40,479 nt of DNA. Source: Anaerolineae bacterium. GTDB lineage: Bacteria; Chloroflexota; Anaerolineae; Aggregatilineales; Phototrophicaceae. The stretch's first letter is position 1; every line of letters starts with the position of its first letter. The notes under the pieces are model-generated. The model worked only from the letters and a program-made list of their open reading frames with translations, was not told the origin of the DNA and ran no database searches. The position numbers and the translations under genes were made by a program. This document shows, piece by piece, positions 1-40,479 of this stretch. The DNA is taken from the NCBI GenBank assembly GCA_016788625.1, contig JAEUQX010000068.1, positions 1 through 40,479 of the forward strand, in the 5' to 3' direction.

Positions 1-70
1 CGCTGCGCTGCACGCTGGCCTCCCAATCCACCTCGCTGCTGTCCGGGGTCTGCATGGACTGCTCATTCAT
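1..70 (-). CDS. 5' end of a gene coupled to the sigma factor, probably an anti-sigma factor (partial)
   Basis: An ATG on the minus strand at 70 opens a frame that runs off the window edge after 23 codons. The peptide starts MNEQSMQTPDSSEVDWEASV. Its ATG lies inside the last codons of the sigma-factor gene (8-base overlap), the usual sign of translational coupling. ECF sigma genes are very often followed by their anti-sigma factor, so that is the best guess for this gene. The visible part is polar and acidic and shows no domain, so the function is inferred from position only. Confidence 0.5.
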   Translation of the reverse strand, partial: MNEQSMQTPDSSEVDWEASVQRS

Positions 71-632
71 GCGCGTTTCGCTCCTGCCACAGCAGCGGAT
101 ACTCCTGCTGCACCACGCCGCGCAGCCGCCCCAACGCCCGCGAGAGGCGCGATTTGACCGTGCCGGGAGCGATGTTCAGCGTCGCGGCGGTTTCGTCTAT
201 CGAGAGTTCGAGGAAATAGCGCAGATAGATGACCTCCTGATCGGACGAAGACAGCCGCCGCACCGCGTCCCACAAGACCTGGGCGCTGTGCTGCTCGCTG
301 ACGGCGTTTTCCGGGTCGATGCTGGCTTCCACATCCAGCCGCGCCAGCCGTTTGAGATGAAACCAGTAGCGTCCGAACGAGCGGCGACGGTTGCGCGCCA
401 GGTTGGCGGCGATGCCCAGCAGCCAGGGTCGCCAGGGCCGCGCCGGATCGTAATGCGGCAGGTAGCGGTAGGCGCGGATGAAAGTCTCCTGTGCCACATC
501 TTCGGCATCGGCGGCGCTGCCCAGCATCAGGTAGGCCAGGCGAAAAACCGCTTCCTGGTGACCACGCATCAAGTCTTCCCAGGCTGCATCATCGCCCTGC
601 CGCGCCCGCTCGACCCATTCGGATTCAAACAC
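63..632 (-). CDS. ECF-family RNA polymerase sigma factor (sigma-70 regions 2 and 4)
   Basis: A 189-residue extracytoplasmic-function sigma factor that would direct RNA polymerase to a stress or envelope regulon. Region 2 is visible at about residues 15-85 (AEDVAQETFIRAYRYL, then the -10 recognition part rich in Arg and Trp). Region 4 lies at about 120-175, with a helix-turn-helix ending in APGTVKSRLSRALGRLR. No region 1 or 3 is present, and the length is normal for the family. The start is GTG at 632, preceded by an AGGGG ribosome-binding site seven bases upstream. The gene overlaps the next minus-strand frame, probably its anti-sigma factor, and is divergent from the TPR gene at 826. The signal sensed is not evident. 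Confidence 0.93.
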   Translation of the reverse strand: MFESEWVERARQGDDAAWEDLMRGHQEAVFRLAYLMLGSAADAEDVAQETFIRAYRYLPHYDPARPWRPWLLGIAANLARNRRRSFGRYWFHLKRLARLDVEASIDPENAVSEQHSAQVLWDAVRRLSSSDQEVIYLRYFLELSIDETAATLNIAPGTVKSRLSRALGRLRGVVQQEYPLLWQERNAHE

Positions 633-777
633 ACCACGCCCCTGCTGTGAATGTCGATACGTTTAAGAATACACCGCCCGCAGGTAGTGGGTTCCCCAGG
701 TGAATTCATGACGTTTGTACCCGCATTTATTTACAGATTTCCGAAACTTTTCACACCTGTATACGCCTGCATGATTT

Positions 778-810
778 ACAATTGTTAATGAAGACAGAGT
801 TAACAATTGT
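778..810. promoter_or_regulatory. Perfect 11-bp inverted repeat upstream of the TPR gene
   Basis: The arms ACAATTGTTAA (778-788) and TTAACAATTGT (800-810) are perfect inverted copies separated by 11 bases. Each arm itself contains the palindrome ACAATTGT. The repeat ends 15 bases before the ATG at 826 in an AT-rich intergenic stretch. It could be an operator for a dimeric repressor or a 5'-leader hairpin that masks translation. No good Shine-Dalgarno sequence lies between it and the start codon. Confidence 0.6.
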
Positions 811-825
811 TGGGCAAACCACGCT

Positions 826-2199
826 ATGTTCACATCCGACGGCCTCATCGACATGCACCTCCAGCGCGGCAAGCATAAGTTCAAGCGCGGCGATATGCCC
901 GGCGCGCTCGCAGAATATGATGCAGCGCTGCTGCTCGCCCCGGAACACGCCCCCTCGTATTACTATCGCGGCATGATTAAGGCCTGGATGAATGATACAG
1001 CCGGCGCGCTGGCCGATTACGACGCGGCGATTCAACGCGCGCCGGACGAAGGACGCTATTACCGCGTGCGCGGGCTGCTGCGCGACCAGCTCAAGGACAA
1101 TCACGGGGCGCTGAGTGATTATGACGCAGCGCTGCGGCTGAACCCGCTGGACGCCGAACTGCTGATGAAGCGCGGGATGCTGCAATCGCGCCAGGGGGCT
1201 TACTGGGCAGCGCTGGCCGACTGTGACCGGGCGCTGATGCTGCAGGCGGGTGACCCCGATATGCTCAACAATCGCGGCGTCGTTCGCACACACCTCCGCA
1301 ATTTCGATGGCGCGATCAGCGACTTCAACGCCGCGCTGAATCTCAACCCTGGTCTGGCAAAGGCCTATGTCAATCGCGGTATTGCCCGGCGCGGCATGGG
1401 CGACCTGAAAGGTGCGGTGCGCGATTTTGACCGCGCGCTGCTGCTCGACCACCATCACTTCGAAGCCATCATGCTGCGCGCCAGCGCCCGGCAGAAACTT
1501 GGCGACCTGGGCGGCGCGATCAGCGACCTGGAACTGGCATTGACGCTGCGCCCGAAACAGCGCCAGATTCAACTGCGTCTGAACGCCCTGCGCGAACAGA
1601 TTGTGCCGCTGCGTGCCGACGCTGCTGCCGAGCGTGAAGCCGATCTGATCTTTCAACAGGGTTACCGCCGCGCTGCCAATGGCGATCACCGCAGCGCGCT
1701 GAGTGACTTTGATGTAACGCTGACGCTCAACCCCAATTTTGAACTGGCTTACGCGGCCCGCGCCATTTCGCGGCGCACCCTGGGGAACTATGCCGGGGCG
1801 CTGGAGGATTGCAACGCCGCGCTGCGTATCAACCCCTCAATGCTCGAACTCTATCTGGAACGCGCTCTGGCAAAGCAGGGGTTGGGCGATCTGCGCGGGG
1901 CGGTGCTGGATTGTGACCGCGTGCTGGCGGACATCACCGATTGGGAGGATGCCTATTACGTGCGGGGCTGCCTGCTGGCGCAGCTTGGCGAAACCCGGCG
2001 CGCCATCCGCGATTTTGACGTGGTACTGCGGATGAAGCCTCAGTTCACCGACGCTTATGTTGACCGTGCCATCGCCAAAGCACGCTGCATGGATTGGCGT
2101 GGGGCGCAGCGCGATGTCAACACCGCGCTCAACCGCGACCGCAACAACACCAAAGCGCAGGCTGTCCATCAGTGGTTGAGCAAAGCGCTAATTGTGTGA
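826..2199 (+). CDS. Tetratricopeptide-repeat protein
   Basis: A 457-residue protein made almost entirely of TPR helical hairpins, about twelve in a row. They recur every 34 residues with the pattern of an Asp-Tyr/Cys/Phe-Asp core, such as GALADYDAAIQRAPDEG and GAISDFNAALNLNPGLAKAY. A less repetitive linker sits at about residues 255-275. There is no signal peptide, membrane segment or catalytic domain, so it is probably a cytoplasmic protein-protein interaction scaffold. The ATG at 826 begins the first repeat region, and no clear ribosome-binding site precedes it. It stands alone, with its own short upstream region carrying an inverted repeat. Partners are unknown. Confidence 0.85.
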   Translation: MFTSDGLIDMHLQRGKHKFKRGDMPGALAEYDAALLLAPEHAPSYYYRGMIKAWMNDTAGALADYDAAIQRAPDEGRYYRVRGLLRDQLKDNHGALSDYDAALRLNPLDAELLMKRGMLQSRQGAYWAALADCDRALMLQAGDPDMLNNRGVVRTHLRNFDGAISDFNAALNLNPGLAKAYVNRGIARRGMGDLKGAVRDFDRALLLDHHHFEAIMLRASARQKLGDLGGAISDLELALTLRPKQRQIQLRLNALREQIVPLRADAAAEREADLIFQQGYRRAANGDHRSALSDFDVTLTLNPNFELAYAARAISRRTLGNYAGALEDCNAALRINPSMLELYLERALAKQGLGDLRGAVLDCDRVLADITDWEDAYYVRGCLLAQLGETRRAIRDFDVVLRMKPQFTDAYVDRAIAKARCMDWRGAQRDVNTALNRDRNNTKAQAVHQWLSKALIV

Positions 2200-2284
2200 A
2201 GGCCGCTGGTCTGCTTCCGCTGGGTATGGGACATGCGAATCGCCTGCACCCTCTCGTTGCTCATCAATATTAGCAGCGCTGTTG

Positions 2285-2347
2285 TTACCAGCCGCGCCCG
2301 GCGATCTTCCCGGCCTCCGGCATGGTGCTGACGTTCCGCCCGATCCA
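2285..2347 (-). pseudogene. Relic of a pdxS 3' end
   Basis: The minus strand reads [19 protein letters not shown] then TAA. This matches the last residues of the intact PdxS in this window ([19 protein letters not shown]) with about seven base differences in some 60. The relic is in the same orientation as pdxS, 2.6 kb away. Together the two copies bracket the histidine kinase gene and its AT-rich upstream region. No further PdxS sequence is recognisable beyond 2347, so this is a 3'-end fragment, not a gene. Confidence 0.8.
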
Positions 2348-2355
2348 TTATATGA

Positions 2356-4626
2356 TCAGCCGGTCATGAGAGGCAGCAAAACACGCACCGTGCTGCCCTC
2401 CCCTTGCTTACTTTCAACGGTGATTTGCCCACCGTGCATTTCAACAATCTCTTTTACGATACTTAGTCCCAGCCCTGTTCCCTTGATTGTGCCAACATTG
2501 CTGGCACGATGAAAAGGTTCAAACAAACGCTTCAGATCTTCGGGCGGGATACCAATCCCCCGATCCTGGATGCGCAGGTTGAGATGCTCTGCATCGGTTG
2601 ATAAGCTGACATCAACCGCCTGATCACTTGGGGAGTATTTGAGCGCATTGGACAGGAGATTGCTGACCACCATTCGCATAAGACGCGGATCGAAGAGAAC
2701 GAGCACCGGGGAGCCAGAACCCGAATAGATCAGACGATCCACATTTTCGGGGATAACAGTAAACTCCTCAATCAGGCTGTAACAGAGAGCATCGAAATCA
2801 TCCATACGCGGTTTAAATTCAATGCGTCTCAACTGGATTCTCGTCAGTTCCAGAATGTCATCCATGAGACGGGTGAGACGCTGCACGTTCTGACGAATTC
2901 TGTCCAGTTTTTCGCTCACCTCTGTGTCTGTTAATCGCGCTCGATAGTTGGCCAGACTATCGGCGGCTGACAGAATAATCGTGAGCGGTGTCCGAAATTC
3001 ATGGGATGTGACTGAAATAAGCCGCGACCGGGCATTTGCCAGTTCCTTCTCCTGAATCAACGCCTCACGAAGGGCAGCTTCCGTCTGTTTACGCGCAGTA
3101 ATATCATGAATCGTAGATACGAGTCCGTCACCGGGAATATAGCCAAAGCTGAATTCCACATCGATGGGTTGACCATTGGCGGGGAATGCCTGAACTTCAA
3201 CCGGCGAGAAATTCTGCTCCACGATTGCCCGCTCAACACTCTCCTGAATGCGATGCGCTTCATCCGGGTGAATGAGTTCCAGCAGGTTAACCAGCTCCTT
3301 TTTCTCAGACTCAACCGCCAAAAGACGGCGCACAGCGGGATTGGCCTGCTGGATACGCAGATCGCGATCTATCAAGAGGATGCCATCCAGGCTGTTATGC
3401 AAAATAGCTTCAATTTTATCTTTTGATAATTGAAGCTCTGATGTGCGTTCCGCCACGCGCTGTTCCAGTTCTTCGGCATAACGTTCTAGCGCGGTGGCAA
3501 GCTGCATCTGGTGCAGGGCGATGGCAAGCCGGGTGGCAACCTCCGAGACAATTTCCTGGTGCTCCAACGTAAAGAAATTCAATTGCGTCGAAGAAAGCCC
3601 CAGTATCCCGATACTCTCGCTCTCGCCCCGAAGGAGTACTTGGAGGTTAGATTGATAGCCTTCTTTTACAAGTTGTCTGAAAGTAGGGTTATCAGACAGG
3701 TGGAGATTATTGACGAGGAGGATATGATGATCGTTGAACTGCTCAAACAGACCCGGTGGGATGGGGATTCGAGTTCCTTCAGGCAGCTCTGATTGATTGT
3801 CAAAGCTGCTGGTATAGATAATAACTTCCTGAGTCGAATGCTGGATAATGCCAACGCCAATCCGTTCACACGGAATGATACGCCGCAGTTCTTTCAGTGT
3901 ACGTTCAACCAGCGCCTTGGTGGATCCCCGCTGAATCAATCCTAGGTCAATCGCACTTAGGATTTCCATCCGCTGGACATAGCGCGCCAGAGCATCAGAA
4001 AGTGCGGTTTTGTGAATGCCAATCGCGATCTGGTTAGCAATTTCGCAGGCAATCTGAATCCGTTCTTCGGTGAAATAGTTGCTGTCAACAGAATGCACGT
4101 TGAGCAGCCCGACCAGATTATTCTCGGCGCGCAGTGGAACCACCAGAATCGAGCGAATGCCTTCGCTGTATAACTGTCGGACACCCTCTGAAGGACTTTG
4201 ATCAGGCTGATCGATAATGAAGTAAGGATTGGAGCGGATCGGTGAAATGTAGGTTTCCTCGATCGGATATGATTTCCGGGAGAGTGCCGTTTGTTGCTCA
4301 CTGTAGAGCGCCAGGACAACCGCTGTACCGGCTTCTAAATCCACTGTAGATATAGCAGCTCGGAAACATGGAAGGAGCTGGACGACATAATTCAGTGCCA
4401 TTTCAGCCAGAGACTCGAGTGAGTTGGCGGCCAGGATGGAGTGGTCTAGGCGGCGCATCCCTTCAAGGCGTTGTGCAAGCTGCTGGAGTAACCGATTTTC
4501 CTCTCGAGCTGCGTTTTCACTGGTCGCAGCAGTTAGCTGTGCTTCTAGTTCAGCAATTCTTTGACGGGCAAGCGCAAGTTCACGTTCGGTTTCCGGCAAA
4601 TGATCTGTGAAACCCTCTACCATCAT
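2356..4626 (-). CDS. Sensor histidine kinase with two GAF domains and one PAS domain
   Basis: A 756-residue, apparently cytoplasmic sensor kinase. A coiled-coil start (about 10-50) leads into two GAF-like domains (about 55-210 and 225-375), then a coiled coil and a PAS domain (about 405-525, LRIQQANPAVRRLL). A HisKA domain follows, with the phosphoacceptor His at residue 542 in SHEFRTPLT. The C-terminal HATPase has the N box NLLSNALKYSP and G boxes DRGIGIPPEDL and GTGLGLSIVKEI. It has no receiver domain, and no response regulator lies next to it, so the partner is unknown. ATG 4626 and ATG 4623 are both possible; the second sits better behind the GAGG site. Base composition is clearly lower in GC than the neighbours, and pdxS 3'-end copies lie on both sides, which suggests acquisition. 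Confidence 0.92.
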   Translation of the reverse strand: MMVEGFTDHLPETERELALARQRIAELEAQLTAATSENAAREENRLLQQLAQRLEGMRRLDHSILAANSLESLAEMALNYVVQLLPCFRAAISTVDLEAGTAVVLALYSEQQTALSRKSYPIEETYISPIRSNPYFIIDQPDQSPSEGVRQLYSEGIRSILVVPLRAENNLVGLLNVHSVDSNYFTEERIQIACEIANQIAIGIHKTALSDALARYVQRMEILSAIDLGLIQRGSTKALVERTLKELRRIIPCERIGVGIIQHSTQEVIIYTSSFDNQSELPEGTRIPIPPGLFEQFNDHHILLVNNLHLSDNPTFRQLVKEGYQSNLQVLLRGESESIGILGLSSTQLNFFTLEHQEIVSEVATRLAIALHQMQLATALERYAEELEQRVAERTSELQLSKDKIEAILHNSLDGILLIDRDLRIQQANPAVRRLLAVESEKKELVNLLELIHPDEAHRIQESVERAIVEQNFSPVEVQAFPANGQPIDVEFSFGYIPGDGLVSTIHDITARKQTEAALREALIQEKELANARSRLISVTSHEFRTPLTIILSAADSLANYRARLTDTEVSEKLDRIRQNVQRLTRLMDDILELTRIQLRRIEFKPRMDDFDALCYSLIEEFTVIPENVDRLIYSGSGSPVLVLFDPRLMRMVVSNLLSNALKYSPSDQAVDVSLSTDAEHLNLRIQDRGIGIPPEDLKRLFEPFHRASNVGTIKGTGLGLSIVKEIVEMHGGQITVESKQGEGSTVRVLLPLMTG

Positions 4627-4800
4627 AGCCTCAGATAGTGTTAGATTTTGTTAAACAGATGACTGATATGACAGTGGATTTATGGAGAACTAATGTACCT
4701 AGAAACAGGCAAAAATACAGGCTCGTTTTTGTTTACACACAGATAGTAAAAATATACTACAGTAATCTCGATGTAATGATTTTGGGTATGGTAGCACAAC
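4627..4800. other. AT-rich upstream region of the histidine kinase
   Basis: This stretch is far richer in A and T than the rest of the window, with runs such as AAAAATATACTAC near 4750. It must hold the promoter of the minus-strand kinase gene. Several TATA-like hexamers are present, but no pair of -10 and -35 boxes stands out. No gene is seen in it. Confidence 0.4.
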
Positions 4801-4856
4801 TCTACTAAATGCCCAAATTCGTTATGTTCTGCCCGCGGACAAGCCAGTGGAGAATC

Positions 4857-4885
4857 AAAAACGCGCCCGTGATGGTGCGCGTTTT
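4857..4885 (-). terminator. Rho-independent terminator of pdxS
   Basis: A perfect 9-bp stem, AAAACGCGC (4858-4866) with GCGCGTTTT (4877-4885), with a 10-base loop. Read on the minus strand it ends in a T run just after the pdxS stop codon at 4908. Confidence 0.85.
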
Positions 4886-4907
4886 GCGTTGTAAAAATCG
4901 GATGGAT

Positions 4908-5834
4908 TTACCAACCGCGCCCGGCGATCTTCTCGATCTCCGGCATGGTGCTGACATTGCGCCCGACCATCGCTTCGCCCAGGTTGCGGCTGACTTCCAA
5001 CACCACTTTCGGGTTGTTGTAGTGCGTCACGGCCTCAACAATGGCCTTAGCGCGCTTGGCCGGGTCGCCGCTCTTGAAGATGCCGCTGCCCACGAACACA
5101 CCATCCACGCCGAGCTGCATCATCAGCGCCGCGTCCGCCGGAGTCGCCACGCCGCCTGCCGCGAAGTTGACGACGGGCAGACGACCGAGTTCCGCCGTCT
5201 CCTTCACCAGCGCGTAGGGCGCTTGAATGTTCTTGGCATAAGTGAACAGTTCATCCTCGTCCATCGAGGTCAGGCGGCGGATTTCGCCCTGCACCGAACG
5301 CGCGTGCCGCACGGCTTCGACCACGTCGCCCGTGCCCGCTTCGCCCTTCGTGCGCATCATCGCCGCGCCTTCGCCGATGCGCCGCAGCGCCTCGCCCAGG
5401 TTGCGGCAACCGCAGACGAACGGCACCGTGAATTTGTGCTTGTTGATGTGGTGTTCCTCGTCGGCGGGCGTCAGCACTTCGCTCTCGTCGATGTAGTCGA
5501 TGCCCAGTTCCTGCAGAACCTGCGCCTCGACGAAATGCCCGATGCGGCACTTCGCCATCACCGGGATGGTCACGGCGGCCATGATCTGCTCGATCATATC
5601 CGGGTCGCTCATGCGCGCCACGCCGCCATGCGCGCGGATGTCCGCCGGCACGCGCTCAAGCGCCATCACCGCGCACGCGCCCGCTTCTTCCGCGATCTGC
5701 GCCTGCTCGGCATTGACCACATCCATGATCACGCCGCCCTTGAGCATCTGCGCCAGCCCGCGCTTGACCAGCTCAGTGCCGGTCTGCTTGCCGCCCTCAC
5801 CATGCGCGCCATTCGTTCCGTTTGTTGTTGTCAT
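4908..5834 (-). CDS. pdxS: Pyridoxal 5'-phosphate synthase, lyase/synthase subunit PdxS
   Basis: PdxS makes pyridoxal 5'-phosphate from ribose 5-phosphate, glyceraldehyde 3-phosphate and ammonia supplied by the glutaminase PdxT (DXP-independent vitamin B6 pathway, cytoplasm). The 308-residue product shows the family's signature segments: [17 protein letters not shown] near the start, [13 protein letters not shown] with the active-site Lys, [11 protein letters not shown] with the second catalytic Lys, and the phosphate-binding [14 protein letters not shown]. Length is normal apart from a polar N-terminal extension of about 20 residues. No pdxT lies beside it. The gene has its own terminator, and a copy of its 3' end is found at 2285-2347. 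Confidence 0.98.
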
Positions 5835-5973
5835 GCCTCTCTACCTTTCAACCCCGCAATAAAATCGTTGTACCGTTAGGGTAGCCGTGCGCTCACCCAG
5901 CTTATATGTCCAGGTAAGTCCATTATATCCATTGCCGCGCTGGCATCTGAAGGGCGGTTCTGAAACACAAAAC

Positions 5974-5996
5974 GGGACGACCGTTTTGGCCGCCCC
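5974..5996 (-). terminator. Rho-independent terminator of the WD40 gene
   Basis: On the minus strand GGGGCGGCC pairs with GGTCGTCCC (9 bp with two G-U pairs) around a 5-base loop, followed by TTTTG. It lies about 25 bases past the stop codon of the WD40 gene at 6022. Confidence 0.75.
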
Positions 5997-6021
5997 GTCG
6001 AAAGTGCAGTATGTCTTTGAA

Positions 6022-9000
6022 CTACTGTGTGAACAATTCCTCGATCAGCGCCGGGTCGTTGAACGGGTTCTCGCCCGCCGTGAGCTGTACCACCCACTCG
6101 GCGCGCTGCGCACCGGACGGCTCGAAGAAACCATACACCTGGCTCCAGTCGGCATAGTACTGGAAGTCGCTGATCGCCCCTTCGATGTCGCCCGTCAGCG
6201 CGCGCGCCAACCCGCGACTATCGACGAAACTGCCGTTCAGCGGCGCAAGGCTGACCGCCCGTTCGCACGCGCTCAGCACCACGTCGGCATAACCGTACAG
6301 ACTGCCGAACCAGCAGACCGTGTTGTTCAGACCGGGGTCATGCGTGACACTGACCTGCTCGACGGCACGGGCATACAAGCTGCGCGCGGAATCGTCGCCC
6401 GTAGCAGCGGCGGCTTCCGCCTCGTCAACCAGCGCGGCCAGCGCCGTGTAGTGCGGCGGGTAGTCCGGGCAGGTCACGGCATACGCGCCCATCATGTAGG
6501 TGCGCCACTCGTCCAGCGTCAGGTTGCGCCCGGCCATCTGGCAGGCAACCCCGGCCAGCACCTCCGCTGTGGTAGGCAGCAGCACAGCGCGCTGCTCCAG
6601 GCGATCCGTGCCACCCAGGCTCAACGCCAGCCAACGCCCATCCGGGCTGAAGGCCGCGTGATTGACCCAATCCTGTGCCGCGTAGAACGGCGTGGTGAGC
6701 GCTGTGCCCGTCGCGGCATCCCACAAGACAGCCGTGTTATCCGCCCCGCCTGTGATGAGTTGTGACCCGTCCGGGCTGAAGGCGATTGTGAACACGCTGC
6801 TTGAGTGCCCTTGCAGCACGCTTGTCGATTGCCAGGTTTCTGTATCCCACAGGATCACCGACATATCGCCGGAACCGCTCGCCAGGACGCGCCCATCCGG
6901 GCTGAAGGCCAGCGCGAAAACCTGATCGGTATGCGCGCTGAGTTCACTGATCAGATCGCCTGTCTCGGCGTTCCAGACGCGCACCAGGCCGTCCCCGCCC
7001 GCTGTCGCGTAGATGTCGGCGGTCGGGCTGTAGGCGATGGCCCACAACGCTGAGCCATCATGTGCCTGATCGGGTAGGCTCAGGTTGCCACCAGTCGCCG
7101 CATCCCAGCGCTGCACCGTGCCATCGCTGCTGATCGCGCCGATCTGCTCTCCATCACGGCTGAAGGCTACGCCCAGCACCCAGTCATTCTGCCTGCCCAG
7201 CGTGCGGATCGCTTCGCCGCTGGCCGCGTCCCACAGCGTCGTGTTGCCGTCGCCGCCGCCCAGCGCAATCAGGCTGCCATCCGGGCTGAACGCGCCGCTG
7301 ATCACACCCTGGCCGCCGCCCGCCTCGATGGTGAAGCGCTGCTCACCAGTGGCAACATCCCACAGGATCGCGGTGCTGTCTTCGCTGGTGGTCAGCAGGC
7401 TCGCGCCGTCCGGACTAAAAACGCTGGTGCGAACCGGGGCCATCTGCCCTTCAAGATTGCGCGTTACCCGCGACTGCGGCTCCAGGGGCAGCAGCCCAAC
7501 AGTGCTGCCGTCGGAGTAAGCTACCGTCTGCCCATCCGGGCTGAAGATCGCTTCCCACAACGTATTCGTGCCCGTCGGCCCGACCATCTGCTCCAGGGTG
7601 ATATTTCCACCCAAGTTCCAGATGCTCACGACACTGCTCGCCGTGACGATCTGGCTGCCGTCCGGGCTGTAATTCAGATTGGTCACGGGAGCGGAATCCA
7701 CCTCGGCGCTTATACGCGGTTCGCCGCTGCGGACATCCCAGATCACCAACTGTCCGTCGCCGCTTACGCTGGCGAGGTCTTTGCCATTGGAGCTGAATTC
7801 CAGGTCATTGATCCAGTCGCTGTGGAAATCGCTGAAGGTGCGGCCAAACTCACGCGCGGTCACATTCCACAGGATGATGGTCGCGTCCGCGCCGCCCGAT
7901 GCCAGCACGCTGCCGTCCGGGCTGAAGGCCAGCGCGCGCGCATTGTCACTGTGCCCCGTCAGCACCGCCAGTTGCTCACCCGCAGCAACATCCCAGAGGA
8001 TGATGCTGTCATCGTTGCTGGCGGAAGCCAGAATCGTGCTATCCGGGCTGAAGGCCACTTTCGTGACCCAATCCGTATGACCGAGCAGCCGCCGTCCTTC
8101 GCCCGTCTGCATGTCCCACAGCATGATCGACCGATCCGGGCTGGCGGAGGCCACATAGCGGCCATCCGGGCTGTAGGCCAGGTTGAAGATCGAGTCGGTG
8201 TGACCCGACAGCCGTGAACCGACCGGACGGCCCGTCGCGGTGTCCCACACGACGGCCTGGAAATCCATGCCGCCGGAGACCAGGCGCGTCCCATCGGGGC
8301 TGTAGGCCATGCCGTAAACGGTATCGTCGTGACCGGAAAGGAAGGCAGGCGCATAGGGGCGTTCGTCCAGCGCAGCGCGCAGACCCGCGCCGCTGTCACC
8401 GTTGTTGATCGCTTCCACGCCCAGCAGCAGCCCCAGCGGGAGGTTGCTCGCCAGTTGTTCGCTGCTCACGGCCGCCAGCGCGCGCCCTTGCAGCGCCTCG
8501 ACCTGCGCCTGTGACTCGGCCAACTGCGCCTGAAGCGTTCCCATTGCCTGCGCTTCCTGGGTCGCGGCAGTGACTGCTGAATCCAGGCTGGCCTGAAGCT
8601 GTGCATTGTCGTCCGCTGCCGCCGCGATAGTGGCTTGCAGCACGGCCTGCGCGGTAACAGCCTCGCCCTGGGCAGCGGTAGCTGTCGCAGCGTTGTTCTG
8701 TGCAACCGCCTGCGCGGTGGCGTTGGCGTTCACCTCCTGCTGCACAGCATCTTGCAGCGCGCTGTTCGTCGCCTGTGCGGCGATCTGCTGCGTAGCCTGA
8801 GCATCCAGGTTGGCTTGCAGTGTAGCCCGTTCGTCGGCCTGTGCCGCAATCGTCACCTGCATCGCGGCCTGCTGCGTACTGGCAAGCTGTTCAGCTTGCT
8901 GCGCGCTAGCCTGCTGCGCGCTCAAAGTTGCCTCTGACTGCGCGACGGCGGTGGCCTGGGCATTCTGTGCCTCGGCCTGCGCGGTCAACGCCCGACTGGC

Positions 9001-9108
9001 TTCACTCGCAGCCTGCTGCTGCCCATTAAATGCCAGCACCGCCGCGATCACCAGCAGCGCCAGCACCCCAAACATCCACAGTGGTACGCTTCGATTGCTA
9101 TTCGTCAC
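6022..9108 (-). CDS. Membrane-anchored WD40 double-propeller protein with coiled coil and TPR-like tail
   Basis: A 1028-residue protein. Residues 11-27 (WMFGVLALLVIAAVLAF) form a membrane anchor. An Ala/Gln/Thr-rich coiled coil follows to about residue 215. I then count 14 WD-type repeats with the AFSPDG and ILWD signatures, enough for two seven-bladed propellers (about 240-820). The C-terminal part begins with a NLTLDEWRTYM segment, typical of the end of WD40 signalling proteins, and closes with TPR-like helices (LARALTGDIEGAISDFQYY). No enzyme domain is seen, so it is probably a scaffold or sensor held at the membrane. A TATAAT -10 box lies at 9141-9146 on the minus strand and GGAGGG precedes the ATG. 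The binding partner is unknown. Confidence 0.88.
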   Translation of the reverse strand: MTNSNRSVPLWMFGVLALLVIAAVLAFNGQQQAASEASRALTAQAEAQNAQATAVAQSEATLSAQQASAQQAEQLASTQQAAMQVTIAAQADERATLQANLDAQATQQIAAQATNSALQDAVQQEVNANATAQAVAQNNAATATAAQGEAVTAQAVLQATIAAAADDNAQLQASLDSAVTAATQEAQAMGTLQAQLAESQAQVEALQGRALAAVSSEQLASNLPLGLLLGVEAINNGDSGAGLRAALDERPYAPAFLSGHDDTVYGMAYSPDGTRLVSGGMDFQAVVWDTATGRPVGSRLSGHTDSIFNLAYSPDGRYVASASPDRSIMLWDMQTGEGRRLLGHTDWVTKVAFSPDSTILASASNDDSIILWDVAAGEQLAVLTGHSDNARALAFSPDGSVLASGGADATIILWNVTAREFGRTFSDFHSDWINDLEFSSNGKDLASVSGDGQLVIWDVRSGEPRISAEVDSAPVTNLNYSPDGSQIVTASSVVSIWNLGGNITLEQMVGPTGTNTLWEAIFSPDGQTVAYSDGSTVGLLPLEPQSRVTRNLEGQMAPVRTSVFSPDGASLLTTSEDSTAILWDVATGEQRFTIEAGGGQGVISGAFSPDGSLIALGGGDGNTTLWDAASGEAIRTLGRQNDWVLGVAFSRDGEQIGAISSDGTVQRWDAATGGNLSLPDQAHDGSALWAIAYSPTADIYATAGGDGLVRVWNAETGDLISELSAHTDQVFALAFSPDGRVLASGSGDMSVILWDTETWQSTSVLQGHSSSVFTIAFSPDGSQLITGGADNTAVLWDAATGTALTTPFYAAQDWVNHAAFSPDGRWLALSLGGTDRLEQRAVLLPTTAEVLAGVACQMAGRNLTLDEWRTYMMGAYAVTCPDYPPHYTALAALVDEAEAAAATGDDSARSLYARAVEQVSVTHDPGLNNTVCWFGSLYGYADVVLSACERAVSLAPLNGSFVDSRGLARALTGDIEGAISDFQYYADWSQVYGFFEPSGAQRAEWVVQLTAGENPFNDPALIEELFTQ

Positions 9109-9200
9109 ATAACCCTCCGCTTTTCATCACAACTGTCTCCATTATAGGCGATTTAGGGACAGGGGCGACATGCTTCTGCCAGACCACCCAACATCGCTAG

Positions 9201-9229
9201 TTGAGAGCAAACCAAACTTCGGCTATACT
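9201..9229 (+). promoter_or_regulatory. Sigma-70-type promoter of the roadblock gene
   Basis: TTGAGA (9201-9206) and TATACT (9224-9229) are separated by 17 bases, five of six matches in each box. Transcription would begin near 9236, which excludes the upstream ATG-like start near 9201 and supports translation from 9279. Confidence 0.7.
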
Positions 9230-9278
9230 CTTGCAGGGCAACTGCTGCATTTGCGCGCTTCAGAGAGGCCACCCGGTT

Positions 9279-9680
9279 ATGATTCAGGAAACTCGCGAAC
9301 AACGCCTTGAACGCACACTCAAGACCCTGCACAGCGCTGTTGAGGGCATCAAAGCGACCGTGATCGTGAATATTGATGGCCTACTCGTGGCGGCCTATCC
9401 GCCTGGTGATGAAGAGAATCCGCACGAAAATCCGACTAGCAGCCCGCAGGTCGCGGCGATGGCGGCCACGCTGATCGGCCTGGCGGAACGCACGCTGGGT
9501 CGGCTGGCGCAGGGTGACCTGGAACGCCTGCTGATGGAAGGCGAGGAAGGCGTGATGGTGGTGTATCCCGCCGGGCGTGCCTCGCTGGCGGTGCTGGCAG
9601 AGAAGGACGCGCGTATGGCCTACATCCTCTATGCGACCAAGCGCGCCGCAGCCGAGGTCGCGCAGATCCTGGGGCACTGA
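9279..9680 (+). CDS. Roadblock/LC7-domain protein
   Basis: A 133-residue single-domain protein of the roadblock/LC7 fold. The opening helix (LERTLKTLHSAVEGIKATVI) is followed by a beta strand VNIDGLLVAAY, a central helix with SPQVAAMAATLIGLAERTLG, and strands GVMVVYPAGRASLAVLAE and MAYILYATKRAA. Bacterial members such as MglB bind and stimulate Ras-like GTPases, or form dimeric scaffolds. No MglA-type GTPase lies nearby, so the partner is unknown. The ATG at 9279 has AGAGAGG about ten bases upstream and fits the promoter. A strong hairpin terminator follows the gene. Confidence 0.88.
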   Translation: MIQETREQRLERTLKTLHSAVEGIKATVIVNIDGLLVAAYPPGDEENPHENPTSSPQVAAMAATLIGLAERTLGRLAQGDLERLLMEGEEGVMVVYPAGRASLAVLAEKDARMAYILYATKRAAAEVAQILGH

Positions 9681-9719
9681 CCCGCCCCGCAGCGCAGATT
9701 CATTCCACGCAAAACAAAC

Positions 9720-9748
9720 AGAGGCGGTCTTTGTGGCCGCCTCTTTAT
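9720..9748. terminator. Hairpin terminator between convergent genes
   Basis: AGAGGCGG (9720-9727) pairs with CCGCCTCT (9737-9744), with a 9-base loop and a TTATTTT tail on the plus strand. It ends the roadblock gene and may also serve the minus-strand cluster whose last gene stops at 9795. Confidence 0.85.
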
Positions 9749-9794
9749 TTTAGATGTGTGAGCAGACACCCTGCCGGATGTCCCCCTGATGGTG

Positions 9795-10685
9795 TCAGCT
9801 CGTCGTCCGCAGACGCCGCGAGGCAATGATCACGCCGACCAGCCCGACCGCCAGCAATGCCAGCAGGCCGATGCCGCCGCCACCACCCGCCAGGTCATCG
9901 AACAGACCGGTGTCTGGCAGCGCGGTAGGCAGCGCGCCCGGCGTGGGCAGCACACCCGATCCGCCTTCCTGCGTCGGAGTTGCTATCTCGCCACCGCCCT
10001 GACCATCGGTTGTCGGAGGGGACAATATCAGGGACAGCGCGGTAGCGGTCAATGCGACGGCACTCGAATCAATGGGTGGTACGGTGGGCACGGACGCCGT
10101 TTGCTGTGCCGAGACGGCCGTCTGTGTCAGCAGCGCGAAGGCCGCCGATTCCGTCAAGTCGAGCGTCGGCGAGGCTTCCAGCGTGGGAGTCTCGCTCGGC
10201 GTAGGCGTATTGGTCGGCGTGTGCGTCGGTGTCGGCGCGCTGGCTGTGAGCTGCAGGATTTCAGCATCGGCAGTCTGCGTCAGCGGGGCGGCGGTCTGCG
10301 TGGCATTAAGCTGCGCTACCGTCGTCGCGTTGGCAATCGCAATCGCCGTGCTGGTCTGCTGGATGTCCGTGAGCGGCTGTGGGCGCAGCGCCAGGAAGAT
10401 GACTGCCGCCAGACCAAGGATGAACAACAGGATCATCAATGCCGCGAGGATGACGAAAGTGCGATTGGTGCCCCGGCGTTCGCCCTGTGCGTCTTCGTCG
10501 ATGACGGGCATGTCTTCGTCCTCGAAGCCAAAGCCCTTGCCATCGTCGTCCAGGCCGATATCTGCCGGTTCATCGTCGAATTTAAACTCGCTGCCACCTT
10601 GTTTGTTGTCGTCGTCAAAATTAAATTCGTCGTCAAACTTGAAATCGTCGTCGTCGTCTTGCAGATCGCGTCTGTTGAAGCTCAT
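9795..10685 (-). CDS. Acidic, twice membrane-spanning protein with an LPDTG-type C-terminal signal
   Basis: A 296-residue protein of unknown function, last gene of the membrane cluster. Residues 1-70 are extremely acidic and carry repeated Phe motifs (DFKFDDE, EFNFDDD, EFKFDDE). A membrane helix spans about 76-100, with Arg residues before it, so the acidic tail should be cytoplasmic. Next comes an Ala/Thr-rich then Pro/Thr-rich stalk (PTPTHTPTNTPTPSE) outside the membrane. The C-terminus reads LPDTG (256-260), then a Gly-rich spacer, a hydrophobic helix and RRLRTTS, the layout of a sortase sorting signal. No sortase is seen in the window. It lies 42 bases after the KOW-like gene. Confidence 0.8.
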   Translation of the reverse strand: MSFNRRDLQDDDDDFKFDDEFNFDDDNKQGGSEFKFDDEPADIGLDDDGKGFGFEDEDMPVIDEDAQGERRGTNRTFVILAALMILLFILGLAAVIFLALRPQPLTDIQQTSTAIAIANATTVAQLNATQTAAPLTQTADAEILQLTASAPTPTHTPTNTPTPSETPTLEASPTLDLTESAAFALLTQTAVSAQQTASVPTVPPIDSSAVALTATALSLILSPPTTDGQGGGEIATPTQEGGSGVLPTPGALPTALPDTGLFDDLAGGGGGIGLLALLAVGLVGVIIASRRLRTTS

Positions 10686-10727
10686 GTCGTTCCCCTCATG
10701 GTTGAGGCGCTGGGTCGTGCAATACTA

Positions 10728-11804
10728 TTATCGCCCAAAGACCTCTAAATTCGCCAGTGGTACGGTGACTTTCTCACCCGTCAATAACTGCACCTGGGCA
10801 CACTGCACCCGCAGACCATTCTCTAACAGGTTGGGCATTTTTGGCAAATCAATAATTTGCCCGGTGGAACCCGCATTAGGCGCGCGCGTCAGGCGTACCA
10901 TGGTACCGGGTTGCAGCACGAGGTCGATGTTCGGGCGGGGTGGCCGCGCCGTCTGTCGTCCGGACGGGTTTATGACCACCTCTGGCCGCCGCGCGTCCCA
11001 ACGGCTGGGCTGCACCGCATCGAGCAGCGCCTGCCGCCCCGCCAGGCTGGTCAGCAGGTTCATGACCGCCACGCTCATGCGCATCGAGCCGAATCCCTCG
11101 GTCAGCAGCACGGTCTGCTTGCCGCCCTGCACCTGCGGCAGCATATCCGTTTCCATGCTGGGCGCGATCACGCCGTCGATGCCCTGATCTTCCATGACCA
11201 TCAGTCCGGTGGCGCGCAGCGGCTTGCGCGTGACGACAATCGCGCCGCGATATTCGATATTGAGCTGGTCGCCATAGATGCTCTCCAGCCCGTCCTCCGG
11301 CTCGATCTTGAGGATGCCAATCGTGCGCCCACCGTTGCCCCACACGCCCTGCACCAGACCGCCGAACGTCTCAATCGTGACACCGCGCCCGGCCTGCACA
11401 CCAACCACCTGCCCGTCCAGCCCGGCTTCGAGGTCGAGCGTTTCCGGCGAGGTCTGAATAATGATGCGCCCGTCGCCAATGAACACGACCACGCCCGCGT
11501 CCGGCGACAGGAGGCGCTGGCGCTTCTTGCTGGTCTGTGCCAGCGGGGTCTTGAATTCGACCGTCTCGCCCACCTCGACCATCATCAGACCCTTGAGTTC
11601 GTCGGGGTCTTTCAGGCGGAAGAATTCGGCAGCCTCGACGATGATGTAGGGCGACGGCAGCCGCCCGCGCGCGACAATATCGCGCAGGTTGACGCTGGCA
11701 CCATCGCGCACTTCCGCGCGGCCAATCACATTTTCCGGCAGGAAGCGCTCACGGCGGATCGTGGTGGATTCAAGCAGGTAGCGCTGGTCAGGGTAGTATG
11801 GCAT
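10728..11804 (-). CDS. Conserved-looking protein with KOW-like C-terminal domain, membrane cluster
   Basis: A soluble 358-residue protein of no family I can name. It starts MPYYPDQRYLLESTTIRRER and contains several beta-rich modules. One resembles a barrel-sandwich or SH3-like fold (VGETVEFKTPLAQTS, then SPDAGVVVFIGDGRIIIQ). The C-terminal part, LQPGTMVRLTRAPNAGSTGQ and the strands after it, looks like a KOW/SH3-type motif as found in NusG and ribosomal proteins. There is no signal peptide or membrane segment. It lies 14 bases after the GlmL-like ATPase gene and is probably translated from the same message. A role as a cytoplasmic adaptor in the cluster is inference. Confidence 0.75.
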   Translation of the reverse strand: MPYYPDQRYLLESTTIRRERFLPENVIGRAEVRDGASVNLRDIVARGRLPSPYIIVEAAEFFRLKDPDELKGLMMVEVGETVEFKTPLAQTSKKRQRLLSPDAGVVVFIGDGRIIIQTSPETLDLEAGLDGQVVGVQAGRGVTIETFGGLVQGVWGNGGRTIGILKIEPEDGLESIYGDQLNIEYRGAIVVTRKPLRATGLMVMEDQGIDGVIAPSMETDMLPQVQGGKQTVLLTEGFGSMRMSVAVMNLLTSLAGRQALLDAVQPSRWDARRPEVVINPSGRQTARPPRPNIDLVLQPGTMVRLTRAPNAGSTGQIIDLPKMPNLLENGLRVQCAQVQLLTGEKVTVPLANLEVFGR

Positions 11805-11818
11805 CGTTCAACCTCACC

Positions 11819-13822
11819 TCAGCCCCGTCGCAATTGATCGAGTTCATCGAGGAAATCTTCATCCTTGCGCCGTTCTTGCGGCTCATCGTCCAGCTCCATA
11901 TCGGGCAGGTCGATGTCGTCCATCGGCTCAGCAGTCTTGCCCCGGCGACCGAACAGCCCGCGCCGGGCGGCTGGCGCTTTCGGCGCGGCAGGTTTCGCGC
12001 CCCGGCGGCGGCGTTTGGCAACAGGCTCGTCCTCCTGCTTGACCTCCGGCATCACCAGCCAGGATTCATCAATCGTCACGGGCGGGTCGCCGGTAATCTC
12101 GGAAATCCACAGCGGGATCTGCGCCGCCAACCCGCGTACATCAGCGGCCAGCGGCAGCGGACGACCGCGTGCATCGAAGATGATGCCGACCGAACCACCC
12201 TCAACCTCGCCGCGCCAGCGACCACGCCCGCCGATGCTCAGCCCACGCCCGACCGCGCGCACATCCACCTTTACATGTTTGCCCACGCCAAGCGGGTAAA
12301 CCCACAGATGCCCACCGGGTACATCGTGTTTGATGACCTCGCCAGATTCAGTGGTGATCTTCACCTTGAGTGCGGTGCGGTTGGCGGCGGGACGTCCACT
12401 GACGTTGATCACCGCGCCCAGTTGTTCGATGCCGCTGCCATCCAGCACCTGCACGACTGCCTCCGGGTTGAGATGCGCCAGCGCCCCAAGCGCTGCCACC
12501 AGCCCATAAGGATCGGTCTGGAGCTGCGTCGCGCCGACCGGTTGCAGCGCGTCCAGCAGCAGCAGCGCGCCATAGCCGGAGTTACCCGCGCGCGTCAACC
12601 CCGCGCCCGCGCCAATGATCAGCTTGAAGGGCGGCAGTGGTGTGTTGACCTGCATGACCGACTCGCTCCAGCCGGGGGCAGCGGCGTGCAGCAGGGTATC
12701 GATAGCCGCGCGCAGCAGCGCGTGTTCCAGGTACAGGTCTTGCAGCGTCTCCGGTATGCCGCCGGGACGCAGCGTCTTGTTCAGCGTATAGCTGCGGATT
12801 TGCCCAGGCGCGGGCACAAATGGCAGCCAGCGTTTGATGGACGCCTCGCCCGCCAGGTCATGCAGCGAACCCGCGCTGTGCCCCAGACCGATGTCCGGGC
12901 GAATCACGGTGGTCACGCGCCCACTGACCGAGGCCGCCAGCGTGCTCACGGCGCTGCCCACATCGACGGTCAGCACGTTGCCGTCCATCGACAGTCCCAG
13001 GTATTCGGTGATCAGCTTGTAGCTCTGCCCGGTCGGCAGTACCCCCAGGCGGCTGATGCTGCCCAGTTCGCCAAAACCGCCCTTGCTGGACTGCTGTCGA
13101 TCAAACGCCTGACCGAGCTGAAGCTGCGCGGCTTCCAGTTCCTCGCGTTGCAGCGAGGGGCGGATATTGGGCGCGACGACCAGATTCGCGACGCCCTTAA
13201 ACAGCGCCTGTATCTGCGGGATCAGGATGCTGTTGCCCGCGTAGAGGATCAACGGCTGGCGTTCGCCGAGCAGCTTGACACCCAGACGCACGACCTCGGC
13301 CAGTTCGAGCAGCGGTTCTTCCGCGCCGCCCTCCGTGCCGCCCGTGATGAAGACCATATCCGGGTGCGCGTTGACCAGGGCGTTCAGGCGCGCTTCTTCG
13401 TCGCGGCCATCGTCCAGGCTGATCGTCTCGACCACATCAACATAAGTGCCCGCCGCCGCACGCCGCGCGCTGGCGATGCTCACCTCCGGCACCAGGCCGA
13501 CCAGCACGGTACGCAGCGAACGCCCGGTGCTGGCCGTGGCGACGAAGGCATCCACGCCTGAACGGTCGGGGCGCTCCGGCGTGATCAGACGCTCGTGTTC
13601 ATCGAACAGGATACGCCCGGTGACGGCGTTGAGTTCGTCGGCGGCACGCAGTAAGGCCACGCGCGCGTCGCCAATCGGAAAATCGGCGGTGCTGCGCGTC
13701 TCGGCGCGGGCGACCATGCGGTATACGCCGTCCACCATATCGATCAGGATGGCGCGCGTCAGCACATTGCCGAAGTCCGCCGCCAGGATGGAACCGCTCG
13801 TACTGGAACGTTCCGCTGCCAT
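11819..13822 (-). CDS. GlmL/MutL-type ASKHA ATPase with acidic C-terminal extension
   Basis: A 667-residue protein related to the MutL/GlmL family, which is named for a gene found with glutamate mutase (not the mismatch-repair MutL). The ASKHA fold is visible: phosphate loop 1 ILAADFGNVLTRAILID near residue 12, FITGGTEGG near 160, phosphate loop 2 VDVGSAVSTLAA near 286 and adenosine loop LIIGAGAGLTRAG near 398. Family members are usually about 460 residues. Here about 200 more follow: a beta-rich domain, a basic stretch (KRRRRGAKPAAPKAP), and an acidic tail (DDIDLPDMELDDE). No glutamate mutase genes are present. Genes on both sides are 3 and 14 bases away, so it is probably the nucleotide-driven component of this membrane cluster. 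Confidence 0.85.
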   Translation of the reverse strand: MAAERSSTSGSILAADFGNVLTRAILIDMVDGVYRMVARAETRSTADFPIGDARVALLRAADELNAVTGRILFDEHERLITPERPDRSGVDAFVATASTGRSLRTVLVGLVPEVSIASARRAAAGTYVDVVETISLDDGRDEEARLNALVNAHPDMVFITGGTEGGAEEPLLELAEVVRLGVKLLGERQPLILYAGNSILIPQIQALFKGVANLVVAPNIRPSLQREELEAAQLQLGQAFDRQQSSKGGFGELGSISRLGVLPTGQSYKLITEYLGLSMDGNVLTVDVGSAVSTLAASVSGRVTTVIRPDIGLGHSAGSLHDLAGEASIKRWLPFVPAPGQIRSYTLNKTLRPGGIPETLQDLYLEHALLRAAIDTLLHAAAPGWSESVMQVNTPLPPFKLIIGAGAGLTRAGNSGYGALLLLDALQPVGATQLQTDPYGLVAALGALAHLNPEAVVQVLDGSGIEQLGAVINVSGRPAANRTALKVKITTESGEVIKHDVPGGHLWVYPLGVGKHVKVDVRAVGRGLSIGGRGRWRGEVEGGSVGIIFDARGRPLPLAADVRGLAAQIPLWISEITGDPPVTIDESWLVMPEVKQEDEPVAKRRRRGAKPAAPKAPAARRGLFGRRGKTAEPMDDIDLPDMELDDEPQERRKDEDFLDELDQLRRG

Positions 13823-13825
13823 GAA

Positions 13826-14470
13826 TCAGCCCCCTGTGATGCGCGCGACGATGAAGCCGATGCGTTCGCTGAAGATCGTCAGGCTGGTCAGGATTGCGCC
13901 GGAGTACAGCGCGCCTAACGTGACGATGATGAAAAACTGGCCGAGCGCGCCGACCGTGCGGATCAGCAGACTGCGCTGTGTAGTGCCATCGGGTTTGCGC
14001 CGCGCCAGATACCAGAAGTAGGTCAGCGTGCTGATCACGCCCAGGGCGAGCAGGAAGCCGTTGATCACGTCCACGCGCACGGCGCTGCCCGTCGCCGCAG
14101 CCAGCGGCAGCAGCGTGCCGGAGACCGCGCCAACCAGCGCGACCGCCGTGCCCACGCCGATGATGAAGGCGATGGCGATGTTGCCCGCTCGCCCCAACCG
14201 CGGCGAGGTCTTAAAGAGCAGCAGCAGTCCCAGCAGCAGCGGGATGATGCCCACTACGATGCCGCCGATGCCCGCTGCTGGCGAGAGCAGCGTACCGCGT
14301 ATCCAGGGCAGCAGCACGCTCTCCACCGTGACGATGGTGATGTAGCCGGCCGCCAGCCCGACGAAGACGTAGACGGCGATGCGATACAGGATGTTATCGC
14401 CCAGGACATAGCTGAAGATCATCAGCGTGAAGACAAAGCCAGCCCACAATCCGATCTGCTCGCCGCTCAT
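13826..14470 (-). CDS. Polytopic membrane protein of the cluster
   Basis: A 214-residue hydrophobic protein with about six membrane helices, among them IGLWAGFVFTLMIFSYVLG, IAVYVFVGLAAGYITIVTV, GGIVVGIIPLLLGLLLLF, IAIAFIIGVGTAVALVGAV and FFIIVTLGALYSGAIL. No known family was recognised. Its ATG overlaps the stop of the 1364-residue protein gene by four bases, and it ends 3 bases before the ATPase gene, so the three are surely one transcript. It may form the membrane platform with the other polytopic protein at 18579. Confidence 0.82.
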   Translation of the reverse strand: MSGEQIGLWAGFVFTLMIFSYVLGDNILYRIAVYVFVGLAAGYITIVTVESVLLPWIRGTLLSPAAGIGGIVVGIIPLLLGLLLLFKTSPRLGRAGNIAIAFIIGVGTAVALVGAVSGTLLPLAAATGSAVRVDVINGFLLALGVISTLTYFWYLARRKPDGTTQRSLLIRTVGALGQFFIIVTLGALYSGAILTSLTIFSERIGFIVARITGG

Positions 14471-17400
14471 GCTTTTGCACCTCTGCGGAACAGGCCGCGC
14501 AGGATATTCACAATCGCCCCCAGCGCGATCACGGCGATAATCACGATCAAGCCCAATGTCATGCTGTACCAGCGCGCGTCGCGGTTCTCCGGCTGCGCAG
14601 GGCGTGCGCTCTGGGCGGGCGCGGGCGGCGCGGCTTCGCTCGGCTCTGTCGCAGCCTCAAGCGCCTCTGATGTGGCTTCTGGCGTGACCTCGGCGGTAGC
14701 CTCCTGGCGCAGCACCCCGAAGCTGAAGTCGCCATCCAGCGCGACGACGGCATTGGGGTCTACCCGCAAGGCGCTCTCGGCGGTTGGTGTGGCCTCGCCG
14801 GGGACTTCCAGCAGCAGGAACTGTGCCGAGACCCAGCCTTCCGTGCCATCTTCCAGCCGCACCTCGTACCAGCTCTCATCGGCGTTGCGCCCGATGATCT
14901 CGACAATATCGCCCGGCCCCAGCACTGCCACGACGCGGAAGCTGCGTCCAGCACCCTCGCGCACATTGATGCCCTGGTTACTGTTGACGACCCCGCGCAC
15001 GCCCGTGCCCGCGGTTGGCGAAACGCTCGGCGTCGGCGTGATCGTCGGACGGCGGGTGGCGGTGGGCGGCGGCGTCGCGCTCGGCTCGACCGTCGCGGTC
15101 GGTGGCACAGGCGACGCGGTCGCGGTAGGCGGAACAGGTGTCGCGCTGGGCGGCACATCCGTCGGCGGTATCGCGGTAGCGGTCGCTTCGGCGGGTTCGC
15201 TCGTGGGTTCAAGCGCCTCTGCTGTGGCTTCAGCCGTCGCCTCAGCGGGCAGCGGTAGGCTGCTCGGCTCGGTGGCCTCGGCGGTCGCTTCCGGCGTGCT
15301 TTCCGGTGGCGCAACAGTTGTGATCGGCGGTGGGGTGATCTGCGTTGTGTCACCCGAATCCGCACCGCCGTCGAGCATCGCCCGGTAGGTGTAGGCATCG
15401 CGGTAGCCCACCAGCAGCCCACCGGAGAGCGCATACGGCTCGGCCAGCGGTGCAGCGGAGAAACCTGTGACCAGCAACAGTGGGCTGGCAGTCAGCGGCG
15501 CGATCTGTTCCGCCCAGGTACGCACATCCTCGGCGCGTTCAGCGATGACCACCATCAGGCGGAAGTCGTTGAGCGTCGTGACCTGCAAATTGGTCGGCTG
15601 GCCGTTGATGTCGGTCGTGGCTAACCCGGCGATGTCGCCGCTCAGCAGCCGCAGGCCAATCGCCTCGCCCACCAGATAGCGCAGCACGTAGTAATCGTTA
15701 TTGGCCGTCAGCGGGCGATTCTCGCGCCCTAACTGCTGCACGAACAGCGCGTCACCCGTCAGCGCTTCCAGGCGGTTGCGGGCGCGCAGCAGGCCAACCG
15801 GGTTGGCGCTCACCAGCACCGGGCGTGCGCCGCGCAGCAGGATGTGACGCAGCACTGCGTCCAGGCTGCCGTCGAGTTCCGCCGCACCCGTCGGGCCGTA
15901 GTCGGCGGCGACCAGCGCCAGATCGCCCTCGTTGAGCGCCTCGACCTGCTGATAGGCCAGCGCGCCCCGGCTGCCTGCGGCGAATTCACGCGCGGGCAGA
16001 TCGCCAATGCGCAGCGCGCCGACGAAGAACGGCAGCACGACGGCGGCGGTGATCAGCAGCGCGACCAGCAGGCGGTCGAACTTCGGGCGCAGGCGCGGCA
16101 CAGGCAAGGCACGACGCGCGGCAGGTTTCTCGCCCACATCAATATCAGGTTCAGCGTCGAACAGGTCGCTCAGTTCGGGCGCGTCCAGCGTAATATCCAC
16201 CGCAGAACGCCCAGGGGTGCGCGGCGTATCCAGCGCGACCAATCCACGCAGCAGCTTGAGCCTGTCGCGCTGGGCATCGCTGAGCGCTGCACTATCGACC
16301 AGCCCCGGCAGACCGGGACGGATGGGCGTGGGCGCGATAACCTGATCAATGCCTGTCAGCACGCGCTTGAGCACCTCGGGCGGCGCTTCGTCGCGCGGCT
16401 GCGGGAGCTGCTTGCCCGCCTCGTGCAGTGCTTGCAGCCGATCGGAAAGCGCTTCTACCGGGCGTTCCTGCTGCGCCTGCTTGCGCAGGATAGCCGCCGC
16501 CGATATTTCACCGACCGAGCCAACCGTCGCGCCGATCTCGCTCAACCATTCGGGCGCATCCGGCGACAGTTCCGGCAGAGCGGTGCGGCTGGCGTCGCCG
16601 CGCCGGGCGCTGGCGATGCGTTCCATCTCGTTATCGGAAAGCAGGCGTTCGAGCGCGTCATCGCCCATGCTGCTGGGTTCGCTGGGCAGCGCGGGTTCGA
16701 TGTCTTCGTAAGACTCGAGCAGGCGGTCAATATCGTCCAGGCCGCGCGCCTCAAAGCTGCTGAAGTCGGCCAGTTCGAAGTCGCTCGCGCCTTTGCGCGG
16801 AGTCTTGTCTGCGCCGCGCAGCTCGGCCAGGAAATCGGCTTCGGCCTGCGCGGGGGATTCGTCCTCGTCAGCCGTTTCAAGCTGACGCAGCCAGGATGGA
16901 GTATCGTCGGTGGTGGCGGCTTCTGCTTCCGGCTCAGCGAACCAATCGGTCGTCTGCGCCTCACCCAACTGGAGACCGCCCAGAATGTCGTCGTCGGCAG
17001 GTTCTTCTACGTTGTCGAGAAAATCGTAACCCGTATCCGGAGACTCCAACCCCAACTGCGCGAAGATGTCGTCGCTATCCGCCGGCGTAGGCTGCGGCGC
17101 GGCGGCCTGCAGCCAATCGGGCACTTCGCCCTGCGGCTGCGTGGGCAGTCCAAGCGCTTCGTCCAGCCCGTCCAGCAGATCATCTTCCTCGTCGGACATC
17201 GGCGCGGCGTTCATCTGCGCCAGCCAGTCGGGTTCTGCCTCCGCTTCGGGCGGCTCAACAGAGGCGGCAGCCGGGGCGGGCGCGCCAACGTTCATCTGCG
17301 CCAGCCAGTCCGGCATCGCTTCCGGCTCAGGCAGCTCGTCCTCGTCATCGTCGGAGAACCACGATTGCGGCTGTGGCACGGCGGGTTCTTCGCCGTGCGG

Positions 17401-18561
17401 AGTCGCCATCGGCACATCGAACAGCTCGTCGTCATCCTGTGCCCAATCGTCCGCCGCCGCCGCGTGTTCAGCTTTCTCCAGTTCCTCTGGCGGGGCGTAC
17501 TGCCGCAGCCAGGCTAACTGATCATCCTCATCGGTCGCCGCATCGGGCGCGCTGGTAGCGACGGGCGGCGCGGCCTCCTGCTCCACCCACTCAAAGGCAC
17601 TGTCCATGTCGGGCAGTTCATCCGCCTCATCCGCGACAGCGGACGGCGTGGGGACGGCTTCTTCTGGCACATAGCGCGTGAGCCACTCCAGCGAGTCTTC
17701 CTCGTCGCCGGGCAAGTCATCGGGGTCATCAGCGGGCAGGGCGGAGGCGGGTTGTTCAGACGCGGAGTCTGGCTTGGGTTCATACTGCGAAAGCCAGGCC
17801 AGCGGGTCTTCCTCGTCGCCGGGCGGGTCGTCGGGGTCATCGGCGGACAGGGCGGCAGCGGGCTGCGAGTCGTCCTTGGGTTCGTACTGCGAAAGCCACC
17901 CCAGCGAGTCTTCCTCGTCGCCGGGCAGGTCAGGCAGCAGCGCGTCAGGGTCATCGACAGGCTGGGCGGCAGCAGGCTGCGCGGGCTGCGAGTCGTCCGC
18001 GGGTTCGTACTGCGAAAGCCAGGCCAGCGGGTCGTCGTCGCTTGCCTCCGGGATGCTGGTCTCATCCGGTTCGATAGCGGGCGTTTCAGGGGTCGTTTCG
18101 CGCGCGTCGGCTTCCGGGTACTGCCGCAGCCAGGCCAACGGGTCATCGTCGCCACTGCCCTGCGGCAGCACCGGGCTGCGCGGTTCGGTTGGCTGCGAAG
18201 GCAGCGTAGGGGCACTGGCGCTCTCGCTCTCGACATTGCTCAGCCAGTCGAGTGAGTCATCCTCGCCCATCGGCGCGCCCTGCTCGACGGCTTTCTTCCA
18301 GTCTAACTGGTTGGTGAAGCCGAAGCTGCCACCCGTCTGTGCGGCGCCCGCGTCGTCGTCCTGGTTCTGCATCCAGGAGAAATCATCGGCATCGGGGGTC
18401 GAAGGGTCATCGAAAGCGGACTCGATGTCTTTCTTCCAGCTCAATTCGCCTGTGAAACCCAGGCTGGGCTTTTCAGAGTGCTCGTCATCAGGCAGTTCGC
18501 TCAACCAGTCCAGTGAGTCATCATCATCCGGCGGCGGCTGCTTCTTGAAATCATCATTCAT
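14467..18561 (-). CDS. Giant acidic protein with Trp-Leu motif array, two membrane helices and SH3-like domain
   Basis: A 1364-residue protein of unknown function. Residues 1 to about 620 are acidic, low-complexity and probably disordered, with some 16 short motifs of the type [DE]-x-L-x-W-L (DDSLDWLSELP, DDPLAWLSQYEP, EPDWLAQMN). Two GFT-x2-L-x-WKK motifs lie near the start. A helical part follows (about 650-820), then a membrane helix at about 828-850 (LLVALLITAAVVLPFFVGAL). The outer domain (about 855-1090) is followed by a Pro/Thr-rich stalk, an SH3b-like domain at about 1188-1253 (GINVREGAGRSFRVVAVL, DGTEGWVSAQFL) and a second helix at about 1334-1354. SH3b domains often bind cell-wall peptides. 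The ATG at 18561 lies 17 bases after the previous gene. Confidence 0.85.
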   Translation of the reverse strand: MNDDFKKQPPPDDDDSLDWLSELPDDEHSEKPSLGFTGELSWKKDIESAFDDPSTPDADDFSWMQNQDDDAGAAQTGGSFGFTNQLDWKKAVEQGAPMGEDDSLDWLSNVESESASAPTLPSQPTEPRSPVLPQGSGDDDPLAWLRQYPEADARETTPETPAIEPDETSIPEASDDDPLAWLSQYEPADDSQPAQPAAAQPVDDPDALLPDLPGDEEDSLGWLSQYEPKDDSQPAAALSADDPDDPPGDEEDPLAWLSQYEPKPDSASEQPASALPADDPDDLPGDEEDSLEWLTRYVPEEAVPTPSAVADEADELPDMDSAFEWVEQEAAPPVATSAPDAATDEDDQLAWLRQYAPPEELEKAEHAAAADDWAQDDDELFDVPMATPHGEEPAVPQPQSWFSDDDEDELPEPEAMPDWLAQMNVGAPAPAAASVEPPEAEAEPDWLAQMNAAPMSDEEDDLLDGLDEALGLPTQPQGEVPDWLQAAAPQPTPADSDDIFAQLGLESPDTGYDFLDNVEEPADDDILGGLQLGEAQTTDWFAEPEAEAATTDDTPSWLRQLETADEDESPAQAEADFLAELRGADKTPRKGASDFELADFSSFEARGLDDIDRLLESYEDIEPALPSEPSSMGDDALERLLSDNEMERIASARRGDASRTALPELSPDAPEWLSEIGATVGSVGEISAAAILRKQAQQERPVEALSDRLQALHEAGKQLPQPRDEAPPEVLKRVLTGIDQVIAPTPIRPGLPGLVDSAALSDAQRDRLKLLRGLVALDTPRTPGRSAVDITLDAPELSDLFDAEPDIDVGEKPAARRALPVPRLRPKFDRLLVALLITAAVVLPFFVGALRIGDLPAREFAAGSRGALAYQQVEALNEGDLALVAADYGPTGAAELDGSLDAVLRHILLRGARPVLVSANPVGLLRARNRLEALTGDALFVQQLGRENRPLTANNDYYVLRYLVGEAIGLRLLSGDIAGLATTDINGQPTNLQVTTLNDFRLMVVIAERAEDVRTWAEQIAPLTASPLLLVTGFSAAPLAEPYALSGGLLVGYRDAYTYRAMLDGGADSGDTTQITPPPITTVAPPESTPEATAEATEPSSLPLPAEATAEATAEALEPTSEPAEATATAIPPTDVPPSATPVPPTATASPVPPTATVEPSATPPPTATRRPTITPTPSVSPTAGTGVRGVVNSNQGINVREGAGRSFRVVAVLGPGDIVEIIGRNADESWYEVRLEDGTEGWVSAQFLLLEVPGEATPTAESALRVDPNAVVALDGDFSFGVLRQEATAEVTPEATSEALEAATEPSEAAPPAPAQSARPAQPENRDARWYSMTLGLIVIIAVIALGAIVNILRGLFRRGAKA
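17690..18040. repeat. Degenerate tandem repeats encoding the Trp-Leu motifs
   Basis: Within the 1364-residue protein gene, DNA units of about 102-111 bp recur, marked by CTCGTCGCCGGGC at 17701, 17812 and 17914. Each unit encodes an acidic spacer with DDP and GDEED, then LxWLSQYEP. The copies are imperfect, so the array is not brand new, but unit number could vary between strains. Confidence 0.7.
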
Positions 18562-18578
18562 AGACCGTCTCCACAGTC

Positions 18579-19208
18579 TTATTCACGGTACGAACGGTCC
18601 TGACCGATCAGGACGCGCATACCCGTGACCACCGTCGCCAACGCGATTCCCAGGAGGATGCCGCGTGCCCCGGCGCTGACTGGCACAGCCAGCAGCCAGT
18701 CGCGGATGAGTGCCAGCGGCGTAGCGTTCGCCAGCGGCAGCGCGCCCGCCAGCAGCACCAACAGCACGAGCGTGAACAACAGTCCACTCGCGCTGACCTT
18801 GCGCCGCAGCAGCCGCAGCGCGCCATAAACCAGCGCGAACAACACCAGCCCAGCCAAGGCGGATTCAATCGCCACCTGCACCGATTCGAGCAGGATGGTG
18901 GTCGGCGCGGGTGTTCCCGTCAGCACGTTAGCACGTTCGAGGATATACAGCAGCAGCACGCCGATGGTGCTGAGCAGCAGGATGATGCTGTAGCCCCAGC
19001 CGCCGCGCCGCTCGCGAATGCGCCCGAAGTGGACGCCGAGCAGATTGGCGATGCCGATCAACACTGCCGCAGCCGCTGTGATGACTGTGATTTGAATGAA
19101 GAGGTTCGCAATCGTGCCGAAGAACCCACCCGCCAGCAGGCCGAGCAGAGTCAGCAGGCCAAAGCCGATGGCGACCGCCGAGGTCAGCGCCGAGCCAAGC
19201 CGTCCCAT
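18579..19208 (-). CDS. Polytopic membrane protein of the cluster
   Basis: A 209-residue protein with about five or six membrane helices (VAIGFGLLTLLGLLAGGFFG, ITVITAAAAVLIGIANLLGV, YSIILLLSTIGVLLLYIL, SALAGLVLFALVYGALRLL, LLFTLVLLVLLAGALPLA, GILLGIALATVVTGMRVLI). No family was recognised. It ends in a short basic-polar tail (GQDRSYRE). It starts 3 bases after the 268-residue protein gene and is followed within 17 bases by the giant protein gene, so it belongs to the same operon. A transport or scaffold role is possible but not shown. Confidence 0.8.
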   Translation of the reverse strand: MGRLGSALTSAVAIGFGLLTLLGLLAGGFFGTIANLFIQITVITAAAAVLIGIANLLGVHFGRIRERRGGWGYSIILLLSTIGVLLLYILERANVLTGTPAPTTILLESVQVAIESALAGLVLFALVYGALRLLRRKVSASGLLFTLVLLVLLAGALPLANATPLALIRDWLLAVPVSAGARGILLGIALATVVTGMRVLIGQDRSYRE

Positions 19209-19211
19209 CGT

Positions 19212-20018
19212 TTATCCCCCTCCCAGCAGGCGGCCAATCGCCGCGCTGAAACGCCCGTTGAGCAGGGCATCACCGAGTGCGATGGCCGTTGGCAGCAGGA
19301 TGGCGAGGATCAGCAGCAGCCGCAGCACATCCTGCGCGACGACGCTGGCGGTCTGCGCCGGGCTGCCACCCAGGTAGCCCGCAGCCGCGTAAACTTCTTC
19401 CCCGATCAGCGGCGGATCGCTCATCACGAAGGCCACCGCCTGTCCTTCGAGCTGGTCGCTGGCGGCGATCACACTCTGGTCGCGGCGCATGGCGGCTTCC
19501 GTCACCAGCGCCAGTTCCGCGCCAAAGCTGCCCACCAACAGATTAGTTGCCACATGGTCATCGCCCAGCGTGGCCGTCAGCGCGGCAGCGAAGGCCAGCG
19601 AGCGCCCGCCACCGGGATACCAGCGCACACTGCCGCGTCTGCTGCTGACCAGCCCACGCGCGGCATATGCACGCCGTAATGTGTCTTGTACCAGGGGGAT
19701 CGCTGTTGGGTCAGCGACGGTTAGAATCGGCGGCGCGGCTCCAATCGCGGCGCGCCCCGCCATCTGATAAGCCAGTTCAGCGCTCGCCAGCGCCAGGATC
19801 GTGCTGCCCGCGCCCACGCCCGCGCTGCCCAGCGAGATATGCACCGGGCGGTTGGCTTCAATCGCTTCGCCCACGCGCCCCGGCAGGACGCGGTAGGCGG
19901 GGATATCGCGCAGGACATACAAATCGCGCCGCCGTCGGATGAACTGCGTCACCAGCACGCTGATGACCATCGCCAGCAGCAAGATCAGGGTTGTGAGAAT
20001 CTGCGTCGTGCCGTCCAC
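19212..20018 (-). CDS. Membrane-anchored protein of the cluster with two terminal helices
   Basis: A 268-residue protein. A membrane helix opens it (about 9-26, LTTLILLLAMVISVLVTQFI) followed by RRRRD, and a second hydrophobic helix lies near the C-terminus (LRLLLILAILLPTAIALGDA). Between them is a soluble domain with Gly-rich and Ala-rich stretches, ISLGSAGVGAGSTILALASA and GGGRSLAFAAALTATLGDD, and a region VGSFGAELALVTEA. It may belong to the group annotated as DUF6754, but I hold that loosely. The start is GTG at 20018 behind AAGAGGGG. It precedes the polytopic gene by 3 bases. Function is unknown. Confidence 0.78.
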   Translation of the reverse strand: MDGTTQILTTLILLLAMVISVLVTQFIRRRRDLYVLRDIPAYRVLPGRVGEAIEANRPVHISLGSAGVGAGSTILALASAELAYQMAGRAAIGAAPPILTVADPTAIPLVQDTLRRAYAARGLVSSRRGSVRWYPGGGRSLAFAAALTATLGDDHVATNLLVGSFGAELALVTEAAMRRDQSVIAASDQLEGQAVAFVMSDPPLIGEEVYAAAGYLGGSPAQTASVVAQDVLRLLLILAILLPTAIALGDALLNGRFSAAIGRLLGGG

Positions 20019-20042
20019 CGTACCCCTCTTGTTGTTGCGCCG

Positions 20043-20276
20043 CTACTCGTCCAGAAACGCCCGCAGCCGTTCGATGCCATCGGGCGACTCCAGCGCTTCC
20101 GCCAGTTCGCTCACCGCCTGACGCGGCAGCCACAAGCCCAGCACAGGCTGTGCGACCCACAGCGCCTGTGCCCCCAGCGCGCCCAGCGGTTCCAGCACAT
20201 CCAGTGCCAACCGCAGCGTATCGCTCAGGCCGCGCGCCTTGGCTTGCATAATCCAGTCAGGAAGTTCTGGCGTCAT
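20043..20276 (-). CDS. Small protein at the head of the membrane cluster
   Basis: A 77-residue protein without a recognised family. It is mostly helical with a hydrophobic middle (LRLALDVLEPLGALGAQALW, then PVLGLWLPRQAVSELAEAL) and ends DGIERLRAFLDE. It could be a small peripheral membrane protein. The coding call rests on typical codon use, close spacing to the next gene (24 bases) and a -10-like box just upstream. No Shine-Dalgarno site is seen, and the box is so close to the ATG that the message may be leaderless. Confidence 0.6.
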   Translation of the reverse strand: MTPELPDWIMQAKARGLSDTLRLALDVLEPLGALGAQALWVAQPVLGLWLPRQAVSELAEALESPDGIERLRAFLDE

Positions 20277-20283
20277 GCACGCC

Positions 20284-20289
20284 AGTATA
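20284..20289 (-). promoter_or_regulatory. Possible -10 box of the membrane cluster
   Basis: The minus strand reads TATACT at 20289-20284, seven bases before the ATG at 20276. Transcription would start at or next to that ATG, giving a leaderless message. No convincing -35 box was found. Confidence 0.35.
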
Positions 20290-20366
20290 ACACAGGGTCA
20301 CTTCACGCGAAACTTGACGTGAGTACGGGAAACGGGATTCAAACGCAGCAGGAGGACGCGCAGCAC

Positions 20367-21410
20367 TCAACGCGGCATGATGCACAGCGTCAGCCGCCCT
20401 GCTGTGGCCGCCGGGCACGAGCGCCGCTGCCCGTCCAGGCTGTCCATCTCGAAGGCCGCGCCCCAGAAGATCAGCGCCGGATCGACCGCCAGCCGGGCGA
20501 TCACATCGCAGGGCTGCGGCGTCTCCAGGTCAAGAGCGCCGTTGGTGAACAGGATGCACTGCCCCGGCGCGAGCTGGCCGATGCGCGCCGCCGGGTTGAG
20601 CAGCCCACCGTAGAGCGACGCATCGCTGAGCGGGATGGGCGCGCTTGCCGCCGGGCCGAAGTTGTTGTAGACCGTGAAGCCCGCCAGCGCCATCCACTGA
20701 TCGTCAGACTGGTTGATGATCGCCAGCCGCTCGTCAGTGTAGGCGAAGTAGACGTAGGGCGTATTATCCGCCGCGCTCGCCGCCGCCACATAGAATTCGC
20801 AGCGCCCCGGATTGCTCACCGCGCAGCTCGCCCGCTCGATGCCGTTTTGCAGCACGCGGAAATTCGTCGCGCCCGCCGTCCAGAAATGCTCGGCGGTGTT
20901 GGTCGTCACCAGCCAGTTCTGAATCAAGCTGCATTCATCCAGACCCTTCGGCCCGTTGCGCCCCACCGACCAGACCTGCGTACACTGTCCGGCGCGCAGC
21001 GACCCCGACCAGCGCGACGCGGCGAAGCTGGCGCTGCTGCCCGCGCTGGCGTTGAAGCTCAGTCCGGTCAGGTCAAGCACGCCGCCGCTCTGATTGACCA
21101 GCGTCAGGTCATTGTCGTCGAAGATCAGCAGCACATTGGGCGAGCGCAGCACGGTCACATCCACCGCCGCACCCGGTTGGGCAGCGCTGCCCGCCGCGAC
21201 TGACTGCGTCACGATGCTGCCCGCTTCCAGCCCGGATTCGGCTGTCCACGCCTCGCCCACTTCCGCGCCCAGCGCCATGCCGACGCGGTTGAGCGCCGCC
21301 GCCGCTTCCGGTACGCTCAACCCGCTCAGATCGGGTACGGTGTCGGCTTGTGCCGCCGCGCTGCCCGCCAGCAGGCAGGCGATGATCAGGATGCTGATGA
21401 TGTTCCGCAT
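20367..21410 (-). CDS. Secreted protein with one PASTA domain
   Basis: A 347-residue exported protein. A signal peptide (MRNIISILIIACLLAGSAAA, likely cut after AQA) is followed by a PASTA domain at about 25-90 (VPDLSGLSVPEAAAALNRVG, then GSIVTQSVAAGSAAQPGAAV). PASTA domains bind peptidoglycan fragments or act as spacers. The remaining 250 residues form Cys-containing beta-rich modules that I cannot name, two of them alike (LTLVNQSGGVLDLTGLSFNA and LAIINQSDDQWMALAGFTVY), which suggests an internal duplication. The ATG at 21410 has GAGGG seven bases upstream. It lies 90 bases before the membrane cluster and may be its first gene or a separate unit. Confidence 0.82.
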   Translation of the reverse strand: MRNIISILIIACLLAGSAAAQADTVPDLSGLSVPEAAAALNRVGMALGAEVGEAWTAESGLEAGSIVTQSVAAGSAAQPGAAVDVTVLRSPNVLLIFDDNDLTLVNQSGGVLDLTGLSFNASAGSSASFAASRWSGSLRAGQCTQVWSVGRNGPKGLDECSLIQNWLVTTNTAEHFWTAGATNFRVLQNGIERASCAVSNPGRCEFYVAAASAADNTPYVYFAYTDERLAIINQSDDQWMALAGFTVYNNFGPAASAPIPLSDASLYGGLLNPAARIGQLAPGQCILFTNGALDLETPQPCDVIARLAVDPALIFWGAAFEMDSLDGQRRSCPAATAGRLTLCIMPR

Positions 21411-21443
21411 GGTTTACCCTCGTTACTCATCGGTATCGTACAT

Positions 21444-21451
21444 AGTATAAT
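21444..21451. promoter_or_regulatory. Overlapping divergent -10 boxes
   Basis: The same AT stretch gives TATAAT on the plus strand (21446-21451, toward coaBC) and TATACT on the minus strand (21449-21444, toward the PASTA gene). Both are at normal distances from their genes. The -35 regions are weak on both sides. Confidence 0.45.
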
Positions 21452-21487
21452 GTCCGCCACGCGACAATGTTACAAGAGGCGCACGAC

Positions 21488-22729
21488 ATGTCCCCTGAAC
21501 CGATCACCCTGCTGCACAACAAGCGCGTCATCCTGGGCGTGACGGGCAGCATCGCCGTTTACAAAGCCGTCGACCTGGCGAGCAAGCTGACGCAGGCGGG
21601 CGCGCTGGTGGATGTGATCATGACGCAAGCGGCGCAACAGTTCGTCACGCCGCTCACGTTCCAGTCGGTGACCGGACGCCCGGTGTATACCGACCTGTGG
21701 CGCGCGGAAGGGAGCAGCGCGCTGCCGACGCACATCGCACATGTCGGGCTGGGCGAGGGCACGGACGTGCTGGCGATCGCCCCGGCAACGGCTAACACGC
21801 TGGCGAAGCTGGCGCACGGGCTGGCGGACGATCTGCTTTCGGTCACGGCGCTGGCGGCACGCTGCCCGCTGCTGATTGCCCCGGCGATGGACGGCGGCAT
21901 GTACCAGCACCCGGCTACCCAAACGAACATTGAGACACTGCGGGCGCGCGGGGCGTATCTGATCGAGCCGGACGAGGGGCGCTTTGCTTCCGGGCTAGTG
22001 GGCAAGGGACGGCTGCCGGAGACACCGGCGCTGCTCGGACACATCCGGCTGGCGATGGCGCAGACGGGCGCGTTGGCGGGCAAGCGCGTCGTGATTACGG
22101 CGGGCGGCACGCGTGAGGCGATTGACCCGGTGCGCTACATCAGCAACCGCTCGTCAGGCAGGCAGGGTTATGCGCTGGCGCAGGCGGCGCTGGACGCGGG
22201 CGCGGCGGTCACGCTGATCACGACCGTGCGCGATCTGCCGATTCCGCTGGGCGCGCGGGTCGTGGCGGTAGGCAGCGCGCAGGAGCTGCACGACGCGGTG
22301 TTGGAAGCCTGCCGCGACGCTGATGCGCTGATCATGGCGGCGGCGGTGGCCGACTTCCGCCCGAAGACGGTGGCGGCGCAGAAGATCAAGAAGCGCGAGG
22401 GCAGCGACGATGCCCCGACGCTGGAACTGACGCGCACGGCAGACATCCTGCTGAGCGTTAAGGCGGCGCGGGCGCAGAGCGGCTTCCCCCGCCTGGTCGT
22501 CGGCTTCGCGGCAGAGAGCCAGGATTTGCTGACGAATGCGCGCGCCAAGCTGGAGCGCAAGGGGCTGGATCTGCTGGTCGCCAACGACATCAGTGCGACT
22601 GACGCGGGCTTCGAGGTCGGGACGAACCGCGTGGTCATCCTCGACGCGGCGGGCGGCGCGACACCGCTCGAACTGATGAGCAAGACGCGCGTGGCCGAGG
22701 CGGTCATCGCGCGGGTGGCGGCGGAATGA
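21488..22729 (+). CDS. coaBC: Bifunctional phosphopantothenoylcysteine decarboxylase / phosphopantothenate-cysteine ligase
   Basis: CoaBC carries out two steps of coenzyme A synthesis in the cytoplasm: CTP-dependent joining of cysteine to 4'-phosphopantothenate (CoaB, C-terminal) and FMN-dependent decarboxylation (CoaC, N-terminal). The 413-residue product has the flavoprotein start VILGVTGSIAVYKAVDLASK, the catalytic-His segment THIAHVGLGEG, the PAMDGGMYQHPATQ substrate loop (a variant of the usual PAMN) and the CoaB half with ITAGGTREAIDPVRYISNRS, AAAVADFRP and KIKKREG. The ATG at 21488 has AAGAGG eight bases upstream; an ATG 21 bases earlier has none. TATAAT lies at 21446. The gene stands alone. 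Confidence 0.97.
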   Translation: MSPEPITLLHNKRVILGVTGSIAVYKAVDLASKLTQAGALVDVIMTQAAQQFVTPLTFQSVTGRPVYTDLWRAEGSSALPTHIAHVGLGEGTDVLAIAPATANTLAKLAHGLADDLLSVTALAARCPLLIAPAMDGGMYQHPATQTNIETLRARGAYLIEPDEGRFASGLVGKGRLPETPALLGHIRLAMAQTGALAGKRVVITAGGTREAIDPVRYISNRSSGRQGYALAQAALDAGAAVTLITTVRDLPIPLGARVVAVGSAQELHDAVLEACRDADALIMAAAVADFRPKTVAAQKIKKREGSDDAPTLELTRTADILLSVKAARAQSGFPRLVVGFAAESQDLLTNARAKLERKGLDLLVANDISATDAGFEVGTNRVVILDAAGGATPLELMSKTRVAEAVIARVAAE

Positions 22730-22764
22730 GAAGAGCCGCCGGGCAGTACGCTCAGCGGCTCTTC
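22730..22764 (+). terminator. Strong hairpin directly after coaBC
   Basis: GAAGAGCCGC (22730-22739) pairs perfectly with GCGGCTCTTC (22755-22764), with a 15-base loop, starting right after the stop codon. There is no T run, so it may act as a bidirectional barrier or RNA stabiliser rather than a classical terminator. Confidence 0.6.
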
Positions 22765-22798
22765 CGCGCCATTAGGGAGAGAATTTTCGAGATTGTTG

Positions 22799-23332
22799 TT
22801 AATCGCGCTGCTGCTCGTGCCGGTCGAGCAGGATCCAGACGCCGATGACGAGCAGGATCAGCGGCCAGAAGCGTCCGACCTGTTCAAGCAGATCGAGCGA
22901 CGCAGGGGTGTTGATCGTCAGCATCGCGCCAACCACGCCGAGAATGCCACCCGGTATCAGCGGCCACCATGAGTTTTTCTGCTTGAACAGGTAGCTCAGG
23001 ATGGAGATGGCGATGAACCCGGCAGCCAGCCCCAGGACGATGATGCCGCCTTCCACTTCGCCGGATGGGTCAACGAGCCGCTGCGACACGAAAACGCCAA
23101 TCCCCGTGCCCGTGATGATGCAGCCCGGAATCGTGAAACCGAAACGCCAGGCATACAGCCCATAGGCGAGGAACACAACGCCCACAAGAATCAACGCGAG
23201 GATGCCCACGTCCTCAGTGACCGTCACGAAATTTGACAGCAGTGCCAACAGTCCCAGAATGATCAGCACCACTGCAAGGAAGCTGCGGTCTCTCTGCTCC
23301 CCTTTGACTTCAACTTCTGGCTTTTCGTGCAT
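22799..23332 (-). CDS. LiaF-like polytopic membrane protein
   Basis: A 177-residue membrane protein with about six helices. The N-terminus is polar (MHEKPEVEVKGEQRDRS). Then come SFLAVVLIILGLLALLSNFV, LALILVGVVFLAYGLYAW, a Gly-rich pair IPGCIITGTGIGVFVSQRLV and GGIIVLGLAAGFIAISILSY, and a closing FWPLILLVIGVWILLDRHEQ. The last segment (FWPLILLVIG-WILLDR) is the hallmark of LiaI/LiaF-type and DUF5668-type membrane domains, found in proteins linked to envelope stress. The ATG at 23332 has GGGGGGAAA upstream, so it is preferred to the in-frame start at 23401. The upstream region holds several inverted repeats that look like operators. Confidence 0.8.
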   Translation of the reverse strand: MHEKPEVEVKGEQRDRSFLAVVLIILGLLALLSNFVTVTEDVGILALILVGVVFLAYGLYAWRFGFTIPGCIITGTGIGVFVSQRLVDPSGEVEGGIIVLGLAAGFIAISILSYLFKQKNSWWPLIPGGILGVVGAMLTINTPASLDLLEQVGRFWPLILLVIGVWILLDRHEQQRD

Positions 23333-23378
23333 GAGATTTCCCCCCAATACACCTATTTCATCCTGATCGTATAACAGT

Positions 23379-23432
23379 TGACATGACGGATTCAGTGTCA
23401 TCTGACACTTGTATGACCTGTATTTGTCATAC
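23379..23432. promoter_or_regulatory. Cluster of TGACA-type inverted repeats
   Basis: Two perfect inverted repeats sit side by side: AGTGTCA-TC-TGACACT (23394-23409) and GTATGAC-8-GTCATAC (23411-23432). TTGACATGAC immediately to the left adds further half-sites. All share a TGAC/GTCA core. The cluster lies upstream of the LiaF-like gene and probably binds a dimeric regulator. Confidence 0.55.
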
Positions 23433-23500
23433 TGAAGGTCTCACGCTCCCCTTGCTAGGTTCTGTTGACGTTCTGCGTTTCCGATATAGTTTCAGGTCAG

Positions 23501-23566
23501 GGGACGCGATGTATCGCGTCCCTACGAATAGCATATGATCGTGTAGGGACGGCATATATGCCGTCC
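23501..23566. repeat. Two REP-like palindromes
   Basis: GGGACGCGAT-gt-ATCGCGTCCC (23501-23522) and the perfect 20-bp palindrome GGACGGCATATATGCCGTCC (23547-23566) lie 24 bases apart. Both have GTAGGGAC-type flanks (CCCTAC or GTAGGG). They resemble the short palindromes inside the 197-bp repeat at 34901. The rest of this 440-base gap (23333-23776) holds no gene that I can support. Confidence 0.65.
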
Positions 23567-23580
23567 GCCTGACGAAAAAT

Positions 23581-23602
23581 TTGACATGAGATCAAATGTC
23601 AA
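23581..23602. promoter_or_regulatory. Inverted repeat TTGACAT-8-ATGTCAA
   Basis: Perfect 7-bp arms (23581-23587 and 23596-23602) with an 8-base spacer. The 7-8-7 geometry and TGAC core are the same as in the repeat at 23411-23432, so the same regulator may bind both and control the two divergent genes. Confidence 0.5.
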
Positions 23603-23776
23603 CACGACCTAGTCGTCTGGTGGGTGGCGCTTCAAGATGAGAGTATGCCTAATGAGGGCAGATCTGCCGCTGCGCGGATGGACTGACAAAGCGGAGAACG
23701 CAACCCAACCTGCTATCCAACGTATTCAATTTCGGCTGTATACTGCATGTCGTGAATGTGTAACAAGGATGTAGCT

Positions 23777-24517
23777 GTGCGCCGTCTTGCTTTATGCCTG
23801 ATTCTCATCGTCCTGGTCGCGGCTGGCTGCAACGCTGGCGGAACCAGTCCCACTCCTGAACCAACACCCAGCCCTGCCGACCTGCTCCTGCAAGCGAGCA
23901 GCAACACCCGCGCGGCCAGCACGCTGCGAGTCTCCGTTGACCGTGCCGGGGCGGAATATTTCTTCGAGACTGATTTTGGCGTTGTCCTGTTCAATTCGCT
24001 CAAGGGGCAGTACGTCGCTCCGGATGTCATTCAGGCGTCAGCGCGCGTGCTGCTGGGCAATCTGCCGCTGGATGTGGACATCTTCGCGCGCGGGGCTGAC
24101 CAGTGGATTCGCGGCGTGTTCACCAACATGGAATGGCAGAACGCGATTCTGGCTGAGGGTTTTGACCCGCAGACGTTGATCGCGACCGAAGACTCCGGTT
24201 TACAGGCGGCGCTCAAGTCGCTGCGCAATCTGTCGTTCGTGGGCGAAACGGCGCTGGAAGATGGCACGGCGGCCTATCATCTGTCATCGGTTGCGAATGG
24301 CGAGGATGTCTCCGCGCTGATCGTCAACATTGTGCAGATGACGGGCGAAGTAACCGTAGATGTGTTCATCGACCGCGAACGCCTGCTGCCGCTCAAATTC
24401 GTGATCGTGCAGCCGCCAACAGGCGCACAGACGGCCACGCCGGGGCCGACCACCTGGACAATTGAGTTCTATGACTTCGACGCCGACCCGGAACTGAACG
24501 GCCCAGAGGGAGCATAA
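23777..24517 (+). CDS. Lipoprotein of the LppX/LprAFG type, paired with an MFS exporter
   Basis: A 246-residue lipoprotein. The signal peptide RRLALCLILIVLVAAGC carries a clear lipobox (VAAGC) and is followed by a Thr/Pro-rich linker. The body (ADLLLQASSNTRAASTLRVS, LKGQYVAPDVIQASARVLLG, ADQWIRGVFTN, LEDGTAAYHLSSVANGEDVS) has the order and spacing of the LppX/LprAFG fold. This fold binds lipids in a large cavity (mycobacterial LprG carries acylated lipids to the outer envelope). The start is placed at GTG 23777 behind AAGGA; an in-frame ATG at 23756 is possible. The MFS gene follows after 7 bases, as in the lprG-Rv1410c operon. A TATACT box lies at 23739. Confidence 0.82.
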   Translation: MRRLALCLILIVLVAAGCNAGGTSPTPEPTPSPADLLLQASSNTRAASTLRVSVDRAGAEYFFETDFGVVLFNSLKGQYVAPDVIQASARVLLGNLPLDVDIFARGADQWIRGVFTNMEWQNAILAEGFDPQTLIATEDSGLQAALKSLRNLSFVGETALEDGTAAYHLSSVANGEDVSALIVNIVQMTGEVTVDVFIDRERLLPLKFVIVQPPTGAQTATPGPTTWTIEFYDFDADPELNGPEGA

Positions 24518-24524
24518 GCACTTC

Positions 24525-26141
24525 ATGACTGTTCGCACCGACCGCGCCATCAACCCCTGGCTCGTCCTGGGTTTGATCTGCCTGCCCGTCTTCATCGGCT
24601 CGCTCGATCTGACGATTGTCTCGGCGTTCCTGCCGGAGATCGTGCTGGACCTGAACCTGCCGCTGCAAACTGCCCTGGACGATGCCGCCTGGGTCGTCAG
24701 CGGCTATCTGCTGGCCTACGCCGTCAGTATGACCTTCATGGGGCGCGTCAGCGATCTGGTGGGCAGGCGGCGCGTCTATATCGCCTGCCTGCTGATCTTC
24801 ATCGTGGGTTCAATCCTGGTGGCGACGGCGCACCAGTGGCCGACCGACTTTCTGTACTCGATCTTCCGTCGTCTGGGGCAGCGCCCGGAACGCGAGGTCG
24901 TCACGCTGATCGCCATCGTCATTGGGCGCGTGATCCAGGCGCTCGGCGCGGGCGCGCTCGTGCCCGTGAGTCTGGCGCTGGTCGGCGACCTGTTCCCGCC
25001 AGAGCGTCGCGCGCAGCCGCTCGGCGTGATCGGCGCAGTCGATACGCTCGGCTGGGTGCTGGGGCATCTGTATGGCGGTATCCTGGTGCAGTTCCTGCCC
25101 TGGCAGGATTTGTTCTGGATCAATGTACCCATCACACTGGTGATCCTGGTGCTGACGTTGTGGGCACTGCGACGCGTCCCGGTACGCCGCGCGGTGGGGC
25201 GCTTCGACCTGCCCGGCACGCTGCTGATCACGCTGGCGCTGCTCGGCCTGATTCTCGGTTTGGGCGCAAACATCGAGGTATCCAGCACGACGGGCAGTTT
25301 CGAGGAAATGAACCAGCTCCCGCCCTATGCCGCGCCCGTACTGACTATGGCGCTGCTGGCCTTCATCGGCTTCATCCTGGTCGAGCGGCGCGTCAAAGAC
25401 CCGCTGATCAACCTGTCGATGTTCCGTAATCGAGGGCTGTCGGCGGCATCGGTGGTCAATCTGCTGGTTGGCTTCTGCCTGATGATCGGGCTGGTGAGTG
25501 TTCCAATCCTGGTCAACATGCGCACGGAGGACCCGACCAAGATCACGGAGGCGGCCTTGCAGGTGGGTATCCTGCTCTCTGCGCTGACCGTGCCTATGGC
25601 GCTGGCGGCAGTACCCGGGGGTTGGTTGAGCGAGCGCATCGGCTATCAACGCACGACGGTGCTGGGGCTGGGCACATCTATCGTCGGCTTCCTGCTGATC
25701 TGGCAGACCTGGCGCATTGACTTGCCGGATGGGATCATCGCAGTAGAAATGGCGCTGGTTGGCATCGGGCTGGGGCTGACGTTCTCGCCCATCAGCGCGG
25801 CGGTGATCAACGCGGCGGACGACGAGCATCGCGGCGTGGCTTCGGCGCTGGTCATCATCCTGCGGCTGATCGGCATGACGGTGGCCGTCTCGCTGCTGAC
25901 CGGGCTGGCGCTCAACCGCGTCAACGTGCTGGCGAGCGCGGAACTGGGCAGCGCGATCACTGATCCACAGGTTGTCATCAATGTCTACGCGCGCACGACG
26001 GTTCGGGTGCTGGCGGATATGGGCTTGCTCGGCGCAGTGGTCGCGGGCGCAGCGCTCATCCCGGCGGTGCTGGGGCTGCGGCGCACGGCGACGACCACAC
26101 CAATGCCCACCGAGCGCCTGACGCATCCGACGGGCGATTAA
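24525..26141 (+). CDS. MFS exporter of the DHA2 (14-TM) family
   Basis: A 538-residue major facilitator transporter with about 14 membrane helices. Motif A is clear in GRVSDLVGRRRVY between helices 2 and 3, and the start IGSLDLTIVSAFLPEIV is typical of drug:H+ antiporter family 2 (QacA/EmrB, mycobacterial P55). A long loop with FSSIFRRLG-type residues (DFLYSIFRRLGQRPEREV) lies between helices 3 and 4. It starts 7 bases after the LppX/LprAFG-type lipoprotein gene, the same pair that exports lipids in mycobacteria, so lipid or amphiphile export is likely but not proven. The pth gene begins 18 bases after its stop. Confidence 0.92.
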   Translation: MTVRTDRAINPWLVLGLICLPVFIGSLDLTIVSAFLPEIVLDLNLPLQTALDDAAWVVSGYLLAYAVSMTFMGRVSDLVGRRRVYIACLLIFIVGSILVATAHQWPTDFLYSIFRRLGQRPEREVVTLIAIVIGRVIQALGAGALVPVSLALVGDLFPPERRAQPLGVIGAVDTLGWVLGHLYGGILVQFLPWQDLFWINVPITLVILVLTLWALRRVPVRRAVGRFDLPGTLLITLALLGLILGLGANIEVSSTTGSFEEMNQLPPYAAPVLTMALLAFIGFILVERRVKDPLINLSMFRNRGLSAASVVNLLVGFCLMIGLVSVPILVNMRTEDPTKITEAALQVGILLSALTVPMALAAVPGGWLSERIGYQRTTVLGLGTSIVGFLLIWQTWRIDLPDGIIAVEMALVGIGLGLTFSPISAAVINAADDEHRGVASALVIILRLIGMTVAVSLLTGLALNRVNVLASAELGSAITDPQVVINVYARTTVRVLADMGLLGAVVAGAALIPAVLGLRRTATTTPMPTERLTHPTGD

Positions 26142-26159
26142 CGTATTGAGGTTCTTTAC

Positions 26160-26786
26160 ATGACCGATTGGTATCTGATCATCGGGTTGGGCAACCCCGG
26201 CAAAGAGTATGCGGAGACGCGCCACAACGTTGGCTTTCGTGTGCTGGACGAACTGGCACGGCGGCACGGGTTGAGCTTCGGCAAGACCGAGCGCAAAGCC
26301 ATGTCCGCCAGCGGCATGATTCACGGCAGGAAGGTGGTGCTGACCAAGCCGCAGACCTATATGAACCTGAGTGGTGAGGCGGTGCGTTCGCTGGTCGATT
26401 TCTACAAGGTCGAACTGCCGCGCATCCTGGTCGTCTCCGATGATCTCGACATCCCGCTCGGCACGATTCGGCTGCGGCAGTCCGGCGGCGCGGGCGGGCA
26501 GAACGGCATCAAGAGCGTCATCCAGCACCTGGGCACGCAGGATTTCAACCGCCTGCGCTTCGGCATCGGGCGTCCGCCGGGCAAGATGGCCCCGCGCGAT
26601 TATGTGCTGAGCGTCTTCAAGGGCGACGACGCCATCCTGGCCGCGCAGGTCGTGGATCGGGCGAGCGACGCCGTAGAGACCTGGCTGAAGGATGGCATTG
26701 ACCTCGCCATGACGCGCCACAACGGCAATATCGATGAGCCGAAGCCGACGGCGAAAGAACCCGTTAAACCGCGAGTGGAGGACTGA
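26160..26786 (+). CDS. pth: Peptidyl-tRNA hydrolase
   Basis: Pth cleaves peptidyl-tRNA released from stalled ribosomes, recycling tRNA in the cytoplasm. The 208-residue product has the opening YLIIGLGNPGKEYAETRHNV, which includes the catalytic His of the RHNVGF motif, the KPQTYMNLSGEAV segment with the substrate-binding Asn, the Asp of SDDLDIPLG and the GGAGGQNGIKSVIQHLG motif. A polar Pro/Lys-rich tail of about 20 residues extends past the usual end. It lies 18 bases after the MFS gene and 2 before the DUF2087 gene. Confidence 0.97.
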   Translation: MTDWYLIIGLGNPGKEYAETRHNVGFRVLDELARRHGLSFGKTERKAMSASGMIHGRKVVLTKPQTYMNLSGEAVRSLVDFYKVELPRILVVSDDLDIPLGTIRLRQSGGAGGQNGIKSVIQHLGTQDFNRLRFGIGRPPGKMAPRDYVLSVFKGDDAILAAQVVDRASDAVETWLKDGIDLAMTRHNGNIDEPKPTAKEPVKPRVED

Positions 26787-26788
26787 GC

Positions 26789-27073
26789 ATGGCCGCGCCG
26801 CCTGAACTGAAGACCTTTCTGGATGACGAGGAGCGTCTGGCGCAGTGGCCGAGCAAGCGCGAGGTGCAGCTCATCGCCATCGATTTCCTGGCCGGGCACT
26901 TTGAGGTTGAACGAGTCTACACAGAGCGCGAGGTGAACAATCTGCTCAACAAGTGGCACACGTTCGGTGACCCGGCGCTGCTGCGGCGCGAACTATTCGA
27001 GCGCGGGCATCTCAACCGCTCAAAGGACGGCTCGGAGTACTGGGCAACGCCGAACACGACGATGCTGTCATGA
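26789..27073 (+). CDS. DUF2087-domain protein
   Basis: A 94-residue protein consisting of a DUF2087 domain. The diagnostic part is YTEREVNNLLNKWHTFGDPA followed by LLRRELFERGHLNRSKDGSE and a Tyr-Trp ending. The domain resembles a winged helix and often occurs fused to transcription-factor or acetyltransferase domains. Here it stands alone, so a small regulator role is only a guess. It follows pth by 2 bases, and its stop overlaps the ATG of the metallophosphoesterase gene by four bases, so it is translated from the same message. Confidence 0.88.
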   Translation: MAAPPELKTFLDDEERLAQWPSKREVQLIAIDFLAGHFEVERVYTEREVNNLLNKWHTFGDPALLRRELFERGHLNRSKDGSEYWATPNTTMLS

Positions 27074-27699
27074 AAATCGGCCTGATCGCGGACGTGCACG
27101 CCGACCTGCCGTCGCTGCGGCGCGCGCTGGACATCCTCGACGGGCAGGGCGTGCAGCAGGTGGTCTGCGCGGGCGATCTGGTGGGCAAGGGGCTGGACGG
27201 CGACGCGGTGGTGCGGCTGCTGCGCGAACGTGACATCCCCTGCGTGCTGGGCAACCACGACGCCGACGCCGAGCAGAACAACGCCTGGCTGTCGCGGCGC
27301 TATGGCCGTGACCATGCGATGATTCTGGACGCGGAGACGGCGCAGTACACCGCGCGCCTGCCCGACCATCTGCGCTTCGAGTGGGCCGGGCTGCGCGCCT
27401 ACATGACGCACGGCACGCCCTGGAGCAACCTCGATTATCTCTTCCCGTTCTCGAAAACAGAGACCTTCAGGCAGGTCGTCACGGCGGCACAGTCCGATCT
27501 GATCATCCTCGGCCACACGCACGCACCGATGCTGGCGCAGGTGGGTGCGGCCTGGGTCGTCAACTCCGGCTCGGTATGCGGCGAACGTTCGGACGGCAGC
27601 AGCACGTGCGCGGTCGTCACGCTGCCCACGCTGCATGTGCAGCACTACAACGTGCTGACGGGTGAGCGGGTGAACGCGCCGTTCGTCCGTCACGAATGA
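27070..27699 (+). CDS. Calcineurin-like metallophosphoesterase (YfcE/MJ0936 type)
   Basis: A 209-residue phosphoesterase of the small calcineurin-like family, which hydrolyses phosphodiesters with a two-metal centre. All metal motifs are visible: DVHAD (residues 9-13), AGDLVGKG, GNHDA, then the His of MTHGTPWS and GHTHAPM. Substrate is unknown; relatives act on small phosphodiesters. The ATG overlaps the previous stop as ATGA. It is the last gene of a five-gene run and converges with the minus-strand gene at 27706, leaving only 6 bases between them and no room for a terminator. Confidence 0.93.
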   Translation: MKIGLIADVHADLPSLRRALDILDGQGVQQVVCAGDLVGKGLDGDAVVRLLRERDIPCVLGNHDADAEQNNAWLSRRYGRDHAMILDAETAQYTARLPDHLRFEWAGLRAYMTHGTPWSNLDYLFPFSKTETFRQVVTAAQSDLIILGHTHAPMLAQVGAAWVVNSGSVCGERSDGSSTCAVVTLPTLHVQHYNVLTGERVNAPFVRHE

Positions 27700-27705
27700 T
27701 GCGGG

Positions 27706-28029
27706 TTAACTCTGTGTCGCCACCCAGGCGTTGTAGTCCTCTTCGCTGACCTGCTCGCCATCCATGACTTCGATCTCGCGCACGCGGCGGTCTGCGCCAA
27801 AGCTGATGTACAGTTCAGCGCTGCGGGTGCACTTGTAGGTAGTGCCGCGCACCGACTTCCGCACGAAGTAACTGCGGTTGTCGTCTTCCAGGCTCAGGTC
27901 GTTGTTGGGGTCAATCCGCACGCGCACGACTTCCTGGCAGCCGCGCGGCCTGATATAAAAATACAGCCCAATATCCCCACGGCCGGGAGCACCCGCGCCG
28001 CCGCCCAACAGCTTCCGCAAGAAATCCAT
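27706..28029 (-). CDS. Small protein of unknown function
   Basis: A 107-residue protein, MDFLRKLLGGGAGAPGRGD at the start, then a beta-rich domain (IGLYFYIRPRGCQEVVRVRI, SYFVRKSVRGTTYKCTRSAE, LYISFGADRRVREIEVMDGE). Two Cys residues sit in GCQE and KCTR, which could bind a metal or pair with each other. No signal peptide or membrane segment is seen. The ATG at 28029 with GGAGG eight bases upstream is preferred to the TTG six bases earlier. Relatives probably exist across Chloroflexota, but I cannot name a family. Confidence 0.75.
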   Translation of the reverse strand: MDFLRKLLGGGAGAPGRGDIGLYFYIRPRGCQEVVRVRIDPNNDLSLEDDNRSYFVRKSVRGTTYKCTRSAELYISFGADRRVREIEVMDGEQVSEEDYNAWVATQS

Positions 28030-28161
28030 CGTCAACGCCTCCGCAACATCGTAGAAAACTATCCCTGAATTGTAGCCGATTGCCGGGCTGTTTTCCTTCC
28101 TGTCGCAGCTCTCGTGAGGGCCACGGGAATCCGATCAGGACAGGACACGTGATTCAGCGCG

Positions 28162-28224
28162 CCTGTAGCGACAGGTGAAAACGAAATACCACAGCCGTAG
28201 AGCGGCGTTGAAATCAGCCGCTAC
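28162..28224. repeat. Small intergenic hairpins after carA
   Basis: CCTGT-AGCG-ACAGG (28162-28175) and GTAGAGCGGC/GCCGCTAC (28197-28206 with 28217-28224, 2-base bulge) lie downstream of carA. The second overlaps its stop codon. Neither has a T run. They may be REP-like elements or weak terminators. Confidence 0.4.
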
Positions 28225-29354
28225 TTCGTTACAGCCTGCCCCTGCTGCACACGCCCGACGAACTCGTCGAACAGGTACAGCGAATCATGCGGGCCGGGCG
28301 AGGCTTCCGGGTGATACTGCACGCTGAATGCACCCAGTTCGACATGGCGCAGCCCTTCAACGGTGTTGTCGTTCAGGTTGATGTGCGTGATCTCTGCGCC
28401 GGAAAGGTCGCTGTCCGGTGTGACCGCGAAGCCGTGATTGTGGCTGCTGATTTCGACCACGTCCGTGAGCAGGTTTTTGACGGGCTGGTTGCCGCCGCGA
28501 TGGCCGAAGCGCATCTTTTCTGTCTTGCCGCCCAGCGCCAGCCCCAGGATTTGATGCCCCAGGCAGATGCCGAAGACCGGCACTTGACCGAGCAGGGCGC
28601 GCACGTTGTCAATCGCGTAGGTGACGGCGGCGGGGTCGCCGGGGCCGTTGCTGAGGAACACGCCCGCCGGGTTGAGCGCCAGCACCTCGCTTGCGGGCGT
28701 CTGTGCCGGGACGACGGTCACACGCAGCCCTCGGTCGGTGAGCAGTCGCAGGATATTGTGCTTGATGCCAAAGTCATAGGCCACGACCAGCGGGCCTGCC
28801 GGGTTGTAGCGGTGGTCGCGATACCACTGCGGATCGCTGCGTTCCGTCCAGTGATAGGTCTCCGCGCAGGTCACGTCGTCCACCAGATTCCAGCCGGACA
28901 TATCCGGGGACTGCCGCGCCACTTCGACCAGCGCCGCTGGATCAGCCGCCGCCGGGCCGTGCGCGATGGCCGCGCGCATCACGCCGCTGCTGCGGATGTG
29001 CCGCACCAGTGCGCGGGTCGCCACCTCGCTGATACCGATCACGCCCTGCGCCTTGAGGTAAGCGTCCAGGTCGCCCTGTTCGCGCCAGTTGCTCACCACC
29101 GGGCTGAGCGAACGCACGACGAAGCCAGAGACCCACACGCGCTCCGACTCGACATCGTGCAGGTTGACGCCCGTGTTGCCGACATGCGCGACCGTCATCG
29201 TGACGATCTGTTTGTGGTACGACGGGTCGGTGAGGATTTCCTGGTAGCCCGTCATCGAGGTGTTGAAGACGAGTTCGCCCGTCTGCACCCCTTCCGCGCC
29301 AAAGCCTGTTCCGGTGAAGATGCGCCCGTCTTCGAGCGCGAGACATGCTTGCAT
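28221..29354 (-). CDS. carA: Carbamoyl-phosphate synthase small subunit (glutaminase)
   Basis: CarA hydrolyses glutamine and feeds ammonia to CarB to form carbamoyl phosphate for pyrimidine and arginine synthesis. The 377-residue product has the CPSase small-subunit N-terminal domain ([37 protein letters not shown]) and a class I glutamine amidotransferase domain with the nucleophile Cys in [17 protein letters not shown] and the catalytic His-x-Glu in [14 protein letters not shown]. The family start is the ATG at 29354; an in-frame extension to 29420 adds a repeat-derived sequence. No carB or other pyrimidine gene is adjacent. Confidence 0.97.
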
Positions 29355-29419
29355 AGGAGTACCTACTGGTAGTGATGAGTGATGGGTAATGACTGATGAG
29401 GCAGGACACAACGAGAACA

Positions 29420-29453
29420 TTCACCGCAGAGGCGCGGAGAAACACAGAGACGG
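29420..29453. repeat. Interspersed CACAGAG-type repeat
   Basis: TTCACCGCAGAGGCGCGGAG followed by AAACACAGAGACGG. The same element recurs inside each of the three 197-bp units at 34901-35467. It lies between divergent carA and the aminotransferase gene. Confidence 0.6.
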
Positions 29454-29490
29454 CGTTGATGCAGTGAGATGGACATAGTCGATACCGCAA

Positions 29491-29520
29491 TTGTTGGCGT
29501 GTCGCGCACAATGATACAAT
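29491..29520 (+). promoter_or_regulatory. Promoter of the aminotransferase gene
   Basis: TTGTTG (29491-29496), an 18-base spacer and TACAAT (29515-29520), with a TGA just before it that makes an extended -10. Transcription would start near 29527, 40 bases before the ATG at 29567. Confidence 0.55.
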
Positions 29521-29566
29521 ATCGCGGCACGTTTTGAAGAATAGTATTCATCAGGATTCCAAGCTC

Positions 29567-30922
29567 ATGCCAACGATTAAGCTCGTTACTGAACTGCCCG
29601 GCCCTCAGTCCAAGGCGCTGGTCGCGCGCCGGGAAGCAGCAACCCCACGCGGCGCGGCCAAGCTGACGCCCGTCGCAATCCTCAAGGCTGAGGGCGCGGC
29701 GCTGACCGACGCCGACGGCAACACGCTGCTGGACTTCGCCGGAGGCATCGGCGCGCTGGCGGTAGGACACTGCCCGCCCACTGTGGTCGCCGCCGTGCAG
29801 CAGCAGGCCGCCGATCTGCTGCACCTGTGCGCCATCGTCGGCACGTATCCCTCGTATGTCGAAGTAGCCGAACTGCTCAACGCCGTCACGCCCGGTGATT
29901 TTCCCAAAAAGTCGGTGCTGCTCAACAGCGGCGCGGAAGGGCTGGAGACAGCGGTCAAGATCGCCCGCAGCGCGACCGGACGCCCGGCCATCATCGTCTT
30001 CGAGGGTGGGTATCATGGCCGCACCAACCTGACGCTGGCTATGACCAGCAAGTACAGCCTGTTCAAGAAGGGCTTTGGGCCGTTCGCGCCGGAAATCTAC
30101 CGCCTGCCGTTCCCTAACGTCTACCGTCGTCCGGCAGGTATGACCGAAGACCAGTACATCGATGACTGCATCGCCCGCCTGGAAAACGCCTTCGTCGCCC
30201 AGGTTGATCCCAGCGCGGTCGCGGCCATCGTGATCGAGACGGTGCAGGGCGAGGGCGGTTTCATCGCCACGCCGCCGCGCTTCTTGCAGCGCATCCGCGA
30301 CCTGTGTACGCAGCACGGCATCGTCTATGTGGCCGACGAGGTGCAGTGCGGCTTCGGGCGCACGGGCAAGCTGTTCGCCGTCGAGCATTATGGCATCGCG
30401 CCGGATCTGATCGTCACGGCCAAGTCGCTGGCGGCGGGGATGCCGTTGGCCGCCGTGACCGGACGCGCGGAGATCATGGATGGGCCGCATCCGGGCGGGT
30501 TGGGTGGCACGTACAGCGGCAATCCGCTGGCCTGCGTGGCCGCCGTCGAGGCCATTAACATGATTCGCCAGCCGGAATTCCTGGCGCGGGCGACCGCGAT
30601 TGGCGCGCGCTTTCGCCAGCACCTGCTCGACCTTCAGGCGGAAATGCCGCTGATCGGGGATGTGCGCGGGCTAGGCCCGATGATGCTGATGGAACTGGTG
30701 AAAGACCGCGAGACGAAAGTGCCCGCGACTGACGAGACGATGCAGATCACGCAGGAGTGCTTCAAGCGCGGCCTGATCGCCATCCGCGCCGGGCTGTACA
30801 GCAACTGCATCCGCTTCCTGCCGCCGCTGAACATCAGCGATGAGCAGGTGGACGAGGGCATGGCGGTGCTGGCCGAGGCGCTGCGCATCGTTGAGAGCAG
30901 CCGCCGCGTGGTAGCGGGATAG
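29567..30922 (+). CDS. Class III PLP aminotransferase, 4-aminobutyrate aminotransferase type
   Basis: A 451-residue pyridoxal-phosphate enzyme, probably moving the amino group of 4-aminobutyrate or a similar omega-amino acid to 2-oxoglutarate. Landmarks are the start of the fold LDFAGGIGALAVGHCPPTVV, the PLP-binding NSGAEGLETAVKIARSATGR, FEGGYHGRTNLTLAMTSKYS, the Asp of VADEVQCGFGRTGKL and the Schiff-base Lys in VTAKSLAAGMPLAAVTGR. Length fits GabT. The ATG at 29567 has AGGA ten bases upstream; a TTG at 29534 lies too close to the promoter. No succinate-semialdehyde dehydrogenase is adjacent, so the exact substrate is inferred. Confidence 0.92.
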   Translation: MPTIKLVTELPGPQSKALVARREAATPRGAAKLTPVAILKAEGAALTDADGNTLLDFAGGIGALAVGHCPPTVVAAVQQQAADLLHLCAIVGTYPSYVEVAELLNAVTPGDFPKKSVLLNSGAEGLETAVKIARSATGRPAIIVFEGGYHGRTNLTLAMTSKYSLFKKGFGPFAPEIYRLPFPNVYRRPAGMTEDQYIDDCIARLENAFVAQVDPSAVAAIVIETVQGEGGFIATPPRFLQRIRDLCTQHGIVYVADEVQCGFGRTGKLFAVEHYGIAPDLIVTAKSLAAGMPLAAVTGRAEIMDGPHPGGLGGTYSGNPLACVAAVEAINMIRQPEFLARATAIGARFRQHLLDLQAEMPLIGDVRGLGPMMLMELVKDRETKVPATDETMQITQECFKRGLIAIRAGLYSNCIRFLPPLNISDEQVDEGMAVLAEALRIVESSRRVVAG

Positions 30923-30936
30923 ACTGCGAGGTGGGA

Positions 30937-30965
30937 GGGGGCGTAGGGCAGCTTCCTGCGCCCCC
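30937..30965 (+). terminator. GC-rich hairpin after the aminotransferase gene
   Basis: GGGGGCGTAGG (30937-30947) pairs with CCTGCGCCCCC (30955-30965) over 11 bp with one G-U pair and a 7-base loop, 15 bases past the stop. The T run is missing. Confidence 0.55.
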
Positions 30966-30981
30966 GAAGGGCGATTGACAC

Positions 30982-31207
30982 TCAGGTGGTCGGCAGCGAG
31001 AATGCCCAGGCTTCAACATGGGTGTGGCACTGCTCAGGATGTTCGAGGATCAGCTTTTCAGCGTAAGCAGCGGCGGCCGCAGTTGGGACAGACGCGCGCG
31101 GGAGCGTTCTCGAAAATATGCCACGTCCCCTTGCGGCTCATGGTCAAGGTGACGAGTTTGCGCTCCTGCGGCAGATGCGTGTCACAGAATTCACATGGTA
31201 AGAACGT
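30982..31207 (-). pseudogene. Broken YgiT-type zinc-finger protein
   Basis: On the minus strand a frame from about 31207 reads FLPCEFCDTHLPQERKLVTL and continues through GTWHIFENAPARVCPNCG. That gives two CxxC pairs 31 residues apart, the pattern of YgiT-type (MqsA N-terminal) zinc fingers. Just after CPNCG the frame hits a stop, but shifting by one base continues AAAYAEKLILEHPEQCHTHV to a stop at 30982. No ATG or GTG precedes the first Cys pair; the expected position has ACG. So both the start and the frame are damaged, or the assembly has errors. YgiT proteins are often antitoxins; no toxin gene is adjacent. Confidence 0.65.
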
Positions 31208-31224
31208 TGAGAACTCTCTAGCGC

Positions 31225-32595
31225 TTACGCCAGTATCTCCCTGGCAGCCCGTAAGCCGGAAAGATACGCGCCGTGCGCCGTGCTGAAGTAATCTTTCTCA
31301 GATGCTTCACCCGCGAAGAACAGACGACCGTCCAGCGGTTTTGCCAGTTCAGCACGCATGGCTGGCTCTGAGTCGACCGGGTTGAACGAGTATGACCCCC
31401 GCGCGAAGGGGTCGGATGCCCAACGGGTGATCTGATAGTCAACGGGATCGGGAACATCCGCGCCGAACATCGTCCGCAGCGTTTGCATGGCGTTCGCCAC
31501 GATCTGCTCATCTGACCACGCCTCGATTTCGCATCCCCGATCGGCGGCGTTGAAGCCCAGCAGAATGGGCATGTTCGCCGCGCGCATGTAGCTGACCCAT
31601 TCCGTCCATTCGCCGTGATTCGCGGGGATATATTCCAGCCAGTCCATGTCGGTCGGCCAGAAGGCTTGCGAGAAGCGCAGGTAACATTTGTTCAGGACGC
31701 CCATGCCCAGGCCATCAATCGCCTCCTGCTTGGCGGGCGGCAGTTCCGGCGTAAAACGTACGCTGCCCGCCTGCAAAACGCCGAGCGGCAGCGTGACCAG
31801 CACCTGGTCGGCCAGGAACTCGGCGTTGTCGGTCACCACACGAACAGGCGCTTCACCCCATTGGATTTCTCGCACAACCTGCCCTAACTCAATGTGCAGG
31901 TCGCGCGCCAGGTATTCCGTGATGACATGAAAGCCGTTAACGAACAGCTCGTCGTCGCCATCGAATTCCTTGGCACTGTCATACCAATAGGCGGAAAGGT
32001 CGTCCGCGCTGCCGGAATATTCCTGTTCGATGTCGCCGCTCAGGATGAAGTTGATGAAGCGCAGCGCCTTGGGTGATGCCTCGATGCGCGCGGCCAGGGC
32101 GTCGATTACGTCGCGGATGGAGGCGTCAGCATTACGCTGCTGCGCTTTTCGGAGTTCCTCCATAACCTGTTCGCGCAGTTCCTCCAGATAGTTTTCATCA
32201 ACGCTGGAAAGCGCCTCACCGGTCATGTCGAAGGTAGCGTTTCTGTTGTAGCTGGTCGTCAGCCGCTCGGCCTGGAGGGTCTGCGCCAGTTCTGTGATGG
32301 GATTGTCCTCGACGCCGTGTATCCAGGTCGCGCCCAAATCCAGCGGCATATCCGCCCATTTCGTGCTCGTCCAGATGCGCCCGCCGATGCGGTCACGCGC
32401 CTCCACGACCACGACCTCGTGCCCCTGCGCCTGGAGTTCGCGCGCGGCAGCCAGCCCGGAGAGCCCCGCCCCAATCACGACGATCTTTTTGGTTTGCAGC
32501 ATAGCCATACCTTCCCTGGCCGCCGCCGCATGGGCCTGAACGAGCAACCCCATAACCATTGTCCCCATCAATTGCAGCGCGCGCCGCCTGTTCAT
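31225..32595 (-). CDS. Exported flavin-containing amine oxidase
   Basis: A 456-residue FAD enzyme of the monoamine/polyamine oxidase family, which oxidises amines to aldehydes with release of hydrogen peroxide. The N-terminus MNRRRALQLMG followed by a hydrophobic stretch and AHAAAA looks like a Tat signal peptide, as expected for a folded cofactor enzyme. The FAD domain follows with VVIGAGLSGLAAARELQAQG, EARDRIGGRIWTS and the C-terminal LFFAGEASEKDYFSTAHGAY. The ATG at 32595 has GAGGGG five bases upstream. An upstream terminator isolates it from the DUF1573-like gene. Substrate is unknown; polyamines are plausible given the AguB-like gene nearby. Confidence 0.92.
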   Translation of the reverse strand: MNRRRALQLMGTMVMGLLVQAHAAAAREGMAMLQTKKIVVIGAGLSGLAAARELQAQGHEVVVVEARDRIGGRIWTSTKWADMPLDLGATWIHGVEDNPITELAQTLQAERLTTSYNRNATFDMTGEALSSVDENYLEELREQVMEELRKAQQRNADASIRDVIDALAARIEASPKALRFINFILSGDIEQEYSGSADDLSAYWYDSAKEFDGDDELFVNGFHVITEYLARDLHIELGQVVREIQWGEAPVRVVTDNAEFLADQVLVTLPLGVLQAGSVRFTPELPPAKQEAIDGLGMGVLNKCYLRFSQAFWPTDMDWLEYIPANHGEWTEWVSYMRAANMPILLGFNAADRGCEIEAWSDEQIVANAMQTLRTMFGADVPDPVDYQITRWASDPFARGSYSFNPVDSEPAMRAELAKPLDGRLFFAGEASEKDYFSTAHGAYLSGLRAAREILA

Positions 32596-32748
32596 CAAAA
32601 CCCCTCGTTGTGTGAGAATCGGATATGCATTTGCACGTTGCCAGCAAGCGCAGGCATCTATGCTGTGTAAACAAGATTACGACAGGCCAAGACTGCCCTT
32701 TGATTCTACAAGGGTGTGTCAAAAGCAGAGGAATTGAGAATGGGGAAA

Positions 32749-32772
32749 GGGGCGCAACACGCGCTGCGCCCC
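32749..32772 (-). terminator. Terminator of the DUF1573-like gene
   Basis: On the minus strand GGGGCGCA (32772-32765) pairs with TGCGCCCC (32756-32749), followed by TTTCCCC. It lies 15 bases past the TAA at 32787, not past the UGA at 32967, which agrees with the coding region ending at the TAA. Confidence 0.65.
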
Positions 32773-32786
32773 CGATGATCTGCGGC

Positions 32787-33257
32787 TTATGCCCCCCAGA
32801 ACGAGAGCGCGGTGAGTTGAATCTCTGGCTGCGTGGGATCGTTGGTCAGCACATGCACGCGGAACTCGTGCTGGCCGCCCATGCCTTCATGCATCGTGTA
32901 CTGCAAGGAAACGGTCGCTTCTTCTCCGGGCTTGATGGTCGTCGAACTGACGACCGCGCGGGGCGGTCAGCAGCCCTGCATTAGTTCGACGCGCGGCTCG
33001 CCCAGGATGACCAGGTCCTGATCACCCACATTGCGGACGCGGAAGATGCTCTCCACCGCCCGTTCGAAACGCACGCCGCCATGATCAATGCTGGTCTGGT
33101 CGAACTCGGCGCGCGGCGCACCGCTGACTTGCGGCACGAACGGCGTCGAACGCCCCCCACTGATCACGGCGATGATGGCAACGACCACCGCCGCGATACC
33201 CACCAGGATGGCGGGCAGCAGCCAGGTTGGGCGAGACCGTGATTTTGTTTTGCTCAA
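32787..33257 (-). CDS. Membrane-anchored DUF1573-like protein with in-frame UGA, candidate selenoprotein
   Basis: Read with UGA (32969-32967) as selenocysteine, this is a 156-residue protein. A basic start (SKTKSRSRP) and a membrane helix (about 11-33, TWLLPAILVGIAAVVVAIIA) lead to an outer beta-sandwich domain: SIDHGGVRFERAVESIFRVR, NVGDQDLVILGEPRVELMQG, Cys96, UGA at 97, PPRAVVSSTTIKPGEEATVS. It ends with HVLTNDPTQPEIQLTALSFW and TAA. The TNDP ending is typical of DUF1573 and lies only after the UGA, so the frame past it is clearly coding. From memory of the family the site is normally Cys-Cys; that is not checked here. Start is TTG at 33257 behind AAGGGAG. A c-type cytochrome gene lies 68 bases upstream. 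Confidence 0.75.
32937..32955 (-). promoter_or_regulatory. SECIS-like hairpin downstream of the UGA
   Basis: On the minus strand GGTCGTC (32955-32949) and GACGACC (32943-32937) pair perfectly around the loop AGTTC. Eleven bases separate the UGA from the stem and 18 from the loop. Bacterial SECIS elements lie just after the UGA, with 16-37 bases to the loop and a G in one of its first two positions; both hold here. A shorter competing hairpin, GACCGC with GCGGTC, is also possible. Confidence 0.55.
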
Positions 33258-33325
33258 CGTGTTCTCCCTTCTGAACTATCGGGCAGCAGTGTATCGTGCC
33301 CGTGCAAAAACCCCGTCAGATTGCG

Positions 33326-33925
33326 CTACTGGCCGCCGAAACGCCGCGCTTCTTCCTCGGTGACATATCGCTGGCGCACGCGCTGTTCGGGCGTCCACAA
33401 TGTTTTGATGTAGGCGATGACATGCAGCATCTGCTCCTCGGTCAGCACCGCGCCAAACGAGGGCATCTGATAGAAGCGTTTGGGGTCTGCGAAGCCGCCT
33501 TCACGGAGGTAGCGCAGCAGCAGCACGTCGCTGTGATGCCAGGTGTGCCCGGTTTCGTTATGCGGCGGCGCGCCGTAACGTCCGGTGCTATCGGGCTGCA
33601 GCGGGGCTGCGGGGAACTGGCCTTCGGCATTCACACCATGACAGGCCGCGCAGTACTGCTGGTAGACCGCTTCACCCTGTGCGATGTGTGTCTCGTCAAA
33701 ATACTGGTCAAAGATGCGGATGCGCCCGTCGTCATCTGCCATCTCCTGGCGGATGTGGTCGAGCATCGCGTTCGGTTCCGGCTCGGTGGGGGTGTTGGCC
33801 GCGACGAGCAGAATCAGCGCGGAGCAGACACAGAGGGTCGTGAGCAGGGGAATACCCAGACAGGGCACGCGCCATTGATGATTCACAACACGTAACAACC
33901 TCAACAATACAGTAAACGATGCCAT
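33326..33925 (-). CDS. Membrane-anchored class I c-type cytochrome
   Basis: A 199-residue mono-heme cytochrome c. A hydrophobic N-terminal segment (CLGIPLLTTLCVCSALILLV) would anchor or export it. The heme site is CAACH in YQQYCAACHGVNAEGQFPAA, and the likely Met ligand is in FYQMPSFGAVLTEEQML, giving the usual class I layout (ALTEEQ-type helix, then VIAYIKTLW). It probably carries electrons outside the membrane. The start is uncertain: ATG 33925 is used here, GTG 33886 with GAGG upstream and GTG 33970 are alternatives. The DUF1573-like gene follows after 68 bases, so the two may work together in extracytoplasmic redox chemistry. Confidence 0.88.
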   Translation of the reverse strand: MASFTVLLRLLRVVNHQWRVPCLGIPLLTTLCVCSALILLVAANTPTEPEPNAMLDHIRQEMADDDGRIRIFDQYFDETHIAQGEAVYQQYCAACHGVNAEGQFPAAPLQPDSTGRYGAPPHNETGHTWHHSDVLLLRYLREGGFADPKRFYQMPSFGAVLTEEQMLHVIAYIKTLWTPEQRVRQRYVTEEEARRFGGQ

Positions 33926-34022
33926 CAATCCTAATTGTGAATGAGCGTAACGTGAAACCACGCCGCTCACAACGCGCTAAATGGCGGGTTTTCGTGGCGT
34001 GGACGGCGTGGGCACGGCGCAG

Positions 34023-34031
34023 TGGTACAAT
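34023..34031 (+). promoter_or_regulatory. Extended -10 box of the amidase gene
   Basis: TGGTACAAT (34023-34031) is an extended -10 element 32 bases before the ATG at 34063. No -35 box is recognisable. The aminotransferase gene has the same TGnTACAAT form. Confidence 0.4.
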
Positions 34032-34062
34032 ATGGCGCTGTTGTCTTGGGAGGGAAATGATC

Positions 34063-34956
34063 ATGCACGCAGCCCTACGTGTCGCGCTCATCCAATATGC
34101 CTGGGTGGGCAGCATGGACGCTATGCAGCAGCAGGTTCAGCAACTCGTCGCGCAGGCCGCTCGTGACGGTGCGGGGTTGGTCTGCCTGCCGGAATTCTCG
34201 CTGATCCCGTATTTCCCCGGTAAACGCGACCCGGCGGGATTTGCCTGGGCGGAAGCGCTGCCCGGCGGCGCATCAGAGACATTCTTCAGCCAGATTGCTC
34301 GCGAACATGGCGTGACGCTGGTCGGCAGCCTGTTCGAGCGCGCGGCGGACGGCACGTACTACGATACCGCCACGCTGCACGGCGCGGACGGGCGGCTGAT
34401 CGGCATTACGCGCAAACTGCACATCCCGTCCGGCGACGGCTACCACGAAACCGATTTCTTCGTCGGCGGCTCGGAATTCCCGGTGTACGACATCGGCGCG
34501 CTCAGGCTTTCCACGCCGACCTGCTACGACCAGTGGTTCCCCGAAACGGCGCGTATCTTCAGCCTGAACGGCGCGGAGTTCATCTTCTACCCAACAGCGA
34601 TTGGCGAAGAACCGGGCGACCCCGACATGGATACCGCCGACTCGTGGCAGACGGTGATGCGCGGCCACGCCATCGCCAACGGCATCTACATCGCGGCGGC
34701 CAACCGCGTCGGCGCGGAGAACGGCGTGGGCTTCTACGGCAGCAGCTTCATCTGCGACCCGTCTGGCAAAGTGCTGGCGCAGGCCGGGCGCGAGACCACC
34801 GAGGTGATCATGGCCGAGCTGAAGCCGGAGGTGTTCACACACTGGCGCGAGCATTTCCCGCTGCTGCACCAGCGCCGCCCGGCCATCTACGGACGCCTGA
34901 ACGCGGGCTACGACCTCACCCCGCCGCCGGAGTGGCTCAAGCCGCGCGAGGGGTGA
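34063..34956 (+). CDS. aguB: Carbon-nitrogen hydrolase, N-carbamoylputrescine amidase-like
   Basis: A 297-residue nitrilase-superfamily amidase. The catalytic triad is visible: Glu in VCLPEFSLIPYF, Lys in ITRKLHIPSGDGYHE and Cys in TPTCYDQWFPETARIFSLNG. The CxDQWFPE context and the TAIGEEPGDPDMDT loop are those of N-carbamoylputrescine amidase (AguB), which makes putrescine from N-carbamoylputrescine in the agmatine route; here Tyr follows Cys where Trp is usual. No agmatine deiminase is in the window, so the name is by similarity. The ATG at 34063 is chosen over 34057 because GGGAGGG is then eight bases away. The last 18 codons lie inside a three-copy 197-bp repeat. Confidence 0.88.
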   Translation: MHAALRVALIQYAWVGSMDAMQQQVQQLVAQAARDGAGLVCLPEFSLIPYFPGKRDPAGFAWAEALPGGASETFFSQIAREHGVTLVGSLFERAADGTYYDTATLHGADGRLIGITRKLHIPSGDGYHETDFFVGGSEFPVYDIGALRLSTPTCYDQWFPETARIFSLNGAEFIFYPTAIGEEPGDPDMDTADSWQTVMRGHAIANGIYIAAANRVGAENGVGFYGSSFICDPSGKVLAQAGRETTEVIMAELKPEVFTHWREHFPLLHQRRPAIYGRLNAGYDLTPPPEWLKPREG

Positions 34957-35467
34957 AAAGAGACGAGAAGATTTCACCGCAGAGGCACAGAGCAGCACAG
35001 AGGAAGAGGGATTGTACGTTGTAGGGGCGGATTAGCGCGCAGCGCGTATATCCGCCCGTTGACGACATGGCCTAGACACGGAATTACGGGCGGCTCAACG
35101 CGGGCTACGACCTCACCCCGCCGCCGGAGTGGCTCAAGCCGCGCGAGGGGTGAAAAGAGACGAGAAGATTTCACCACAGAGGCACAGAGCAGCACAGAGG
35201 AAGAGGGATTGTACCTTGTAGGGGCGGATTAGCGCGCAGCGCGTATATCCGCCCGTTGACGACACGATCTAGACACGGAATTACGGGCGGCTCAACGCGG
35301 GCTACGACCTCACCCCGCCGCCGGAGTGGCTGAAGCCACGCGAGGGGTGAAACAGAAGAGAAGATTTCACCACAGAGGCACAGAGCAGCACAGAGGAAGA
35401 GGGATTGTACCTTGTAGGGGCGGATTAGCGCGCAGCGCGTATATCCGCCCGTTGACGACACGGCCTG
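34901..35467. repeat. Three tandem copies of a 197-bp unit that includes the amidase gene 3' end
   Basis: Units begin at 34901, 35098 and 35295; the third stops near 35467. Each carries the last 18 codons of the amidase gene with stop codon (NAGYDLTPPPEWLKPREG), a CACAGAG-type repeat (TTCACCRCAGAGGCACAGAG), a palindrome (GGGCGGATTAGCGCG-CAG-CGCGTATATCCGCCC, first copy 35025-35057) and GACACGGAATTACGGGCGGCTCA. Copies 1 and 2 differ at only a few bases; copy 3 has more changes. Just before copies 2 and 3 the DNA also encodes YGRL, but with codons different from the gene itself. This stretch holds no separate gene. Confidence 0.88.
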
Positions 35468-35558
35468 CACAAGAATGGTTTTCAGAGCAGGCTTCGCCTC
35501 AGCCAGGGCGTATACCCTCCCCCGCCATCAGCGAAACATACCCGATTCGAACCCAACA

Positions 35559-37319
35559 CTATTCTGAAGAGCGAGCGCAGCGGAAACCCAGATTGATGTT
35601 CCTGAGGTCGGAGGGGTTCCTACCCCGAGAGGCGGCGCGCAAGTTGACAGCGTAGGCGCTGCTCCACGAGCCACCGCGCAGTATATTTATGATATTTGTT
35701 CTGTTAATATCTTCGCGCCCGTCGGCAGCATTATAGGGATAGTCCACATACTGTGATCCCACCCACTCCCACAAATTGCCGCTCATATCCAGTGCGCCCA
35801 CCCATGACGCGCCCGCCGGAATACTGCCCACTTCCGCCGTGCCCTGCGAGTCAGACCGATTCCACACTGCTTTCGCCCCATCCCATTCATCGCCCCAGGG
35901 ATACTTCAGTCCGTCCGGCCCACGCACGGTATACTCCCATTCGCGTTCACTCGGCAGCCGCACGCCCCGTAACGCGCAGAAATCACGCGCTTCGATCCAG
36001 GTAATTCGTTCAACAGGGCGCTGATCCCCTGTGAAATTACTGCTGCGCTCAGCCACCCCACCGAAACGCGCAAACTGTGCTTGCGTCACTTCGGTCTGGT
36101 CGATCCAGAACGGCGCATCGAAGCACTGCTGGCCGCCATCCGGCACGCCATGCGTCCACTGACTGCCATCCCAATAGTAAGCGTCTGGGTCACTTCCCAT
36201 ATTGAAGCAGCCTGCCGGAACGAGCATCATTGGCACACCGTCGAAATCCTGCTCGAACGGCGTCCAGTCTGCATTGCGGGTGACGGGCGTCGTGGCGAGC
36301 GCAAGGGCATCTTGTAAGGTAATAGGGCGGAAAATGTTCAGCAGGCGCGGCGCGATCACAATCGCAACCACTGCCAGCATCCCCAGCAACACTAGGATAC
36401 TCAGGATACGTCTGTAATTCAGCGCGGGCTTGGGCGGCGCAGAGCGGAGGCGTTCTGCAATCCGCATCCGCTGCACGACCTCTTGCAGGTCGTCGGGGAG
36501 GTAGCCGGGGTCAATCTGGCCGATCTCATCGACAGCCGCCAAGATGCGCTCAAACGGGTCTTTCAATTTGATCATCTGACGCACGAATTCGAACTGGAAA
36601 TCAGCCACTTCGCGGCGGCGGCGCTGCTCTTCTTCCGCCCGCAGCCGTTCTTGCAGTTCCGCCTCGCGTTCCTCCAGCCGGAAGAACGCCGGGATGGGCT
36701 GACCGGAGGCGCGGATGCGCGCCAGCCAGATCAACGCTTCGGGCAGGTTGTCGTCGCTCCGCGCGGCCGTGAAGCGCTCAATCATCGCTGTCACGCTCAG
36801 CCGCTCGCTCTGAGGGACTGTGGTCGGCGCGGGAGGCGGGATGCTGCGCCCCGGCGTGCGGACGGCCTGCTCGAAGCCGTTCATGATTCCGTCGATCTTC
36901 AGCAGCAGGTCACTGCCTTCAGAGACGAAGACGGCGTTGAGCTTGGCGATGGGCTTGAGCGCATCCGGCAGGGCAGCGGAGTCCGGCATCGTCGCGCCGC
37001 GTATGCAAATCGGCGCGATCACCTTGCCCAGCCGCAGCGCCTCTTCCAGTTCCACCCGCACATAATCCGGCTCGCCTTTGGCGGCTTTCTCGTGCATCAG
37101 TTCCAGCCAGCGTGGGCCGATAATCATGGCGATCACATCCGCCTCGGCCACCTTCTGCACGATGAAGGCCTCGAAGTTGGTGAAATAGGGGATGCTGTCG
37201 AAGTCCATGAACACATTCTCGCGCCCGTAGCGGTGCATGAAATGCGTCCGCAGCAGTTCGACGAAGATGCGTTCATCGGCGCGGCGATAATTGACGAAGA
37301 CGCGCAGCGATTGTGCCAT
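35559..37319 (-). CDS. TIR-domain protein with membrane helix and formylglycine-enzyme (SUMF1) C-terminal domain
   Basis: A 586-residue protein. A TIR domain covers about 1-135 (LRVFVNYRRADERIFVELLR, VFMDFDSIPYFTNF, with a Glu in DYVRVELEEAL at the usual catalytic place of TIR NAD-cleaving enzymes). A helical, Glu/Arg-rich middle follows, then a membrane helix at about 301-328 (ILSILVLLGMLAVVAIVIAP). The C-terminal domain (about 345-584) is of the FGE-sulfatase type, with MMLVPAGCFNMGSDPD, QTEVTQAQFARF, RLPSEREWEYTVRGPDGLKY, GNLWEWVGSQ and RGGSW. Such fusions look like signalling or conflict proteins, with the outer C-lectin-like fold as sensor. It is divergent from another TIR gene, and lower in GC than its surroundings. 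Confidence 0.9.
   Translation of the reverse strand: MAQSLRVFVNYRRADERIFVELLRTHFMHRYGRENVFMDFDSIPYFTNFEAFIVQKVAEADVIAMIIGPRWLELMHEKAAKGEPDYVRVELEEALRLGKVIAPICIRGATMPDSAALPDALKPIAKLNAVFVSEGSDLLLKIDGIMNGFEQAVRTPGRSIPPPAPTTVPQSERLSVTAMIERFTAARSDDNLPEALIWLARIRASGQPIPAFFRLEEREAELQERLRAEEEQRRRREVADFQFEFVRQMIKLKDPFERILAAVDEIGQIDPGYLPDDLQEVVQRMRIAERLRSAPPKPALNYRRILSILVLLGMLAVVAIVIAPRLLNIFRPITLQDALALATTPVTRNADWTPFEQDFDGVPMMLVPAGCFNMGSDPDAYYWDGSQWTHGVPDGGQQCFDAPFWIDQTEVTQAQFARFGGVAERSSNFTGDQRPVERITWIEARDFCALRGVRLPSEREWEYTVRGPDGLKYPWGDEWDGAKAVWNRSDSQGTAEVGSIPAGASWVGALDMSGNLWEWVGSQYVDYPYNAADGREDINRTNIINILRGGSWSSAYAVNLRAASRGRNPSDLRNINLGFRCARSSE
35580..35666 (-). other. Segment resembling a DGR variable region
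   Basis: The last 30 codons of the SUMF1-type domain, from the Trp of RGGSW to GFR, occupy the place where diversity-generating retroelements rewrite C-lectin-type proteins. Many of its codons (AGC, AGC, GCC, TAC, GTC, AAC, CTC, AAC, ATC) are what adenine mutagenesis of AAC codons would give. No template repeat or reverse transcriptase was found in the window, so this is only a resemblance. Confidence 0.3.
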
Positions 37320-37428
37320 AATGGTTTACTGTTGATAGGGCATTATCATCTGCGATTATGACCGATGTAGAACCTTCGCGCAAACGGAATTACGGATAGC
37401 TGAATAACCACACCACACGCCTTCTCGT

Positions 37429-37434
37429 TATAAT
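37429..37434 (+). promoter_or_regulatory. -10 box of the TIR-HEAT-TIR gene
   Basis: A perfect TATAAT 33 bases before the ATG at 37467. The -35 region is not convincing. A start near 37441 would put the GTG at 37437 outside the message and favours the ATG at 37467. Confidence 0.5.
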
Positions 37435-37466
37435 GTGTGCAGTGTCGCTTTACCGGGATGCGCCGC

Positions 37467-38678
37467 ATGGCTCACGTCTTCATCTCGTATGCACCGGAAA
37501 ACTTCGAGTATGCCGAGGAAGTGCAGCGCCGCCTGGAACGCGACGGCATCTCTGTCTGGGTCGATACCACGCGCCCGGAGCAGGTCTCCGATGGCAAGGA
37601 CTGGCGGCAGGAACTGGACGACGCCATCCGTGCGGCCTTCGCGCTGCTGGTGATCAGCACGCCGCAGGGCAGCGCCTTCGACTATGTGGCCTACGAATGG
37701 ACGTTCGCGCTGGGCGTGGGCGTGCGCGTCATCCCGCTGCTGTTCGAACCGGTGACGCTCCCGCCCCGGCTGCGCGGCCTGCCCGCCCTGGACTGCACCA
37801 ACCCGGCGCGGCGTCCCTGGGTGGCGCTGCTGCGGCTGCTGCGCGAAGTGCAGTCGGAACACGAGTTCAACCGCCAGGCCGCGCGCACGCCGGATTCGCT
37901 GCGCCCGATGATGGCGGCCTTCCAGAGCGACGACCCCGCCGACCTGCGCACCGCGCTCGCCAGCATCGAGAAGATGGATGACTGGGCAGCACGCGAAACA
38001 TTGGTCAACATCATGCGCCACCCCGCGCAGAATGTGCGTACCGCCGCCGCGCTGGCGCTGGCGCGCTCCGGCGATTCGCGTACCGTGCCCACGCTGATGG
38101 AGGCGCTGCTGCGCGGCGACAACCGCGAAATTCAGACGGCAGCACTGCGCGCGTTGATCGAGGTCAACCCCGATAAGATGCTGGAGATCGTGCTGGACGC
38201 GCTCAAGGATGACCAGAAGCGCACGCGCGTCTCCGCCGAACTGGTCGAGCAGTCGATCCCCAGCCATGTCTTCCTGAGTTACAGCCGCCGCGATACCGCG
38301 ATGATGTTCCGCCTGCGCGACGACATGCAGGAAGAACGCATCCTGGTCTGGACGGACGAAGCGCTGACGCCCGGCGATCCCTCGTGGCAAGTGGCGATTG
38401 AGAACGCCATCGAGAGCGCGGGCTGTGTCGTCGTGCTGTTCTCGCCGGACGCCAAGAAGTCGCCCTGGGTGCGCGCCGAGCTGGAATACGCGCGCGTGCA
38501 CAACATCCAGATTTTCCCACTGCTGGCCGCTGGCAGCGAAGCCGACGCCCTGCCCCTCGGTTACACCGGGATGCAGTTCCTCGACGTTCGTAACGAGACG
38601 CTCTACAAAGCCGGCATCCCGCGCCTGATCACGCACTTGCAGCGTTTCCTGCGACGGGTGGCGACGAACAGCGCCTGA
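37467..38678 (+). CDS. TIR-HEAT-TIR protein
   Basis: A 403-residue protein with a TIR domain at each end. TIR 1 (about 1-115) starts HVFISYAPENFEYAEEVQRR and has WVDTTRPEQVSDGKDW and the Glu of YVAYEWTFAL. A HEAT-like helical region lies at about 150-260 (AQNVRTAAALALARSGDSRT, IQTAALRALIEVNPDKML). TIR 2 (about 265-400) starts HVFLSYSRRDTAMMFRLRDD, with WTDEALTPGDPSWQ and Glu in SPWVRAELEYA. Both Glu residues sit at the usual catalytic site of NAD-cleaving TIRs, so enzymatic activity is possible. Two TIRs in one chain could self-associate. It is divergent from the TIR-SUMF1 gene; the 147-base gap holds both promoters. Role in defence or signalling is inferred. Confidence 0.9.
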   Translation: MAHVFISYAPENFEYAEEVQRRLERDGISVWVDTTRPEQVSDGKDWRQELDDAIRAAFALLVISTPQGSAFDYVAYEWTFALGVGVRVIPLLFEPVTLPPRLRGLPALDCTNPARRPWVALLRLLREVQSEHEFNRQAARTPDSLRPMMAAFQSDDPADLRTALASIEKMDDWAARETLVNIMRHPAQNVRTAAALALARSGDSRTVPTLMEALLRGDNREIQTAALRALIEVNPDKMLEIVLDALKDDQKRTRVSAELVEQSIPSHVFLSYSRRDTAMMFRLRDDMQEERILVWTDEALTPGDPSWQVAIENAIESAGCVVVLFSPDAKKSPWVRAELEYARVHNIQIFPLLAAGSEADALPLGYTGMQFLDVRNETLYKAGIPRLITHLQRFLRRVATNSA

Positions 38679-38694
38679 ACGAAATGCGGCAATC

Positions 38695-38722
38695 AAAAAG
38701 GCGCACGAAAATCATGCGCCTT
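38695..38722. terminator. Terminator between convergent genes
   Basis: AAGGCGCA (38698-38705) pairs with TGCGCCTT (38715-38722), loop 9 bases. On the minus strand it is followed by TTTTT, so it is a good terminator for the membrane protein gene ending at 38749; on the plus strand it lacks a T run. Confidence 0.8.
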
Positions 38723-38748
38723 GGGTGAATAGCGGGTTGAGCAGCCCG

Positions 38749-40416
38749 TTACGACCCCACCACCTCGTAGATGGTCGTCGCGTCGGGATACGTCCAGGCT
38801 TCGCGCAGTTCCGCGCCGCCCAGCAGCGCCTCGTAAGCCGTGCGTTCTTCCGGCGTCAGCGTCTCCAGGCCGTAGACATAGACCGCCCCGCCATCCGCGC
38901 GATGTACCGCGATGCGCTCCGCCAGCAGTTGGTCGATGCCGGTCGCGTCGCCGCCCCAATCGTAGGCGATCAACCCGGTGGACACGATGTCGCGCCGCGA
39001 GAAGTACGCCAGATAGAAGTCCATCGGGTGACGCGGCGAGATGAACAGGTCGGCGGGCTGGCTGGCCGTCCGCATCTCCTGGGCGATGGTCAGCCAGGGA
39101 TTATCTGCCGCGCGGCTCTGCGGCCAGAACTGCGTCGTCAGGTTCAGCACGAACGCGACCAGCACGAAGGCCACAGTGCCGTACAGCGCCGGGCGGTAGA
39201 AACGCGGCAGATGCTGCTGAAGGTGTGCCAGCGCCAACGCCGCGACCGCCCAGCAGGCCACCAGCGGCACGAGCCAGTACTTGTTAAAGCCAGGGTCCCA
39301 GAACCAGTTGAACAACGAATGCGCCGCCAGCCAGACCACCAGGAACAGGAACATCCGGCTGCCCGCGCCCAACTTGCGAATACGCGCGCCCAGCAGCAGG
39401 AACGGCAGCGCCAAAATCAGCAGCACGACGCCGAAGAAGCCCAGCAGCAACACCTTCTGCGCGGTCGATGCCGTCTCGAAGTAGGCCGAGAATTCGCCCG
39501 CCACGCCGGGGAACAGTGCCTGCGACTTGGCGAGGCCGATGGCCGCGCGCGCCGCGTCGCCCGCGATGCTGACGTTGTACTCCGGCTTGCCGCCGAAAGT
39601 GACCGAGCGCCAGTAGGCCGGGTCGGTCAGGCTCGATGGAGAGACGAACAGCACCACCGCGCCCGCGATCACCACCACGACGATCAGCGCGTAGACCAGG
39701 CCGAAGCCGACCAACCGTCGCCCGCGCCCGACCAACGAGGTGTCTGCGCTCATCAAGGCCACGCCCACGCCGAAGGCCAGCGCGCTCAGCGCCGCTGTGA
39801 AGTTGTAGAACGCCGCGCAGGCCAGCACGAAGGCCAATAGCACGCGCCCGCGCAGCGTCGCGCCCGTCTGGCTCTGGCGCACGAACAGGTAGAACGCCAG
39901 GATCAGCAGCGTCAGCATGTTGATGCTCTGATCCATGTGGGTGCTGTAGGTGAAGTAAGCCGCGCCCACGCCCAGCCCGGCGGTGGTCAGCAGCGCCAGC
40001 ATCCGGTTGCTCACCAGGCGGTCAATCGCCAGGAAGAACAGCACCAGCCCAACCGCGCCCACCAGAATGCGATAGGCCTGAATCGCCACATAGGCATCGC
40101 CGCTCAGCCCAATGCCATTCCACAGGCGGGCGACGAAGACCGAGGTCGGCCATTCCAGCAGGTAGCGCGGGTTCAGCGGCGGGAAGGCGGGCGGCACTTC
40201 CAGGGCGGCCATCTCCGCCTGGGGGACATACGGCTGCCCGGCGGCGGGGTGATAGAACAGGCCGCCGCGCGCGCCCTTCTCGATCACCATCGTGTACTGC
40301 AAATCATCGCCGGAGAATTCGACAGGCAGGCACAGGCGATACAGGATCACCGCGCTGATGAAGATGATGAAGACGTACAGCCATACGCTGCGGGTTGCGG
40401 ATTGCGACATGAGCAT
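38749..40416 (-). CDS. Polytopic membrane protein, glycosyltransferase-like (PMT/ArnT architecture)
   Basis: A 555-residue membrane protein with about eleven or twelve helices and a soluble C-terminal domain of about 110 residues. After the first helix comes an acidic pair in PVEFSGDDLQYTMVIEKGAR, like the Asp-containing first outer loop of lipid-linked-sugar glycosyltransferases (GT-C fold, PMT/ArnT). Other helices include LVGAVGLVLFFLAIDRL, MLTLLILAFYLFV and VVVVIAGAVVLFV. The C-terminal domain (ADLFISPRHPMDFYLAYFSR, VYVYGLETLTPEERTAYEAL) is also typical of GT-C enzymes. Sugar donor and acceptor are not evident. ATG 40416 and ATG 40410 are both possible. It has its own terminator; the 60 bases upstream end the window. 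Confidence 0.78.
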   Translation of the reverse strand: MLMSQSATRSVWLYVFIIFISAVILYRLCLPVEFSGDDLQYTMVIEKGARGGLFYHPAAGQPYVPQAEMAALEVPPAFPPLNPRYLLEWPTSVFVARLWNGIGLSGDAYVAIQAYRILVGAVGLVLFFLAIDRLVSNRMLALLTTAGLGVGAAYFTYSTHMDQSINMLTLLILAFYLFVRQSQTGATLRGRVLLAFVLACAAFYNFTAALSALAFGVGVALMSADTSLVGRGRRLVGFGLVYALIVVVVIAGAVVLFVSPSSLTDPAYWRSVTFGGKPEYNVSIAGDAARAAIGLAKSQALFPGVAGEFSAYFETASTAQKVLLLGFFGVVLLILALPFLLLGARIRKLGAGSRMFLFLVVWLAAHSLFNWFWDPGFNKYWLVPLVACWAVAALALAHLQQHLPRFYRPALYGTVAFVLVAFVLNLTTQFWPQSRAADNPWLTIAQEMRTASQPADLFISPRHPMDFYLAYFSRRDIVSTGLIAYDWGGDATGIDQLLAERIAVHRADGGAVYVYGLETLTPEERTAYEALLGGAELREAWTYPDATTIYEVVGS

Positions 40417-40479
40417 GTCCTATGCAGGGTGAACGTTTTCCACAGTAGAAACCAGCAGCATTGCAGCGGCCTAAAGCGG

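Follow-up and report, generated by a model that had tools for sequence, protein, structure and literature searches.

We found that a minus-strand gene in the window, the whole 40,479-nt stretch of the Anaerolineae bacterium contig JAEUQX010000068.1 analyzed here, almost certainly encodes a selenoprotein. The assignment rests on the presence of the Sec machinery in the genome, a TGA held in a single column among homologues, a covarying hairpin behind it, locked codons under that hairpin, and Cys forms that lack the hairpin. In the mechanism we propose, SelB and tRNA-Sec would insert selenocysteine at the UGA of position 97, guided by the hairpin that starts 11 nt further on. The product is probably a membrane-anchored, external copper-binding or redox protein.

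A DUF1573-type gene runs through an in-frame TGA

The reading frame passes from the TGC of residue 96 to a TGA at residue 97 and then stays open for 59 codons up to a TAA at 32789-32787 (Table 1). Thus, the TGA directly after a Cys codon and the open frame beyond it lie exactly where the first-pass annotation had placed them. The Pfam family DUF1573 (PF07610) matches residues 51-145 with 40 bits against a gathering cut-off of 26.1 (E 4e-10), and this match spans the TGA. The HYDIN-like Ig family PF22544 also scored over the Pfam cut-off, with a match that likewise spans the TGA.

The AlphaFold model (mean pLDDT 94.7) has a helix at residues 13-33 followed by an Ig-like domain. The best solved structural match in a fold search was the Porphyromonas gingivalis structure 2qsv (Z 13.4 over 105 residues), with ASH/PapD-like domains ranking after it. 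Because the matches are confined to generic Ig/ASH/PapD-like domains and to 2qsv, which is uncharacterised, the fold gives no function. The product is predicted to be held in the membrane by its N-terminal helix, with the Ig-like domain outside. The earlier proposal that an extracytoplasmic Cys-Sec pair lies next to a c-type cytochrome therefore holds as a prediction, given this helix and the cytochrome c gene directly upstream.

An alignment of 55 sequences (A1) has ten invariant columns: G60, N76, G95, C96, Sec/Cys97, P98, G111, M122, M126, and H130. In the model, the GCU loop comes after strand 89-94, and the loop with the two methionines and the histidine comes after strand 113-120. Judged from this strand order, the two would be the CD and EF loops of an Ig topology, which are predicted to lie at one end of the domain.

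Table 1. Coordinates of the selenoprotein gene and of the elements in and around it.
Feature	Position	Strand	Details or basis
Selenoprotein gene, N-anchored DUF1573/ASH-like protein	32787..33257	(-)	156 codons + TAA; TTG start
In-frame TGA, residue 97 (Sec)	32967..32969	(-)	preceded by TGC for Cys96 at 32972-32970
Shine-Dalgarno-like AGAAGGGAG (ribosome-binding site)	33264..33272	(-)	5' of TTG 33257
Signal anchor/TM helix, residues 13-33	33159..33221	(-)	AlphaFold model
Exported Ig-like (ASH/PapD-like) domain, residues 45-156	32790..33125	(-)	AlphaFold model and fold search
MHEGMGGQH stretch with invariant Met122, Met126, His130	32868..32894	(-)	alignment A1, 55 sequences
bSECIS hairpin, 7-bp stem GGTCGTC/GACGACC, loop AGTTC	32937..32955	(-)	fold and homologue comparison
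GC-rich hairpin past TAA, possible terminator	~32748..32773	(-)	fold -21.9 kcal/mol; three T after
c-type cytochrome (CAACH)	33326..33970	(-)	68 bp upstream of selenoprotein gene, same strand

Homologues keep the TGA in one column

We searched about 800 Chloroflexota genomes, including 396 of the class and a draw from the phylum. Most strong matches among the 396 class genomes carry exactly one TGA, and the phylum draw added more members beyond the class. After removal of copies, at least 68 distinct homologues have exactly one TGA, which always lies in the context GC[TGA]P. These homologues diverge to about 27% mutual identity and still have the TGA in one column. Among 74 distinct members scored, the codon for residue 97 was TGA in 68, TGC or TGT in 6, and nothing else; a further locus, L141, is a seventh Cys form. 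Thus, the first-pass annotation, which had supposed that Sec replaces a Cys of relatives and had called for a look at residue 97 in homologues, was borne out. On a tree of 75 rows, built from few columns and weakly resolved, Sec is the common state, and Cys needs at least two to three changes.

Outside Chloroflexota, the family was probed by a close-relative contig scan alone, whose near matches all came from Chloroflexi/Anaerolineae MAGs (L050-L056; 68-76% identity). A plasmid search gave no match. We also observed two genomes in which Sec and Cys forms coexist: G129, with adjacent copies (L043/L077), and G247 (L141). In G213, a second copy (L128, G213:C1:4125077-4125528) is broken by a frameshift about 20 codons past the TGA.

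A covarying hairpin follows the TGA

The first-pass annotation had described a perfect 7-bp hairpin that begins 11 nt past the TGA and whose loop, AGTTC, is separated from the TGA by 18 nt; we recovered this element exactly, with an MFE of -10.7 kcal/mol. Published limits for bSECIS elements are a stem of 4-16 bp, a loop of 3-9 nt with a G in its first two positions, a distance of 16-37 nt from the UGA, and an MFE of -7.5 or lower (PMC13188914). The element falls within all of them, so that its spacing is, as proposed, of the bacterial SECIS type, and compensatory changes add to this. An Rfam search of the whole window returned nothing near a gathering score.

An equivalent hairpin is present in all of the at least 68 distinct TGA homologues; in L089 and L090, which have one codon more, it is shifted by 3 nt. 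Across 41 distinct sequences, the 7-bp helix is paired in 91.6% of cells, and 42 cells carry a double change. Stems such as GTCGTC/GACGAC, ACCATC/GATGGT, GTCGTA/TACGAC, and GCCGTC/GACGGC are interchangeable, while the [A/G]GT of the loop is nearly constant. The covariation of the hairpin was 0.448 as compared to 0.237 for shuffled letters, and none of 500 shuffles, which ignore relatedness, reached as high a value. When the pairing partner was slid by one or two columns, covariation was at most 0.074, and when it was slid by three, at most 0.269.

The codons under the hairpin are frozen (GTC in 35/35 and in 39/44, GGT in 36/37, TCG in 34/37, and ACG in 41/41), while those elsewhere are mixed. 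By this comparison, the hairpin codons are constrained more than the protein requires. No such hairpin was found in any of the seven Cys forms, even in L044, where Val-Ser-Ser stays.

Past the TAA, the first-pass annotation had placed the terminator of the gene. A strong hairpin does lie there; however, its T run is poor, and a terminator scan called no terminator at this position.

These results bear on whether the TGA could be a true stop, with the frame beyond it a decayed or unrelated remnant left by a pseudogene or a sequencing error. Nothing but the view from a single genome speaks for such a stop. However, the at least 68 distinct homologues share the TGA codon and conserve the protein beyond it, which is the opposite of the refuting case named by the first-pass annotation, that of relatives with a plain stop and an unconserved downstream region. 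The covarying hairpin and the Pfam match across the TGA also speak against a stop. We therefore regard this reading as extremely improbable; pseudogene, error, and true stop are all ruled out by the homologues.

The source genome carries the Sec machinery

The first-pass annotation had also suggested a search of the genome for selA, selB, selD, and a selC tRNA, and all four were found. The source genome (G000) is an assembly of 744 contigs that is 94% complete. Its selA scored 448.5 bits and is truncated by a contig end, and its selB is split, with the N part over the cut-off on contig C326 and the C part on contig C384. The tRNA-Sec (selC) reached 70.8 bits against a gathering score of 47 and has a TCA anticodon. 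Because selA, selB, selD, and tRNA-Sec are all present, the organism probably uses Sec. The selD gene (L018:1501-2436, minus strand) is itself a TGA-containing selenoprotein gene with a CAGUASKLGP stretch.

Among the genomes with the TGA form, 50 of 54 have selA, the remaining four being draft assemblies. It was found in two of five Cys-only genomes and is absent from one of them that is a single contig (G326). However, selA is also present in 17 of 20 family members without the gene. Because it is so common there, selA presence alone is weak evidence; its co-occurrence with the gene agrees with Sec use and is not strong by itself.

Copper and cytochrome genes lie near many loci

In the window, the cytochrome c gene and the selenoprotein gene are probably in one operon, and in many relatives a homologue of the cytochrome likewise lies ahead of the gene. 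Of 48 loci, 32 have a cupredoxin/cytochrome c cluster nearby, often less than 170 bp upstream and co-directional, and many of its members carry a CuA motif (CxxxCxxxHxxM) together with CAACH. Near the same 48 loci, we found OmpR regulators (24), Cu-type P-ATPases with CPC or CPH (23), PCYCGC proteins (19), polyferredoxins (14), and multicopper oxidases (8), all counted as single-linkage clusters, uncorrected for relatedness and without a background rate. Pfam was consulted for the cytochrome/cupredoxin, PCYCGC, and polyferredoxin clusters, while the ATPase, OmpR, and oxidase labels come from motifs and sequence reading. OmpR regulators are too common to weigh much.

Within 7.5 kb of the gene in the window itself, there are no copper-related clusters, and cytochrome c is the sole shared neighbor. 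Two other loci (L056 and L067) have none of the shared neighbors. Because three Cys-form loci (L078, L079, and L081) have the same neighbors, the Sec and Cys forms probably share one function. Elsewhere in the window, two translations (35559-37319, minus strand, and 37437-38678, plus strand) were read by eye as TIR-domain-like, one with a formylglycine-enzyme-like tail and the other with HEAT-like repeats and a second TIR.

Possible functions of the Cys-Sec site

A role in copper handling appears somewhat more probable than all else, because Cys96, Met122, Met126, and His130 are invariant and copper genes lie near many loci. The Gly-Cys96-Sec97-Pro of the CD loop and Met122, Met126, and His130 of the EF loop would share one end of the domain, and a single, putative Cu(I)-binding site is most likely made up of these five invariant soft donors. 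In that case, the anchored protein could carry copper to, or help to assemble, exported copper or heme proteins, for instance the CuA-cytochrome c proteins whose genes are its neighbors in relatives; alternatively, it may have a role in copper tolerance. We speculate that selenium might give tighter Cu(I) binding or, through a Cys-Sec bond, easier redox release. A counterpoint is the distant CU relative L138, which is without the Met/His set. A literature search for DUF1573 together with copper found nothing on function among the papers listed.

A rather doubtful alternative is that the selenoprotein uses Cys-Sec as a redox centre, forming a selenenylsulfide and reducing extracellular disulfides, CuA sites, or heme-binding cysteines with electrons drawn from its polyferredoxin and cytochrome neighbors. 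The vicinal pair itself, the Cys in the place of Sec in relatives, and the presence of cytochrome c and polyferredoxin genes nearby would all suit such chemistry, and the GCUG tail of mammalian thioredoxin reductase does form a selenenylsulfide. One review describes redox reactions as the presumed role of most known prokaryotic selenoproteins (PMC9312934). However, a redox role leaves the invariant Met122, Met126, and His130 and the nearby copper-transport genes unexplained, and the fold is Ig-like, not thioredoxin-like. It is improbable that a different soft metal or metalloid, such as mercury, silver, or arsenic, is bound at the Sec site for resistance. CPH-type ATPases can also export Ag, which would be in keeping with this, as would the many metal-related selenoproteins on record, several of them with a CU motif. 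The latter include the MerB-like SaoL, SaoC, and HgcA (PMC13188914). Yet the neighbors are CuA, multicopper oxidase, and PCYCGC genes, and no mer or ars genes are among the shared neighbor clusters.

Within the copper-handling reading, we tentatively put forward a more specific proposal, to which we give less than an even chance. The family may represent an undescribed exported site in which Sec itself directly coordinates Cu(I) (Cys-Sec-Met-Met-His in an Ig-like domain) and which would metallate or protect CuA-cytochrome c across Chloroflexota; Sec would be the usual state, and Cys its replacement.

These findings add a widespread and well-supported selenoprotein subfamily, whose genes are truncated at the TGA when read with the ordinary code. 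Moreover, the natural Sec/Cys pairs in related species and the genomes with both forms offer a direct way to test what selenium contributes to such a copper or redox site outside the cell.

Comparison with known selenoproteins

The first-pass annotation knew of no described selenoprotein in this family. This did not hold, as a DUF1573 selenoprotein with the motif UGC, OS_HP2, has already been described and is credited to Zhang and Gladyshev 2007 in two reviews (PMC9312934, PMC13188914). In a search of these two reviews of prokaryotic selenoproteins, Chloroflexi did not appear. Because both bear an OS_HP name and resemble DUF1573, we infer that the NCBIfam model for OS_HP2, NF041425, represents the UGC entry of the reviews. 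The window protein scored 33.6 bits on this model, below the cut-off of 100, and is outscored by ordinary DUF1573 proteins with CGC from its class, which reach up to 76.6 bits. None of 199 class genomes had an over-cut-off match. Membership in OS_HP2 was thus rejected by score and also by motif, which is GCU and not UGC.

Other relatives were also seen to carry TGA codons. A second, canonical Chloroflexota DUF1573 (L137, G169:C364:800-2600) has the known UGC motif (KSTUGCTAS) and its own hairpin past the TGA. Two divergent DUF1573 relatives, L138 with SCUP and no Met/Met/His and L139 with GGCTU, each have an in-frame TGA and a hairpin, and possibly represent further Sec variants.

Several known families resemble the window protein in part. 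SaoL, SaoC, HgcA, and KCU-star (PMC13188914) also have a vicinal Cys-Sec pair, and several are metal-related; however, they belong to other families, and the likeness is in the motif only. The CYCXC/PCYCGC family (PF13798, OS_HP4) includes known UxxC selenoproteins (PMC13188914) and is the frequent neighbor noted above; however, it is unrelated in sequence to the window protein, and every neighbor copy found carries Cys. Canonical DUF1573 proteins (PF07610) share the domain match, and 2qsv is the best solved structural match. They differ in having no Sec, a CGC or CxC motif instead of a vicinal C-U, and, in L129-L136, no MxxxMxxxH.

Counted by eye from a shared Pro-Gly anchor, the canonical motif reads S-C-G-C-T and the UGC form of L137 reads S-T-U-G-C-T. 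Against the canonical motif, Cys96 takes the first position, Sec97 that of the Gly, and Pro98 that of the second Cys. OS_HP2 and the window family both have a domain of the DUF1573 type whose cysteine-motif loop contains Sec. In OS_HP2, Sec stands for the first Cys of CGC, while the window family has Cys there, and its Sec aligns with the Gly; it also differs in having invariant Met/Met/His downstream of Sec. Thus, the Sec position and the low NF041425 score mark the window family, at the level of sequence, as a distinct variant of the DUF1573 selenoproteins, with a vicinal Cys-Sec pair and with Sec one residue further on.
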